In this document: positions 1 to 64,000 of the stretch, piece after piece
Position numbering within the stretch: the stretch's first letter is position 1
Layout of the letters: every line of letters starts with the position of its first letter
Assembly: GCF_022921115.1 (NCBI RefSeq)
Contig: NZ_CP095075.1
Span: 744,001 to 808,000, forward strand
DNA: 64,000 nucleotides
Direction: 5' to 3'
From: Halobacillus amylolyticus
GTDB taxonomy: Bacteria > Bacillota > Bacilli > Bacillales > Halobacillaceae
Notes under the pieces: generated by a model
Told to the model about the DNA's origin: nothing
What the model saw: only the letters and a program-made list of their open reading frames with translations
Databases searched by the model: none
Translations under genes and position numbers: made by a program

Positions 1-390
1 AGAAATGGCAAGCACGACTGGGCTTTCATTCCTTAATGTTGCTTTTGCTGCCATTAACACAGGGGAATCCGTCAGGGCGTTGGCAAATTTACTTGTTGAG
101 TTCCCTGTCATCGGTGCAATCACCATACAATCAAGCGGATTCTTTGGACCAAGAGGTTCGGCATCAGGGATGGTCATAATCGCTTCTTTTCCTGTAATCT
201 TCTCAATTGTTTTCAAATGCTCTGCCGCTTCCCCGAATCTTGTATCCGTTTTTTGAACGGTATGGGATAAAATTGGAATCACATCTGCTCCAAGGTCCAT
301 AAGCTCCTGCAGCACAGGGAACACTTCATGATAGGTGCAATGGGAACCTGTTAAGCCAAATCCTATTTTTTTACCTTTCAAATTAACCAT
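1..390 (-). CDS. dpaB: Dipicolinate synthase subunit B (partial, 3' end outside window)
   Basis: Flavoprotein-like subunit of dipicolinate synthase (SpoVFB), which with DpaA makes dipicolinic acid from the dihydrodipicolinate branch of lysine synthesis in the mother cell during sporulation. The ATG at 388-390 overlaps the TAA of dpaA (TAATG), as expected for translational coupling. 130 codons are present before the window edge; the family is about 200 residues, so roughly the last third is missing. Visible motifs are the nucleotide-binding start GFGLTGSHC (residues 10-18) and a segment around CMVIAPMTGN that is typical of the flavoprotein fold. Identification rests on these motifs plus the adjacent dpaA. 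Confidence 0.93.
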   Translation of the reverse strand, partial: MVNLKGKKIGFGLTGSHCTYHEVFPVLQELMDLGADVIPILSHTVQKTDTRFGEAAEHLKTIEKITGKEAIMTIPDAEPLGPKNPLDCMVIAPMTGNSTSKFANALTDSPVLMAAKATLRNESPVVLAIS

Positions 391-1283
391 TAGTCATCCA
401 CCTTTCGATTACTTCTTAACAATTGCTGTGAAATCACATTTGCAATAATTCTTCCTGCTGTTTTTGGTGCAACAATCCCCGGCAACCCAGGAACTAATAT
501 CGATTTAATCCCTCTTTTTTCTGCATAGCGAAAATCTGTTCCGCCTGGTTTTGAAGCAATATCGAGGATTAACGCATGGGTCGGCAGCTTCTTGATAATT
601 GAAGCATCCACCACAGAAGCAGGAACTGTATTGAGTACCAGATCAAACGTGAGGTCGTGTAATGGCAGCGTCTCTATATCAAGTGGGGTCATCCCCATCT
701 CATAAGCCCTGGCAGCATCTTTTGACGAATGAACGGCTACCGTAACCTCTGCTCCTAATTGGTCAAAAGAACGTGCTAAACTCATTCCAACTCTTCCTAA
801 ACCTAATAGAAGTACGTGTGATCCATGAATGGTGAAATCTGTATGCTGGATTGCCATCATAATCGTGCCTTCTACTGTCGGTATCGAATTATATATCGCC
901 ACATCATCACGATTCATTAGCGGGATGAGCGACCTTTTTGACTTGTGAACAATTTGAGTAAGTGCCTCGTTTGTAATACCAGTAAATACCATACAATTTT
1001 CAGGGGTACGACTTAACCATTCTTCCTTTAATGGGATGGAGCGATTCGTAAAGACGCCATCTACACAGCCGTTTTCATCCGTTCCCGAAACAGGAAGAAT
1101 GACAGCATCAAGCCTTTCTACCTGATCACTGTCAAATTCAAGTTCGGTCGCTTCTGTAAAACTCCCGTTTAATTGGTCAAATCCGGCTAAATAGACTTGC
1201 ACACCCCACTCATTTAATCTTCGTATGATCTCAATTTGCCGGGCATCGCCCCCTATGACCGCTACATGATATCCTGTAAGCAT
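390..1283 (-). CDS. dpaA: Dipicolinate synthase subunit A
   Basis: Dehydrogenase-like subunit of dipicolinate synthase (SpoVFA), required for dipicolinate accumulation and spore heat resistance. The product is 297 residues, matching the B. subtilis protein from memory. It has an N-terminal fold beginning VIGGDARQ (about residues 9-16) and a second Rossmann nucleotide-binding loop LGLGRVG near residue 158. It is followed without a gap by dpaB. A sigma-K-like promoter lies 38-66 bp upstream, and a terminator separates it from ymxH, so dpaAB appears to form its own late sporulation unit, as spoVF does in B. subtilis. Confidence 0.96.
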   Translation of the reverse strand: MLTGYHVAVIGGDARQIEIIRRLNEWGVQVYLAGFDQLNGSFTEATELEFDSDQVERLDAVILPVSGTDENGCVDGVFTNRSIPLKEEWLSRTPENCMVFTGITNEALTQIVHKSKRSLIPLMNRDDVAIYNSIPTVEGTIMMAIQHTDFTIHGSHVLLLGLGRVGMSLARSFDQLGAEVTVAVHSSKDAARAYEMGMTPLDIETLPLHDLTFDLVLNTVPASVVDASIIKKLPTHALILDIASKPGGTDFRYAEKRGIKSILVPGLPGIVAPKTAGRIIANVISQQLLRSNRKVDD

Positions 1284-1320
1284 GCCGGATGTCTCCTTTA
1301 TAAGTGGTGTACTCTCCTTT

Positions 1321-1349
1321 TATCGTATGCAGAAAACCATTCTTAGTGA
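1321..1349 (-). promoter_or_regulatory. Putative sigma-K promoter of dpaAB
   Basis: On the minus strand the sequence reads TCAC, 16 bases, then CATACGATA. This fits the sigma-K consensus (AC at -35 and CATANNNTA at -10, spaced 16). It lies just upstream of dpaA, whose B. subtilis counterpart is transcribed by sigma-K RNA polymerase in the mother cell. A ribosome-binding site (AAAGGAG) follows before the start codon. Confidence 0.75.
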
Positions 1350-1364
1350 TTTGCAAATTTTGCT

Positions 1365-1398
1365 CAAAAAAATAGCCGCAACATTGAGTTGCAGGCTT
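1365..1398 (-). terminator. Intrinsic terminator after ymxH
   Basis: Read on the minus strand, a stem made of AGCC plus CAAC against GTTG plus GGCT, with a 5-base loop and a small internal mismatch, is followed by a run of seven T. It starts directly after the ymxH stop codon and isolates the pnp-ylxY-ymxH transcript from dpaAB. Confidence 0.8.
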
Positions 1399-1623
1399 TT
1401 AGCGATGTTTCTTTAATAAAATTGTGTCTTCACCTATAATCGATATTTGCTTCCACTCAATCTCGATGCTATCGCGACTCTTGAATAACCCCTCATTCAA
1501 AATAATTAGCGACTGTATCAAACCGTCTGGGTCAACAATTAAATCCGCCTTACCGAGGATTCCAAGTTTCTTTCCTTCCTCAACATCAATCACTTCTTTC
1601 TGGGAAAGTTCTCTTAGTCGCAA
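1399..1623 (-). CDS. ymxH: YmxH/YlmC family PRC-barrel protein
   Basis: Small 74-residue protein of the YlmC/YmxH sporulation-associated family, a single PRC-barrel-like domain. The pattern is an N-terminal MRLRELSQKEVIDV followed by GKKLG.LGKADLIVD and a C-terminal strand IIGEDTILLK. The molecular role is not known. Translation starts at a TTG preceded by GGAGGATGATAAACG; the site overlaps the end of ylxY, whose TGA lies only 6 bases upstream. In B. subtilis mlpA (ymxG) lies between ylxY and ymxH; here it does not. Confidence 0.85.
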   Translation of the reverse strand: MRLRELSQKEVIDVEEGKKLGILGKADLIVDPDGLIQSLIILNEGLFKSRDSIEIEWKQISIIGEDTILLKKHR

Positions 1624-1629
1624 CGTTTA

Positions 1630-2546
1630 TCATCCTCCTCTTTTTTCACTCATCAACTCGTTCAACGTACCAATTTTATAGTTTTTTTGAATAGCTGTAA
1701 CCAATTCCCCAAGACCCGCCGCAGTAACTGCTGTAGGATGCAGTAAAATGGTGGCGCCATTATGCAGCTTGCTGGTGACACGATGGAGAAACACCTCTTC
1801 CGTTGGATTTTTCCAATCGATGGAGTCGACTGTCCAGAGGATTGTGTGCATATTCTGCTCACGTGCTGCTTCAACGGCAGCCATCGTAAAACTTCCTGAA
1901 GGCGGAGCAAACCATTCAATATCCTGATCAATTAAACTTGACAAAATACTGTTCGCTTTTTCTAGATTTGCTGAGGCTTCAGCTTTTGACATCTGGGCAA
2001 AGTCTTTATGGTTATAACCATGACTACCAATCAGATGCCCTTCCTCTTCAATCATTTGAATAAGGTCCTTATGCTTAGCAGCAAAGGCACCATCGATAAA
2101 AAAGTTGGCCTTAACATGGTGATTCGATAACGTTTCAATCATATCAGGGATATATTCAGCCCCCAGGAAACATTAATCAGCAAGGAGACCATCTCTTTAT
2201 CAGGGTGGCCGCGGTAAATCGGAGATGCTTCCAAATCATCTAAAGAAACTTTTGGTGGTATCTGATCGAAAACGAGCTTATCTTCATCAAACTTGCCGTC
2301 TTTTTTCATTTTTTTATAAGATTCATCTACATTTACTTTCCTGCCATTCATCCCAGGTGTTTTCTTCCATACCGGATCAATTTGTGCATTCTCAGGTTTT
2401 ACATAGTAGTCCTCCTGCTTACTTTTAATAAGTTTGTATAAGTCATTTGATGAAGAGACGGGGTCGCTTCGATCTAAAGTTTGAAATGTGACATAGCATG
2501 TACAGAAGAGTAGTACGGCAGCTAAGATTTTTATGTATCCATTCAT
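1630..2546 (-). pseudogene. ylxY: YlxY polysaccharide deacetylase-like protein, frameshifted as read
   Basis: NodB-homology (polysaccharide deacetylase family) protein of sporulating bacilli with an N-terminal membrane anchor (hydrophobic residues 5-18 after MNGYIKIL). The reading frame breaks at a run of five G (plus strand C at 2160-2164). Upstream the frame ends VSLLINVSWG then diverges to a stop; adding one G makes it read WGAEYIPDM and joins it to the downstream frame containing NFFIDGAF, IGSHGYNH and the APPSGSF motif. The repaired product would be 305 residues, close to the B. subtilis size. ATG 2546 is preceded by AGGGGTGA. A homopolymer sequencing error is a realistic alternative to a true pseudogene. 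Confidence 0.85.
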
Positions 2547-2595
2547 AAGTAATTCACCCCTATTAAGAATGATATGCTTAATAAAGGCCATTTAG

Positions 2596-2898
2596 ACTTT
2601 TAGAGGTTGTTCAAAAAGTCACCAAATGATTAGAGGCGAATCTCTTCGTTGGCTTGCTTTTCCACCATTCACGTATCAATAAGCAGCAGCGGAACTTCTA
2701 CTAAAACCGTGCACAGTCCTGTGCACGGTTTTAGTAGAAGTCAGCACGTCCAGTGCAAGTCCGTTCCTGGGAAAAGAAGGAAACTTTTCTTTCCTTCGTG
2801 CGATGCCAATTCGGGGAAAATTTCCTTGATGCTTAAAGCTACGCTGCCTCGACCCTCTTTCTTCTAATTTGGAAACTTTTTGAACACTCACTTTTAAG
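2596..2898. repeat. Intergenic inverted-end repeat element A
   Basis: About 300 bp between ylxY and pnp with no credible gene. The left end reads TTTTAGAGGTTGTTCAAAAA and the right end, on the other strand, reads CTTAAAAGTGAGTGTTCAAA; both continue into a CCAAAT motif. Most of the interior (2631-2860) is closely similar, inverted, to element B at 6536-6947. It contains a 23-bp perfect palindrome at 2694-2741 and a GCAC-GTCCA-GTGC hairpin at 2744-2756. No transposase frame is present, so it resembles a non-autonomous MITE-like or structural repeat. It abuts the T-run of the pnp terminator. Confidence 0.75.
2694..2741. repeat. Perfect 23-bp inverted repeat with 2-base loop inside element A
   Basis: The arms 2694-2716 and 2719-2741 are perfect reverse complements separated only by TC at 2717-2718. 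One arm, read as GTGCACGGTTTTAGTAGAAG, is also present in element B at 6742-6761, but there it is not matched by a second arm. Such a hairpin could act as a strong RNA stem in the pnp-ylxY spacer. Confidence 0.85.
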
Positions 2899-2899
2899 C

Positions 2900-2932
2900 A
2901 AAAAAAAGAGACTGGCAAGCCAGTTTCTTTTT
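2900..2932 (-). terminator. Intrinsic terminator of pnp
   Basis: On the minus strand the stem GAAACTGGC/GCCAGTCTC with a short loop follows the pnp coding end and leads into eight T. Element A begins within two bases of the end of this T-run. Confidence 0.85.
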
Positions 2933-5049
2933 TACTCATTTGCTTCTTGTGCTTTCTTTTCGTCAACAAGGATCGCTTTACGAGAAAGATTAATTCTTCC
3001 CTGCTTATCGATCTCCTTGACTTTTACTTTAATTGTATCTCCTAGAGAAACAACATCCTCAACTTTTCCAATTCGCTCTTCAGCTAGTTCAGAAATGTGC
3101 ACAAGACCTTCTTTCCCTTTGAACAACTCAACAAATGCGCCAAACTTCTCGATTCGTTTTACTGTTCCATCGTAAATCTCGCCTGCTTCCACTTCTCTGA
3201 CAATATCTTCAATGATTTTCATGGCTACTTTGTTCATTTCAGCATCCGTAGAAGAAACAAATACGGTACCGTCTTGTTCGATATCAATTTTTACGCCGGT
3301 GTCATCAATGATTTGATTAATTTGTTTTCCGCTTGGACCAATCACATCGCGGATCTTATCAGGATTAATCTTCATCGTCATAATTTTAGGAGCATATTGG
3401 GAGAGTTCACCTCTCGTTTCTGAAATTGTCGCAAGCATTGACTTCAGGATTTCTTTACGTCCCTTTTTCGCTTGTGCCAGCGCCTCTTCCAAGATTTCGC
3501 GAGATAACCCATCAATTTTAATATCCATTTGAAGCGCGGTTACACCTTTTTCCGTACCTGCTACTTTAAAGTCCATGTCACCAAGGTGATCTTCCATGCC
3601 TTGAATATCTGTAAGGATACTGTAATCATCGCCAGATTTGACAAGGCCCATCGCAATACCGGCTACAGGAGCTTTAATCGGTACACCTGCGTCCATCATA
3701 GCTAATGTACTTGCGCAAATACTTGCCTGGGAAGTCGATCCATTTGATTCAAGAACTTCTGACACAAGACGCATCGTATAAGGAAATTCTTTTTCAGAAG
3801 GAATGACTACTTCAAGTGCGCGCTCACCTAAAGCACCGTGACCAATTTCTCGGCGACCCGGACCACGTATCGGTCCTGTTTCCCCTACAGAAAACTTAGG
3901 GAAGTTATAATGGTGCATAAACCGTTTTGATTCTTCCAGATCCAATCCGTCCAGAATCTGGACATCACCTAAAGCACCTAATGTACAAATGCTTAGAGCT
4001 TGGGTTTGTCCTCTTGTAAAGAGCCCGGAACCGTGTGTACGAGGTAGTACACCTACTCTGGAGGATAATGGACGAATTTCATCAACGCCACGTCCATCTG
4101 GGCGGATTTTGTCTTTGGTAATTAGACGGCGAACTTCTGCTTTTACAATGTCTTCCAAAATCGATTTGACTTGCTTAATCGTATCTTCATCTGCTTCCAT
4201 TTCTTCATAGTCTGCAACAATAGCCTTTTGGGCTTCGGCAATGGCCACTTCTCGTGCTTTTTTCTCTTCTGTTTTAATCGCAGCAACGATGGAGTCAGTT
4301 GCTTCAGCTTCGACTTTATCTTTTAAGTCCTGATCATGATCGAACAGCTGCACGTCCATTTTTTCTTTTCCAACGGCTGCAATGAGCTCCTCCTGGAAGG
4401 CCACTAAACGTTTAATCTCTTCATGACCAAACATGATGGCTTCAAGCATGTCCTCTTCGGATACTTCATTTGCTCCTGCTTCGACCATGTTAATCGCATC
4501 TTTTGTTCCGGCAACGGTTAAGTCGATATCACTATTTTCTTGCTGCTTGGTCGTTGGATTAATGATCAGTTCACCATCAACTCTTCCAATAATCACACCG
4601 GCAATCGGACCGCCAAATGGAATATCAGATATTCCCAAAGCAATAGAGGATCCAAGCATCGCAGCCATTTCTGATGAACAATCCTGATCAACACTCATGA
4701 CTGTACTAATCACTTGTACATCATTTCGGTAACCATCAGGAAACATAGGGCGTATCGGGCGGTCAATTAATCGGGAAGCCAATACAGCCTTATCACTTGG
4801 GCGCCCCTCGCGCTTAATAAAACCTCCTGGGATTTTACCGACCGCATATAATCGCTCTTCATAATTAACGGTGAGCGGGAAAAATGGTAAGTCCTTTGGC
4901 TCTTTGGAACCTGTTGCGGTTGAAAGAACCGATGTATCACCATAGCTGATCATAGCGGCTCCACTAGCCTGTTTAGCTAATTCTCCTACTTCAACAGAGA
5001 ATGTGCGACCTGCTACGTCAATCGAAAACACTTGTTTTTCTTCTGCCAT
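2932..5049 (-). CDS. pnp: Polyribonucleotide nucleotidyltransferase (PNPase)
   Basis: Phosphorolytic 3'-5' exoribonuclease that degrades mRNA, releasing nucleoside diphosphates; a trimer and degradosome partner in the cytoplasm. The 705-residue product has two RNase PH domains (about 12-145 and 320-460) flanking an alpha-helical region, a KH domain ([13 protein letters not shown], near 560) and a C-terminal S1 domain (about 620-690, with FGAFVELF). The start chosen is ATG at 5049 (MAEEKQVFS), preceded by GAGAGGAG; the longer frame to 5070 lacks such a site. It lies downstream of rpsO, as in B. subtilis, with the rpsO terminator in between. Confidence 0.97.
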
Positions 5050-5115
5050 AAAGCACTTTACTCCTCTCAAAAAACAAAAATTGTAGAAATAGGGCCTATC
5101 TTAAAGTTTACACCC

Positions 5116-5137
5116 TTCTGTATGTAAACATACAGAA
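5116..5137. repeat. Short palindrome between rpsO and pnp
   Basis: TTCTGTATG and CATACAGAA pair perfectly around a four-base loop (TAAA on the plus strand). It follows the rpsO terminator directly in the direction of transcription and could be a backup terminator or an RNA processing site in the pnp leader. PNPase mRNA leaders are known autoregulatory targets in other bacteria; whether that applies here is unknown. Confidence 0.6.
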
Positions 5138-5162
5138 AAAGCGGGAATAACTCCCGCTTTTT
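5136..5162 (-). terminator. Intrinsic terminator of rpsO
   Basis: On the minus strand the stem AAAAAGCGGGA with its complement TCCCGCTTTTT follows the rpsO stop codon and ends in a T-run. Confidence 0.85.
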
Positions 5163-5171
5163 CTTCATACA

Positions 5172-5441
5172 TTAGCGACGTAAGCCGAGACTCTTAATTA
5201 ACTCACGGTAACGTGTAATGTCTTTATTACGTAGGTAGTTAAGCAAGTTACGGCGTTTACCTACCATTTTAAGCAATCCACGACGAGAATGGTGATCCTG
5301 CTTATGTGCACGCAGGTGTTCGTTCAGGCTCGTGATTTGTTCAGTAAGTACAGCAATTTGTACTTCTGCAGAACCTGTGTCGTTATCATGAGTTTTGTAC
5401 TCATTGATTAGTTCATTTTTACGTTCTTGTGTGATAGCCAT
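5172..5441 (-). CDS. rpsO: 30S ribosomal protein S15
   Basis: Primary 16S rRNA-binding protein of the small subunit platform. The 89-residue length is exactly that of the family, with the diagnostic helices and loop [20 protein letters not shown] near residues 51-70. The ATG is preceded by AGGAGGTG. It is monocistronic or semi-independent, bounded downstream by a terminator and upstream by a 130-bp leader that could carry S15 autoregulatory structure. Confidence 0.98.
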
Positions 5442-5571
5442 TATAGCTACACCTCCTAAAAATTTTCAGATTCCCTTTCCCCGAGCGGACGTCGGAGTTA
5501 CGTGCCGCCAAGCGAAGGTTCCATATTAAAGCGTACAGTTTTTGCGTCTAAAATGCAAGGAGAAACTGCTT
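5442..5571 (-). promoter_or_regulatory. rpsO leader with hairpin; possible promoter and S15-binding element
   Basis: Between ribF and rpsO. On the minus strand a possible promoter TTAGAC, 17 bases, TAATAT lies about 110 bp before rpsO. A downstream hairpin (5485-5508) pairs GCGG plus ACGT with ACGT plus CCGC around AACTCCG. S15 represses its own mRNA through structured leaders in many bacteria, including Geobacillus; matching this hairpin to that class is inference, and no covariation could be tested. Confidence 0.4.
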
Positions 5572-6510
5572 TTACCGGTTAAAAAAGCGACGGATTTCCG
5601 CTTCATCCTTCTCAAGCTGTGCAACAATCTGGTCAATACCTTTGAATTTTTGCTCAGCTCGGATATATTTATGAAAATATACTGTGAGCTCAGTCCCATA
5701 TAAATCCTGATCGAAGTCAAAAAGATATACCTCTAGCATTGGCACTGCACTGTTTTCTTGAAAGGTTGGCTTGACACCAAGGTTTGCCATCCCATAAAAT
5801 TGTTCACCCTGATAGGCAGCTTCAACTGCATAAACACCGGACTTCGGTAAGTAATATTCCTTCATGTTTGCCATATTAGCTGTTGGATAACCAATTGTTC
5901 GCCCACGCTTATCGCCTGAAACGACGGTTCCCCTGACATTGAATGTTCGTCCAAGCAGTTCACTAACCTCTATGACCTCTCCATCATCCAAAAGCTTACG
6001 AATTCTTGTTGAGCTCACTTTTGAGCTTTCCTGCTCCACTTTTTCAACAACGGTATAGGTTAACCGCCCCTGGGCATGTTCAGGAAGTGTCTCCATGGAA
6101 CCTTTTCCTTTATGACCATAACTGAAATCAAATCCTGCAACAACATGCTTAATGTTTAAACCAATGAAAAAATCATCGACAAACTGTTGTGGGGATAAAG
6201 CAGCTAATGACTGATCAAATCGTACAACAAATAAGTAATCAACTTCCATCGTTTCTAAAATATCTTGCTTCTCAGACAAGGGAGTAATGTACCTCGCATG
6301 CTGAACAGCTTTATTTAAAACGACAGAGGGATGGGGATCAAATGTCATAACTGCACTGGCTAAACCAAGTTGATCTGCTTTGTTTTGAGCGGTCGTAATT
6401 ACTTCTTGATGCCCTTTATGCACACCATCAAAGAATCCCACAGCAACAGCGCTCGGGTTAAGGTCAAAAGAAAAATCCGAATCTGATGCAGATAATTCAA
6501 TTGTCTTCAT
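5572..6510 (-). CDS. ribF: Bifunctional riboflavin kinase / FAD synthetase
   Basis: Converts riboflavin to FMN and then FAD (RibC in B. subtilis nomenclature). The 312-residue product has an N-terminal nucleotidyltransferase domain with GFFDGVHKGHQ (25-35) and VAGFDFSYGHKGKG, and a C-terminal flavokinase domain with GDKRGRTIGYPTANM (about 199-213). The start ATG at 6510 (MKTIEL) follows AGGTGAGTGAT; an upstream extension to 6555 runs into element B and is rejected. Only 26 bp separate the start from element B, so part of the ribF promoter region may be repeat-derived. Confidence 0.96.
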   Translation of the reverse strand: MKTIELSASDSDFSFDLNPSAVAVGFFDGVHKGHQEVITTAQNKADQLGLASAVMTFDPHPSVVLNKAVQHARYITPLSEKQDILETMEVDYLFVVRFDQSLAALSPQQFVDDFFIGLNIKHVVAGFDFSYGHKGKGSMETLPEHAQGRLTYTVVEKVEQESSKVSSTRIRKLLDDGEVIEVSELLGRTFNVRGTVVSGDKRGRTIGYPTANMANMKEYYLPKSGVYAVEAAYQGEQFYGMANLGVKPTFQENSAVPMLEVYLFDFDQDLYGTELTVYFHKYIRAEQKFKGIDQIVAQLEKDEAEIRRFFNR

Positions 6511-6535
6511 ATCACTCACCTGCTTTACTAAAAAA

Positions 6536-6947
6536 AATTTAAAGTATATGTTCAAAAGTTGCCAAATGAGAAGGTTGACTAAGGGCGCTACAACACGCGA
6601 GCGACGTCGACACTAGCACGTCCTGTGCGTCGCAAGAAGGTCGAGGCAGCGTAGTTTTGAGCACCAAGGAAATCTTCCCCGAATTGGCTTCGCACGAAGG
6701 AAAAGGGTCCTTCTTTTCCAAGGAACGGACTTGCACAGGACGTGCACGGTTTTAGTAGAAGTTCCACTGCTGCCTAATAATACGTGAGTAGCGAGGCCAC
6801 TTCAGAGAATGTCCTTCTTCGCTGCCTTGCCCCGAGGAATTTACTTCTTTGAATAGGCTCGTAGACACAAGGGCACACACTCTTCAAAAGCAAGCCAACG
6901 AAGAGATTCGCCGCTCATTTGGTGACTTTTTGAACAACCTCTTAAAA
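6536..6947. repeat. Intergenic inverted-end repeat element B
   Basis: About 410 bp between truB and ribF, without a credible gene. The right end on the minus strand reads TTTTAAGAGGTTGTTCAAAA and continues AGTCACCAAATGAGCGGCGAATC, nearly identical to the left end of element A; the left end reads TTTAAAGTATATGTTCAAAA. The interior 6630-6780 matches element A inverted over roughly 150 bp, and element B carries extra modules: 6575-6632, with a GTCCT hairpin and a GTCGACACTAG block shared with element C, and 6780-6890. The terminal TTTTAA includes the truB stop codon. Confidence 0.75.
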
Positions 6948-7838
6948 TACGCGGATGGGCTTTATTTTATTTGGTTTCGTTGGGTGAACCTGGTACATGG
7001 CTATCACTTCATGATTACAAATGACGCTAAATTCAGGTGCTGTTACTTCCTTTGGCTTTGGCAGTACTTGTCCATGCAGAATAGCCTGCTTATCCTGTTC
7101 AGAAACTTGAAAGGAAGACATATGTTCGAGACCTTTAGACAGAGGTAAAAGCAATTCTTCTTGCCGCTCCAGGTCAACATAATGCTGGACTTGTTCAAAG
7201 GTAAGGCAATCTTTTTTCCTAATCGCACCTGTTTGAGTGCGGATAAGTGCTGACATATGGGCCGGAAACCCAAGCTCCCTGCCAATATCCACACAAAGTG
7301 TTCGAATATATGTACCCTTGGAACAAACGACCCGGATCGGAACCGACTGCCGTTCGTCTTTTACTGGGAATGGTCTGTCAAGAAGCTCTATCGTTTTTAT
7401 GGTTACTTTTCGTTCAGGCCTATCTACTTCTATGCCTTCCCGTGCATATTGGTATAAACGTTTTCCCTTAACCTTTACTGCTGAATACATCGGCGGGACT
7501 TGTGTAATCTCTCCAATGAAAGATTTTAGAACGGACTGGATTTCACTGGCAGGAATTTCATCAACAACGGGCTTCTGGTCAACAACATCTCCAGAGGCAT
7601 CTTCCGTTTCCGTTGACGAACCTAACGTAATTACTGCTTCATAAACCTTCTCTGTATCTGTTAAAAAAGGGACGATTTTTGTTGCCTTGCCGACACAAAG
7701 CGGCAAGACCCCTTCAACATCTGGGTCCAGGGTTCCCGTATGACCGATCTTTCGAGTCTTTAACATGCCCCGTGCTTTGCTCACACAGTCATGTGATGTG
7801 TACCCTTTTTCCTTCCATAATGGGAGAATACCATGCAT
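6942..7838 (-). CDS. truB: tRNA pseudouridine(55) synthase
   Basis: Makes pseudouridine 55 in the T-loop of tRNAs. The product is 298 residues. The catalytic aspartate is D38 in GHTGTLDPD (32-40), and KARGMLK, GTYIRTLC and the C-terminal PUA-like domain are present. The start ATG at 7838 (MHGILPLWK) has a GGGGTGGA ribosome site; the longer frame to 7895 has no family similarity. The stop TAA is shared with the end of repeat element B. Upstream lies rbfA, the standard Bacillus order. Confidence 0.96.
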   Translation of the reverse strand: MHGILPLWKEKGYTSHDCVSKARGMLKTRKIGHTGTLDPDVEGVLPLCVGKATKIVPFLTDTEKVYEAVITLGSSTETEDASGDVVDQKPVVDEIPASEIQSVLKSFIGEITQVPPMYSAVKVKGKRLYQYAREGIEVDRPERKVTIKTIELLDRPFPVKDERQSVPIRVVCSKGTYIRTLCVDIGRELGFPAHMSALIRTQTGAIRKKDCLTFEQVQHYVDLERQEELLLPLSKGLEHMSSFQVSEQDKQAILHGQVLPKPKEVTAPEFSVICNHEVIAMYQVHPTKPNKIKPIRVF

Positions 7839-7874
7839 GAATTCCACCCCACAAACTTTATTATTGTACATAGA

Positions 7875-7901
7875 GAATCCGTGCATCCAAAGCACGGATT
7901 C
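7875..7901 (-). repeat. Hairpin between rbfA and truB
   Basis: GAATCCGTGC and GCACGGATTC are perfect 10-bp complementary arms around a 7-base loop, in the spacer after rbfA. No T-run follows on the minus strand (TCTATGTAC), so this is not a standard intrinsic terminator; an mRNA processing or stabilising stem is possible. Confidence 0.65.
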
Positions 7902-7968
7902 CCCTGTTGTTCACCTCTAGGGCGAAAGCAGACCTTTTTATCTTCATAAGGCGCTTTTACCTTTGTAC

Positions 7969-8319
7969 TTAGCTGTCCGTATCGTTCAGATCCTTAAGAA
8001 TCGTTTCAATGCGATTTCCACGTTCGATCGCTTCATCAAATTCAAACATGATCTCTGGAGTCTTACGTAAACGGATCCTTTGACCAATTTCCGAGCGAAT
8101 GAATCCTTTCGCTTTAGCTAAGCCAACAAGTGTATCATGTTTTTGCTTGTCGTCCCCAAGCACTGAAATGAAGATCTTGGCTTGTTGAAGATCACCGGTT
8201 ACTTTTACTTCCGTAACGGTAACAAAGCCTACTCTGGGATCCTTAATCTTCTTGCTGATGATATCGCTCATTTCTTTCTTCATCTGCTCACCGACACGGT
8301 TTGCACGTAAATCATTCAT
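7969..8319 (-). CDS. rbfA: 30S ribosome-binding factor A
   Basis: Cold-shock-linked 30S maturation factor that binds near the 16S rRNA central pseudoknot. The 116-residue product has a single KH-like domain with the typical start [26 protein letters not shown] (about 28-37) and the [17 protein letters not shown] stretch near 85-101. It lies between ylxP and truB, as in B. subtilis. Confidence 0.96.
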
Positions 8320-8349
8320 TCTACCTTCACCTCTTCGAAACTAAAACGT

Positions 8350-8628
8350 CTACAACCATTCTTGGACTGTTTCTGTTCGTTCTAATTCAGGAAATGAGTC
8401 AACGAAAGCTAAAGCCTGCTGGATTGTCTGTTCAGCAATCACTTTACTGCTTGAAATCGTAACAATTCCGATACATGTGCGCTGCCACAGGTTTTGATGG
8501 TCAAGCTCACTGACAGCTACATTGAATTCATTCTTCAGCCTCGTTTGTACTCTTTTAATAACAGAACGCTTTTCTTTTAAGGACTGGGCTTCATAGATTA
8601 TCGCTTCCACCTCAGCACTTAAAATCAT
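8350..8628 (-). CDS. ylxP: DUF503 family protein YlxP
   Basis: 92-residue protein of the DUF503/YlxP family, conserved between infB and rbfA in Firmicutes and suspected to help ribosome assembly; the function is unproven. Seen here are [20 protein letters not shown] at the start and an alternating strand-helix pattern with [17 protein letters not shown]. Its start overlaps the infB stop by four bases (ATGA), indicating translational coupling. Confidence 0.9.
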
Positions 8629-10703
8629 TTACGTTCAATTTCCTGCATAACATAAGGCTCAATCATGTCGCCAACTTTCAAATCGTTAAAGTTCTTTATG
8701 GTCACTCCACATTCGTACCCTTGTGCTACTTCTTTGGCATCATCTTTATAGCGCTTAAGGGCATCTACTTCTCCTTCATAAATAACTACACCATCACGGA
8801 TAACACGGATCCCTGAATTACGGGTAATCTTGCCATCTGTAACGTAAGAACCGGCGATGGTACCAATTTTAGAAACTTTGAAGATTTCGCGGACCTCCAC
8901 TTGACCAATGATTTTTTCTTCATATTCTGGGTCAAGCATCCCTTTCATAGCCGCTTCAATTTCTTCCATGACTTTATAGATGATGTTGTGCAGACGAATT
9001 TCAACATCTTCAGATTCTGCTGCTTTTCTAGCATTTCCATCTGGGCGAACGTTAAACCCGATAACAATTGCATTTGAAGCCGAAGCAAGCGAAATATCAG
9101 ATTCTGTAATCGCTCCTACACCGGTATGAATGATTTTCACCTTCACACCTTCCACTTCAATCTTCTGAAGTGAACCTGCCAGCGCCTCAAGAGATCCTTG
9201 CACATCTGCTTTCAAAATTAAATTGATGTCTTTAATGTTTCCGTGTTTGATTTGTTCAAATAGATCATCAAGGCTTACCTTAGCGGTAGAACTGCGGTCT
9301 GCTTCAATTTGTTTCTGCTGACGTGCTTCACCAATCGAACGTGCCTTCTTTTCATCTTTAAAAGCAAGGAAACGGTCGCCAGCTTGTGGAACATGATTTA
9401 ATCCAGTAATTTCAACTGGAGTAGAAGGGCCGGCTGTTTTTACTCTTCTGCCAATTTCGTTCACCATTGCCCGAACACGCCCGAATGTGTTGCCCACAAC
9501 CACAGCGTCACTGACATTCAGTGTACCATTTTGTACAAGAAGCGTGGCTACAGGGCCGCGTCCTTTATCAAGCTCTGCTTCAACGACTGTACCGGAGGCC
9601 AGGCGATCAGGATTTGCTTTAAATTCTTCCATCTCAGAAACGAGAATAATCATTTCAAGCAATTCATCTATCCCTTTCCCTTCAACTGCGGACATTTTAA
9701 CGAAAATGGTATCTCCGCCAAAGTCTTCAGAAATTAGCTCATATTCCATTAATTCCTGCATGACTCGATCAGGGTTTGCCCCTTCTTTATCCATCTTATT
9801 AACAGCTACAATAATTGGTACCTCGGCCGCTTTTGCGTGGTTAATTGCTTCCCGTGTTTGCGGCATAACTCCATCATCTGCAGCTACGACTAAGATGGCG
9901 ATATCAGTTATTTGGGCTCCACGTGAACGCATGCTCGTAAAAGCAGCGTGACCTGGTGTATCTAGAAACGTGATTTTCTTTCCGTTTTCCTCAACTTGAT
10001 AGGCCCCAATATGCTGAGTGATCCCGCCAGCTTCGCCTTCCGTTACTTTTGTATCACGAATCGAATCAAGCAACGTCGTTTTTCCGTGGTCAACGTGGCC
10101 CATGATGGTAACAACCGCTGGACGCTCTTGCAAGTCTTCTTCTGCATCCTCGGAAATCATGTTTTCAATGTCCGTTTCATCTACAACGACTTCTTCCTCA
10201 ACTTCCACACCAAATTCTGCACAGATTAATTCTATAGAATCACTGTCAAGATCCTGATTTTTTGTAGCCATCACACCTAAGCCCATCAATTTTTTGATAA
10301 TCTCTGAAGACTCTTTGCTTAATTTTTCAGCAAGTTCTCCGACTGTCAATGAACCTAAGTAAGTAATTTTCTCTGGTGTTTGCTTCTTCTTAGGTTGCGG
10401 TTTTTGATTTTGCTGTGGCCTTTGCTGCTTATTATGCTGCGGACGACGATTCTTTTTCTGGTTTTGATTATTTTTTTGTGCCTGATTTTGTTGCGGCTTT
10501 TGATTACTTTTTCCTTTGGCAGCAGGCTTGTTTTCTTTCTTTGCGCCCTTTCCAAAGGCCTGGTCAAGTTTGCCTTTTACATCATCCTCAACCATAGACA
10601 TGTGGTTAGAAACTTCTACTTTCATGTCCTTTAATTTATCAATCACTTGTTTACTGGATAGTTCATTTTCTTTTGCATATTCATATACGCGCATTTTACT
10701 CAT
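8625..10703 (-). CDS. infB: Translation initiation factor IF-2
   Basis: GTPase that places fMet-tRNA on the 30S subunit. The 692-residue product begins with an IF2N domain (1-50), followed by a low-complexity Asn/Gln/Lys/Pro linker (about 55-108), a second IF2N module (112-165), the G domain with GHVDHGKTT (202-210), DTPGHAAF and NKMD, and then the C-terminal OB domains. The start ATG at 10703 ([10 protein letters not shown]) has GGGGGTGA upstream; the frame extending to 10835 overlaps ylxQ and is rejected. It lies in the rimP-nusA-ylxR-ylxQ-infB operon. Confidence 0.97.
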
Positions 10704-10707
10704 TCTT

Positions 10708-11022
10708 TCACCCCCGAATAGATTCATCGAGTAGCGATTGCAACTTTTTCGCAAATCCTTGGTCAAGAACTGCGATCGCGACTCTCCCTGACTTCCCCAT
10801 GGCTTGTGAAAGGGTTTCTCGATCATCCACCACATAGCAGGGTATATGATAAGAGCTACATTTATCTGTAAGCTTCTTCATCGTTTGTTTTCCTGTATCA
10901 TTTGCAACAAGGACCAACTTGGCACGTCCACGTTGAATGTCTTTAACAATATGTTCCTCACCGAGCGTAACCTTGCCTGCCCGGAGTGCTAGCCCAATTA
11001 TATTTAAATAAGAGCCTGACAT
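10708..11022 (-). CDS. ylxQ: L7Ae-family ribosomal-associated protein YlxQ
   Basis: 104-residue member of the L7Ae/L30e/YbxF RNA-binding family, expected to recognise kink-turn RNA; its physiological role is uncertain. The family pattern is seen in [19 protein letters not shown] (residues 5-23) and [16 protein letters not shown] (37-52). The start overlaps the final base of ylxR (TAATG), and infB follows after 4 bp. Confidence 0.9.
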
Positions 11023-11294
11023 TAATGGCTAGCTCCTACAATTGTTTTTAATTCTTCATAAATTGTTGCATCCACTTTGGTGTTTAAGTGACGGTTCAGC
11101 ACCTGCTGCTTCTCTGCTTGCTCAATAACCTCAAAGCTTTTAGAAATGTAGGCGCCTCTTCCATTCTTTTTGCCCGTTTGATCAACGAATACCTCTCCAT
11201 CTTTGTTACGCACAACTCGAATGAGCTGTTTCTTTGGCTTCATTTCTTGCGTAACCACACATTTCCTTAATGGAATCTTTCTAGATTGGGCCAT
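11022..11294 (-). CDS. rnpM: YlxR family RNA-binding protein (RnpM)
   Basis: 90-residue DUF448/YlxR protein; the B. subtilis member has been reported to bind RNase P RNA and modulate RNase P, hence the name RnpM. The family motifs are RKIPLRKCVVTQEMKPKKQLIRVV (split over 5-28) and GRGAYIS (46-52). The Cys in RKCVVT is typical. It is tightly packed between nusA and ylxQ in the nusA operon. Confidence 0.92.
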   Translation of the reverse strand: MAQSRKIPLRKCVVTQEMKPKKQLIRVVRNKDGEVFVDQTGKKNGRGAYISKSFEVIEQAEKQQVLNRHLNTKVDATIYEELKTIVGASH

Positions 11295-11307
11295 AGCTTT
11301 TGCCCCC

Positions 11308-12408
11308 TTATTCTTCAGTTAATTCATCAGCCTCTTCATCTTCTGAAGCTGATTCTTCTGTAATCACACCTTGTTCAAGTGCTTCACTTTCGCTCTTAAT
11401 ATCAATCTTCCAGCCTGTTAGCTTGGCTGCAAGTCGTGCGTTTTGTCCTCTTTTTCCAATTGCAAGCGATAGTTGATAATCGGGAACAATGACAGTTGTA
11501 GCCTTTTCTTCTTCATCAACGAGGACTTCAACCACTTTAGAAGGACTAAGTGCATTTGACACATACTCGATAGGATCCTCTGACCATTGAACAATATCGA
11601 TTTTTTCGCCTTTTAACTCATTCACAATCGCTTGGACCCGCTGGCCACGCTGGCCGACACACGACCCAACTGGATCTATTTCTGGATCATCAGCATAAAC
11701 TGAGATTTTTGAACGATCTCCTGCTTCACGAGCAACTGACCTCACTTCAACTGTGCCGTCATAAATCTCAGGCACTTCCATTTCAAATAAACGCTTGAGC
11801 AGACCCGGGTGTGTCCTTGACACATAAATATGTGGTCCTTTATTACTATTCTCTACCTTTGTAACAAAAACTTTTAAGCGGTCATGCACTTGATAAGATT
11901 CAGTAGGCATCTGCTCGCCTTCAGGTAGTCTTGCTTCAATTTTCCCTAGATTTACATAAACAAATCTTGGATCTTTACGCTGGATAATTCCTGTCATCAC
12001 ATCTTCTTCACGGTCAACATACTCTCCGTAAATAATCCCGCGTTCTGCTTCTCGAACACGCTGTGTGACGACCTGCTTTGCAGCTTGGGCAGCAATTCTG
12101 CCAAAGTCCATTGGCGTCACTTCTACCTCGATGACATCGTCTATATCATAGTTAGGATCTATTTCCTTGGCTTCTTCTAAAGAAATCTCCTGCTGAGGAT
12201 CCATAGACTCTTCAACAATCGTCTTTCTCGCAAAAACCTTCATACTGCCTTCGTTTTCATTAATATCTACACGAACGTTTGTAGCTGAATTGAAATTCTT
12301 CTTATAAGCTGAAATTAACGCTGCATCAAGCGCTTCCAACAACAAATTTTTGTCAATGCCCTTTTCCTTCTCTAAATAATTCATGGCATCAAAAAGTTCA
12401 CTACTCAA
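11308..12408 (-). CDS. nusA: Transcription termination/antitermination factor NusA
   Basis: RNA polymerase pausing and termination factor. The 366-residue product has an N-terminal polymerase-binding domain (1-125), an S1 domain (about 135-200) and tandem KH domains ([20 protein letters not shown] and [19 protein letters not shown], listed as two separate motifs). The tail after residue 345 is strongly acidic, which fits a halophile-like proteome. No extra C-terminal acidic repeat domains are present, as is usual for Firmicutes. It follows rimP by 14 bp. Confidence 0.97.
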
Positions 12409-12422
12409 CAGTTTTCTCCCCC

Positions 12423-12896
12423 TTAGTTAAAAGTGACGGCCAAATTAGCCTTGGCAATTTTGTTAAAAGGCACCTCTAGTTGCTTTGTGCGTGTTTTAAT
12501 ACGGATATCTATGGTTGCCGTTTCGCCTTCGAATTGTACGAGTGTACCTTCGAACTCTTTCTCATTATCAATAGGTTCATATAATTTCATATAAATATGT
12601 TCACCTACATACTTCTTAAAGTCCTCCTTCGTTTTCAGAGGACGTTCAGCGCCAGGAGAGGAAACCTCTAAAAAGTATGGAAGATCAATTGGATCGATTT
12701 CATCTAATTGTTCGCTCAACCTTTCTGAAACTTGACCACATTCTTCAATGTCAATCCCTTCAGGTTTATCAAGGAATACGCGAAGAAACCAGTTCTTACC
12801 TTCTTTTTTAAATTCGATATCTACAAGTTCAAGATTCATCTCTTTAACAATAGGTTTCACTAGTTCTTCTGTAATCTCTGTTACATTTTTACTCAT
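12423..12896 (-). CDS. rimP: Ribosome maturation factor RimP
   Basis: Assists 30S maturation (YlxS in B. subtilis). The 157-residue product shows the family blocks [19 protein letters not shown] (20-38), [15 protein letters not shown] and [20 protein letters not shown], the last being the RimP signature. It heads the nusA-infB operon. The ATG is preceded by AAAGGAGGGATTCC. Confidence 0.96.
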
Positions 12897-13004
12897 ATGG
12901 AATCCCTCCTTTTTACTCCTGTTTATTGCCGAATTGCTGCAATCATATACTTATTTTGCTAAGGAAAGGACTAATTTAACCCTTGTTCCCGTTTCGAAAG
13001 GAAA

Positions 13005-13027
13005 CCGCTATGATGAAATCATAGCGG
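13005..13027 (-). terminator. Hairpin upstream of rimP
   Basis: CCGCTATGAT and ATCATAGCGG pair perfectly around a three-base loop; on the minus strand the stem is followed by TTTCCTTTC, a broken T-run. It probably ends or attenuates transcription coming from polC. Confidence 0.6.
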
Positions 13028-13094
13028 TCTTCTCGTGCAAGAACAGATCACTCCTACGGGCAAGTTCTAAGTAAAAGTGAGCCGTAAATATAAA

Positions 13095-13122
13095 CGAAAG
13101 AGTGGGTTTCCCCACTCTTTCG
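13095..13122 (-). terminator. Putative terminator downstream of polC
   Basis: Perfect 12-bp arms CGAAAGAGTGGG and CCCACTCTTTCG surround a four-base loop; TTTATATTT follows on the minus strand. This is the best transcription stop between polC and rimP. Confidence 0.7.
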
Positions 13123-13189
13123 CTCGTCTCTATCGCTCTTCTCACCATAAAAAATATACCATAGATACTACATTTATGCAATAGGGGGC

Positions 13190-13310
13190 CGAAAAGCGGA
13201 AAGGGGCGCTTAGACCTGAAACGCATAAGCAGAGCGGTGCAGTGGGGTGATCTTCCCCCACGGAAGCGAACTGCTTATGTCGCGAAGGTCTGCCCCTTGC
13301 AGCTAGACAG
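13190..13310. repeat. Structured intergenic repeat, copy 1 (GAAAAGCGGAA...GCTAGACAG type)
   Basis: Begins CGAAAAGCGGAA and ends AGCTAGACAG. It folds as nested stems: AAGGGGC with GCCCCTT, AGACCT with AGGTCT, ATAAGCAG with CTGCTTAT, and GTGGGG with CCCCAC around a TGATCTT loop. Similar GCGGAAG...GCTAGACA repeats are, from memory, common between genes in Bacillaceae, but no function is established. Copy 2 follows directly. Confidence 0.75.
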
Positions 13311-13492
13311 AGAAAAGCGGAAGTGCCCGGGTAGACACGACAGAGGAAGTTCGACTAAGATCGGCACGTCCTGTGCCAACGTCGAACTGACCCGCGTCCT
13401 GCGGGCCCAAGCAGAGCGGTGCAGTGGGGTGATCTTTCCCCACGGAAGCGAACTGCTTATGTCTCGAGTGTCTGGGCACTGCAGCTAGACAG
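13311..13492. repeat. Structured intergenic repeat, copy 2, with inserted GTCCT-hairpin module
   Basis: Same outline as copy 1 (AGAAAAGCGGAAG to AGCTAGACAG), with the same inner hairpin (GCAGTGGGGTGATCTTTCCC region). Outer arms differ in a compensating way: AGTGCCC pairs with GGGCACT, and AGACAC with GTGTCT. About 75 extra bases at 13333-13408 hold two hairpins with a GTCCT loop, GGCAC-GTCCT-GTGCC (13363-13377) and CCCGC-GTCCT-GCGGG (13391-13405), the first enclosed by GTTCGAC/GTCGAAC. It ends 12 bp from the polC stop codon. Confidence 0.75.
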
Positions 13493-13504
13493 CCATTCCA
13501 CTTT

Positions 13505-16500
13505 TTAAAATAGCGATAGTTGGTTCTCATCAGGCATACCAGCCAGGCAGCCTTGATTATCCAAATATTCAAGCACCGTTTTCGAAATACGGCTGCGTTC
13601 TCTTAAATCCTGCTTGGAGAGAAACTCCCCTTCTCCACGGGCATTAACAATATTAATCGCTGCGTTTGTACCTAAACCATCGACAGCATTGAATGGAGGA
13701 ATCAGTTGATTACCGTCAACAATGAAATCTGTCGCGCTTGATTCATAAAGATCAACACTCTTAAAGCCGTATCCTCGTTCACACATTTCTAGAGACAATT
13801 CAAGCACTGTCATTAAGCTCTTCTCTTTAGGTGTAGCATCCAGGCCCTTCATTTGGATCTCTTCAATTCTTTTTCGAATCGCATCAGAACCCTTAATCAT
13901 CGTCTCTAATTCAAAGTCACTTGCTCTTACCGTAAAGTACGCAGCATAAAAGTAAATCGGGTAATGAACCTTAAAGTAAGCAATCCGGACGGCCATTAAT
14001 ACGTAAGCCGCCGCGTGAGCCTTCGGGAACATATACTTGATTTTTTTACATGAATCAATGTACCAATCTGGAACACCATTCTTCTTCATTTCTTCGATCC
14101 ATTCATCCTGAAGACCACGCCCTTTTCGGACAAATTCCATGATTTTAAAGGCTAAGGATGGCTCAAGGCCTTTATGCATGAGATAAACCATGATATCGTC
14201 ACGACAGCCGATCACTTCAGGCAATGTACAAATACCGTCATTTATGAGCTGCTCGGCATTGCCAAGCCATACGTCTGTACCATGTGACAGACCAGATATG
14301 ATGACGAGTTCAGCAAAGGTCTTTGGCTTTGTATCTTCAAGCATCTGCCGGACAAATCGAGTACCAAATTCAGGAACACCAAGCGTACCAGTTTTACACA
14401 TAATCTGTTCAGCGGTTACACCTAAGGCTTCAGGCCCACTGAAAATTTTCATTACTTCAGGATCGTCAACAGGGATTTCTTTTTGATCAATGCCGCTTAA
14501 ATCTTGAAGCATGCGAATCACTGTTGGATCATCGTGTCCGAGAATATCAAGCTTCAGTAAATTATCATGAATCGAGTGGAAGTCAAAGTGGGTTGTTTTC
14601 CACTCTGACTTCGTATCATCTGCCGGGAATTGAATCGGTGAAAAATCAAAAATATCCATGTCGTCAGGCACAACAATGATGCCCCCTGGGTGCTGTCCTG
14701 TTGTTCTTTTGACGCCCGTACAGCCTTGAACAAGACGATCGACCTCTGCATTTTTATATTGCAGCTGGTGGTCACCTGCGTATCCTTTCACGTATCCATA
14801 GGCCGTTTTTTCAGCAATTGTACCAATCGTTCCAGCCCTATACACATTGTCTTCCCCAAATAAAGTTTTCGTATAATTATGGGCATGTGGCTGATACTCA
14901 CCGGAGAAGTTCAAATCAATATCGGGTACTTTGTCACCTTTAAAACCAAGGAACGTTTCAAAAGGGATATCCTGCCCGTCTTTTTTATAGGCCGTCCCAC
15001 ATTCAGGACAATCTTTTTCGGGAAGATCAAATCCGCTGCCGATGGACCCATCCGTGAAAAATTCATGATGTTGACAGTTTGGACAAACGTAATGGGGCGG
15101 CAAAGGGTTCACTTCAGAAATATCTGTCATTGTTGCAACCAACGAAGACCCTACCGATCCACGTGAACCGACTAAATACCCATCCTCAAGAGATTTCGTT
15201 ACGAGCTTTTGCGAGATTAAGTAAATAACGGCAAAACCATTGCCAATGATACTCTCAAGCTCTTTATCTAATCTTTTTTCTACAAGCTCTGGAATTGAAT
15301 CCCCATACAGTCTCTTCGCTTTATTGTAGGACATTTCCCGGATTTCTTGATCGGCTCCTTCAATGTTTGGTGTGTACAAATCTTCCTTGACTGGATTGAT
15401 CACATCAATGTTATTATTCAATCTATTTGTGTTAGTGACAACAACTTCTTTTGCTTTCTCTTCCCCTAAAAAGGAAAACTCTTCAAGCATCTCGTTTGTG
15501 GTTCTAAAATGAACATCTGGCAATGTTTGACGATTGAGCGGGTTCCCATTTTGTGAAGAGATAAGGATTTGCCGGTACATCTTATCATGGGGATCGAGGT
15601 AGTGGGTATTCCCTGTAGCAACAACAGTTTTCCCCAAACGATCACCCATATCGACAATCTTTTTTAGAATGTCATAGACTTGCGCCTCATTTTGGACTAA
15701 ATCCTTTTCGATCAAGTGTGCATAATTGCCCGGAGGCTGTATTTCAAGATAATCGTAGAATTCAGCAACCTTCTCTGCTTCTTCTGCGGATTTCTGCATC
15801 ATCGTCTCAAAGACTTCCCCTTTATCACAGCCTGATCCAATCAGAATACCTTCACGAAGTTTAGCAAGCCGTGACCTTGGCAGACGTGGAACACGATAAT
15901 AATAGTTTAAGTGGGCCTCTGAAACAATTTTGTACATATTTTTAAGACCTATACTATTGACAGCAAGTAATGTGACATGAGAAGGCCGTGACCGTTGATA
16001 GGCTTTGCCTTCACCCATGTAATCATTTAGATTCATATGGTTGGTAATTTCTCGTCCAATAGCTTTCTTTACCAGTTTCCACATTAAATAACCTGTTACC
16101 TCAGCATCATAGATCGCTCTATGGTGTTGAGTTAGTTCAATATCAAAATGCTTACAGAGTGTATTTAATCGGTGGTTCTTAAGCTCGGGAACTAGAAATC
16201 TAGCAAGTTCAAGTGTATCAATGACAGGGTTAGGAGCTTTCGGATAATCGATCCTTTGAAAACCAGCATTAAGAAAGCCCATGTCAAAACTAGCATTGTG
16301 GGCTACTAAAATGTCATTGGCCATCCAATTATGGAAATCCTTCAACACGTCATCAATTTCAGGGGCATCATTCACCATGTCATCGGTAATTCCTGTTAAA
16401 TCAATAGTTGTCTGGGATAGAGGATGATGCGGGTTGGCAAAGGATTCAAACCGATCAATGATTTCCCCGCCTTTTACTTTGACTGCAGCGAGTTCAATAA

Positions 16501-17800
16501 TTTTGTCATACACAGCAGACAACCCTGTCGTTTCCACGTCAAAAACGACATACGTATCGCTTTCAAGGTCGCGATCCTGCTCTTCATAAGCAATCGGTAC
16601 TCCATCATCAACTAGGTTTGCTTCCATTCCATAAATCACTTTAACGCCATGTTTTTGACCAGCAGCATGTGCCTCAGGATAGGCTTGAACAACAGCATGG
16701 TCGGTTATAGCGATCGCCTCGTGACCCCAGTTTGCAGCTTGGGCGATCAGTCTGGGAGCTGAAACGGGTGCATCCATTTGACTCATCGTCGTATGGGCAT
16801 GCAGCTCTACTCGCTTCTCTCCTTCTTCCGCCTCATCTTTACGAAGTTTTGGAGCCATTTCATTAATATCATTGGCCATCATCGTTAATTCACTTGTAAA
16901 GTTATCTGTTTGGATACTCCCTCGGGCCTTGATCCACATTCCTTTTGTGACGTGCTTAAACATCTCAGCATGATCATCCCCGCGCGAGAACATCTTAATT
17001 GAAAATGAATCCGTGTAATCGGTCGCTTTTATAAGTAAAAGGTGGCGTCCGGAACGTAATTCTTTAATGTCGGCATCAAAGACATATCCTTCAATAATTT
17101 TCCTTCGTTCTTCCTCTTCAATGTTTTCCATTGGCTCTGCATCTTCCTGGATCTTATAGCCAATTTCAATGGGCCCTTTCGGTTTCGTATCCTCTTCTTT
17201 CTCCTTCGCACGTTCTTCCTGTTCTTTGACAGCTTTTTGAACAAGCTGTTTATCTTCTTTCTGCCGCTCTTCCTGAAACCTTTTTAATTCTTCCTGTTCT
17301 TCCTTCACACGTGTAGACAGCATCAGTGATGGCAGACCAGATTGAACACAAAAACTCTGCAATGGAGTGTCTAATTTCTTCTTCACTGCATGACTCTCCG
17401 CCAAGTTTCTACAAGTTAACATAATTTTATTTCCGTTAATTTCTGGCTGTTGCTCCATAAGTAAATCCTTGTAACCAGGATTTAAATTGGGCATGGACTG
17501 GATAAATCCTTTCCAGTACTCATTAATAGCGTCTGGATCTACACCTTTATCTGCTGCTTCAAACGTCCAGTCCACTTCTGCAATGGAACGGAACGCGCTC
17601 TGCAGCTTACTAATAAACAATTGATAAACAGAAGGTGGCAGTACACTTGGAATACTAAAGTGAAAATGCCACTTTTTTTCTGCTTTATATACGATCAGTT
17701 TCTCAAGTGAGCTATCTTTAAAATGAGGCTCAATCAGATCTTGTGGAAACTGGATTTGCTCCAATAAATAATGCATTTTTTCCTGATTGGTCACACCCAA
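13505..17800 (-). CDS. polC: DNA polymerase III PolC-type, alpha subunit with proofreading exonuclease
   Basis: Main replicative polymerase of low-GC Gram-positives. From TTG at 17800 (preceded by GGGAGG) the product is 1431 residues, against about 1437 in B. subtilis. Order: N-terminal domain, OB-fold (about 225-310), PHP domain interrupted by a DnaQ-like exonuclease (FDVETTGL and HNASFDMGF), zinc-binding CPNC...CPEC, then the polymerase core with [12 protein letters not shown] and the palm, and fingers with [19 protein letters not shown] longer frame to 18067 would translate repeat element C and has no similarity, so it is rejected. A Glu-rich coiled region lies near residues 165-235. Confidence 0.97.
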
Positions 17801-17872
17801 TGTGATTCCTCCCTGTAGGGGTAAATAAAACAAAGTGTCTATGCCCTCACTATTTGACTCGGGATAGACATA

Positions 17873-18097
17873 CTTAAAGAGGATGTTCAAAAAACACCAT
17901 GATAAACGGCGAATTTCTTCGTTGCTCGGTTTTTTCCGGTCCTCACGTATGAAAGGCATACGGCTTGCGATCCTCAAAACTTTCGCGGCTCGAACTTTGC
18001 GACGCGCAAGGAACGTGCTAGTGTCGACTTTGTCACAGGAGGTGACGATCTTTGTCGACGTTCTCATTCGTCAACTTTTTGAACACACACTTAAAGA
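17873..18097. repeat. Intergenic inverted-end repeat element C
   Basis: About 225 bp between polC and proS. Left end TTAAAGAGGATGTTCAAAAA; right end on the other strand TTTAAGTGTGTGTTCAAAAA. The left interior shares GGCGAAT.TCTTCGTTG and TCACGTAT with element A, and the block CACGTTCC/ACGTGCTAGTGTCGAC with element B. A hairpin GTCAC-AGGAG-GTGAC (18032-18046) is enclosed by GTCGAC arms, homologous in layout to the module at 13348-13387. No coding potential of its own. Confidence 0.75.
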
Positions 18098-18123
18098 CAT
18101 TATACTTCATGATTCTACATAAA

Positions 18124-18162
18124 AGATACCCTTGCTTGATAAACATATACGCAAGGGTATCT
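18124..18162 (-). terminator. Intrinsic terminator of proS
   Basis: AGATACCCTTGCG and its complement pair around a loop of about 13 bases, followed on the minus strand by TTTTATG. It lies seven bases past the proS stop codon. Confidence 0.8.
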
Positions 18163-18169
18163 GAAGATT

Positions 18170-19882
18170 TTATTGCTTTAACCAATTTGATACGACAGAT
18201 AAAATTTCGGATTGCTCAAGCTCTGATTGATTACCTGTTACGCGTTCTTTCATTTCAACAATTCCTTCTCCAGCTCGTTTCCCTACAGTCAAGCGAAGCG
18301 GAATTCCAAATAGGTCACTATCGGCAAATTTGACCCCGGCTCTCTCTTTACGATCGTCATATAATACTTCAATCCCAGCATCGATAAGCTCGTCATATAG
18401 TTGATCTGCTAATTGCTGCTGCTCTTCCTTTTTAGAATTTAGTGAGAGCAGGTGAACTTGGAATGGCGCGATATTAGCAGGCCATGTTATGCCTCGTTCA
18501 TCATGGTACTGTTCAACGATCGCAGCAACAGTACGAGACACGCCGATTCCATATGATCCCATTACCATTGTCTGTGCTTTCCCTTGATCATCTAAGTAGG
18601 TGGCATTCATCTTCTCCGCATAGAACTTGCCTAATTTAAACACATGACCTACTTCAATGCCACGGGCAAATGTAATCAGTCCTTGACCATCAGGTGACGG
18701 GTCCCCTTCTTGAATAAAACGAAGATCCGCATACTGTGTGACCTGGAAATCCCGCTCAGGTGTGACATTGACATAATGATAACCTTCCTCATTGGCACCA
18801 CAAGATACGTTGACAAGCATTTCTACTGCCAAATCGGCAACGACCTCAACTTCTTCAGGTACGTCAACAGGTCCTAGTGAACCAAAGCCTGTCCCAAGCA
18901 GCTCTTTTGTCTTTTCCTCACTTGCCAGCTCAACAATATCGGCTGAGTAAAGGTTTTTAAGTTTTACATCATTCACTTCATGATCCCCGCGGGTTACGAC
19001 CATAACAAAACGATCATCCACTTTAAACATGATTGACTTTAATCCTTCTTCTAAGCCATGCCCCAAAAAGTCAGCAACCCCCTGCATTGTCTTCTGATCA
19101 GGTGTAGCTACTTTTTCCATATTTTTAAGAGCCGCTGTCGATTTTTCATAGGTTGTCACTACAGGTGCCATTTCTATGTTAGCCGCATATTCCGAAGTGT
19201 CAGAGTAGGCAATCACATCTTCTCCTACTTCAGAAAGGACCATAAACTCATGGGTATCCTTGCCGCCCATTTGACCGGAATCTGCGATAACAGCACGAAA
19301 GTTAAGCCCTAGCCGGCGGAAAATATTCGTATAGGCGTTAAACATCTTGTCGTAGCTCTCATCCAGGCTTTCAAAGGACTCATTAAACGTATAGGCATCC
19401 TTCATTAAAAATTCACGTCCGCGCAGCAGTCCAAAACGAGGCCGCTTCTCATCACGAAATTTATTCTGAATTTGAAAAACTGTCAAAGGAAGACGCTTGT
19501 AGCTTTTCACTTCATCGCGAATAAGGCTAGTAACCACCTCTTCATGCGTGGCACCGAGAGCAAACTCACGCTCATGTCGATCATCAATGCGCATTAGTTC
19601 AGCACCATATGTGTTCCAGCGTCCGCTTTCTTTCCACAGTTCCGAAGGCTGCAGACTGGACATCATCATTTCATGTGCCCCGATCTTTTCCATTTCCTGG
19701 CGCACGACTTCTTCTACTTTACGCAGCACACGGCGGCCAATTGGGAGAAAGCTGTATATACCAGATGCGATCTGACGTATGTATCCTGCTCGAACGAGAA
19801 GCTGGTGACTTTTTATTTCAGCATCGGCAGGGATTTCCTTTAACGTTGGGATTAACATTTGACTTTGTTTCATTTTTTCCAC
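18170..19882 (-). CDS. proS: Prolyl-tRNA synthetase
   Basis: Class II aminoacyl-tRNA synthetase of the bacterial (editing) type. The 570-residue product shows motif 2-type [16 protein letters not shown] (about 140-155), an inserted editing domain (about 230-390), motif 3 [17 protein letters not shown], and the anticodon-binding C-terminus ([15 protein letters not shown]). The N-terminus [16 protein letters not shown] is typical. It lies between rseP and polC, as in B. subtilis. Confidence 0.97.
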
Positions 19883-19898
19883 CTCTTTTTAAAAATGA

Positions 19899-19943
19899 AG
19901 CTGGAAGCGTATAAGAGAACGATCACTCCCTCCGCTTCCAGCT
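19899..19943 (-). terminator. Terminator between rseP and proS
   Basis: Perfect 11-bp arms AGCTGGAAGCG and CGCTTCCAGCT lie between the rseP stop and proS start, followed on the minus strand by TCATTTTTA. The proS ribosome site follows, so this may attenuate read-through into proS. Confidence 0.75.
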
Positions 19944-19950
19944 CGGTCAT

Positions 19951-21207
19951 TTACAAGAATAAGCGTTGAATGTCATTCCATGTCACAACTAACATTAATA
20001 ACATCAATAGAGCAAATCCAATAAAATGGACAATTCCTTCTTTTTGTGGATCGATCGGCTTTCCGCGTATCCCTTCAAGGCCAACAAATAGTAAGCGGCC
20101 TCCATCTAGAGCAGGGAGCGGCAATAAGTTTACGATCCCAAGGTTAACACTAAGAATAGATGTCCACATAACAAAGTTCGTCAAGCCTGTTTGAACGACA
20201 CGGTCTGTTGCGTCATAAATCCCTACAGGACCAGACAGCATATCTAATGAAAATTGACCTGTGACAAGTTTTCCTAAATTGGTCAGAATTAACGTACCCC
20301 ACTCATAGGTTTGCGTAAAACCATAGGTGAGTTTCTTAACAAATGAATCTTCAAAGGCACGTGCCACACCTACTTGACCAATGGTGACTTCCCCCTGTTC
20401 AATTTGTGCCGGTGTAACATCAACCTGTATCGTTTCCTCATTACGCTCAACAGATAAGGTCACTTGCTCCTCTGGATGATTTCTTACGATTTGAGTAAAC
20501 TCATCCCACGTATTCACTGATTCCCCATCAATCCCAACAATTTCGTCTCCAGCCTGTAATCCCGCTTCTTCTGCAGGGGAGTCAGGCTGGACGTCACTAA
20601 TAAGTGCATTATTTACGGGGACGCCTTGGATAAAGCCTAGAATCATAAACAAAATGATGGCTAGTACAAAGTTCATCATCGGACCGGCAAACAATTGCAT
20701 CGCACGTTTCGGCACAGATTTTGAAGCAAACTGGCGATCATACGGGGCAATCTGTGTTTCTTTTTCATCCATGACAAACATCGCTTTAGGATCTACATCA
20801 AAGTAAAGCTTCTCTTCTTCGTCAATTTCATATCCTTCAATAATTAAACGATGATCGAGGTCAGCCCGTTCTACTTCAACGACACGAGCATAAGGATGTT
20901 TCGATTTATTGTTGACGATGATACGATTGACTTTACCTGCCTCATTGAATTCAAGTCCAATATGATGACCAGCCTTCAGTTCAACAATCTCAGGATCCTC
21001 TCCTGCTACTCTTACGTACCCACCAATAGGCAATAAACGAATGGTATAAACGGTTTCGTTTTTTGTGAAAGCGAAAATTTTCGGACCAAATCCGATAGCA
21101 AATTCTCTAGCAAGCATTCCTGCTCGCTTTGCAAAAATGAGATGCCCCCACTCATGGACAAACACTAACAGTCCGAACATGAGTATAAATGCTATTACTG
21201 TCGTCAA
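19951..21207 (-). CDS. rseP: Site-2 intramembrane metalloprotease RseP/RasP
   Basis: Zinc metalloprotease that cleaves membrane proteins such as anti-sigma factors and signal-peptide remnants. About 418 residues, with HEWGH (18-22) in the first membrane segment, one PDZ domain (about 180-270, [23 protein letters not shown]) and a C-terminal [11 protein letters not shown] in a later membrane segment. TTG at 21207 is chosen because AAGGAAGGTG lies at the right distance and the N-terminus then matches the B. subtilis protein; GTG at 21216 is the alternative. Its ribosome site directly abuts repeat element D. Confidence 0.95.
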
Positions 21208-21221
21208 ATGAAGCACCTTCC

Positions 21222-21457
21222 TTTTAGAGGTTGTTCAAAAAATCACGGTATCACTTGCGGTCAATCCTGCGTCAGCTAGGTCTAAAAATAGCTGTGTTCC
21301 TGCATCTACAAGCCTGTAACTAAGAAGAGCAACTTTCTAAGGTGCAAGACAGCCTACAGGAGCCCTTCAAGTGGCCTCGTTACTCGTACAACTTAGCATA
21401 CGTTCGGCAACTCAAAATTACGCCACCTATCCAGCAATTTTTGAACATGACTTTTAG
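21222..21457. repeat. Intergenic inverted-end repeat element D
   Basis: About 235 bp between dxr and rseP. Left end TTTTAGAGGTTGTTCAAAAA; right end on the other strand CTAAAAGTCATGTTCAAAAA. Unlike A-C, its interior shows no clear similarity to the other copies, apart from the ends. The right terminal CTAAAAG contains the dxr stop codon TAA, and the left end adjoins the rseP ribosome site. Confidence 0.7.
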
Positions 21458-22593
21458 TTTAAATGGACACGTTTTCTCGTTTCCTCATCGATAGATAGTA
21501 TGGTAGATAAGTCTGGGTTATGAATTGTTTTATGCTGTGAAAGTTCTTGTTGAATTAATTGTTCGATTTCAAGGAAGGAGATTTTACCTTCTAGAAATAA
21601 TTGGACGGCTACCTCATTGGCAGCGTTTAGAACTGTCGTCATCGATCCACCCTCACGCCCAGCTTCATAAGCCATTCTGAGACAAGGAAAACGATCCATA
21701 TCCATTTTCTCAAAATGTAGTGTAGCCATTTCTTCTAGATTGAGCTGCTTTGTATTTTCTAAAGAATAACGTTTCGGATACGTTAATGCGTATTGGATCG
21801 GCACTTTCATATCCGGAGTGCCTAACTGTGCCATGACACTTCGATCTACATACTCTACCATAGAATGAATGACGCTTTCTCTATGAAGAATAACATGAAT
21901 TTGCTCATAAGGCACATCAAATAGCCAATGAGCCTCTATCACTTCTAATCCTTTATTCATCATAGAGGCAGAATCCACCGTAATTTTCGCCCCCATACTC
22001 CAGTTTGGGTGATTAAGGGCATCTTCAACCGTGACTCCTGCAAGTTCTTCCCTTTTTTTATCGCGGAAGCTTCCCCCAGAGGCTGTAATGATTAATTTGT
22101 GAATATCCTTTTTACTTTCGCCATTTAGTGATTGGTAAATCGCTGAATGCTCACTATCTACAGGTAAGAGAGCCACATTATGTTTCCTAGCAGCCTCCAT
22201 AACTAAATGTCCTGCAGTGACAAGTGTCTCTTTGTTAGCAATGGCGATTGTTTTTCTTGCTTCAATTGCTTTAAGTGTAGCAGGAAGTCCAATACTCCCC
22301 ATAACAGCATTTACAACCACATCCACCTGATCAGCAACACTCGCTTCAATAAGTCCGCCGCTGCCAAATAAAATAGTGCTTCCCTGCCACTCTTTTTCAA
22401 GCTTGTCCTTAGTTGCTTCATCCTGAACAACAACTAAAGCAGGTTGAAACTCCTTAATGAGCGGGAGAGCCCTGTCTATATTTTTTCCAAATGCCATAGC
22501 ATATAGAGAAAATTCTTCTTTATGCAATCGAAGCACTTCAAGCGTTTGTATACCAATTGAGCCTGTAGACCCAAGTAATGCAATTTGTTTCAT
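21454..22593 (-). CDS. dxr: 1-deoxy-D-xylulose 5-phosphate reductoisomerase
   Basis: Second step of the MEP isoprenoid pathway, NADPH-dependent. The 379-residue product shows GSTGSIG (8-14), NKETLVTAG (substrate loop), [21 protein letters not shown] and [16 protein letters not shown]. It lies in an operon with cdsA and uppS upstream, linking isoprenoid supply with undecaprenyl carrier and phospholipid synthesis. The final codons HLN-stop are shared with the end of repeat element D. Confidence 0.97.
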
Positions 22594-22625
22594 CCTGGGA
22601 ACTCCCCTTTTACTATCGGTAATCG

Positions 22626-23471
22626 TTAATAAATATAAAACACAAATGAAAGAACCCAGTTCATAGCAAGAGCCTTTTCTTCCTCTGGAATGAAGCCAAC
22701 TAAATGCAAGATCGGCAGCATAAAAATCAAACTGTCGAAGCGATCCAACACACCGCCGTGCCCTGGAAGAATTTTGCCGGAATCCTTTACAGCATAGTGA
22801 CGCTTAAACGCTGATTCCACTAAGTCACCGATCTGACCTGTTATAGAAATAAGAATTGTTACGAGCAGTACAATCAGCAGAGAATGCTGAAGCGGTTCTA
22901 TCATATGAAAGATATAGGCGACCACACAAGCAAGTACAACACCGCCGACCGAACCTTCAATGGTCTTCTTCGGACTGATTTGCGGCCATAATTTATGCTT
23001 GCCAAGTAATCGGCCAAATATATACGCCCCTGTATCTGTTGCCCAAACAACAAAAAGAGCATAGAACACGTACTCCAAACCGGCCTCTCTCGTTACAATT
23101 AGATAATAAAAGCCCATCCCGATATAAATAGCAGATAATAAAAGGAATCCAACATCATCGAAGGTAAAGCGGTTTTTCACAAGAACCGTATAACTCAGCA
23201 AGATTAAAACAGCTAACAAAGTGAGTTCAGATTTGGTTATAGGTAAATTATAACCAAAAAACATCCCCTGCTTATACATCAGTGTCCACATAAGCAGTAA
23301 AGTAATACCTGAGGCAATGGAATACCGAGCAATTTTTTTCATACGCATGAGTTCATATATAGCTATGCTTGCAATTAAATAGACAAAAGCCTGAAAGATT
23401 AGATCGCCAAGCATAACAATAGGCAGAAAGATTAATGCCGCGACTAATGCTGTAATCGTTCGTTGTTTCAT
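22626..23471 (-). CDS. cdsA: Phosphatidate cytidylyltransferase
   Basis: Integral membrane enzyme that makes CDP-diacylglycerol. 281 residues with about eight hydrophobic segments and the family signature near the C-terminus ([19 protein letters not shown], about 225-243), preceded by [12 protein letters not shown]. The C-terminus is slightly longer than the usual 265-270 residues. It lies between uppS and dxr, as in B. subtilis. Confidence 0.95.
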
Positions 23472-23485
23472 AGTACGTTCACACC

Positions 23486-24253
23486 TTATATTCCGCCATA
23501 ACGACGTTTGCGGTTTTGATAATCGTAGAGTGCTTGTTCAAATAGATGTTCGTCAAAGTCTGGCCAAAACACATCTGTAAACCAGAATTCGGCATAGGCA
23601 AGCTGCCATAATAGAAAGTTGCTTAACCGTTGTTCACCACTTGTTCTAATCAGCAAATCTGGTTCTAATAGTTCTGATGTGTATAGATGTGATGAGAACA
23701 GCTGTTCATCAATATCACCTGTTGAAAGTTCACCCTTTTCAACTTGTGTTGCTATTTGCTTCACTGCATTGACCATTTCAAAACGGCTTCCATAGTTAAG
23801 TGCGAAATTTAAAATAAGACCGCTGTTTTCAGAGGTACGACTGATGGCTTCTTCCACTGCTTTACGGGTATGTTCTGGGAGTAAACCAGTATCTCCAATC
23901 GTTTGGACTTGTACATTTCTTTCAATGAGTTCTGGCAAATATGTAGTTAAAAAATCAACAGGTAATTTCATTAAAAAATCAACTTCATTTTTTGGTCGTT
24001 TCCAATTTTCTGTTGAAAAGGCATAGAGTGTAAGGACATGAACCCCTAAATCTGATGCACGGCGAACAATTTTCTTAACGACACTCATGCCTTCTTTATG
24101 GCCAGCAATTCTTGGCAAGCCCCTCTTTTTAGCCCAACGACCATTTCCATCCATTATTATCGCCACATGATTAGGAATATGATCATGATCGAGACTCAGA
24201 GATTGCTGTGTCGTATGTTTCTTATTTTTGGTAAATGGAATCTTGATTGGCAT
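23486..24253 (-). CDS. uppS: Undecaprenyl diphosphate synthase (isoprenyl transferase)
   Basis: Cis-prenyltransferase making the C55 carrier lipid for wall synthesis. 255 residues. The catalytic Asp is D35 in MDGNGRWAKKRG, followed by GHKEG, TLYAFSTENWKRP and the C-terminal LLIRTSGEQRLSNFLLWQ. The first 25 residues are a non-conserved basic/polar tail. It is the first gene after frr and its terminator; a TATAAT-like box lies at 24292-24297 on the minus strand but no convincing -35 was seen. Confidence 0.96.
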   Translation of the reverse strand: MPIKIPFTKNKKHTTQQSLSLDHDHIPNHVAIIMDGNGRWAKKRGLPRIAGHKEGMSVVKKIVRRASDLGVHVLTLYAFSTENWKRPKNEVDFLMKLPVDFLTTYLPELIERNVQVQTIGDTGLLPEHTRKAVEEAISRTSENSGLILNFALNYGSRFEMVNAVKQIATQVEKGELSTGDIDEQLFSSHLYTSELLEPDLLIRTSGEQRLSNFLLWQLAYAEFWFTDVFWPDFDEHLFEQALYDYQNRKRRYGGI

Positions 24254-24350
24254 GACATTATCCCCCAGTCCGTTGGTTCCACTTTTCTATTATATACTAT
24301 TATCCTACACCATGCCGCCATTCACATAAAGAGTATTTGATAGCAAAATA

Positions 24351-24385
24351 AAAGCCGCACTGCCAAACAGCGACAGTGCGGCTTT
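24351..24385 (-). terminator. Intrinsic terminator of the pyrH-frr transcript
   Basis: Perfect 12-bp arms AAAGCCGCACTG and CAGTGCGGCTTT around an 11-base loop, followed on the minus strand by TATTTTG. It ends the transcript after frr. Confidence 0.88.
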
Positions 24386-24408
24386 ATACACCTAATTGGC
24401 CTATCAGA

Positions 24409-24966
24409 TCAAACTTCCATAATTTCGTCTTCTTTAGTCTTAGCTAGTTTATCAATAGAGGTAATATTATTATCTGTCACTTTCTGAACATCATCTTGAT
24501 ATTCACGAAGATCATCCTCAGTCAGGTCCCCGTCTTTCTCAAGTTTCTTCAGACGGTCGTTTGCGTCACGGCGAATGTTACGGACTTGTACTTTGGCTTC
24601 TTCTGAATATTTACCGACTACTTTAGCTAAATCTTTACGGCGCTCTTCTGTAAGTGCTGGGATGCTAATACGCACAACGTTACCATCACTTGACGGTGAT
24701 AGACCTAGATCCGCTTTTTGAATAGCTTTTTCGATCTCTGAAACAGCAGACTTATCATATGGTGTAATAACAAGCAGACGCGGTTCAGGTGCACCCACTT
24801 GAGCTAATTGGTTTAAAGGTGTAGCCGCACCATAGTAATCTACATAAACATTATCCAAAATAGAAGGGTTCGCTCGACCAGCTCTAACCGTAGCTAATTG
24901 ACGTGAGTAAGCTTGAACAGCTTGTTCCATTTGTTGTTTCGTTTCATTAATCACGGCATCTGACAT
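24409..24966 (-). CDS. frr: Ribosome recycling factor
   Basis: Releases ribosomes after termination together with EF-G. 185 residues, the standard length, with [12 protein letters not shown] (27-38), [12 protein letters not shown] and [15 protein letters not shown]. It starts 2 bp after pyrH and is presumably co-transcribed with it. Confidence 0.97.
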
Positions 24967-24968
24967 GA

Positions 24969-25691
24969 TTATTTCCCCCTAACAATAGTTCCAATATTTT
25001 CGCCCATTACGGCCTTTTTAATATTACCTTCTTCTGTAATAGAGAATACCAATAAATCGATATCGTTGTCCATACATAAAGAGGAAGCTGTAGAATCCAT
25101 AACACCCAAACCTTCATTAAGCACATCCAGATAGGAAATTTGGTCATATTTCTTTGCGTCGACGTTCACTTTAGGATCGTCTGAGTATACACCATCGACA
25201 TTATTTTTAGCCATCAATATCACATCTGCTTCCACTTCAGCTGCACGTAATGCTGCAGTTGTATCCGTAGAAAAATAAGGATTACCAGTTCCAGCAGCAA
25301 AAATAACCACCCGTTTTTTCTCTAGATGGCGGATCGCTTTTCTCCGTATATACGGTTCTGCAACTTGTCTCATTTCAATTGATGTTTGGACACGTGTTTG
25401 AATACCCATGTTTTCCAAACTGTCTTGAAGAGCCAAAGAGTTCATTACTGTAGCGAGCATTCCCATGTAATCTGCATTAGCCCGGTCCATACCCATTTCG
25501 CTTCCTACTTTCCCACGCCAAATGTTTCCACCGCCAACAACCACGGCGACTTCTACACCTAACTCGGCTACCTCTTTAACTTGACGGGAAATGGATTGTA
25601 TAATCGTTGGTTCAAGACCGAAACCTTCTTTGCCACTTAAGGCTTCTCCACTCAGTTTTAGTACGATGCGACGATAGCGAGCTGTAGTCAT
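24969..25691 (-). CDS. pyrH: UMP kinase
   Basis: Phosphorylates UMP to UDP; hexameric amino-acid-kinase fold enzyme. 240 residues with LKLSGEAL (10-17), [10 protein letters not shown] (about 52-61) and [22 protein letters not shown] at 25691 (MTTARYRR) is chosen for the GGAGG 5 bp upstream; a frame from 25703 adds four residues without a better site. Confidence 0.97.
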
Positions 25692-25764
25692 AGCAACCTC
25701 CATTTTTTCCTAATCTATTTTTGTGTCGATCATGATGTTATTTTTAGCCATTGTATGTAACGTG

Positions 25765-25803
25765 TTTTAAAATAGGGAACACAATGTGTCCCCCGTTTTA
25801 AAA
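25765..25803 (-). terminator. Putative terminator after tsf
   Basis: Read on the minus strand, GGGGACACA pairs with TGTGTTCCC with one mismatch, inside complementary TTTTAAAA flanks, and a TATTTTAAAA tract follows. It starts shortly after the tsf stop codon. Confidence 0.65.
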
Positions 25804-25808
25804 TTCGC

Positions 25809-26693
25809 TTATTTTTTAACTTGGCTCATTACTTCGTCAGCAAAGTTTTCTTCACGTTTCTGCATACCTTCTCCAACTTCGAAACGGACGAACCCTTTAA
25901 TCTCACCTTTAGAAGAAGCTACATACTGCTTCACCTTTTGATCTGGATCTTTAACGAAGCTTTGCTCAAGCAGGCAAATCTCTTCGAAGAACTTGTTCAA
26001 ACGACCTTCAACCATTTTTTCAACAATTTTTTCTGGCTTTCCTTCGTTGAGAGCCTGTGTTTTCAATACTTCGCGCTCGCTGTCTACTTCTGACTCAGGA
26101 ATTTCGTCACGGGAAACGTAACGAGGGTTAACAGCTGCTACATGCATCGCTACATCTTTTGCAACGGCTTCGTCTGTGGACCCTTCAAGTACAGTTAGAA
26201 CACCAATGTTTCCGCCCATATGCATATAAGCACCAAATGCATCGTTATCCGTTTTTTCTTTAATAACAAAACGACGAAGAGAGATCTTCTCCCCAATTTT
26301 AGCAACCATATCTGTAATGTATTCATTAATCGTGTTGCCTTCACCATGAAGCTTTTGCTCAAGTGCTTCTTCAACTGTGGCAGGCTTTTGGTTCACAAGG
26401 TGTTGACCAAGCTCTTGAAGCAGTGTTTTGAATTGGTCATTTTTTGTAACGAAGTCAGTTTCGCAGTTCACTTCAAAAAGAGCTGCTGTATTGCCTTCGA
26501 CTACGATATGTGCAGATCCTTCAGCAGCAATACGATCCGCTTTCTTCTGTGCTTTAGAAATACCTTTTTCACGGAGCCATTCCATTGCTTTTTCCATGTC
26601 ACCGTCATTTTCAGTAAGTGCTTTTTTACAATCCATCATACCAGCACCTGTTTTTTCACGAAGTTCTTTTACCATTTTTGCATTAACAGCCAT
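25809..26693 (-). CDS. tsf: Elongation factor Ts
   Basis: Nucleotide exchange factor for EF-Tu. 294 residues, with the N-terminal UBA-like start [19 protein letters not shown] (8-26), the conserved [11 protein letters not shown] (about 72-82) and two core domains. It lies downstream of rpsB, separated by an attenuator-like hairpin. Confidence 0.97.
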
Positions 26694-26730
26694 TGTGTAG
26701 CCTCCTTATTTATCTAGACCTTTACGATTA

Positions 26731-26772
26731 AGAAAAGCTCGAAGCGCCCTGATAGACAGAAAAGCGCAAGAG
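26731..26772. repeat. Collapsed remnant of the GAAAAGCGGAAG...TAGACAG repeat
   Basis: AGAAAAGCTCGAAGCGCC is followed after three bases by TAGACAG and then AAAAGCGCAAG. These match the two ends of the structured repeat found at 13190-13492, with the folded interior missing. It lies in the rpsB-tsf spacer. Confidence 0.45.
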
Positions 26773-26798
26773 TTTATAGTTTCTTCACTCTTAAAAAA

Positions 26799-26827
26799 GG
26801 TGATAAAAGGTCTGCCCCCTTATCACC
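26799..26827 (-). terminator. Terminator or attenuator between rpsB and tsf
   Basis: GGTGATAA and TTATCACC form a perfect stem around a 13-base loop and are followed by six T on the minus strand. It lies just after the rpsB stop and could lower tsf expression relative to rpsB. Confidence 0.8.
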
Positions 26828-26841
26828 AATTGAACCGTCAC

Positions 26842-27573
26842 CTACTCTTGAACAGCTTCCGCTTCCGCTTCTTCTGTTTCTTCAGTTTCCTCGCCTTGCT
26901 TCGCTTCAAGAACAGCATCTGCCATTTTTGAAGTAAGCAATTTAACAGCGCGAATTGCGTCATCGTTCGCTGGGATGACATAATCGATTTCATCCGGATC
27001 ACAGTTTGTATCAACAATACCGATTACCGGGATATTTAATTTATGAGCTTCCGCGATAGCAATGCGCTCTTTACGAGGGTCAATGACAAACATTGCATCT
27101 GGAATTGAAGTCATTTCTTTAATACCGCCCAGGAATTTAACTAGACGATCTTTTTCTTTAAGCATATCAACAACTTCTTTTTTAGGAAGCACGTCAAATG
27201 TACCATCTTCTTCCATACGCTCAATGTCAATTAGACGGTTGATACGCTTACGGATCGTTTGGAAGTTCGTTAGCGTACCACCTAACCAGCGTTGGTTAAT
27301 GTAGTACATACCACAGCGATTCGCTTCATCGCGAACTGTGTCTTGTGCTTGTTTTTTCGTACCTACGAAAAGGACATTTCCACCATCTTCGGCGATTTGT
27401 TTTACGTAGTTGTACGCTTCATCTACCTTTTTAACTGTTTTTTGCAGGTCGATGATATAAATTCCGTTACGCTCTGTGAAGATATACTTCTTCATCTTCG
27501 GGTTCCAGCGACGGGTTTGGTGTCCGAAATGCACACCAGCTTCTAGCAACTGTTTCATAGAAATAACAGACAT
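26842..27573 (-). CDS. rpsB: 30S ribosomal protein S2
   Basis: Late-assembling small-subunit protein. 243 residues, with [20 protein letters not shown] (7-26), the central coiled region, and [12 protein letters not shown]. The C-terminus is very acidic (Glu-rich last 17 residues). It has its own sigma-A promoter and a leader of about 120 nt. Confidence 0.98.
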
Positions 27574-27698
27574 GTTTTTGTTCCTCCCGTTTGGTTTTAA
27601 TTAGTATCCTCCGCCCTCATCATCTCTCATTACTAACTCTTATCAGAAAGAGCAACCATTAATGAAATCAAAAGACGTGTGTATTGACACCGACAGTA

Positions 27699-27727
27699 AA
27701 TATATCACAATGGACCTATTCATTCAA
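27699..27727 (-). promoter_or_regulatory. Sigma-A promoter of rpsB
   Basis: On the minus strand TTGAAT, 17 bases, TATATT. It gives a transcript with a leader of about 115-120 nt before rpsB. It starts within 15 bp of the swrB stop codon, and no intrinsic terminator is visible between the fla/che operon and this promoter. Confidence 0.75.
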
Positions 27728-27737
27728 GTATATTTGA

Positions 27738-28181
27738 TTATTTTATATGTTGAAACTTTACAAGCAGCTCAACTTCTGTTTTACCCATGTTTAATTCACG
27801 GGCAATTTCCTCCATACTAGCCCCATTTTGGTACATCACTATCACACTAGACTGAAGGGATGGTTGATAATCTTCTTCACCTTCTAATGGCAGCGGAGGA
27901 GTGTAGTCTGGTTTCTCCTCTGTATCGATACTATTTTGTTCTGGGCGCTGTTTCGACTGCTGGGATGTATGCTTGAGCCACCCATCCATTTTTGCGTTCT
28001 CTTCTTTTATTTCCAAAAGATAAGCATTAAATACCTCTTCAATTTCACTAGATACCTGTTTTTGACGCAATTCTAATTCCTCTGTCTGTTTCACTTTATT
28101 AAACAAGACCATAATAGTTAAAATCAAAACCCCATGCAGAATAAAGCTAATCGCTAATAGAAAGTACACCATTTCCTTCAC
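27738..28181 (-). CDS. swrB: Swarming motility protein SwrB (YlxL)
   Basis: Last gene of the fla/che operon. In B. subtilis SwrB promotes flagellar type III export activation and high sigma-D activity. 147 residues: one N-terminal membrane helix (about 4-26), a coiled region (about 30-65), a Pro/Glu-rich linker, and a C-terminal helix-turn-helix-like segment (SMEEIARELNMGKTEVELL, about 122-140). GTG at 28181 or ATG three codons later could start it; AGGTGA precedes both. Confidence 0.82.
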   Translation of the reverse strand: MKEMVYFLLAISFILHGVLILTIMVLFNKVKQTEELELRQKQVSSEIEEVFNAYLLEIKEENAKMDGWLKHTSQQSKQRPEQNSIDTEEKPDYTPPLPLEGEEDYQPSLQSSVIVMYQNGASMEEIARELNMGKTEVELLVKFQHIK

Positions 28182-28188
28182 TCACCTG

Positions 28189-28311
28189 TTAAAATCTATT
28201 GTCACACCTGGAGTCCCGACTAATCGTCGATAATCGAAATCTCATTCTCTCTAATCTTTTAAGTAGACTTTCACTTTTAGTCACATGAGCCTGTTCTAAT
28301 TGCGTTTCCAT
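28189..28311 (-). CDS. Possible small protein between sigD and swrB
   Basis: A 40-codon frame from ATG at 28311 to TAA at 28189 fills the 141-bp gap between sigD and swrB. A TTG at 28326, overlapping the sigD stop (TTGA), could give 45 residues. The product is charged and probably helical (LLKRLERMRFRLSTISR), with no membrane segment. No good ribosome site precedes the ATG, and I know of no family member. It may be spacer sequence rather than a gene. Confidence 0.25.
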   Translation of the reverse strand: METQLEQAHVTKSESLLKRLERMRFRLSTISRDSRCDNRF

Positions 28312-28322
28312 CTTTACGAATT

Positions 28323-29096
28323 TCAACCTACAACACTCATTAGTGAATTTCTCAGCTTAAAAATGGCTTTAGCATGAATCTGTGATATTCTCGATGTCGT
28401 TAAATCCATGATCTCACCAATTTCTGTTAAGGTTAGTTCTTCTGTGTAAAATAAACTCACGACCAGTTGCTCTTTTTCATTCAATTTTTTAATATGCTGG
28501 GCTAGTTCCTTGTAATTCTCTTCCCTTATAAGGCTTTCAGTTGGTGTAGGTGTAGTCTTATCAGGTATGGAATAACCAATACCCTCTTTATGTTCATCAG
28601 GGCTGTCTTTTACTTTTTCTTCGATTGAGAGCACGTGGGCATAGAGGGCATCCTTCATAATTTCTTCAACATCGATTATTGACATGTTAAGCTCTTCGGC
28701 AATTTCTGTTGAGGTTGCAGGTCTGTGATACTGCTGTTCAATATGTTCAGCTGTATGTTCGATTTTTTTTGCTTTATCACGGACGGACCGCGGAAGCCAG
28801 TCCTCTTTCCGGAGCCCATCCATTATTGTCCCCCGTATTCGAAAAGAGGCATAAGTCTCAAACTTTAAGTCGCGGGTGATATCGAATTTTTTTAACGCAT
28901 CGTATAAGCCTAGCAGTCCAAGACTCTTCACATCATCTTTACTAACGCTTCTGGGTAGATGGACAGCTATTCGCTGGACGTGAAAAAGAACTAAATAATA
29001 GTATTGTTGCACTAATTCATTTGCTGCTTCCATGTTTTGCTCGTTTACCCAAAGGTCCCACAGCTCTTGTTCTTGAGGAGATATAGAGCCTGCCAT
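28323..29096 (-). CDS. sigD: RNA polymerase sigma factor SigD (FliA family)
   Basis: Sigma-28-type factor for late flagellar, chemotaxis and autolysin genes. About 257 residues from ATG 29096 (GAGGAGGG upstream). Region 2: LGLLGLYDALKKFDITRDLKFETYASFRIRG in parts (about 60-90), then GLRKEDWLPRSVRDKAKK. Region 3 follows, and region 4 has LTLTEIGEIMDLTTSRISQIH (about 222-242). It lies second from the end of the fla/che operon, a position that in B. subtilis affects the fraction of motile cells. Confidence 0.96.
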   Translation of the reverse strand: MAGSISPQEQELWDLWVNEQNMEAANELVQQYYYLVLFHVQRIAVHLPRSVSKDDVKSLGLLGLYDALKKFDITRDLKFETYASFRIRGTIMDGLRKEDWLPRSVRDKAKKIEHTAEHIEQQYHRPATSTEIAEELNMSIIDVEEIMKDALYAHVLSIEEKVKDSPDEHKEGIGYSIPDKTTPTPTESLIREENYKELAQHIKKLNEKEQLVVSLFYTEELTLTEIGEIMDLTTSRISQIHAKAIFKLRNSLMSVVG

Positions 29097-29172
29097 GATC
29101 ATCCCTCCTCACTTTGTCATTAATAAAAATAGATTGGGTATGATTATCATCTTCGTTTCCTGCACGCCAATA

Positions 29173-29670
29173 TCAGATCATTGACTCTCCCTTGTTAACC
29201 GTACGAATATGTAACAGGCTTGTTGCCGGATTAAACTCTATTGTTCGTCCACTCTTCCCGCCTGTATCCTCAGATTCAACAGGAATCATTAATTGAGAAA
29301 GTCTTTTCTTAACCGATTCTACATTTCTCGGACCTATTCTCATCGTATCACTCGCTGTTGAAAACTGAAACATCTGTGCGCCCCCCGCAAGTTTAGCAAG
29401 TAGACGGTGTTTCTTCACACCTTCTATTATCATTTTGTCAACCAAAGCATCAATAGCTGTGTCCGCATATTTAGCTCGGTTTAATGAAGCTTCTTTGCTT
29501 AATGTTGAATCCGGCAGCATAATATGTGCCATCCCTGCTATTTTTGATGATCGATCATAAAGGACAAGCCCCACACAAGAACCTAGACCTGAAGTGCGAA
29601 TCAATGTATCATGTTTAACTATCTCAAGCTCAGCGATACCTATTTTAACCGTCCCTGCTACTCTACTCAT
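29173..29670 (-). CDS. cheD: Chemoreceptor glutamine deamidase CheD
   Basis: Deamidates specific glutamines of chemoreceptors and binds CheC, enhancing CheC phosphatase activity. 165 residues. The papain-like catalytic residues are visible: C32 in GLGSCVGLVLYD and H49 in AGMAHIMLPDS, with T26 nearby. It overlaps the end of cheC by 8 bp. Confidence 0.95.
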   Translation of the reverse strand: MSRVAGTVKIGIAELEIVKHDTLIRTSGLGSCVGLVLYDRSSKIAGMAHIMLPDSTLSKEASLNRAKYADTAIDALVDKMIIEGVKKHRLLAKLAGGAQMFQFSTASDTMRIGPRNVESVKKRLSQLMIPVESEDTGGKSGRTIEFNPATSLLHIRTVNKGESMI

Positions 29671-30301
29671 GACCAGAGACTCCTAACGATGCGAATAAAG
29701 TATTGTAAGAGGGCGGATCAGGAATCAAAAAGAAATGTCCCTCTATCGATTCATTGGCAGCTCCCTTTTCACTTAACGATGTTTCGATGACAATCGCTAC
29801 ATCACTAACTTGAGCAAGCTCTATTAGGCCAAAGCTTAGAACAGAGCCTGCCATGTCAACTGTTAAAGACGGTACTGATGGTTGCAGATCGAGATTTGTT
29901 AGGTCCGAGAGAGCCGAGAGATACGATCCTGCTAAAATATTACCGAGCTCCTGTAAGGCAGAAAAAGCTACCTTAGGAGGATCAGTGTCATCTAGATTAA
30001 AGCTGGTTATACCAGTTATTTGGCTTACGAAACGTTCGGATTGTGTCGGGGTTAAAATGAAAAACATATTCCCCGGAGCATCCCCACTTAAACGGAGCAT
30101 GATACTAACAATCCTAGTCTCTGATCCGCCAGCTAGTTCCATTACCTCCTGAAAATCTACTAATCTAACAGTAGGGACATGCATATCAATTTTCTTATGG
30201 AGCAACTTAGATAATGAAGTTGCAGCATTCCCCGCACCTATATTGCCAATTTCCTTAAGAACATCTAAATGAAAGCTGGTAAACTTCTCACTAAACTCCA
30301 T
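29663..30301 (-). CDS. cheC: CheY-P phosphatase CheC
   Basis: Dephosphorylates CheY-P and acts in adaptation with CheD. About 212 residues from ATG 30301. It has two CheC/FliY-type active-site helices, EIGNIGAGNAATSLSKL (17-33) and ELGNILAGSYLSALSDL (about 110-126), each with the E-x-x-N pair. ATG 30301 follows GGATAGG; ATG 30322, which overlaps cheW, is the alternative. Confidence 0.94.
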   Translation of the reverse strand: MEFSEKFTSFHLDVLKEIGNIGAGNAATSLSKLLHKKIDMHVPTVRLVDFQEVMELAGGSETRIVSIMLRLSGDAPGNMFFILTPTQSERFVSQITGITSFNLDDTDPPKVAFSALQELGNILAGSYLSALSDLTNLDLQPSVPSLTVDMAGSVLSFGLIELAQVSDVAIVIETSLSEKGAANESIEGHFFLIPDPPSYNTLFASLGVSGHE

Positions 30302-30305
30302 CTGC

Positions 30306-30782
30306 CTATCCGTTGACCTCATGCAGTTCTCTTACCTCTTCCCTTGATAACACCTTATCTAAGTTGAGCAGGATGAGCAGCCGTTGCCCGACATTAATCA
30401 CCCCTTGAATATACTCCGCTTCTATCCTTCCAACTACTTCTGGTGGGGGCTGAATAGCCTCCACTTCTATGTCCATAACATCATTCGCTCCATCCACAAT
30501 AAGCCCGATATCCATCTCCTCAATGGTTGCGATAATAATTCTCGTACGCCCACCCTGCTCATATCCTTCTAGGCCAAATCGCTTTCGTAAATCGATAACA
30601 GGGGTGACCACACCTCGCAGGTTGATCACACCTTCCACAAATGGTGCAGTTTTCGGTACACGTGTGATGTGCATAACCCGTTCAATTGATCCTACATGAT
30701 GAACCGGTATGGCATATTCTTCATCTTCTATTTGAAAAACGATCACTTTCACTTGTTGTACATTCTCATACGACATAAACAT
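30306..30782 (-). CDS. cheW: Chemotaxis coupling protein CheW
   Basis: Couples receptors to CheA. 158 residues, one CheW (SH3-like) domain, with VKVIVFQIEDEEYAIPV (11-27), FVEGVINLRGVVTPVIDLRK in the receptor-binding face (about 49-68) and YIQGVINVGQRLLILLNLDK. GGGAGG precedes the ATG by 7 bp. It lies between cheA and cheC. Confidence 0.96.
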   Translation of the reverse strand: MFMSYENVQQVKVIVFQIEDEEYAIPVHHVGSIERVMHITRVPKTAPFVEGVINLRGVVTPVIDLRKRFGLEGYEQGGRTRIIIATIEEMDIGLIVDGANDVMDIEVEAIQPPPEVVGRIEAEYIQGVINVGQRLLILLNLDKVLSREEVRELHEVNG

Positions 30783-30797
30783 AACTAAGCCTCCCTA

Positions 30798-32834
30798 TTA
30801 TTTGATCAGTGCATTTGAGTCTAAAATTAAAGCGACTTGACCATCACCTAAAATGGTTGCACCTGATATGGCGAACCCCCCAGATAAATAATCACCCAAT
30901 GATTTAAGCACAACTTCCTGCTGGCCAATAAAGGAATCGACGACGAACCCGGCCATCTTGTCCCCTTTACGAGCAATCACAAGTAAATAGTCATCATCCT
31001 CTTCTAGAGTTTGTGGTGTCTCTAAAATATCTTTTAAAAATACTAGCGGGATTATATTTCCTCTGAAATCAATGACTTTCTTATTATGTGCATGCATAAC
31101 ATCCCTTTTATTGACGATCGCTGTTTCTATAATAGAAGAAAGTGGGATCGCGTATTTCTCTTGTTGCACCTCAACAAGCATGACCGAAATGATAGAGAGA
31201 GTGAGGGGGAGTTGAATCGAGAATATGCTTCCCTGATCTAACTCAGAATCAATCTCTATCCTTCCACCTAATGATTCGATGGTATTCTTAACCACATCGA
31301 GACCTACACCTCTGCCTGACACATCGGAGATCGTCTCAGCTGTTGAGAATCCGCTTTCCATAATCAGTTCATATACTTGCTTGTCAGATAAATTAACAGC
31401 TTGTTCCTCCGTGATGACATGATTTGAAATCGCTTTTTGAATTACCCGTTCACGATGGATTCCTGCACCGTCATCAGTGATTTCAATAAATACATGATTG
31501 CCACTGTGATAGGCCCTTAGCTCCAGTTTCCCTGTCACCGGCTTGCCTTTTTGCCTCCGATCCTCTGGACTCTCAATCCCATGATCTAATGCATTGCGAA
31601 TCAGATGAACAAGCGGGTCCCCGATTTCATCAATCACTGTTCGGTCAAGCTCTGTTTCCGCCCCAACTATTTGCAAGTCTATATCTTTATTTAAATCACG
31701 TGACAGTTGTCTCACCATTCTAGGGAAGCGGTTGAATACCTGCTCGATAGGAACCATGCGCATATTCAAAATAATAGTTTGCAAATCACCTGATACACGA
31801 GACATCCTTTCTACCGTGTCCTTCAAATCATTATGATCCAACTCATTGGAAATTTGCTCTAAACGTCCGCGATCAATGACAAGTTCTTCAAACAGATTCA
31901 TCAATACATCGAGTCGGTCTATATTAACGCGGATCGTTTTATTGGCAGCTTGCTTCCCTTTTTGCTCAGGAGCTGTGGATTGCTCCTCAGGCTTCCCTGC
32001 CCCTTGTTTTGCTATTATCTTTTCCTCTTGTTCTAATGAAGATGGCGAATCGCGATCTGATTGGGCTGATGTGTATGTATCAACATCAAATACTGAAATG
32101 TGAACATCGTCAATTTCAGAGATTTTCATAATCTTATTTTTAAGGTTGTCAGCTTGATCATCCGTAACAAATAACACCTGAAAACTCGTTCCAAAATTCT
32201 CATTTTCAAGTTCCTCCACAGCTGGTGTAGACTGAATGACTTCACCAGCTTGCTCGAAAACATCAAACACCATATAAACACGGGCTGCCTTTAACAAACA
32301 GTCCTCTCTTAGAGCAACGCGGACGATCCAGTTATTTAGTCCTTGCTCACTCGATTGTTCAAGAACTGCAAGCGCAAATTCATCCAATTCCACGGGGTTA
32401 CCTACATTTGTTTTATTTGTTGCTTGATGACCAGCTACTTTAACTTCGGCCGTTTCTTTGTTTTCAATCGTTTGTAATAAAGCAACGACCCGGTTGACAT
32501 CCCGTTCCCCTGTACCGCCACTTGCAATGTCCATCACCATGGCCTCGAGATCATCGACTGAATCGAATACGACATCGAGCATGTCAGAATCGACGTAAAT
32601 TTTTTCGTTTCGAACCCCATCCAAAACATTTTCCATCTTATGTGTAAGGTTAGACAAGTCTTGATAGCCCATTGTTGCAGACATCCCTTTTAAAGTATGG
32701 GCAGATCTGAAAATCTCGCCAACGATGGCTAGATCTTTAGGGTTCTTCTCCAAATCTAATAATCGATCATTTATCGACTGTAAGTGTTCTTTACTTTCAT
32801 CAATGAAAATTTCTAAATATTGATTGGTCTCCAC
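30798..32834 (-). CDS. cheA: Chemotaxis histidine kinase CheA
   Basis: Receptor-controlled kinase that phosphorylates CheY and CheB. About 678 residues. P1: phospho-acceptor His in RSAHTLKGMSATMG (about residue 46). P2: CheY-binding region (about 150-260), followed by a Gln/Glu-rich linker. P3: dimerisation. P4: HATPase with LIRNALDHGIE (N box), DDGAGI and GRGVGLDVV. P5: CheW-like end. GTG at 32834 best matches the family N-terminus (METNQYLEIF); a TTG at 32840, overlapping the cheB stop (TTGA), is also possible. Confidence 0.96.
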   Translation of the reverse strand: METNQYLEIFIDESKEHLQSINDRLLDLEKNPKDLAIVGEIFRSAHTLKGMSATMGYQDLSNLTHKMENVLDGVRNEKIYVDSDMLDVVFDSVDDLEAMVMDIASGGTGERDVNRVVALLQTIENKETAEVKVAGHQATNKTNVGNPVELDEFALAVLEQSSEQGLNNWIVRVALREDCLLKAARVYMVFDVFEQAGEVIQSTPAVEELENENFGTSFQVLFVTDDQADNLKNKIMKISEIDDVHISVFDVDTYTSAQSDRDSPSSLEQEEKIIAKQGAGKPEEQSTAPEQKGKQAANKTIRVNIDRLDVLMNLFEELVIDRGRLEQISNELDHNDLKDTVERMSRVSGDLQTIILNMRMVPIEQVFNRFPRMVRQLSRDLNKDIDLQIVGAETELDRTVIDEIGDPLVHLIRNALDHGIESPEDRRQKGKPVTGKLELRAYHSGNHVFIEITDDGAGIHRERVIQKAISNHVITEEQAVNLSDKQVYELIMESGFSTAETISDVSGRGVGLDVVKNTIESLGGRIEIDSELDQGSIFSIQLPLTLSIISVMLVEVQQEKYAIPLSSIIETAIVNKRDVMHAHNKKVIDFRGNIIPLVFLKDILETPQTLEEDDDYLLVIARKGDKMAGFVVDSFIGQQEVVLKSLGDYLSGGFAISGATILGDGQVALILDSNALIK

Positions 32835-32836
32835 AT

Positions 32837-33889
32837 TCAATTCCCCCTGCCTAAAATGGCCTGTACTATTCTGTGATTTATATCGTCAAGTGGAGCAATT
32901 TCATTAGCTAAATTTGCTTTAATGACCGCTTTTGGCATCCCGTACACAACACAAGTTTCTTCTGATTCGGCAATACAGTAGGTTTCTGGGCACTGTGTTT
33001 TCAGTTCGATTAACCCCTCCATACCATCTGTCCCCATCCCTGTCATGATGACAGAAACCGTTTTGTACTGTTTCACCTTGGCTAGTGATTGGTATAAATA
33101 ATTCACTGAGGGGCGATGTCCATTCATCGGTTCGCCCTGGCTGAGAGAAATTTTCAAGTGCTCGTACGTTGCTTCAACACCCATATGAAGATCCCCTGGG
33201 GCAATGTAGGCCACGCCACTTTGTAACTGTTCTCCGTGTTCTGCTTCTTTTACATGTATAGAAGCTAATTGACCAATACGCTTAGCCAAAGATTTCGTAA
33301 ACCCTTTAGGCATATGCTGGACGACTAGAATCGGCGCCGGAAAACCTTTAGGAATCGCTGTAAGAACTTCCTGTAAGGCCCTCGGTCCACCAGTGGATGT
33401 CCCAATCGCAACAACGGAACGACCGTTTCCCCTTGATCCCTTTAATGGTAATCTCTGCATCAATTTTACTGGGGATTTTTTTGCAACGTTTGCTTTACTA
33501 GCAGTTATTATTTTTTGAATGATTTCTGTTTCTACTTGATTTATGTCAAGGGAAATCGCCCCTGAAGGTTTTAATACAAAATCAACGGCACCAAGACTGA
33601 TGGCTTGGAGTGTGCTTTCCGCCCCTTTCCCCGTTAAGCTGGACAGCATCACGATAGGCTTCGGATCCTCCTGCATTAGACATCTTAATGCCATAAGCCC
33701 ATCCATCACAGGCATTTCGATATCCATTGTAATGACATCAGGAGAAAGATCTTTAACTTTCCGCAAGGCATCTTTCCCATTTCGAGCCGTCCCAACAACC
33801 TCCATTCGATAATCCTTGTTTACGATGTCAGACAGGACTTTTCTCATGAACGCTGAATCATCTACAATTAATACTTTTACTTTGTTCAA
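32837..33889 (-). CDS. cheB: Chemotaxis methylesterase/glutaminase CheB
   Basis: Response-regulator-controlled receptor methylesterase. 350 residues: receiver domain with D10/D11 and phospho-acceptor D56 (DVITMDIEMP), linker, then the esterase with catalytic S165 (GTSTGGPR), H192 (VQHMPKGF) and Asp in MTGMGTDGMEG. The stop overlaps the start region of cheA. Confidence 0.96.
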   Translation of the reverse strand: MNKVKVLIVDDSAFMRKVLSDIVNKDYRMEVVGTARNGKDALRKVKDLSPDVITMDIEMPVMDGLMALRCLMQEDPKPIVMLSSLTGKGAESTLQAISLGAVDFVLKPSGAISLDINQVETEIIQKIITASKANVAKKSPVKLMQRLPLKGSRGNGRSVVAIGTSTGGPRALQEVLTAIPKGFPAPILVVQHMPKGFTKSLAKRIGQLASIHVKEAEHGEQLQSGVAYIAPGDLHMGVEATYEHLKISLSQGEPMNGHRPSVNYLYQSLAKVKQYKTVSVIMTGMGTDGMEGLIELKTQCPETYCIAESEETCVVYGMPKAVIKANLANEIAPLDDINHRIVQAILGRGN

Positions 33890-33967
33890 TCTATATCTAC
33901 CTTTCTCCTTGAAAAACGGAGGATCTGTGGTACCGAGTTAGCAGCAAGTGGACACGATTAACCATTC

Positions 33968-34822
33968 TTACTTCAAAACAAAGCGCTTTAATTTTGAAAT
34001 AAAAGATTCAGCTTTCTCATTATTTGGTCTCTTCAATGCGAGGTATTGTGCTGCAATTTGTCCGACAGCCCTACTCGCCTGACTCTTTGGCTGGGCAAGA
34101 ACAAAAGGAAGCTGATTCGTTACAGCTTTTAAAACCGCGCGATCATCTGGAACCACACCTAAATTAGAGAGCTGTTTATTAAGAAACTTCTCCACGGCAG
34201 CCTCAAGTCTTCTAAATGTGCTCAATCCAGCTTGATCACTCAGTGCCCGATTAATCAGCACATGAATAGGTAAGGCAGGATCATGTCTTATTAAATGCTT
34301 GATCATTGCATAGGCATCGGTGATCGATGTGGGCTCGGCTGTTGTTACAACGATCGCCTCATCGGCAGAAGTGATAAAATGCAAGCTCTCCTCTGTGACA
34401 CCTGCTCCCATGTCGAACAAAATAAAATCGTACTCAGTGGTAAGCTGCTCAAATGCTTGTTGAAAATAACGAAAGCTATTATTATCTAATTGGAAAAGTG
34501 TAGTTAACCCCGAACTCCCAGCGATATAGGCCAGATTATTTGGCCCCGATTCAATAATATCGCGAATATCTTTCCGCTCTTGAAAAAGGTGGACGATCGA
34601 GTATTTTGGTGTAACACCAAGCAGAATATCTACATTCCCCATACCAATATCAAGGTCGAAAATTAATACCTTTTTCCCTTGCTCTATAAGCTTTAAAGCA
34701 AAGTTTATCGTGAAGTTCGTCTTGCCGACACCGCCTTTTCCACTGGCGATGGCCATCGTTTTCGCCTTGGGCATATCCATTCTAATCAGACGGCTGCGAA
34801 GTTGTTCAGCTTGATCAGCCAT
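33968..34822 (-). CDS. flhG: MinD-like ATPase FlhG (YlxH)
   Basis: Controls flagellar number and placement with FlhF, and promotes C-ring assembly through FliM/FliY in Bacillus. 284 residues with a deviant Walker A GKGGVGKT (28-35), the FDLDIGMGN switch, and an amphipathic C-terminal membrane-targeting segment (FISKLKRFVLK). The N-terminal residues include QAEQLR, a likely FlhF-activating motif (DQAxxLR-like). It overlaps flhF by 8 bp. Confidence 0.95.
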   Translation of the reverse strand: MADQAEQLRSRLIRMDMPKAKTMAIASGKGGVGKTNFTINFALKLIEQGKKVLIFDLDIGMGNVDILLGVTPKYSIVHLFQERKDIRDIIESGPNNLAYIAGSSGLTTLFQLDNNSFRYFQQAFEQLTTEYDFILFDMGAGVTEESLHFITSADEAIVVTTAEPTSITDAYAMIKHLIRHDPALPIHVLINRALSDQAGLSTFRRLEAAVEKFLNKQLSNLGVVPDDRAVLKAVTNQLPFVLAQPKSQASRAVGQIAAQYLALKRPNNEKAESFISKLKRFVLK

Positions 34823-35915
34823 TCGCTGCAGCCTCCATGACTGAGCGAACGAGTGATTTTCTGCTCGCAGGCTTTATATCATCAGGAACATTTTGACCAT
34901 ACGTAACATAGGCGACACCGATATTATGATTCACCGCCATGCTGATGGCACCGCCCATTCTTGATGTCTCATCCTCTTTCGTAAAGATAAGCTTCTTTAT
35001 CGGAATATCTGCAAACTGTTGATAGATATTACTCATGTCAGGGTACTTAGATGTAAGCGATAGCACTAAGTACGTCTCTGTATCCTCTGTAAAATCAACC
35101 ACTTTTCTCAGTTCATTTACATAATGGGCATCTCTAAAGTTACGACCTGCGGTATCGATGAGTACGAGGTCATAGTCTTCAAATTTTTCCCTCGCCTGAA
35201 TATAATCTTCTAAGCTATAGGCAACTTCGAGCGGGATATCTAGGATTTTCGCATAGGTTTTCAACTGGTCAATGGCTGCAATCCGATACGTATCGGTTGT
35301 AATGAATGCGACCTTAAGATGTTTATTTAACAGGGCATCAGCCGCTATTTTGGCGACTGTGGTCGTTTTCCCTACCCCTGTTGGTCCCACAAGATGTACA
35401 TACTGTTTCTTAAAAGACTCATGACCAAATGAGAGATGTGTCAGCTTCTTTTGCAGTTCATCTTCAGCAAGATTCGTCCACTGTTCATCAGAGATATCTC
35501 GATTTGCTGTCAGCTTCTGCAGTTCATCTGCAAGCTCCTTAGCGAGCATGGGCTCAACTTCCTGTGAAACAAGATGCCTATGTATAGATTCAATTGCGGC
35601 TGGATAAGAAGGTTGATGATGCTGTGTTTGAATCATAGCTTTTAACGACTTTAATTCCTTCAATAATTCATCGTTAGGAGCGTTTTGTCCTGAGAAGTCT
35701 CCTTTCATTTCAGTTTTAGTTTCCTTCTTTGGAACATGTTCGATAGTGGGATCGACTGCTGCAATTACTTCCACGTGACTCTTTTTAAATAGACCTAATA
35801 CTCCTCCAACCTTAATCGGTTTGGAATTCAATATGACTGCGTCTGTTCCAAGCTCTTTTTTTACTTTCTTCATCACTTCCGGCATTGTTCCAGCTTGAAA
35901 TTTTTTCACCTTCAT
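34815..35915 (-). CDS. flhF: SRP-type GTPase FlhF
   Basis: Third SRP GTPase besides Ffh and FtsY; it positions flagella. 366 residues: a natively disordered B domain (about 1-80), the N domain, and the G domain with GPTGVGKT (177-184), TTDTYRIAAIDQL, DTAGRNFRD and TKEDET. It overlaps flhA by 4 bp. Confidence 0.96.
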   Translation of the reverse strand: MKVKKFQAGTMPEVMKKVKKELGTDAVILNSKPIKVGGVLGLFKKSHVEVIAAVDPTIEHVPKKETKTEMKGDFSGQNAPNDELLKELKSLKAMIQTQHHQPSYPAAIESIHRHLVSQEVEPMLAKELADELQKLTANRDISDEQWTNLAEDELQKKLTHLSFGHESFKKQYVHLVGPTGVGKTTTVAKIAADALLNKHLKVAFITTDTYRIAAIDQLKTYAKILDIPLEVAYSLEDYIQAREKFEDYDLVLIDTAGRNFRDAHYVNELRKVVDFTEDTETYLVLSLTSKYPDMSNIYQQFADIPIKKLIFTKEDETSRMGGAISMAVNHNIGVAYVTYGQNVPDDIKPASRKSLVRSVMEAAANG

Positions 35916-37945
35916 GCGACATTCACCACTCCCACGCTTTGTACTTCTACATTAGGATCGAGCTCGTTATAAGATAATACGACGACTTGTGGAAGGAAAC
36001 GGTCGAGCAACTGCTTCACATACATTCTCACTGCAGGTGAACATAATAAAATAGCCGTTTCTTCCTGTAACGATACTTGTTCCACTTGGGCAGCTATCGA
36101 CTGTACGATCGTTGCTTGCGAGTCTGGATCAAGCGATAAATAGCTGCCATGCTCCGTCTGCTGGATATGATCAGCAATCAGCTTTTCTACTTTACCCGAA
36201 ACCGTAATGACACTTAGACTGTTATCTTCTTTTCGGTATTGGGTTGTAATTTGCGATGATAAAGCTTGTCTTGCATATTCCGCTAACAGCTCGCTGTCAT
36301 TTGTCATTTTTCCAAAGTCAGCTAGCGTTTCAAAAATAACCGGTAAATTTTTAACCGAAACATTTTCCCTTAGAAGTTTGGCTAACACCTTCTGTACATC
36401 ACCAATTGCTAATGGCTCAGGAGTAACTTCATCTACTAAAATGGGATACGACTCTTTCAAATGGGTGATGAGCTGTTGTGTTTCCTGACGACCGAGTAGC
36501 TGATGGGCATTTTGCTTAATCACTTCAGTAATATGGGTAGAAACAACGGACGGGGGATCCACTACGGTGTAGCCGGAAAGTTCCGCTTCGTCTTTAAGCT
36601 CCTCCGTAATCCACTTCGCCGGCAAACCGAATGCCGGTTCTTGTGTATCAATGCCTTCCATCGTGTCATCAGCAACACCTGGACTCATGGCTAGAAAATG
36701 ATCGAGCAGCAATTCCCCTTGAGCTACCTGATTCCCTTTGATCTTCAAACGGTATTCATTCGGTCCCAATTGGATATTATCCCTGATTCTCACAACAGGA
36801 ATCACAATCCCAAGCTCGATTGCAAGCTGTCTTCTTATCATTACAATCCGGTCAAGCAGATCTCCACCTTGATTCGTGTCAGCAATCGGAATAAGCGCAT
36901 ACCCAAATTCAAACTCGATTGGATCCATACTTATCAGACTTACGACATTTTCGGGTGACTTCATTTGATCACTTTCCGCTTCATCCAACTGTTCGTCCTC
37001 AACAAACTCAGGCTCCTCACTTACACGAGACAACCAATAACCGCCGAAAATTAAAACCGATCCAATCAATCCCGTTAGAAAGAATGGAATAGGAGTCAAG
37101 CCTAAAAGCAAGATCGTTCCGCCGGCGATATAGAGCAGTTTCGGGTACCTTAACAGTTGAGCCGTTACATCTGTTCCGAGATTTCCTTGTGAAGCAACAC
37201 GGGTCACCACAATTCCGGTTGCAGTCGAAATTAGCAAGGCAGGAATTTGACTGACAAGTCCATCCCCAACCGTTAAACGCATATACACATCGACCGCTTC
37301 CCCAAATGACATGCCCATCTGAACCATTCCGATGATTAAGCCAAAGATAATATTAATTAGGACAATAATAATTCCCGCAATGGCATCACCCTTGACGAAT
37401 TTACTCGCACCATCCATCGCCCCATAAAAATCGGATTCATGTTCAATTTTCTCTCTACGCTCTTTCGCTTGATGTTCATTAATCAAACCTGCATTTAAGT
37501 CTGCATCAATACTCATTTGCTTCCCTGGCATAGCATCAAGTGTGAAACGAGCTGCGACTTCAGACACACGTTCAGCACCCTTCGTGATAACTAGAAATTG
37601 AATAATTACTAATATAATAAACACAACAAACCCTACCAGCGGATTTCCCCCAATTACGAAAGTTCCAAAGGTAGCAACGACTTCACCTGCCTCGGCTTCC
37701 GATAAAATCGAACGTGTAGTCGATACATTCAAAGCTAAACGAAATAAAGTCAACAATAAGAGCAAGGTTGGAAAGACGGCAAATTTCAATGCTTCATCCA
37801 TATTCATTGAAACTAAAATAACGAGTAAAGCCAGGGCTATATTAACTAATATTAAAAAACTAAGAAGCCACCCAGGTAATGGTATGACAAGCATGATGAT
37901 GATTAAAATAACACCTAATAAAACGGATAAGTCCCGTGCTGACAT
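35912..37945 (-). CDS. flhA: Flagellar type III export protein FlhA
   Basis: Core of the flagellar export gate; forms a nonameric ring that docks substrates and chaperones. 677 residues, with eight membrane segments in the first ~320 residues, the FHIPEP-type loop between them (DAMPGKQMSIDADLNAGLI, about 138-156), an acidic linker, and a cytoplasmic domain ending near residue 677. Confidence 0.97.
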   Translation of the reverse strand: MSARDLSVLLGVILIIIMLVIPLPGWLLSFLILVNIALALLVILVSMNMDEALKFAVFPTLLLLLTLFRLALNVSTTRSILSEAEAGEVVATFGTFVIGGNPLVGFVVFIILVIIQFLVITKGAERVSEVAARFTLDAMPGKQMSIDADLNAGLINEHQAKERREKIEHESDFYGAMDGASKFVKGDAIAGIIIVLINIIFGLIIGMVQMGMSFGEAVDVYMRLTVGDGLVSQIPALLISTATGIVVTRVASQGNLGTDVTAQLLRYPKLLYIAGGTILLLGLTPIPFFLTGLIGSVLIFGGYWLSRVSEEPEFVEDEQLDEAESDQMKSPENVVSLISMDPIEFEFGYALIPIADTNQGGDLLDRIVMIRRQLAIELGIVIPVVRIRDNIQLGPNEYRLKIKGNQVAQGELLLDHFLAMSPGVADDTMEGIDTQEPAFGLPAKWITEELKDEAELSGYTVVDPPSVVSTHITEVIKQNAHQLLGRQETQQLITHLKESYPILVDEVTPEPLAIGDVQKVLAKLLRENVSVKNLPVIFETLADFGKMTNDSELLAEYARQALSSQITTQYRKEDNSLSVITVSGKVEKLIADHIQQTEHGSYLSLDPDSQATIVQSIAAQVEQVSLQEETAILLCSPAVRMYVKQLLDRFLPQVVVLSYNELDPNVEVQSVGVVNVA

Positions 37946-37963
37946 AGTGGGGCACTCCTTTGT

Positions 37964-39049
37964 TTACACTTTTTTCTCTAATCGATACACGTAAGCCAGG
38001 ACTTCTGCTACAGCCTTGTAAAACTGTTCATCTATCGGTTGATCCATCTCCGAATGTTGGTACAATGCTCTTGCTAAAGGTCGATTCTCTACCATAATGA
38101 TGTCATTCGCCTTTGCTACTTCTTTTATTTTCTGTGCTACAAAATCGACACCTTTAGCAACAACAAAGGGAGCATCTGATTTAGCCTCATCGTATTTAAT
38201 AGCAATGGCATAATGCGTCGGGTTCGTTATCACGACATCTGCACCAGGCACTTCATTCATCATTCGCGATGCTGACATTTGTCTTTGCTTTTCTTTGATC
38301 TTTGATTTAATCAAAGGATCTCCTTCCATATTTTTGTGCTCATCTTTCAAATCCTTTTTAGACATCCGAATGTTCTTCTCATGGTCATAGCGCTGGTATA
38401 AATAATCGAGCACGGATAACAAAAGAAGGGCCAGGCCTGAAGCCAATCCCATCAAAATGGTGATTCGTGCAAAGAAAGCTAATGCAGCCTCGACTGATTT
38501 TTGAGAAGTCATCATCATTTGACCTTTGTTTACCCAGATAATGGCATAGGTGATGACACTAATCATTGTAATTTTTAGTAGCGATTTCACTAACTCTACT
38601 AAGGCCCGAGCTGAAAATATTTTCTTAGCACCTTTAATTGGATCCATTTTCTTCAAATCAAACTTTAACGGTTCTCCCGTAAACATAATACCGACTTGTA
38701 ATAGATTTGAGGCAATACCAGCAACCATTGCTACTCCCATAATCGGTGCTAATGCCTTTGCCATTTCAATCGTCAACTCTAGAAAGAGCGTAAAAACATG
38801 CTCCTCCGAAACATTCCAATGAATATATTCAGTAAATGATTTTTCATACATTGCCATCATAGCCTCTTGGATCTGACCGCCAAACAAGTACAAACCGCCA
38901 AATACCATAATTAATAGGAAACCTGTATTTACATCCTGACTTTTCGGAACTTGCCCTTTTTTACGTGTATCTTCTCGCTTTTTCGGGGTTGCCTTTTCTG
39001 TTTTCTCATCAGCGGCGAAATACTGTAAATGAAGCTTTAGGTATGGCAT
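37964..39049 (-). CDS. flhB: Flagellar type III export protein FlhB
   Basis: Export gate component that sets rod/hook to filament substrate switching. 361 residues, four membrane segments (about 40-215), and the autocleavage motif NPTH in VVITNPTHYAIAIKY, so self-processing should be normal. The N-terminus contains EKTEKATPKKREDTRKKG, typical of the family. Confidence 0.97.
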   Translation of the reverse strand: MPYLKLHLQYFAADEKTEKATPKKREDTRKKGQVPKSQDVNTGFLLIMVFGGLYLFGGQIQEAMMAMYEKSFTEYIHWNVSEEHVFTLFLELTIEMAKALAPIMGVAMVAGIASNLLQVGIMFTGEPLKFDLKKMDPIKGAKKIFSARALVELVKSLLKITMISVITYAIIWVNKGQMMMTSQKSVEAALAFFARITILMGLASGLALLLLSVLDYLYQRYDHEKNIRMSKKDLKDEHKNMEGDPLIKSKIKEKQRQMSASRMMNEVPGADVVITNPTHYAIAIKYDEAKSDAPFVVAKGVDFVAQKIKEVAKANDIIMVENRPLARALYQHSEMDQPIDEQFYKAVAEVLAYVYRLEKKV

Positions 39050-39052
39050 CGA

Positions 39053-39832
39053 TTAAGCACCTCCAAAAATCTGCATCAAGCCGCGCATCGTCGCAAGCAT
39101 CGTTTCAAATAAAGTCCGAATTAACATAATATAGAACGTCATAGCAATGACCAATACGGCTAGAGCGATGAAAATCTTTAAAGGAAGTCCGACGACAAAT
39201 ACATTTAACTGTGGTACAGTACGTGCCACAATTCCGAGCGCTACATCTACTAGAAACAAGCAGCCAACAATCGGGACAGCCATTAAAAAAGCAATGACAA
39301 ACATTTGGTTAAAAGCATCTATGACGTACATAATCCAAGTCTCATCCTCGAGTGAGATGAATTGATCAAGTGGGATTAAGTTATAGCTGTAAAACACACC
39401 GTCAAGCATAAGATGATGGCCATCCACTGCTAAGATAAATAAGAGGGTAATCATATATAAATACTGACCGACCAGCGGACTTTGTGCCCCTGTTCTTGGG
39501 TCAATGACATTAGCAATGGCAAAACCCATTTGGAAGTCTATGAAACCACCTGCAATTTGAATAGCCGCTAAAATAATATAAGCTAATAGTCCAATGGCGA
39601 TTCCAACAGCGGCTTCTTTAAATAACAGTAAAAAATAGTTTTCATCAATTTGGATCGGGGGTATATCTATCGTGAAATACATCAGCAATGCCAGAAAAAA
39701 GCTAAATCCTATTTTGTGTTGTGTCGGAACGTTTCGATAGGAAAAAATCGGCAATGTAACGAAAAAAGACGTTACCCTTACAAGGATTAATAGAAAAGCG
39801 GGCAAATTGAGTAAACTTAACGATTCAAGCAT
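39053..39832 (-). CDS. fliR: Flagellar export gate protein FliR
   Basis: Forms the FliPQR export channel. 259 residues from ATG 39832, the same length as the B. subtilis protein, with about six hydrophobic segments and the motif GFAIANVIDPRTGAQSPLVG (about 95-114). GGTTGGAT precedes the ATG. The frame in the track of this strand from 39841 would add three residues before it. Confidence 0.95.
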   Translation of the reverse strand: MLESLSLLNLPAFLLILVRVTSFFVTLPIFSYRNVPTQHKIGFSFFLALLMYFTIDIPPIQIDENYFLLLFKEAAVGIAIGLLAYIILAAIQIAGGFIDFQMGFAIANVIDPRTGAQSPLVGQYLYMITLLFILAVDGHHLMLDGVFYSYNLIPLDQFISLEDETWIMYVIDAFNQMFVIAFLMAVPIVGCLFLVDVALGIVARTVPQLNVFVVGLPLKIFIALAVLVIAMTFYIMLIRTLFETMLATMRGLMQIFGGA

Positions 39833-39833
39833 A

Positions 39834-40103
39834 TTATCCAACCAGCATGTTCAAGTTTTTAAAAATATTAGCCGTAAACTGTACCATGTTTGTCAGCATC
39901 CATGGACCAAAAAAGATCAATCCGATCAGAACAGCTACAATTTTAGGAATAAACGCCAGTGTTTGTTCCTGGATCTGTGTAGTTGCTTGAAAAATACTAA
40001 CGAGCAATCCAACAGCCAGGGCCAATATTAGCAGCGGACCTGAGACGATCAACACAGTATAAATTCCTTCCTTAGCAAAAGATATGACCATTTCACTATT
40101 CAT
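39834..40103 (-). CDS. fliQ: Flagellar export gate protein FliQ
   Basis: Small two-helix subunit of the FliPQR gate. 89 residues with two hydrophobic hairpins (about 13-38 and 53-75) and the typical QIQEQTLAFIPKI (41-53). GGGTAGG precedes the ATG closely. Its 32-bp upstream spacer contains a solo copy of the repeat-element end. Confidence 0.94.
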   Translation of the reverse strand: MNSEMVISFAKEGIYTVLIVSGPLLILALAVGLLVSIFQATTQIQEQTLAFIPKIVAVLIGLIFFGPWMLTNMVQFTANIFKNLNMLVG

Positions 40104-40119
40104 GCCTACCCATTCCCTT

Positions 40120-40141
40120 CACTTTTTGAACAACCCTAAAA
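40120..40141 (-). repeat. Solo end of the inverted-end repeat family
   Basis: On the minus strand the fliP end reads TTTTAGGGTTGTTCAAAAAG. This matches the element end TTTTAGAGGTTGTTCAAAAA apart from one missing base, and the TAG is the fliP stop codon. No partner end lies nearby, so it is a remnant or a chance match in a 32-bp spacer. Confidence 0.5.
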
Positions 40142-40801
40142 TCCTTCTAGTAACGATTTCGAAATTAAATACCAACCATCCACCAGGACAAACAGCAGAA
40201 TTTTAAATGGCAGCGAAATCATAACAGGTGGCAGCATCATCATCCCCATTGACATAAGCACACTGGCTACCGCCATATCAATAACTAAGAATGGAATAAA
40301 AATCATAAATCCCATTTGAAAAGCTGTTTTTAATTCACTTATGGCGAAAGCAGGAACAAGTGTTGTCAACGGAATGTCTCGGACTGTTTCAGGCCGTTCC
40401 ATACCTGAATAATTCATGAATAAGGCTAAATCCTTTTGCCTTGTGTGCTTGGCCATAAATTGTTTCATCGGGACACTAGCTTCTTCGTACGCTTCATCTA
40501 ATGTGATTTCTTCATTAAAAAGCGGTGTCAGTGCTTCCTCGTTTACCTCTTGAAAGGTGGGTGCCATAATAAAAAAAGTTAAAAATAGTGCAATTCCTAC
40601 GAGCACCTGATTTGGAGGCATCGATTGGGTTGCGAGTGAGGTTCGAACAAAGGACAGTACGATTAAAATCCTCGTAAAACTCGTCATTAAAATTAGAATC
40701 CCCGGTGCAAGCGATAAAACGGTCAAAAGTAGAAGGAGTTTTACTGATGTAGCAATATTTTCCGGATCAGATCCTGAGAAGATATTTATGAATTCATTCA
40801 T
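40136..40801 (-). CDS. fliP: Flagellar export gate protein FliP
   Basis: Main FliPQR gate subunit. 221 residues from ATG 40801 (AGGAGAGGATCCTA upstream), equal to B. subtilis. Conserved blocks are APGILILMTSFTRILIVLSF (in parts, about 34-53), FVRTSLATQSMPPNQVL, KHTRQKDLALFMNY and MGMMMLPPVMISLPFKILLF. Its stop TAG lies inside a solo repeat end. Confidence 0.96.
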   Translation of the reverse strand: MNEFINIFSGSDPENIATSVKLLLLLTVLSLAPGILILMTSFTRILIVLSFVRTSLATQSMPPNQVLVGIALFLTFFIMAPTFQEVNEEALTPLFNEEITLDEAYEEASVPMKQFMAKHTRQKDLALFMNYSGMERPETVRDIPLTTLVPAFAISELKTAFQMGFMIFIPFLVIDMAVASVLMSMGMMMLPPVMISLPFKILLFVLVDGWYLISKSLLEGF

Positions 40802-41456
40802 TAGGATCCTCTCCTTTCTTCTTGCCCGTAACACGCATGCGCTTTTCCTTCATCTCAGCCAGTTGTTGTTCAAACAAGGACTTAAAGGAAGAATCTGTTG
40901 TTTTTGACAATCCATGATGATCACTTTTCTTCCTATTTAATATCTGACTCAGGCCTTTGTTTACAAGATCATCGTTTTCCTGGTGTAAAAGACTCTCCTT
41001 TGTTTTGTCTTCCGTAATTTCTGTAATGACCTCAATACTGTCTCCCACACCTACCACAAATACTTGATCACCGATTCTGACAGCCTGAATCGATTTATTA
41101 GGAGCTAATGTGAGCCCTCCCAAGTTTTCCATCGTACGATTCTTATTGAACACCTTACTCCGTTTGTTAAAAAACTTAAGCAGACCATAAATTAATGCTA
41201 GAACAAACAGCAGGACAAATATAAGCTTAATGACATTCCATACAATTGATGGAGAAGGCCCATCGTTTGAAACCACAGGCCTTTCGCTATTTTGTTCATT
41301 CTGCTCTACAGGGGTAGACGTATCACACCCCTCAAGCTCTGGATCTTTTGCACATTCACTGACAGAAGGGCCTAAGGCTGATACTGAAGATCCTAATGAC
41401 AGCAAAAGAAAAGTAACTAGTAGTGTTGCTGATATCCATCTCATCACTAAAACCAT
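40794..41456 (-). CDS. fliZ: Flagellar biosynthetic protein FliZ (FliO family)
   Basis: FliO-like membrane protein that stabilises FliP. 220 residues: signal-like hydrophobic start (about 6-25), a short outside region with two Cys (CAKDPELEGC), one membrane segment (about 73-93, VIKLIFVLLFVLALIYGLLK) and a cytoplasmic FliO-type domain (MENLGGLTLAPNKSIQAVRIG). It overlaps fliP by 8 bp. Confidence 0.9.
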   Translation of the reverse strand: MVLVMRWISATLLVTFLLLSLGSSVSALGPSVSECAKDPELEGCDTSTPVEQNEQNSERPVVSNDGPSPSIVWNVIKLIFVLLFVLALIYGLLKFFNKRSKVFNKNRTMENLGGLTLAPNKSIQAVRIGDQVFVVGVGDSIEVITEITEDKTKESLLHQENDDLVNKGLSQILNRKKSDHHGLSKTTDSSFKSLFEQQLAEMKEKRMRVTGKKKGEDPNE

Positions 41457-41471
41457 TGAAATCCCTACTCT

Positions 41472-41834
41472 TTAATTAAGTGCTTTTTGTATCGCTTCAA
41501 TTACACGCTCTGCCTGGAAAGGTTTGACGATAAAGTCTTTCGCCCCCGCTTGAATGGCATCCACCACCATGGCTTGCTGGCCCATGGCTGAACACATGAT
41601 TACTTTTGCATTTGGATTATATTGCTTTATTTCTTTCAATGCTGTGATGCCATCCATCTCAGGCATCGTAATATCCATCGTCACGAGGTCCGGCTCATGT
41701 TCTTTATAAAGTTCAACCGCCCTTTGGCCATCTTCTGCCTCTGCGGCAATTTCAAAACCGTTTTTTGTCAAAATATCTTTCACCATCATTCTCATAAATG
41801 CTGCGTCATCCACAATTAAAATTCTCTCAGCCAT
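41472..41834 (-). CDS. cheY: Chemotaxis response regulator CheY
   Basis: Single-domain receiver that signals from CheA to the flagellar switch (FliM/FliY). 120 residues with D9/D10 (VDDAAF), phospho-acceptor Asp in DLVTMDITMPEMDG (about D54), T/S in MCSAMG and K in FIVKPF. It lies directly downstream of fliY, as in B. subtilis. Confidence 0.97.
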   Translation of the reverse strand: MAERILIVDDAAFMRMMVKDILTKNGFEIAAEAEDGQRAVELYKEHEPDLVTMDITMPEMDGITALKEIKQYNPNAKVIMCSAMGQQAMVVDAIQAGAKDFIVKPFQAERVIEAIQKALN

Positions 41835-41853
41835 TTCCCATTCTCCCCTGTTC

Positions 41854-43026
41854 TTATCTTAGTTTTTTCAATCGATCTTTTGGACTTAAGATGTCTGTTA
41901 CTCTGACACCAAAGTTCTCATCAATGACAACGACTTCTCCTTTAGCCATCAACTTATCATTCACATGGATATCAACAGGTTCCCCAGCTAGTCGATCTAG
42001 CTCGACAACCGATCCTGAAGAGAGTTCGAGAATTTCTTTAATTGTGCGCTTGGTTCTCCCTAACTCAACCGTTACTTTTAACGGAATATCCATCAACATA
42101 TCTAAGTTGCGTTGTTCCTCATTACTTAATTGCACCTGTTCTATATCTGAAAACTGAGCGGATTGGATGGTGGAATTGTTCATATTTTGTCCGCTTGCTC
42201 CTCCGACCAATTGTGGTTCAGCCTCCACTTTATCCACCTGCTCAGGCGTATGAGCCGCTTGCTTTGGCTGAGGTCGCGGCGTCTCGACAGGCTGTTCCGC
42301 GCTATTTTTTTTCGAGGATTCATCTATTTCTTCTTCAGGCGGGTTCAAAAGCTCATCCACTAGCTCCCGGGCAAATGTAACCGGCAGCAGTTGCATGATA
42401 TCCGAGTCGATTAATTCACCGACCTTAAGATTGAACGACACCTTCATAAGTACTTCATCTTCAGGAATTTGATCTGTTCCTTGGTCTTCCTCCAAGTTCA
42501 ACACATTAATCGTCGGCGGTGAGATGTCTACTTTTTTATTAAAGACTGTTGACATACTTGTCGCAGCTGAGCCCATCATTTGATTCATGGCTTCCTGGAC
42601 AGCACTTAAGTGGATCTCATTTAGTTCATCAGCCGGTGAGGTTCCATCACCGCCAAGCATCAGGTCTGCAATTACCGCTGCGTCCGGTTCTTTTATAACT
42701 AAAAGATTTTCCCCTGAAAAGCCATCGGTATATGTAACGTTAATCGCAACGTGCGGTTTTGGAAATTCATCGGATATGGATGACCTCTTGACAGCAGAAA
42801 TCGAAGGAGTGGTGATATCGACCTTTTGATTGAGTAAAGACGATAACGCTGTCGCAGAGCTTCCGAATGATATATTGCCAATCTCACCTAATGCGTCACC
42901 TTCTAAGCTAGATAGATAATCTTCCACCTTGTTCGAATCGTCTTCTCGTTTACTCGCACCTTGCTCATCATCACTCCCATTCAAAAGTGCATCTATTTCA
43001 TCTTGTGATAACATCCCATCATTCAT
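41854..43026 (-). CDS. fliY: Flagellar switch phosphatase FliY
   Basis: Switch subunit and CheY-P phosphatase located in the C-ring; replaces FliN in Bacillus. 390 residues from ATG 43026: N-terminal CheY-P-binding peptide MLSQDEIDALLNG, a CheC-like core with two active helices (EIGNISFGSSATALSSLL and SAVQEAMNQMMGSAATSMS), an acidic/polar linker (about 225-290), and a C-terminal SpoA (FliN-like) domain (PLKVTVELGRTKRTIKEIL). As read, it has no stop codon separating it from fliM. Confidence 0.9.
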   Translation of the reverse strand: MNDGMLSQDEIDALLNGSDDEQGASKREDDSNKVEDYLSSLEGDALGEIGNISFGSSATALSSLLNQKVDITTPSISAVKRSSISDEFPKPHVAINVTYTDGFSGENLLVIKEPDAAVIADLMLGGDGTSPADELNEIHLSAVQEAMNQMMGSAATSMSTVFNKKVDISPPTINVLNLEEDQGTDQIPEDEVLMKVSFNLKVGELIDSDIMQLLPVTFARELVDELLNPPEEEIDESSKKNSAEQPVETPRPQPKQAAHTPEQVDKVEAEPQLVGGASGQNMNNSTIQSAQFSDIEQVQLSNEEQRNLDMLMDIPLKVTVELGRTKRTIKEILELSSGSVVELDRLAGEPVDIHVNDKLMAKGEVVVIDENFGVRVTDILSPKDRLKKLR

Positions 43027-44019
43027 TGTAGTCAGCGCCCCTCGGTACTCTTCTAACACTTGTACGGCTAGCTTATTTTTTCTCTTACCTGGTTGAATAT
43101 AAAACTTTTCCTGCTCATCAATTTTAAGTTTCATAGGCTCATCAACGAGCTGGTCTAATCGAATAACATCGTTTGTGTTTAACTTAAGAAACTCTTCAAT
43201 CGACATATCTGACTCACCCAAAATCGCACGTACATCAACCTGTGCTGTACGCACCGTTTTTGACAATGCCGCATATTCCTCAGGTTTGCTTTCTTTTGTC
43301 TGCTGATTCTGCATCCAATAATGAACGGACAGCTTAGGTATGATTGGTTCTAAGACAACGTGCGGAATACATATGTTAATCATTCCGCTTGCCTCTCCAA
43401 TTGAAGTATTTAAGGAGACGACCACAACTGTTTCATTTGGTGAAACCATCTGCAGAAACTGTGGATTAACTTCAAGTTCCTCAAGCAATGGTTCAATTTC
43501 AACGATCGACCCCCAAGCTTCCTGATAGTTTTCCAGAGAGTTCTCAAAAAGCTGTGACATGATCGTCGTCTCAATTTCCGTCAAATTATCCACTTTATTC
43601 ACGCTTGATCCTCTTCCACCTAGCACGCGATCAAGCATGGCATAGGCAATATTCGGATTTGTCTCAAGCAATATCCGGCCGTCAAGCGGCGGGACACTGA
43701 AGATATTTAAGATCGTCATCGCAGGGATTGAGCGGATAAACTCTTCATACGGCAATTGATCTACAGATGCTACGCTGATATTTACATAAGTTCTTAACTG
43801 TGCAGAAAAATAGGTAGTTAATAACCTGGCGAAGTTTTCATGAATACGGGAAAGACTTCGAATTTGATCTTTAGAAAAACGGAGGGCCCGTTTAAAATCA
43901 TAAACGCGTACTTTTCCCTTACTCTCTTCAACCTTTAAATCCTCAGCATCCATTTCACCTGTTGATAATGCTGATAGCAAGGAGTCTATCTCACTTTGCG
44001 AAAGAACCTCATCTGCCAA
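41854..44019 (-). CDS. fliM: FliM-FliY flagellar switch proteins joined in one frame
   Basis: FliM part (43027-44019, about 331 residues): CheY-P-binding N-terminus LSQSEIDSLLSA, middle CheC-like domain, C-terminal SpoA domain. FliY part (41854-43026) follows in frame with no stop. TTG at 44019 is preceded by GGAGGTGA. Each half has the usual length of the separate proteins, and a ribosome-site-like CGAGGGG precedes the internal ATG at 43026. The joint occurs at a run of four G (plus strand C at 43038-43041); one extra G would end FliM at a TGA overlapping the fliY start, and one fewer would also create a stop. A true fusion or an indel error are both possible. Confidence 0.85.
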   Translation of the reverse strand: MADEVLSQSEIDSLLSALSTGEMDAEDLKVEESKGKVRVYDFKRALRFSKDQIRSLSRIHENFARLLTTYFSAQLRTYVNISVASVDQLPYEEFIRSIPAMTILNIFSVPPLDGRILLETNPNIAYAMLDRVLGGRGSSVNKVDNLTEIETTIMSQLFENSLENYQEAWGSIVEIEPLLEELEVNPQFLQMVSPNETVVVVSLNTSIGEASGMINICIPHVVLEPIIPKLSVHYWMQNQQTKESKPEEYAALSKTVRTAQVDVRAILGESDMSIEEFLKLNTNDVIRLDQLVDEPMKLKIDEQEKFYIQPGKRKNKLAVQVLEEYRGALTTMNDGMLSQDEIDALLNGSDDEQGASKREDDSNKVEDYLSSLEGDALGEIGNISFGSSATALSSLLNQKVDITTPSISAVKRSSISDEFPKPHVAINVTYTDGFSGENLLVIKEPDAAVIADLMLGGDGTSPADELNEIHLSAVQEAMNQMMGSAATSMSTVFNKKVDISPPTINVLNLEEDQGTDQIPEDEVLMKVSFNLKVGELIDSDIMQLLPVTFARELVDELLNPPEEEIDESSKKNSAEQPVETPRPQPKQAAHTPEQVDKVEAEPQLVGGASGQNMNNSTIQSAQFSDIEQVQLSNEEQRNLDMLMDIPLKVTVELGRTKRTIKEILELSSGSVVELDRLAGEPVDIHVNDKLMAKGEVVVIDENFGVRVTDILSPKDRLKKLR

Positions 44020-44052
44020 AAACGTCACCTCCATCTAAAAGTTGTTACTTCG

Positions 44053-44472
44053 TTACTGCAAGACTTTGTCAACGGTGTACACTTCCGTTATTTTCCCTTC
44101 GTTCATTAATTCATTAAGTTTAAGCTTTATGATTTCCTCTAATTCACCTAGCCCTCCCTGAAAGGCTTCGCCTTCCATAGTGGCTAGTTCTTTGATTAGA
44201 ATGTTCTTCATTTGAAAGTCACGCTTCTCTAATTCTTCAAGAGCACCTTTACTGTCTGTTACAATTCTAAAACTGATACGGACAAAATGACCGTCCACTA
44301 AATCTGTTGTTATTTCTTCTGTTAGAAGTGAGGCCTCCCGGATCTCATCAATCGGACGTTCTCCATTAGCTTCACTACTATCCAAATTTAAAACAAAAAT
44401 GAGAGCAGCTACGCCAACTATAGTTATCGTCCCCATGATAATCATTACGGTCTTAAACAAACTACTTTTCAC
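44053..44472 (-). CDS. fliL: Flagellar basal body-associated protein FliL
   Basis: Single-pass protein near the stator/basal body. About 139 residues from GTG 44472: short cytoplasmic start, one membrane helix (about 5-27, VMIIMGTITIVGVAALIFVL) and an outside domain typical of FliL (LVDGHFVRISFRIVTDS). It overlaps the end of swrD by 11 bp; an upstream frame to 44517 lies inside swrD and is rejected. Confidence 0.92.
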   Translation of the reverse strand: MKSSLFKTVMIIMGTITIVGVAALIFVLNLDSSEANGERPIDEIREASLLTEEITTDLVDGHFVRISFRIVTDSKGALEELEKRDFQMKNILIKELATMEGEAFQGGLGELEEIIKLKLNELMNEGKITEVYTVDKVLQ

Positions 44473-44683
44473 TTCCGTCACCCGCCTTATCAGCGACCCG
44501 AAGCAATCCAATTTCACGATAAAACTGTTTCATCCTTTTGATGACGACTTCTTCCTCTTCCTTAACTACGAAGTTCCGGCCCTGGGTCGTTGTAATCGTA
44601 GTGTCAGGGTTAGCCTTAAGCCTTTCTATGTAAAGAGGATTAAACCAAAATGTCTCGCCATTGAGTCTCGTTAATGAAATCAT
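44462..44683 (-). CDS. swrD: Swarming motility protein SwrD (FlbD family)
   Basis: Small protein that increases flagellar motor power in B. subtilis. 73 residues with the family pattern MISLTRLNGETFWFNPLYIE (1-20) and TTTQGRNFVVKE (36-47). It lies between flgE and fliL, the conserved position. Confidence 0.92.
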   Translation of the reverse strand: MISLTRLNGETFWFNPLYIERLKANPDTTITTTQGRNFVVKEEEEVVIKRMKQFYREIGLLRVADKAGDGSEK

Positions 44684-44731
44684 ATGAATGAGTGAGGACT
44701 CCTTTTTGTAAAGAGCCCTCCTCCCCCTTTA

Positions 44732-45694
44732 CTAACGTTTTAGATTGACTAGCTCTTGTAAGATTTCATCAGATGTTGTGATGATTCTTGTATTGGCTTG
44801 AAACCCGCGCTGGGCTGTAATCATTTCAGTAAAAGCCTCAGCCAAATCAACGTTAGACATCTCAAGTGCGCCTGAAACCATTTGTCCAGTACCGTCTTGA
44901 CCTGCTAACGAAAGGTCTTCTATAGTGTTTAGCCCAGCACCATCATTAGCACTGATGAACCCAGAGTTATCAGTTATCTGGAATGTACTTCCACCTATCT
45001 TTTGCAAACCGCTGGGGTTCGAAAATTTAGCAAGTCTAATTTGACCTGCAATCGCTGGTTCACCTTCAGCTGTAACATAATTAACTACACCGTTTGATTG
45101 GATGCTGAAACTTTGGGCATCCTCGGGGATTGTAATGATGCCTGAAGAAGGAACCTCAACAGTATCAGGGTTACCATCGTCATCCCATTCTCTAGCAACA
45201 CCATTATCATAGGGTTGTCCAACTAAATAACGACCATCTGGACTAACTATTGCTCCATCATCATCCAAATAGAAGTTCCCTGCTCTCGTAAAGCTCAAGG
45301 TAGGGTTCTGGCTGAGTAGATCCTCCCCCTCATCAGAGTTAATGCCCTCACCAGCACCTTCTGCCAGCACAAACATGCCGTCTCCTTCAAGCGCTAAATC
45401 GAGTGGCCTGTTCGTTGTTTGACGATTCCCTTGTGTGTGAATGGTATCAATCGAACCAATTTGCGATCCTAATCCTACTTGAGAAGGGTTAACGCCTCCA
45501 CGCATATTTCCGCCGTTTGCTCCGGCAATCGGACCTTGAGCACCTGACACTGTCTGGCTCATCATATCCTGAAACGTCACGCGTCCCTTCTTAAATCCGT
45601 ACGTATTCACATTTGCAATGTTGTTCCCAATTGTGTCGAGCTTTGTCTGAAAACCTTTCATACCAGAAATTCCTGCGTACATTGAACGTAGCAT
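44732..45694 (-). CDS. flgE: Flagellar hook protein FlgE
   Basis: Hook subunit exported by the flagellar apparatus. 320 residues, with N-terminal rod motif NNIANVNTYGFKKGR (28-42) and C-terminal NVDLAEAFTEMITAQRGFQAN (about 283-303). It is longer than the B. subtilis protein (about 264, from memory); the extra length sits in an acidic central region (about 115-180) with several Asp/Glu stretches, compatible with a surface domain adapted to salt. Confidence 0.95.
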   Translation of the reverse strand: MLRSMYAGISGMKGFQTKLDTIGNNIANVNTYGFKKGRVTFQDMMSQTVSGAQGPIAGANGGNMRGGVNPSQVGLGSQIGSIDTIHTQGNRQTTNRPLDLALEGDGMFVLAEGAGEGINSDEGEDLLSQNPTLSFTRAGNFYLDDDGAIVSPDGRYLVGQPYDNGVAREWDDDGNPDTVEVPSSGIITIPEDAQSFSIQSNGVVNYVTAEGEPAIAGQIRLAKFSNPSGLQKIGGSTFQITDNSGFISANDGAGLNTIEDLSLAGQDGTGQMVSGALEMSNVDLAEAFTEMITAQRGFQANTRIITTSDEILQELVNLKR

Positions 45695-45779
45695 TGTGCT
45701 ATCATTCCTTCCCTTTAAATGTGTGTGCTTACCTCAGTCGGTTGGTAAACATATAAGGCTTCCCATATTCGGGGCCAGC

Positions 45780-46142
45780 CTACTGGTCAATAATGATCGT
45801 TCCGTTAATATTTGTAAAAATATGTGAACTCGTATCTTCGCGCCCCATCGCTGTTACAACTGTATTATTTTTGGTACTGACAACAAGGGCTGCATCGTTC
45901 ATGACAACTAGTGAATCCGTAACACCTTTTGATTTGGCCTCAGCCATTTTATCGGAAATGACCTGCCACTTGCTTTCGTCTATAGAAATATTGCGCTCCT
46001 CGAGACGTTGTTTGGCGTGTTTGCTTACATGCAGACCTCTCGTTTCATTTAAAACATCTCGAAATGACTGGGATGACTGCTGAACCTTTTTTGTCTTCGG
46101 AAAAGGTAATGGCTGATGCATCTGATGAATTCGAGGTTCCAT
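45780..46142 (-). CDS. Flagellar operon protein of the TIGR02530 type
   Basis: 120-residue protein found between flgD and flgE in flagellar operons of many Firmicutes. The conserved part is KHAKQRLEERNISIDESKW (about 40-58) and LVVMNDAALVVSTKNNTVVTA (in parts, 78-98), ending INGTIIIDQ. The function is not established; the position suggests a role in hook assembly. No membrane segment or signal peptide. Confidence 0.85.
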   Translation of the reverse strand: MEPRIHQMHQPLPFPKTKKVQQSSQSFRDVLNETRGLHVSKHAKQRLEERNISIDESKWQVISDKMAEAKSKGVTDSLVVMNDAALVVSTKNNTVVTAMGREDTSSHIFTNINGTIIIDQ

Positions 46143-46157
46143 AACTACCCCTGCTTT

Positions 46158-46604
46158 CTATTCCTCTGTTGTTGTTTCACTCACTTTGGTGATGTCATAA
46201 ACATAAACAGATTGCCCGTTTTGAAGTTCAAGCTTTGTCTCGCCACCTTTTTGACTAACAGCCTTGACCACTCCTGTTGTTTCTGGCGCGGCTCCTGTTT
46301 CATCATCATGCGCTGGGAATGTCACTTCTTTTCCAATCAAGCCGCTGTACTTAACAACAGGGGTCACGCTTTGCGAAGTCATGAAGCCCTGCATGGCCTG
46401 AGACAAGTTTGTCATTTGCTCTAAACTTGAGAACTGTGTCATTTGTGCAATGAATTCTTTATCCTTCATGGGTTCTAGCGGACTTTGATTTTGGATTTGT
46501 GCCATGAGAATTTTCAGAAAAGCGTCCTTCCCAAGTGTATTACTTTCCGTTCCGCCCGCTTGCTGTTGATTTTGTAAATAAAAGGACGAATCTATTCTTG
46601 TCAT
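46158..46604 (-). CDS. flgD: Flagellar hook-capping protein FlgD
   Basis: Hook cap scaffold needed for FlgE polymerisation. About 148 residues from ATG 46604 (GTAGGTGA upstream). The FlgD N-terminal signature LGKDAFLKILMAQIQNQSPL (about 24-43) and EFIAQMTQFSSLEQMTNL are present. The C-terminal domain is short, as in B. subtilis YlxG-type FlgD. Confidence 0.94.
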   Translation of the reverse strand: MTRIDSSFYLQNQQQAGGTESNTLGKDAFLKILMAQIQNQSPLEPMKDKEFIAQMTQFSSLEQMTNLSQAMQGFMTSQSVTPVVKYSGLIGKEVTFPAHDDETGAAPETTGVVKAVSQKGGETKLELQNGQSVYVYDITKVSETTTEE

Positions 46605-46613
46605 TTCAATCAC

Positions 46614-48002
46614 CTACACCTTTTCATTCATTAATAGCTCATGAAAGGATACTTCCTCTTCACTATGATCATCCTGTTGCTCCTGTGACTGATCGGATTG
46701 ACTTTCCCGCCCATTAAACTCACCGGACTGTTTATCATCTTGTGTAAAAAATTGTCCAGTCGCTGTTTGCTCATACTTTTCTATAACAACCTGCTGTGGT
46801 GAAAACATATGCCTCAGCTGCTGCATATTGCCCTCGAGCATTTCCTTCGCTGCTTGAGTGCTGACAAGAATTTTCACGGCCATATCCCCATTCATTTGAA
46901 CCAGCTTTACTGTCATATCACCTAAATGCTGAGGTCTTAGACGAATGTTCATCTCCATGTTCCCTGCTTTGTTTGTAAACAAGCGATTTGATTTAATAAG
47001 CTGTTCCAATTGATCGATAAGCTGCTGATGCATCCCCGCGTTTGATTGACTTTGATTAACATGGATCACATACTGTTCAACTTTAGATATCATTTGCGTA
47101 AAACCTTGCCCTAGTGAGGGTTCAGCAGTACGTTGTTTGTTTAAGAACTGACCTACCCACTTAGCTACATCCTTACTCGTTACTGTCGAATGTTGCTGGT
47201 ATGCGACTGGCAAAGATTGTTTCAATTTATAGTTGTTTAATAGATTTGCCATAAGCTGTTGAGGTGGTTCTTGACCGCTCAGCTGGGTTAGCTTATTTAA
47301 CTGGCTTGAACCTGTCTCAAGTTTCGACATTTGCTGGATGATTTGCTTTACCTTCAGCATAAGCGTTTGGTCGAGCTGCTCAAGCTTGATTGGCTGGTTA
47401 GTAGGAAGCTGCCCTGTTACCTTTTTAGCTAATTTCTCAAATCGGAACCAGAGCTCATCCACTTGCTTCGCTTGACCTGTGTCGGTTAAAAGGTTTCCTT
47501 TCATACCAGCTGGATGGACTGCCTCCACTACGGGTATAGCTACAGTGTTTAATAGGCCGGCCGTTTGATTTTCAAAAGAGGAGATTTCTTCAAGAACATC
47601 TTTCAATACATCGATTAGTTTCTCTTTACCTTCCCCTGAAATTTCAGCAACTTCCTGTGGCACGGCATGGATTAACTTGCTTAATTCTTGCGGCAAATCT
47701 CGCTCAGTAGGAATCATGCGTAACACTTCGAGTTCTTGAACGACCTTGTTTACGTCAATAGGCATAGCCCCATCCATCCTTGGTGGACTTGACAGCCCCA
47801 TTTGATTCAATAGCTTCTCCATCTTAGCAACCAGCTGTTTCAACTCATTCGTCATGTTCTCAGTTGGCTGATTAGTCATACCTGTAAGCAGTACATTAAA
47901 TGCCTGCATGGGAGCCGTGTTAATAGATGTTAAATTTGCAAGCCCCCTCATTTGCTGAGCTAGTGGTTTAGGTAAGGTAGAAAAAGGTGTCATACTATTC
48001 AC
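46614..48002 (-). CDS. fliK: Flagellar hook-length control protein FliK
   Basis: Measures hook length and triggers FlhB substrate switching. 462 residues: a long Gln/Leu-rich variable ruler region, and a conserved C-terminal Flg_hook domain (MNIRLRPQHLGDMTVKLVQM, in parts, about 355-375, then QLRHMFSPQQVVIEKYE), ending in a Gln/Asp/Glu-rich tail. GTG start with AAGGAGGTGAG upstream. Confidence 0.92.
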   Translation of the reverse strand: MNSMTPFSTLPKPLAQQMRGLANLTSINTAPMQAFNVLLTGMTNQPTENMTNELKQLVAKMEKLLNQMGLSSPPRMDGAMPIDVNKVVQELEVLRMIPTERDLPQELSKLIHAVPQEVAEISGEGKEKLIDVLKDVLEEISSFENQTAGLLNTVAIPVVEAVHPAGMKGNLLTDTGQAKQVDELWFRFEKLAKKVTGQLPTNQPIKLEQLDQTLMLKVKQIIQQMSKLETGSSQLNKLTQLSGQEPPQQLMANLLNNYKLKQSLPVAYQQHSTVTSKDVAKWVGQFLNKQRTAEPSLGQGFTQMISKVEQYVIHVNQSQSNAGMHQQLIDQLEQLIKSNRLFTNKAGNMEMNIRLRPQHLGDMTVKLVQMNGDMAVKILVSTQAAKEMLEGNMQQLRHMFSPQQVVIEKYEQTATGQFFTQDDKQSGEFNGRESQSDQSQEQQDDHSEEEVSFHELLMNEKV

Positions 48003-48033
48003 GTTTTCTCACCTCCTTTCAAGTTACGGGCAA

Positions 48034-48645
48034 TCAGTTGTTTGCCGAAGAATTGGCGATTGAACTTGCTATCTCAGCAGCCAATTCAGGCATCATCGCA
48101 CCTAGTATGGCTCCTCGTTCACTGCTCGCTACCTCACTAAGTACTTGTACAGCTAAATCCCGCTTCATATTTTCAATGATCGGTGCCGCTTCCTCTTCGT
48201 CCATTTCCTCAAAAGATACCGCCATTTCCTTAACCATATTGGTCTCAGAAGACAATTCCTCTTCTGGTTGTTCAGACGAAACATTTAATTCTGCGTCAAG
48301 ATCTGCCTCAAGTTGTTCAATCTGTTGGTTCAACTCTTCGATGGTCATTTGTTTGTCATTTACTTGCTGTTGTAGCTGATCGATTTCTGTATTATGCTCC
48401 GCAATCACAGCTTCAAGCTGTGCCGTTTGCCTTGTGCTCTGTTTTTCTTCTGAAGTTGACACGAGACTTGATAGGCCTGGGATTTGGTTAGCATAATCTT
48501 CTGCCTTATCAAATACATTGACACCCATAATCGTTAACACAACAAGGGTTAACGTAAGGGCGAATAAAGCAGGTACAACGACCACCAGGAAAAACCATTG
48601 CAGCTTACTGCCCTTCACCTGTTCACGGTTCACTTTCTTTGCCAT
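48034..48645 (-). CDS. ylxF: MgtE-N-like flagellar protein YlxF
   Basis: 203-residue protein encoded between fliJ and fliK. One N-terminal membrane helix (about 15-40), a coiled coil (about 65-118, QTAQLEAVIAEHNTEIDQLQ onwards) and a C-terminal MgtE intracellular-domain-like helix set (FEEMDEEEAAPIIENMKRD). Proposed in related species to be a FliJ/FliK-linked export or motility helper; the exact role is unclear. Confidence 0.85.
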   Translation of the reverse strand: MAKKVNREQVKGSKLQWFFLVVVVPALFALTLTLVVLTIMGVNVFDKAEDYANQIPGLSSLVSTSEEKQSTRQTAQLEAVIAEHNTEIDQLQQQVNDKQMTIEELNQQIEQLEADLDAELNVSSEQPEEELSSETNMVKEMAVSFEEMDEEEAAPIIENMKRDLAVQVLSEVASSERGAILGAMMPELAAEIASSIANSSANN

Positions 48646-48649
48646 GTCA

Positions 48650-49099
48650 TCACCTGTTCTTATAAGTTAAATACTGTCTGGTTGATAGCTCGTCCATCTG
48701 CTTATTCTCTTCTTCTTTAAGCCATTGCCTATGTCTTTCAAGCTTGTTGTCGATAAGTTTCTCAAATTTCTTCACTTCCATATGGGCAGAGGATAACCTT
48801 GCTTGTGCGCTCTCCATCTGAGCCCTTGCCTGCTGAACTTCTGGCTGCAGCCGAATAATTTCGTTCTCTAGCTGATCCACATACCTGCGATGGTGCATAA
48901 AGGATTGAGCTTTCACCTTCGAATGAGTGAGACCTTCGTGAAAGTTTTGTTCAGCTGCTTCTTTTTTTTTCAACATTTCATAGAGGTTTGTTGCCACAGA
49001 TTCAAAAGCATCCACCTGTTCCTGATAATGTTTTTGTTTTTCCTTTTTTTCTCGTTCATGTAAGTCTTTTATTTTATGAAACGCTTGAAGGCTTGTCAT
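48650..49099 (-). CDS. fliJ: Flagellar export protein FliJ
   Basis: Coiled-coil central stalk of the FliHIJ ATPase complex. 149 residues, almost entirely helical and charged, with the family-type start LQAFHKIKDLHEREKKEKQ. It lies between fliI and ylxF. Confidence 0.92.
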   Translation of the reverse strand: MTSLQAFHKIKDLHEREKKEKQKHYQEQVDAFESVATNLYEMLKKKEAAEQNFHEGLTHSKVKAQSFMHHRRYVDQLENEIIRLQPEVQQARAQMESAQARLSSAHMEVKKFEKLIDNKLERHRQWLKEEENKQMDELSTRQYLTYKNR

Positions 49100-49111
49100 T
49101 GATCCTCACTC

Positions 49112-50419
49112 CTATGTAAAAAGCTTTTCAAGTGAATCGATGGAGTGCTCGAAACTTGATTCCTCATGTACCCCTTGCTTTAAAAAGCGAATAATGGATG
49201 AATGATGAAGAATCGCTTCATCGACCTCCCGGCTGCTGCCTTTTTTATAAGCGCCGATTTGAATCAACTCACTGTTGTCCTCATAAGTAGCCAGTAGTGA
49301 ACGCATCCGCTCAGCGGTTTGTCTGTGTGCTGGTGTCGTCACCTGGTTCATTACTCGGCTAATAGACCTTAGGATATTTATAGCAGGGAACTGTCCTTGT
49401 TCCGCCAACTTCCGGTCCAATACGAAGTGCCCATCCAAGATCCCGCGAACAGTGTCAGATATCGGTTCATTTAAATCATCACCGTCTACAAGAACTGTGT
49501 AAAAAGCAGTAATTGTGCCTGAACTGCTTGTCCCCGTTCGTTCTAACAGCTTCGGCAGCATAGCAAAAACTGATGGTGTGTAGCCTTTGGTTGTGGGCGG
49601 TTCCCCAGTAGCCAGACCAATCTCCCTCTGAGCCATAGCAAAACGGGTAACGGAATCCATCATTAAATTGACGTTATAACCAAGATCCCGAAAATACTCA
49701 CTGATTGCTGTAGCCGTATAAGCACCCTTCACACGCATCAGAGCAGGCTGGTCTGATGTGGCTACAATGACAACCGATCGTTTCACCCCTTCTTCCCCGA
49801 GGTCATTTTCAATAAATTCACGTACTTCCCGTCCCCGCTCACCTATTAACGCAATCACATTGACATCTGCTGCACTATTTCTTGCGATCATTCCAAGGAG
49901 TGTACTTTTTCCTACACCACTTCCTGCAAAAATACCAACTCTTTGTCCTTTACCTACTGTTAAGAGCGAATCGATAGCTCTGACACCAACTTGGATTGGC
50001 TCTTTAATGGTAGGCCTTGATAACGGATTAGGGGGATGCTGCTCAGTTGGATATGTCTTCAACCCTTTTGGCAGTGCAGTCTCATCCAACGCTTGTCCCA
50101 TTGCATCAATGGCTCTACCAATCAGCCCTAAGCCCGCTTTAATTTGCAATGGCTCCCCCGTTGCTTCAACTAAACTTCCCGGTCCAATTTCACGTATTTC
50201 ACGAAAGGGCATGAGTAGCACATTCTCATTGTTAAACCCGACGACTTCTGCAGCTATCTTTTTTTGTGTATAGGAAGAAGTATGAATATAACAAAGGTCA
50301 CCGATTGATGCCTCAGGACCTTTCGATTCAATCATTAAACCGATGACACGATGAACCTTACCATAACGCTTGTATGTATCCATTCGGTTAATTGCATCCA
50401 GATAAACTTGTTTATTCAT
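49112..50419 (-). CDS. fliI: Flagellum-specific ATPase FliI
   Basis: F1-beta-like ATPase energising flagellar export. 435 residues from ATG 50419, with Walker A GSGVGKST (166-173), Walker B LMMDSVTRFAMAQREIGLA and GEPPTTKGYTPSVFAMLP. The longer frame to 50503 lies inside fliH and is rejected; GAGGAGAAGA supports 50419 or the adjacent ATG three bases upstream. It overlaps the fliH stop by 8 bp. Confidence 0.97.
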   Translation of the reverse strand: MNKQVYLDAINRMDTYKRYGKVHRVIGLMIESKGPEASIGDLCYIHTSSYTQKKIAAEVVGFNNENVLLMPFREIREIGPGSLVEATGEPLQIKAGLGLIGRAIDAMGQALDETALPKGLKTYPTEQHPPNPLSRPTIKEPIQVGVRAIDSLLTVGKGQRVGIFAGSGVGKSTLLGMIARNSAADVNVIALIGERGREVREFIENDLGEEGVKRSVVIVATSDQPALMRVKGAYTATAISEYFRDLGYNVNLMMDSVTRFAMAQREIGLATGEPPTTKGYTPSVFAMLPKLLERTGTSSSGTITAFYTVLVDGDDLNEPISDTVRGILDGHFVLDRKLAEQGQFPAINILRSISRVMNQVTTPAHRQTAERMRSLLATYEDNSELIQIGAYKKGSSREVDEAILHHSSIIRFLKQGVHEESSFEHSIDSLEKLFT

Positions 50420-51173
50420 CATTCTTCTCCTCTTGCACAAGTTGATAAAGTTTTTCGCGGAGCTGCGTAAGTTGATGGTCAACTCCGGCTTCCACTCGTC
50501 CAAACGGTGATTCTATCACACATCCATAACGGGTAAGTGAATCGCTTATGTAGATCGTCAGTGTTGCTTTAAAACCAGTAATCGATGTTAATTCATTCTT
50601 TTGTGTATGTATGAGTTCATAGTCGTCCGGATGTACGTATACAGTAATCTCCGGGTGATCCTGCACTTCCTCAATTGCCTTTTTTACTACAGGCAAAAAT
50701 GTTTCAGGTTGAGTCGCCAATTGTTGATTGATGATCTTTTCAGCACTGCTGACAGCTAGTTCGAGTATCATCTCTTCACTAGATGAAACAGTGTTGACGT
50801 AATCCTTGTTGGCAAGGGAAAGGATATAGTTTATATGTTGAAGCTGTTCTGAAAACTCTTGATAACCTTTCTCCCTGCCAACGCGGGCCCCTGATTCAAA
50901 ACCTTCATTATAGGCTTGCGTGATCAGGTTCTCCCTTTCTTCTTCCCAGGATTTCCGCATAGTTGCCACATGCTGTTCAGCCTCTTCCAGTTTTCTTGCT
51001 GCCTCTTCATGTGCTTGCCGACGTTCTTGTTTAGCAGCCTCAAATAACTCCTGAGCTTTTTCTTTATGCTTTTCTTCTAAGATCTGCTTTTCTGTTTCAG
51101 ACTTGCTAATATACACAGGCTTTAGTCCAATGACCCGCTTCTCTGTCGAATTCTTATTAGACAATAATGTCAT
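50412..51173 (-). CDS. fliH: Flagellar assembly protein FliH
   Basis: Regulator and peripheral stalk of the FliI ATPase. About 253 residues: a long Glu/Lys/Arg-rich coiled coil (about 25-85), then the conserved C-terminal part (VSSAEKIINQQL, VYVHPDDYELI, GRVEAGVDHQLTQLREKLYQL). The start is uncertain: ATG 51173 directly abuts GGGGGAG; TTG 51164 has better spacing; 51203 lies deeper in fliG. Confidence 0.9.
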   Translation of the reverse strand: MTLLSNKNSTEKRVIGLKPVYISKSETEKQILEEKHKEKAQELFEAAKQERRQAHEEAARKLEEAEQHVATMRKSWEEERENLITQAYNEGFESGARVGREKGYQEFSEQLQHINYILSLANKDYVNTVSSSEEMILELAVSSAEKIINQQLATQPETFLPVVKKAIEEVQDHPEITVYVHPDDYELIHTQKNELTSITGFKATLTIYISDSLTRYGCVIESPFGRVEAGVDHQLTQLREKLYQLVQEEKNDE

Positions 51174-52170
51174 CTCCCCCGCCGCGAGCGACGACGATTT
51201 CACCTACTTCTTCTAAGCGCCTGATCGTTGCAACGACACGTGTTTGAGCTTCCTCCACATCACGCAGACGAACAGGGCCCATAATCTCCATCTCTTCCTT
51301 AAAGGTCTCAGCCATTCGTTCAGACATATTATTAAAGACAAGCTCTTTCACTTCATCACTCGATACCTTCAATGACAGACGGAGATCGTCATTATCGACT
51401 TCGCGGATCACACGTTGGATGGCACGATTATCAAGCGAAACAATATCTTCAAAGACAAACATCCGTTTCTTAATTTCCTCAGCAAGCTCAGGATCCTGAA
51501 TTTCTAATGCATCAAGGATCGTACGCTCAGTGCTTCTATCCACACCGTTGAGCACCTCGACTACCGCCTGGACCCCGCCTGTTTCCGTATAATCCTGCGT
51601 AACCGTAGCAGATAATTTCTTCTCTAAAATGGTTTCAATTTGGCTGATGATTTCCGGAGAGGTCGAATCCATTGTAGCGATCCTCCTCGCAACATCTGCC
51701 TGTAATTCCTGTGGCAGTTCAGAAAGAATTTGCCCCGATTGAGCTGCGTCCAAATAAGATAAAACGAGTGCGATCGTTTGCGGATGTTCGTTTTGGATAA
51801 AATTTAATATTTGGCTGGGGTCAGCTCGCCTTGCAAAATCGAATGGTTTCACCTGCAAAGAAGAGGTTAATCGATCAATAATGTTCGAGGCTTCCTGTTC
51901 CCCTACTGCTTTCTCAAGGACTGTTTTCGCATAGCCAATCCCACCTTGTGAAATATAATCTTGCGCCATGGCAATTTGGTGGAACTGTTCCAGAATTTCT
52001 TCTTTTTGCTTTGAATCGACTTTTTGGACTGAAGAAATTTCTAATGTCAATCTTTCCATTTCTTCCTCTGTAAAATGTTTGTACACTTGAGCAGCCACAT
52101 CCGGCCCAAGAGAGATTAACAAAACAGCAGCCTTTTGCTTTCCCGTCAATCCTGACTTCTGATAGGCCAT
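51157..52170 (-). CDS. fliG: Flagellar motor switch protein FliG
   Basis: Switch protein that meets the stator. 337 residues with an N-terminal FliF-binding domain (KAAVLLISLGPDVAAQVYKH), the EHPQ motif (NEHPQTIALVLSYL, about 122-135) and the C-terminal torque helix (FEDIVSLDNRAIQRVIREVD, about 242-261) with its charged residues. AAGGAGGTCC precedes the ATG. Confidence 0.97.
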   Translation of the reverse strand: MAYQKSGLTGKQKAAVLLISLGPDVAAQVYKHFTEEEMERLTLEISSVQKVDSKQKEEILEQFHQIAMAQDYISQGGIGYAKTVLEKAVGEQEASNIIDRLTSSLQVKPFDFARRADPSQILNFIQNEHPQTIALVLSYLDAAQSGQILSELPQELQADVARRIATMDSTSPEIISQIETILEKKLSATVTQDYTETGGVQAVVEVLNGVDRSTERTILDALEIQDPELAEEIKKRMFVFEDIVSLDNRAIQRVIREVDNDDLRLSLKVSSDEVKELVFNNMSERMAETFKEEMEIMGPVRLRDVEEAQTRVVATIRRLEEVGEIVVARGGGDDIIV

Positions 52171-52182
52171 ATAAGGACCTCC

Positions 52183-53780
52183 TTAATCTTCCGCAATCCA
52201 CGAACGTAATAATTTAGCAAAGTCTTCCGGTTTTTCTTTAGCCATCCGCTCCAGTTGCTTACGTCTTACCGATGACTCTGTTTCTTTTTCCTCTATGTCC
52301 GGCACAGTGATCGGCTGTTGCACAGGAATTTCTTCAAATACTTCTTCCTCTTCTTCCTCATACTGATTTCTTCTCCTAAACAATAACCATAGCAGTGCAG
52401 CAATAATGAGGAGCAGTACACCTCCTGTAACATACATCCAAACAGGTATTCCTGTTGTTTCCTCTGGGAAGTTTGGCTCTCCGCTGAATTCCTGGAACAC
52501 AATCGAAACTTTTTCCTCAGGATTCACTTCTCCATAGCCTTCATTTATGGAAGTTGTGATCATCGAGTTCAAGATCGACTGCACACTATCTTCCACCGTT
52601 TGCTGCTCTTGTTGGGTGAGCTGTTGCACTTCCCCCTCAGGATTGGTTCCTTTTGTATTATCAATCGCTACTTGTATCCCCAAGTCACGTACTTTGTAAG
52701 GACTTTCCTCGATATTGCGCCGGATTCTGTTAAACTCATTATTGATCGTTTCTTTCGTCATTTCATAGTCGCCAGCATCACCCTCACCTTCAGCTAGATA
52801 ATTGGCAACATCCTCTTCCCCAGCCCCCGGTATACCACCTTCAGGAGCTCCCCCGTGTACGTTTCCTCTATACGTTCCACACTGACAGGCAGCCCTTCCA
52901 TGTTTTCAGGATCAACTGGTTCTACTAACTCTTCCACACGGTTTTCTTTTGTAAAATCAATATCTGCTGTGACTGTTGCTACAACCTTGTCTTGTCCAAT
53001 CATCATTCCAAGCATTTTTTGGACACGTTGCTGAATATCCCGTTCGATATCTTGCTTAATATTTTGTTGATATGTATAAGCATCAGCACCATTAGCAACA
53101 TTTGACTGATTTGTGTCAAAATAGTTAAAGTTTTGATCCATGATGACGATATTATCTTTAGAGAGATTTGGTACCGATTTTGAAGCTAAATTGTAGAGTG
53201 CTTCCACTTGATTTGGCTGAATGTCATAGCCGTGTTGAATATTTAATACGACGGAAGCAGAAGCCTCCTGGTTTGTTTCGGACATAAACACCTGTTCTTC
53301 AGGGATATTAATCATTACTTTTGCATCTTCGATTCCAGTGATCCCTGTCATTAGGTTAGCTAATTCTGTCTGCATAGCATCAAGTTTGATTACGTCAAAT
53401 TCATTATCCGTCATTCCCCATGAAACGTTGCCGCTAAAAAAGCTATAGTCAATACTACCGCTGTTTGGCAAACCCGCAGCTGCCAGATCGACTAGTAGTG
53501 ATTCAGCTTGCACTTCAGGAACGGAAATTGTTGTTCCCCCTTGATCAAGCTCGTAAGGAACACCGCGTGTATCAAGTTCAGCTTTCACTTGACCCACTTC
53601 TTGTAATGATAAATCTCTATACAGCGGCACCATATTTGTACGAGTTGCAAAAAAACTAGCGATACTTAATAACAAAATGATCCCTGCTACAGATCCAATG
53701 AGTAGTCCTTTTTGTTTTGAACTTCGCTCACTCCAAAATGCTGTCATTCGATTCTTAAAAAATATTAATTTTTCTTTCAT
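52183..53780 (-). pseudogene. fliF: Flagellar MS-ring protein FliF, frameshifted as read
   Basis: MS-ring subunit with two membrane segments, near residues 27-47 and in the C-terminal part (VWMYVTGGVLLLIIAALLWLLF). The frame breaks after VERIEETYTG at a run of five G (plus strand C at 52850-52854). One added G gives TGGAPEGGIPGAGEEDVANY and joins the downstream frame MTKETINNEFNRI. The repaired product is 532 residues, against 536 in B. subtilis. ATG 53780 follows GGGGGCAATT. FliF is indispensable for a flagellum, and every neighbour is intact, so an undercounted G-run is at least as likely as a real mutation. Confidence 0.9.
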
Positions 53781-53845
53781 AATTGCCCCCATAAAACGCA
53801 CAAGTTAAGAGAATATGTATGGTAATAAGATAAATAGGATGATCT

Positions 53846-54154
53846 TTAAACTTGCATACGCATAATTTCTTTGTAGGCATCAATCACTTTGTTCCGTACT
53901 TCTATCGTTGTTTGCATCGTGATGCTAGCCTTTTGGGACGTGATCATTACATCATGAAGATCATCTACTTCCCCTCGAGCAAGCGCCTTCGTCTTTACAT
54001 CGGAGGCAACTGCAGCATCGTTTACTTGATTAATAGCTTCCTTCAGACTATTTGCGAAGAACGAGTGTGCTTCACTAGGTGTGACTGTTGTTGTTTTTTG
54101 AGGCTGTACTGGTTTAACTAAAGATTCATTTGTTATTTGTGACCAATCGACCAT
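53846..54154 (-). CDS. fliE: Flagellar hook-basal body protein FliE
   Basis: Joins the MS-ring to the rod. 102 residues; the C-terminal half has the family pattern SFFANSLKEAINQVND (28-43), DVMITSQKASITMQTTIEVR (69-88) and VIDAYKEIMRMQV. Position between flgC and fliF is standard. Confidence 0.95.
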   Translation of the reverse strand: MVDWSQITNESLVKPVQPQKTTTVTPSEAHSFFANSLKEAINQVNDAAVASDVKTKALARGEVDDLHDVMITSQKASITMQTTIEVRNKVIDAYKEIMRMQV

Positions 54155-54168
54155 ATAAATTCCTCCCC

Positions 54169-54624
54169 TTACTTACCGATTTCTAAAGCTTTCATTAACA
54201 TTCCCTTTGTCGCATTGATGGATGTCACATTAGCCTCGTAGGAACGTGTTGCACTCATGATGTCAACCATCTCCTGAAGAGGATCAACATTTGGAAGCTG
54301 TACATACCCCGCTTCATTAGCATCTGGATGTGATGGGTTATACATTTGTTTAAACGGCTCCTCATCCTCAACAATCGCTGAGACCTCCACACCTTGTCCA
54401 GGTGTACTTGAGCGGTTTGCAGCCGACTGTAAAAAAGATTGAAATGATTTTTCCTGAGGTTCAAACACAACCATCTTTCTTCGATATGGCTCCCACTGGC
54501 CATTTTCATTTACGGTTGCCCTCGTAGTGTTTGCATTTGCTATATTTGAAGAAGCAATATCCATTCTTAATCGCTGGGCCGTTAACGCGCTCGCACTTGT
54601 ATTCATGCCATGAAATATACTCAC
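54169..54624 (-). CDS. flgC: Flagellar basal-body rod protein FlgC
   Basis: Proximal rod subunit. 151 residues with N-terminal FHGMNTSASALTAQRLRMD (4-22), SSNIANANTTR (26-36) and C-terminal LQEMVDIMSATRSYEANVTS (in parts). It follows flgB by 4 bp. Confidence 0.96.
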   Translation of the reverse strand: MSIFHGMNTSASALTAQRLRMDIASSNIANANTTRATVNENGQWEPYRRKMVVFEPQEKSFQSFLQSAANRSSTPGQGVEVSAIVEDEEPFKQMYNPSHPDANEAGYVQLPNVDPLQEMVDIMSATRSYEANVTSINATKGMLMKALEIGK

Positions 54625-54628
54625 TGGT

Positions 54629-55021
54629 TTACCTCCCTCCTTTTATAACACTTTCAAGACTTCTAAATTTCCCGCCGATGCGATCAACTAATGCTTGATA
54701 TTGAATTTGATTTTTGGCAAGTTGATTCATTTCCTTATCGATATCAACGTTGTTTCCGTTGTGATTATATGTAGTGCCTTGTTTGGTAATTGTTTTAAAT
54801 GGCATCGTTGTATTGTCTGAAAATGGGATATGACGGGGGTTTGTTCTCTTTGTCTCAAATCCGCTCAACTCCCCGTTTAATACATCTTTAAAGACGACAT
54901 CCTTTGCTTTATAACCAGGGGTATCGACATTAGCAATATTATTAGATATGGCTCTATTTTTAGCAGTTGCATAGTTTAAAGAGTTTTCAAGGGTGGTAAA
55001 CGTCTCACTGAATAATTTCAA
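54629..55021 (-). CDS. flgB: Flagellar basal-body rod protein FlgB
   Basis: Proximal rod subunit and first gene of the fla/che operon. 130 residues from TTG 55021 (MKLFSETFTTLENSL), which matches the B. subtilis N-terminus and has GGAGG nine bases upstream; the GTG frame from 55054 adds 11 unrelated residues. The rod motif NNIANVDTPGYKAKD lies at about 26-40. Confidence 0.95.
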   Translation of the reverse strand: MKLFSETFTTLENSLNYATAKNRAISNNIANVDTPGYKAKDVVFKDVLNGELSGFETKRTNPRHIPFSDNTTMPFKTITKQGTTYNHNGNNVDIDKEMNQLAKNQIQYQALVDRIGGKFRSLESVIKGGR

Positions 55022-55333
55022 ATCCTGTAACCTCCATTCGACACAATGTAACACAGTTATTTTAACTATTGTAGGACGAATTGTCCAGATTGGATAAACT
55101 TTCTTTACATAAACTTAACTTTTAGTACGTTTCGCTTAGGATAATTGAATGAGTTTAGTGGCAATCCTCACCACTTGTCGAAAAAACTACTATAATGAAC
55201 ATTATTACACATTTATGTCATAAAAAAAATAACTATTATACCTCCTTAAAAAAAGCGTACTAAAGAAGGATAATCTAATACTTTTATGTATACATTTTGT
55301 TATATTTTACAAATAGTATAGTTCTGTTAACCT
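55022..55333 (-). promoter_or_regulatory. Upstream region of the fla/che operon
   Basis: About 310 AT-rich bp between the codY terminator and flgB, with no gene. A perfect TATAAT (minus strand, in AAGGAGGTATAATAG, about 55236-55250) has only a weak -35 (TTAGTA, spacer 17). An AATGTTCATT palindrome lies at about 55194-55203. No sigma-D box (TAAA, 15, GCCGATAT) and no good CodY box were found. The operon promoter should lie here, but I cannot fix it. Confidence 0.4.
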
Positions 55334-55376
55334 AAAACACCCCCACTACCTTATATAAGTAGTGGAGGGTGTTTTA
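55334..55376 (-). terminator. Intrinsic terminator of codY
   Basis: ACACCCTCCACTAC pairs with GTAGTGGGGGTGT with one bulged base, around a 9-base loop, followed by TTTTAGG on the minus strand. It separates the xerC-hslVU-codY operon from the fla/che operon. Confidence 0.85.
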
Positions 55377-55384
55377 TTTTCCTT

Positions 55385-56164
55385 TTAATTTGAACGAAGT
55401 TTTTGAAGTTCTACTAAGAAGTTATTATTAAGAACCTTAATGTACGTACCTTTCATACCTAAAGAACGGGATTCAATAACTCCTGCACTCTCTAATTTGC
55501 GTAAAGCATTTACAATAACAGAACGGGTAATACCAACACGGTCGGCAATTTTACTTGCTACAAGCAATCCTTCATTTCCTTCTAATTCTTCAAAGATATG
55601 CTCAATCGCTTCTAACTCACTATAAGATAAGGAACTGATCGCCATCTGGACAACAGCCTTGCTGCGCGCTTCCTGTTCAATCTCCTCCGTTTTCTCATGA
55701 AGAATTTCCATTCCAACCACTGTTGCCCCATATTCAGCTAATAGCAGGTCATCCTCCTTAAAGCTTCCATTAAGGCGGCTTAGAATAAGTGTACCTAATC
55801 GCTGTCCGCCTCCAATAATAGGAACGATCGTTGTTAATCCTTCTTCAAACAGTTCTCTGTTTTCAACAGGAAAAGCTGTATATTCACTATTGATATCAAG
55901 ATCTGCCGTTGTTTCCTGAATGTTAAATAGATTTTGTGTGTACTCTTGAGGGAATTGACGTTCAGACAGCATAGCCTGCATACGTTCATTCTCAATTTCC
56001 TGTTTAATAGCAAATCCCAGCAGCTTTCCTCGACGGCTTAAAACAAAGGTATTTGCGCCGATAACGTCCCTCAGTGTTGCAGACATGTCATTAAAGTCCA
56101 CCGATTTCCCTGTTGTTTTTTGCAGCATTGCATTGATTCTTCTTGCGCGATTTAATAATTCCAT
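55385..56164 (-). CDS. codY: GTP- and isoleucine-sensing transcriptional repressor CodY
   Basis: Global regulator of nutrient adaptation. 259 residues, the family length: N-terminal GAF domain (about 1-155) sensing branched-chain amino acids, a long helix, and a C-terminal winged helix ([22 protein letters not shown], in parts, about 203-224). Last gene of its operon. Confidence 0.97.
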
Positions 56165-56189
56165 TATTGTTCCTCCTTGCGTATATTCA

Positions 56190-57590
56190 CTACAGTATAA
56201 ATCTGCTTAAATCTTTATTTTTAACAATTGTAGATAATTTGCTATCCACGTATTGAGGGGTAATATCTATCGTCTCTAAGGTTACATCCGAAGCTTCGAA
56301 CGACAAGTCTTCTAATAGTTTTTCAAGAATGGTGTGAAGACGCCTTGCTCCGATGTTATCTGTTTCCTGATTTACTTCATAGGCAATTTCAGCGATTCTA
56401 GTAATAGCATCGTCAGAAAATTCCACCTTTATACCTTCTGTTTCTAAAAGAGCTTTATATTGCTTAAGTAAAGCATTAGAAGGTTCAACTAAAATACTTC
56501 TAAAATCCTCTATTGTTAATTTATTTAATTCTACCCGAATCGGAAAACGGCCTTGCAGCTCGGGGATCAAATCAGAAGGTTTAGCCATATGAAAGGCGCC
56601 GGCAGCTACGAATAAAATGTGATCTGTAGAGACAGGACCATATTTTGTAACGATCGTTGAACCTTCTACAATCGGTAGAATATCGCGTTGCACACCTTCA
56701 CGTGATACATTAGCCTGGTTATCCCCTTTAGCAGCTACTTTATCAATCTCATCGATAAAAATAATGCCAGATTGCTCCACTTTCTCAACAGCTTGCTGCC
56801 CCACTTCATCCATATCGACAAGTTTCTGTGCCTCTTCTTGAGTCAACACTTTTCTCGCTTCACTTACCGGCAGCTTTCTCTTCTTTTTCTTCTTCGGCAT
56901 AAATTGACTAAAGGCATCCTGCATATTCATGCCCATTTGTTCCATGCCAGAGCCCTGCATCATATCAAACATAGAGGATTGGGATTCTTCAACTTCAATC
57001 GTAACCATGCGGTCCTCAAGCTCTCCCAAATCGAGCTGATGTTTGATTCGCTGCCGTTTGTTCTTGATTTCTGTTTCATCCTTATCTTCGGATGATTCCG
57101 ATTGCTGTTGATTCCCTTGTTGGAACAACATTTCCAGAGGGTTTTTAAAATTGCTGTTCGATTGTTTCTCTTTGGACGGTACGAGCAGTTTGATTAACCG
57201 CCTGTTTGCCTGCTCCTCTGCCGCACCTTTTACAGACTCAATCTTTTCCTCTTTTACCATGCGCACTGCCATTTCTACTAAGTCACGAACCATTGATTCT
57301 ACATCACGGCCAACATAACCTACTTCCGTGAACTTGGTTGCTTCCACTTTTACAAATGGCGCTCCGACCAGTTTCGCCAGACGACGCGCTACTTCTGTTT
57401 TACCAACACCCGTTGGGCCCATCATCAGAATGTTTTTCGGTACGACCTCATGTTTAAGGTCATCGGTTAATTTCATTCTTCTATAACGATTTCTAAGGGC
57501 AACGGCTACGGACTTCTTGGCATTAGTCTGGCCGATGATATAGTGGTCAAGCCGCTCGACAATTTCCTTAGGCGTTAAATTTAATGACAT
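56190..57590 (-). CDS. hslU: ATP-dependent protease ATPase subunit HslU (ClpY)
   Basis: AAA+ unfoldase that feeds HslV. 466 residues with Walker A GPTGVGKT (58-65), Walker [12 protein letters not shown] (about 268-278), a Lys/Glu/Gln-rich I domain and the C-terminal tail ending SRFIL, which fits into HslV pockets. AAGGAGG precedes the ATG. Confidence 0.97.
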
Positions 57591-57604
57591 TCCAGGCGAC
57601 CTCC

Positions 57605-58150
57605 TTATTCAAGAACCTCAAGTGTGATTTGGTCATTCGTGAAAACACATATTTCCCCAGCTATTTCTAAAGCAGCTTGAGCAATCTGATCAGCTGATTT
57701 TTCAGGTGAGTATCTCTTTAACGCTCGACCCGCACTTAACGCATAGTTGCCACCTGATCCAATTGCTAGTATTCCATCATCCGGTTCTATTACTTCCCCA
57801 GTTCCGGAAACGAGAAACATTTTATCTTTATTTAAGACGATTAACATGGCTTCAAGCTTTCGTAAAACTTGGTCGCTTCGCCATTCTTTTGCAAGTTCAA
57901 CAGAAGCCCTTGCCAAGTTTCCATCATACGTTTCAAGCTTTGCTTCAAACTTTTCAAACAAAGTAAATGCATCCGCCACAGACCCAGCGAATCCTGCTAG
58001 TACCTGTTCATTAAAAAGCTTTCGTACTTTTACTGCTTTATGCTTCATAACGACTTGGTTGCCTAACGTCACTTGACCATCACCGCTCATCGCACTTTTT
58101 CCATTGTGTTGAACAGCGAAGATCGTTGTTGCATGAAATTGTTGCTCCAC
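57605..58150 (-). CDS. hslV: ATP-dependent protease peptidase subunit HslV (ClpQ)
   Basis: Peptidase ring partner of HslU. 181 residues from GTG 58150 (GAGGTG six bases upstream), the same length as the B. subtilis protein; a GTG at 58159 is the alternative. The beta-type fold is clear: [36 protein letters not shown] and [16 protein letters not shown]. Unlike B. subtilis ClpQ, whose reported N-terminal nucleophile is Ser after Met removal, residue 2 is Glu (MEQQFHATT), so the nucleophile should be the Thr at position 8. Confidence 0.96.
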
Positions 58151-58163
58151 TAGAATCACCTCG

Positions 58164-59069
58164 TTACTTTTTGGCTCTTGGATGGCTGCCCATATATACC
58201 TGCCTGAGCCTATCTTTTGTTACGTGTGTATAGATTTGCGTTGAGGATAAATGCTCGTGTCCGAGTAATTCCTGAACTGACCGCAAATCTGCACCTTCAT
58301 TCAATAAATGTGTGGCAAACGAATGTCTTAACTTATGTGGATGAATATCAACCGTTAATGCAGCTTCCTTCACCATTTTGTTTAGAATCGTGCGAACACC
58401 TCTTGCCGTTAAAGGCCCTCCTTTAGCGTTTACAAAAAGCTTTTCAGTTGGCTGTGCCTGATTCTTAAGCAGCTTGGGTCTCGCCTCTTTTATATAATGC
58501 GTCAACGCTTCTTCGGCAAGCTTACCGAATGGCACATACCTTTCTTTACTGCCTTTTCCGTAAACGAGCATTGTAGTAAGTGAAAAGTCGATATGCTTCT
58601 CTTCAAGATGGACACATTCACTTACGCGTATACCTGTTCCATAAAGCACTTCGAGTATGGCCTGATTTCTTTGACCCAATGGTGTAGAAGAATCGCTTAC
58701 AGAAAACAACTGTGCAAGCTCTTCTTCATAAAAGAAATCGGGGATAGGGTGTTCACTCTTAGGTAATCTTACGTTTATAAACGGATTTTGTTTCACTATT
58801 TCTTCCCGCTCTAAAAATCGATAAAAACTTCGCAAGCAGGAAACCTTTCTGGCAATACTTCTTCGGGAAAGCTTTTCATGAAGCTTCGATAAATACACGC
58901 GAATAAACGGGTGATCAACGTCTTGCAGCTTTGTAAGGGCTTCTGATTCCATAAAAAGAAGAAACGCATCTATATCTTCTGCGTAATGACTTACTGTTAA
59001 GGGAGATGCATTTTTCTCTATTTGCAGATATTCTAAAAAGAGTTGTTTATAGCGAGTCTGATTTGTCAT
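58164..59069 (-). CDS. xerC: Tyrosine recombinase XerC (CodV)
   Basis: Site-specific recombinase that resolves chromosome dimers at dif with XerD. 301 residues with an N-terminal SAM-like domain (1-100) and the catalytic set R148 (GTGIRVSE), K172 (GKGSKERY), H245 and R248 (HPHKLRHS), H271 (LLGHEHL) and Y280 (TQIYTHV). First gene of the xerC-hslV-hslU-codY operon. Confidence 0.96.
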
Positions 59070-59093
59070 AGTTCACCTCACAAAGGCGTTTAA

Positions 59094-59123
59094 ATTTTAT
59101 CACAATTGGCCGATGAATAACAA
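59094..59123 (-). promoter_or_regulatory. Putative proximal sigma-A promoter of xerC
   Basis: On the minus strand TTGTTA, 18 bases, TAAAAT, placing a start site about 18 bases before the xerC ATG, with GAGGTGA in between. Confidence 0.5.
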
Positions 59124-59370
59124 CGGATTTAATAAAACTGTAACAAAATTCTGAATTGTTCCGAAGCTTTTACAAGTATAACATGCATCAGGGCCTGTTT
59201 GTTAATATAGACACGCATAGAGCCATTCAACAATTTTTCACAGTATACCTTATCATTTTGATCAGCTCGTATATCCAACTGTGAATTTGCTTCATTTATG
59301 GTATGGAAAGTCGTTGATCATAAGTAAATAACCAAAATCGCTGTCAAGTAAACATACTTACCAAACCGTA

Positions 59371-59399
59371 ATTATAGCCTTCACAATGCCCTGTGTCAA
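59371..59399 (-). promoter_or_regulatory. Consensus sigma-A promoter about 300 bp before xerC
   Basis: A perfect TTGACA, 17 bases, TATAAT on the minus strand. The region between it and xerC (59070-59365) holds no convincing gene, only a 22-codon frame without a ribosome site, so it would give a leader of about 290 nt, an unrecognised small RNA, or be left over from a lost gene (trmFO sits here in B. subtilis). Confidence 0.75.
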
Positions 59400-59414
59400 T
59401 TCATTCATGAAAAG

Positions 59415-59452
59415 AAAGAGCCTGCAGCTCGGTTTTCGGCTGCAGGCTCTTT
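59415..59452 (-). terminator. Intrinsic terminator of topA
   Basis: Perfect 13-bp arms AAAGAGCCTGCAG and CTGCAGGCTCTTT around a 12-base loop, followed by TCATG on the minus strand. It lies directly after the topA stop codon. Confidence 0.85.
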
Positions 59453-59465
59453 AAAAAGCAATTCA

Positions 59466-61541
59466 TTATGATTGCTGCTGTTCCTTATAATCACATTCTG
59501 TGCACTGAATTTGCGTTCCTTTTTTAGCCCGTTTCTCAACCAATAAGGACTGGCATCTCGGACAAGGTCTAGTAATCGGTTTATCCCATGAAATAAAGTC
59601 ACATTCGGGGTACCGATCACAACCAAAGAACTTACGATTCTTCTTGCTTTTTCGTTCGACAACTTCTCCTTCTTTACATTTAGGACAAGTGACACCGACC
59701 TTTTTAAGAATCGGCTTTGTGTTTCTGCATTCCGGGAAGTTCGAGCAGGCCAAGAACTTACCGTAGCGGCCCATTTTATATACCATTTCGTGTCCGCAAT
59801 TTTCACAGTCAATTCCAGCCGGTTCATCTTTGATTTCGATTTCTTCCATTTCTTTTTCTGCTTTCTCAAGCCTTGGTTCAAAGCCTTTATAAAAGTCAGC
59901 GATAATCGATACCCAATTTTGTTTCCCTTCTTCAATCGAATCTAGATCATCTTCCATTTCCTTCGTGAAATCCGCATCAATAATTTCTGGGAAATATTCT
60001 TTGAGCTGATCTAGGACGATCTCTCCAAGTTCTGTCGGTACAAAGCGTTTATTATCAAGCGCTACATAGCCACGACGCTGGATAACATCTAGTGTTGGAG
60101 CATAAGTGGAGGGTCTGCCAATCCCCAGTTCTTCAAGTGTTTTTACTAAGCGTGCTTCTGTGTAACGTGGAGGTGGCTGTGTGAAGTGCTGATTGGGTTT
60201 GATTTCATCGGCCTTCACAGTCATCCCTTCCTCTAAGTCTGGCAGCATTTTATCCTTCTCTTTTTTATTATCATCATTGCCCTCAATATACACTTTCATA
60301 AACCCTTTGAATTTAACTTTTGAGCCTGTAGCTCTAAATTCAACACCTTGGTTTGTTAAATGAACCGTCATCGTATCTAATACAGCCGGCGCCATTTGAC
60401 TGGCCAAAAACCGATCCCAAATTAGTTTATAAAGACGGTGCTGATCCCTTGATAAAGCCTTCTTCATTGACTTCGGATCTCGCGCAGCACTTGTTGGCCT
60501 GATTGCCTCGTGTGCATCCTGAGCTCCTTCTTGCTTTTTTGATGCTTTACTTTTACCCAAGTATTCTTTGCCGTAGGTTGAATCAATGTAATTCATTGCT
60601 TCTTCCTTAGCTGTGTTTGAAAGTCTAGTGGAATCTGTACGCATATAAGTGATCAAACCTGCAGTACCTTGTTTCCCGCCAAGGTCGATCCCCTCATAAA
60701 GCTGCTGGGCAATCATCATCGTTTTCTTTGCACGAAAGTTCAGCTTTCTCGCTGCCTCTTGTTGAAGAGATGATGTGGTAAATGGTAAGGAAGGATTTCT
60801 GCGGCGCTCGCGTTTATTAACTTTATCAACAGAATACGAGTCACCTTTCAGCTTACTTTTAACCTCTTCCACATCTTCTTCAGTTTTAAGCTCCTTCTTC
60901 TTTCCGTCTACTCCATAAAAAGAGCCTTCAAATGTTTCTTTTCCCTTTAGAAAATTAGCTTCGATTGTCCAATATTCTTCAGGATTGAATTTTTTAATTT
61001 CATTTTCCCGATCGATGATGATTTTGACGGCTACAGACTGGACACGACCTGCACTGAGTCCTTTTTTAACCTTTTTCCAAAGAATCGGGCTGATATTATA
61101 GCCAACCAGTCGATCTAGAATCCGTCGCGCTTGTTGTGCATCAACAAGGTCGGAATCAATCGTTCGTGGTTGTTTAAATGAGTCTTTAATTGCTTCTTTA
61201 GTGATTTCGTTAAACACGACTCGGCACTTTGATTGGTCATCAATATCTAAGCTATGAGCCAAATGCCAGGCAATAGCTTCCCCTTCGCGATCGGGGTCGG
61301 CTGCTAAATAAACGCGTTTCGCTTTTTTGGCTGCCGCTTTTAAATCTTTAAGCACAGGGCCTTTGCCGCGGATAGTAATATATTTCGGTTCAAACTCTTC
61401 CTCAACATTGACACCCATCTGACTTCTAGGCAAGTCACGAACGTGTCCGAGGGATGCTTTTACTTTATATTTTTTTCCAAGATATCGTTCAATCGTTTTT
61501 GCTTTTGCTGGTGATTCAACGATTACAAGATAGTCTGCCAT
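59466..61541 (-). CDS. topA: DNA topoisomerase I
   Basis: Type IA topoisomerase relaxing negative supercoils. 691 residues from ATG 61541 (GGGAGG upstream), the B. subtilis length. TOPRIM domain with VESPAKAKT (8-16) and [15 protein letters not shown], catalytic Tyr about 299 in [14 protein letters not shown], and three C-terminal zinc ribbons (C..C...C....C patterns from about residue 577: CENCGHE, CPKCKEG, CPRCQSL). Confidence 0.97.
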
Positions 61542-61602
61542 GTAGGTTCCTCCCATAGAGGTGTATTTCTGTTTGCTCTTTAGTTTTCATAAATCTTCCC
61601 TA

Positions 61603-61631
61603 TTATTAAATACAATGAAACCGTTTGTCAA
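61603..61631 (-). promoter_or_regulatory. Sigma-A promoter of topA
   Basis: TTGACA, 17 bases, TAATAA on the minus strand, about 60 bp before topA, in the spacer after dprA. The -35 lies in a partly palindromic stretch with ATGAAAC/GTTTCAT arms. Confidence 0.75.
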
Positions 61632-61701
61632 ACTTCACCGTTTCATTTCTTTTCCTCACAAGACGCTTAAACCATAGGTGCAAAGCCATTTATAGGAAAA
61701 G

Positions 61702-62583
61702 TTATTTTAATTTTTCAGCGTAGGCATGAATAATATCTTGATAGCCTTGAAGGAGTGTTGCCCCTTCTCGAATCATATAATGGCACCCTTCACTCGTTTT
61801 ACTGTCAATTGGACCTGGCATCGCAAAAACTTCCCTTCCTTGTTCAAGGGCTTGGTCCACAGTAATAAGTGAACCACTCCTAAGCCGTGCTTCGATGACA
61901 AGTGTCGCTTCCGATAAACCTGATATAATCCGATTTCTTTCCGGGAAGTGATATTTTCTAGGGGGACGATCAGGTGGATATTCACTTATAATAAGTTGGG
62001 TATCACCCATATGTTTATATAGTGCGAGGTTATTCCGCGGATAAATGTGGTCAAAACCTGATCCAATCACAGCAATCGTTGTTCCACCGTGTTGAATGGC
62101 TAATCGGTGTACACACTGATCTATGCCCATGGCCATGCCGCTAACCATACAGAAGTTTGATTTAATGAGAGGGATCAGAATTTGCCGCATGGCCGGAAGC
62201 GCATAATTTGACGGGGTTCGCGTTCCAACAACACTTAATGTTAATGGATGCTTCAGTAACTTTTTATTGCCCTTTATGTAAAGGACGAGCGGGGGATCAG
62301 GAATGGTCTTTAGTAACTCAGGATAGTCTGTGTCAAAAATGGTCACACATTCATACCCCTGTTCATCTGTGTCGAGTTTCTTCATTATACTAGTGCCGTG
62401 TAAATATTTGTAGATGACTAAGGAATTTTCACTCGGGAGACGGAAGGTTGTCGAAATTTTTTCGGGGGTTATTTTCAGGAGGGTTGCGAGATCAGGATCT
62501 AGCTTTAGCCACTTGTTTAAAAGGGAGCGGGAAACCTGAGGGCAAGCATGTAAGTGGATCAAACGTTGTTTAAAGGTGTTCAT
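61702..62583 (-). CDS. dprA: DNA-processing protein DprA (Smf)
   Basis: Loads RecA on incoming single-stranded DNA in transformation. About 293 residues from ATG 62583 (MNTFKQRLIH, AGAGG upstream): N-terminal helical region, then the Rossmann-like domain with VVGTRTPSNY, SGMAMGIDQCVH, IAVIGSGFDHIYPRNN, SEYPP, FPERNRIISGLS and ARLRSGSLITVDQA. It lies between sucD and topA, the conserved position. Confidence 0.95.
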   Translation of the reverse strand: MNTFKQRLIHLHACPQVSRSLLNKWLKLDPDLATLLKITPEKISTTFRLPSENSLVIYKYLHGTSIMKKLDTDEQGYECVTIFDTDYPELLKTIPDPPLVLYIKGNKKLLKHPLTLSVVGTRTPSNYALPAMRQILIPLIKSNFCMVSGMAMGIDQCVHRLAIQHGGTTIAVIGSGFDHIYPRNNLALYKHMGDTQLIISEYPPDRPPRKYHFPERNRIISGLSEATLVIEARLRSGSLITVDQALEQGREVFAMPGPIDSKTSEGCHYMIREGATLLQGYQDIIHAYAEKLK

Positions 62584-62625
62584 GTACCAGCCTCTTTTCT
62601 TATATAATGTTTTCGTTAAGTATAG

Positions 62626-62654
62626 CGAAAACCGCACCACGAAGGCACGGTTTC
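62626..62654 (-). terminator. Putative terminator after sucD
   Basis: GAAACCGTGCC pairs with GGTGCGGTTTTC with one mismatch around a short loop, followed by GCTATAC on the minus strand; the T-tract is part of the stem. A weak terminator or processing hairpin. Confidence 0.6.
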
Positions 62655-62668
62655 CTCTATATAATGAA

Positions 62669-63571
62669 TTAATGTGTTTTGCACTTGTCATAAAGGTTTT
62701 CTTTTTTCAAGACGTTGATCAGCGTTTCACCCATGACAGAAGGTGTTTCAGCTACTTCGATTCCACTTTCATTCATGACGCGGATTTTCTCATCAGCTGT
62801 TCCCTTACCGCCTGAGATAATAGCCCCAGCATGCCCCATCCGTTTTCCTGGAGGTGCTGTACGCCCACCAATAAAGCCAACGACAGGCTTATTCATATTT
62901 TCTTTTACCCACTCGGCCGCTTCCTCTTCAGCTGTTCCGCCGATTTCACCAATCATAATCACAGCTTCTGTGTCCGCATCTTCATTAAATGCTTTCAATA
63001 CATCGATAAAGTCCGTGCCGTTGACTGGGTCTCCACCGATACCTACAGCAGTACTTTGACCAATGCCAGATTCAGTCAACTGGTGTACCGCTTCATACGT
63101 AAGGGTACCAGAACGGGAAACAACACCAACATGACCTTTTTTATGAATATATCCAGGCATAATACCAATTTTGCATTCGTCTGGAGTGATAACACCTGGA
63201 CAGTTAGGGCCGACAAGACGTGTTCTCTTACCTTCCATGTAGCGCTTGACTTTAACCATATCAAGAACAGGAATATGTTCAGTAATACAAATGGCTAAAT
63301 CCATATCCGCATCTGTCGCTTCCATGATCGCATCAGCAGCGAATGGAGCGGGCACATAAATGACAGAAGCGTTGGCTCCAGTTTGTGCAACGGCTTCTTC
63401 TACAGTATTAAATACAGGAACACCTTCAACTTCAGTGCCGCCTTTACCTGGCGTTACACCGCCAACAATTTGTGTTCCATATTCGATCATTTGCTTTGTA
63501 TGGAATAGGGCTGTAGAGCCGGTAATTCCTTGAACAATAACCTTTGTATCTTTGTTAATATATACACTCAT
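62669..63571 (-). CDS. sucD: Succinyl-CoA synthetase (ADP/GDP-forming) alpha subunit
   Basis: TCA cycle enzyme, substrate-level phosphorylation. 300 residues with CoA-binding [11 protein letters not shown] (15-25), [21 protein letters not shown] and the phosphohistidine H247 in [12 protein letters not shown]. It follows sucC by 17 bp. Confidence 0.98.
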
Positions 63572-63588
63572 CAGATTCCCCGCCTTTC

Positions 63589-64000
63589 CTACTTAACTAG
63601 TTCTACGATTTTTTGAGCGCCATTTGCCATTGAATCAGCAGATGTAATATTTAGTCCTGATTCTTCAAGAATCTTCTTACCAGCTTCTACGTTTGTACCT
63701 TCAAGACGTACGACAAGCGGCAAGGTTAAGCCGACTTCTTTCGTTGCTGCAACAACTCCTTCGGCAATTACATCACACTTCATGATACCACCGAAGATGT
63801 TAACGAAAATCCCTTTGACATTTTCATCTGAAAGGATCAGTTTGAAGGCTTCCGTTACCTTCTCTGTAGTAGCGCCGCCTCCAACATCAAGGAAATTGGC
63901 AGGATCACCGCTATAGTGATTAATCGTGTCCATCGTAGCCATAGCCAGTCCAGCACCATTTACCATACAGCCGATATTTCCATCCAAAGCAATATAGCTT
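63589..64000 (-). CDS. sucC: Succinyl-CoA synthetase beta subunit (partial, 5' end outside window)
   Basis: C-terminal 136 residues of the beta subunit, which provides the nucleotide-binding domain. Visible motifs are [49 protein letters not shown] and [16 protein letters not shown], close to the consensus. It runs off the window edge upstream. Confidence 0.97.

Follow-up and report, generated by a model that had tools for sequence, protein, structure and literature searches.

The two structured repeats that stand side by side behind polC in the window (the whole 64,000-nt stretch of the Halobacillus amylolyticus genome analysed here) are probably two members of a non-autonomous family of hairpin-forming repeats that is interspersed through the genome and acts in the manner of REP elements. 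In the mechanism we propose, one strand of each copy would fold, whether in RNA or in single-stranded DNA, and a candidate enzyme would recognise this fold when copies move or multiply. Behind stop codons, copies would be tolerated and possibly even useful.

The repeat pair between polC and rimP

The sequence-only reading described two adjacent repeats with common ends, a common inner hairpin and outer arms that differ between the copies and remain complementary, and each of these elements is present. The copies occupy positions 13191-13310 and 13312-13492, 1 base apart; copy 1 opens with GAAAAGCGGAA and copy 2 with GAAAAGCGGAAG, and both close with AGCTAGACAG. The shared hairpin tip GTGGGG/CCCCAC lies at 13242-13247/13256-13261 in copy 1 and at 13424-13429/13438-13443 in copy 2, and the unlike arm pairs can be read directly in both copies. 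The features are as follows.

13191..13310, plus strand: copy 1, the basic unit of the AGGGGC/AGACCT subtype, without insert (blastn to own genome, fold)
13201-13207/13292-13298 and 13212-13217/13286-13291, plus strand: outer arms of copy 1, AAGGGGC/GCCCCTT and AGACCT/AGGTCT (sequence, fold, covariation)
13223..13279, plus strand: long inner hairpin of copy 1, GCATAAGCAG ... CTGCTTATG, with its GTGGGG/CCCCAC tip at 13242-13261 (sequence, fold)
13312..13492, plus strand: copy 2, the same envelope in the GTGCCC/AGACAC subtype, with a Bacillaceae-1 module inside (sequence, fold)
13322-13328/13474-13480 and 13333-13338/13468-13473, plus strand: outer arms of copy 2, AGTGCCC/GGGCACT and AGACAC/GTGTCT (sequence, fold)
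13339..13405, plus strand: Bacillaceae-1 RNA module (RF01690) nested in copy 2 (Rfam, 78.1 bits, E 1e-12, gathering threshold 35)
13409..13458, plus strand: inner hairpin of copy 2, AAGCAG ... CTGCTT, with its tip at 13424-13443 (sequence, fold; 13411-13460 also folded alone)
13505..18067, minus strand: open frame named polC from its sequence; its stop codon and the 3' end of copy 2 lie 12 nt apart
12423..12896, minus strand: rimP (NCBIfam RimP, 223.5 bits)

Each copy is predicted to form one long interrupted hairpin, in which a free 5' GAAA precedes a three-pair AGC/GCT foot, followed by a small internal loop, two outer arm helices and the long inner hairpin. In copy 2, a 67-nt insert, which is a full-length Bacillaceae-1 sequence scoring well above the 35 bits at which Rfam assigns RF01690, takes the place of a portion of the inner stem's 5' strand, a feature that the sequence-only reading missed, as it did the modular and mobile nature of the repeats; copy 1 matched no Rfam family up to E 1. 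Both copies fold more stably than shuffled sequence (z -5.1 for copy 1, -3.7 for copy 2 and -4.9 for both with flanks), and in none of the three tests was any shuffle as stable as the native sequence.

The pair sits between the polC stop codon (13505) and promoter-like sequence upstream of rimP, antisense to both genes. Because of this orientation and its place before the rimP promoter region, the pair is most likely a tolerated passenger. A blastn search of plasmid and phage collections, from which near relatives may be absent, gave no match at E 1e-5. Elsewhere in the window, a second Bacillaceae-1 match (41 bits, 18004-18070, minus strand) lies upstream of polC within another repeat frame, GTTCAAAAAGTTGC...GAACGTCGAC, which recurs elsewhere in the genome.

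Covariation and spread of the repeat family

A blastn search with the repeats found 54 matching stretches in the 4.30-Mb genome, which is assembled as two contigs. We aligned 13 module-free copies without using structure (A1: 12 typed copies from this genome together with copy 1) and built the covariance model R1 from these 13 Halobacillus sequences. R1 scores copy 1, itself one of the 13 model-building sequences, at 136.6 bits (13192-13309) and copy 2 at 61.7 bits (13377-13491), and has 39 matches genome-wide, including no fewer than two reverse-strand echoes. The wide distribution in Bacillaceae that the sequence-only reading mentioned can now be put in numbers. All 44 genomes of the GTDB family have R1 matches, from 1 to at least 83 per genome among the matches listed, and at E 1e-5 the model, with up to 12 candidates scored per genome, is found in 212 of 299 genomes sampled from the order, representing 81 of 116 genera.

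The unit is about 118 nt long and has conserved ends, GAAAAGC on one side and GCTAGACA or GCTGGACA, with variants, on the other. Its usual architecture comprises the three-pair foot, the internal loop and arms that change freely yet remain complementary, and the differing arms of the window pair exemplify two among several subtypes that recur across this genome rather than a one-off change. End motifs alone are not diagnostic, given the pattern counts in this genome versus reversed controls (GAAAAGCGGAAG with one mismatch allowed, 68 versus 44; GCTAGACA, 61 versus 86). One subtype, ending in GCTGGATG or GCTAGATG, has a conserved 3' extension (loci L248, L250, L271, L275 and L313, and own-genome copies G000:C1:1608364, 3111270 and 423390). 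The extension reads GGCTAACTTCATGTAAGCTTATCCACA in L248, L250, L271 and 423390 and there contains TTATCCACA, which we take to be DnaA-box-like; this motif is altered in the others.

That the fold is what is kept, as the sequence-only reading claimed, is borne out by strong covariation, which we gauged over 35 pairs by counting paired changes against shuffled and slid alignments. In A1, 17 of the 35 pairs show double changes and 97.1% of cells are paired, giving a score of 0.453 versus 0.175 for shuffled alignments (reached by 0 of 500 shuffles) and 0.055-0.101 for slid controls. Two larger alignments were fitted to the R1 model and hence lean towards its fold: A2, 139 distinct family copies from the best 150 of 211 matches, has double changes at 30/35 pairs, 95.5% of cells paired and a score of 0.537 versus 0.182 shuffled; A3, drawn from the order's other families (102 distinct copies, including two antisense echoes), has 34/35 pairs, 94.1% and 0.691 versus 0.191. 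Chance palindromes are ruled out by the shuffles and slid controls. At A2 pairs that are not commonly G-U, 79 G-U cells stand against 35 A-C cells on the element plus strand; this points to the plus strand as the one that folds, with the reservation that the excess may partly be an artefact of picking copies with an RNA model and that one column supplies 23 of the 79. For the Bacillaceae-1 module, the same count (6 against 4) is uninformative.

Placement behind stop codons

The sequence-only reading tied its case to a preferred position relative to genes, and such a position exists. For each cluster of copies we took the nearest long reading frames (simple long-ORF calls) and compared the observed distances with uniform placement in the gap. 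The first set comprises 99 clusters, which similarity of the flanking proteins reduces to 63 independent loci. At 27 of these loci the upstream gene runs in the same direction as the repeat, and in 18 such cases the 5' end of the repeat lies 0-11 nt past the sense stop codon, against 2.63 expected (0 of 20,000 simulations). The 3' end came that near a convergent stop at 0/40 loci (5.25 expected), and start codons showed no such attraction for the 5' end (3/36; 4.84 expected) or the 3' end (1/23; 2.22 expected). A second set, fetched afterwards from other families and including some orthologous loci, has the 5' end 1-5 nt past a stop at 16/26 loci versus 2.24 expected, with controls of 0/25, 2/37 (the 3' end at a stop) and 0/14 versus 2.26, 3.08 and 1.42 expected. 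To our reading of the results, stop-codon docking of these repeats is new.

These counts depend on how loci were chosen. Sixteen Thalassobacillus loci that sit inside a larger repeat were omitted from a first listing of gene positions; set 1 excluded the same 16 plus three others, and of the 39 own-genome matches it drew on 18 loci, with array members merged and weak, partial or large-repeat-nested copies set aside. Set 2 dropped two antisense echoes and two clusters at locus ends, and retained four G302 loci lying within a larger repeat. In set 1, the docked stop codons (TAA 14, TAG 3, TGA 1) do not differ clearly from those of other flanking genes (20, 6 and 3). Docking is also not universal: 9/27 and 10/26 co-directional loci lie elsewhere than behind a sense stop, the same holds where the upstream gene is divergent (36 and 25 loci), and the window pair is itself an exception, being antisense to polC, whose stop codon lies 12 nt from the pair's 3' end.

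Docking could reflect either an insertion preference or selection. At docked sites the hairpin foot begins within about 10 nt of the stop codon, and transcripts of the upstream gene would thus carry a 3'-UTR hairpin starting a few nucleotides after the stop. By analogy, such hairpins may tune or protect the upstream mRNA, because the distance equals that at which E. coli REPs lower translation: according to the accessible part of PMC12306157, REPs within 15 nt of a stop codon stall ribosomes.

The same placement would be expected if the repeats were conserved cis-acting 3'-UTR regulators, selected site by site and spread only by occasional duplication, a reading that we consider rather unlikely. 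Besides docking itself, it draws on copies that follow mreB-like, murA, argS, def and ribBA genes in related species (names by NCBIfam), and on argS in particular, where an array directly follows the native stop codon in 3 of 30 loci, from three related genomes, and a T-tailed hairpin is retained after the array in one of them (G024). The argS frame ends natively, with SAPEKM or a similar C-terminus, in all 30 loci; however, the other 27 gave no model match at E 0.01. Site-by-site selection also sits poorly with the scatter of identical copies and with the finding that related species have unlike subtypes at shared sites (argS, mreB-like). Such differences would fit arrays whose members are replaced over time at a site long in use; independent insertion is the alternative.

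Mobility, nested modules and known repeats

Several observations bear on how copies of the REP-like repeat that we favour may spread. The polC-rimP gap is empty and 223-229 nt long in H. andaensis, H. sp. A5, H. sp. P3879 and H. massiliensis, and in H. hunanensis, which has the closest named RimP (87% identical), it measures 668 nt and holds other repeat pieces. Among 31 named rimP-region loci, R1 matches (up to E 0.1) occur in three. A tandem pair in Evansella tamaricis (L142:6561-6800) occupies the same polC-rimP gap in the same orientation, with ends as in the window pair and a different inner sequence; the matches in T. devorans CECT 7046 and Anaerobacillus arseniciselenatis lie at other genes. 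One Thalassobacillus devorans genome has identical 119-nt bodies at four loci, within a larger repeat, genome G302 has three identical copies, and own-genome copy 1558932 carries mismatched arms from two subtypes, as if it had recombined between them.

Arrays of two or more copies are of single orientation in 33/33 clusters of A2 and 31/31 of A3. In 103 cases of a first copy followed by another left end, the linker matches the array's own left flank at 1.84 of 4 positions versus 1.45 when permuted (0/5000), and at all four positions in 15; the significance is overstated because the loci are not all independent, orthologous arrays having been counted separately. These linkers suggest that arrays grow in place, carrying a few flanking bases along. 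In genome G006, the large repeat that encloses the T. devorans bodies, which also hosts Bacillaceae-1, occurs with an R1 unit (GGAAAG-unit-CGAG) and without one (GGAAAGCGAG), and this filled-versus-empty comparison, made on one genome's repeat, revealed no target-site duplication. This larger structured repeat of Bacillus relatives, a few hundred nucleotides long and host to both modules, is itself present in many similar copies (L398-L417, L218-L237).

The Bacillaceae-1 module is physically part of copy 2. Nevertheless, the envelope lies outside the Rfam model, exists without the module and is wider in the family (44/44 genomes versus 32/44). The 12 genomes lacking a Bacillaceae-1 match have 1 to at least 83 envelope matches, and among the matches listed the numbers of envelopes and modules show at best a weak correlation (Spearman 0.27, p 0.08); because 12 genomes carry the envelope only and the numbers are hardly related, the two are separable. 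RF01690 has 50 matches in the H. amylolyticus genome, 47 of them above the cut-off, and the module occurs at different positions there: after the outer arm (copy 2), in the inner hairpin's tip (as a comparison of 3287562 with 3287440 shows) and inside another module (3906360). By eye, it occupies five different repeat frames. Near-identical Bacillaceae-1 copies at G000:C1 816410, 833045, 1609060, 3600661, 3874925 and 1527611 have a common frame, GTGGCCTCGCTACTCACGTATCATGAGGC or close to it, and are possibly the rRNA-linked form.

A bolder reading, which we regard as unlikely, is that the repeats are order-wide mobile elements whose enzyme joins the 5' foot of the folded strand to the ends of reading frames, building one-orientation arrays in the manner of an integron without cassettes, and that Bacillaceae-1 is a second, independently mobile, hairpin-lodging module rather than an sRNA gene. 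Integron attC sites fold as single strands, with conserved ends and variable complementary arms, and stand in arrays behind stop codons; their 3' box is GTTRRRY. Our repeats resemble them in fold, conserved ends, variable arms and arrays behind stop codons. They differ in their 3' box, GCTRGAC (GCTAGAC or GCTGGAC, with variants), and in that their units are consecutive, without cassette genes.

Rfam files Bacillaceae-1 as Gene; sRNA, and the motif also appears in a table of PMC2864571 (accessible part). This label is what favours a family of small RNAs with their own promoters, acting in trans, or a variant in which the reverse strand of Bacillaceae-1, on which the accessible part of PMC4333381 describes CsrA-like motifs, sequesters CsrA. 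We think either version quite improbable. The most module-rich genomes have 78, 88 and at least 89 module matches among those listed, with many equal scores in the last, the module is spread over five repeat frames, and the envelope exists without it in 12/44 genomes. Around the pair, a consensus scan, which is weak evidence, found two promoter-like matches versus 0.7 expected and, within 12850-13650, no terminator-like site, in which a T run would follow the hairpin.

The repeats might also be nothing but selfish DNA, REPIN- or MITE-like elements moved by a Y1 (RAYT) transposase and without a host role, as their palindromic, interspersed nature, their arrays and their REP-like stop-codon bias could suggest. 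The H. amylolyticus genome has one Y1 gene, RAYT-like (L121, G000:C1:3763222-3766551), but this gene is flanked on both sides by a palindrome of its own, CACCTCAGGTCATCCAATTTCTGGATGACCTGAGGTG. PF01797 (Y1) is matched in 33/44 family genomes, and copy number is no different with and without it (means 27.1 and 29.0, p 0.78, among the matches listed). Of 38 Y1 loci, five were doubles, leaving 33 distinct neighbourhoods, most of about 3.3 kb and 12 of 15-18 kb. An envelope match at E <1e-6 lies about 3 kb away in four, and none was found at that threshold in the other 29. Three of the four (G002, G010, G013) are one orthologous locus, where genes intervene between the Y1 gene and the array and the Y1 gene stands amid other repeats. 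At a separate locus in G016 (L350:12153-12267), a weak 38-bit envelope match stands some 3 kb away from a Y1 gene only 33% identical to that of the shared locus. Y1/RAYT is excluded as the general agent because the 11/44 genomes without a Y1 match still carry 2 to 82 envelope matches (among the matches listed), which makes Y1-driven selfish DNA a very improbable account.

Returning to the REP-like repeat, E. coli REP/BIME elements are likewise interspersed extragenic palindromes, clustered and in many cases directly behind stop codons, and our copies are extragenic, interspersed and often clustered. However, the family belongs to another phylum, its units are about 118 nt rather than 20-40, it carries exchangeable modules and it has no general Y1/RAYT association. 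The accessible part of PMC3733652 gives a GTAG or CGTC tag at one end as the rule for REP/RAYT and terminal inverted repeats of 15-30 bp as the rule for MITEs. The family ends (GAAAAGC and GCTAGACA/GCTGGACA, with variants) have no such tag, and they pair only through the three-pair AGC/GCT foot before the internal loop. Because these defining features are absent, we file the family outside REP and MITE proper, as a distinct kind among the interspersed structured repeats that resemble REPs and MITEs. Bacillus relatives have other intergenic stem-loop repeats, bcr1 of the Bacillus cereus group (147-167 bp) and Bhal-1 of B. halodurans (74 bp, 36 copies), which we compared by description rather than sequence from the accessible part of Petrillo 2008 (PMC2267715); Bhal-1 may correspond to the Bacillaceae-1 module or to part of the present family. 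Beyond the cited papers, a search of open PMC full text found no description of the envelope, which may have appeared earlier in print, and the short end strings returned nothing on bacterial repeats among the matches listed.

More broadly, a family found in 212 of 299 genomes of the order now has one measured description, where Rfam holds only an embedded piece of it, labelled as an sRNA. If docking is functional, these repeats would constitute a REP-like layer of gene control in Gram-positive bacteria. If it is instead an insertion preference, it would point to an enzyme, still to be discovered, with folded single strands as its substrate.
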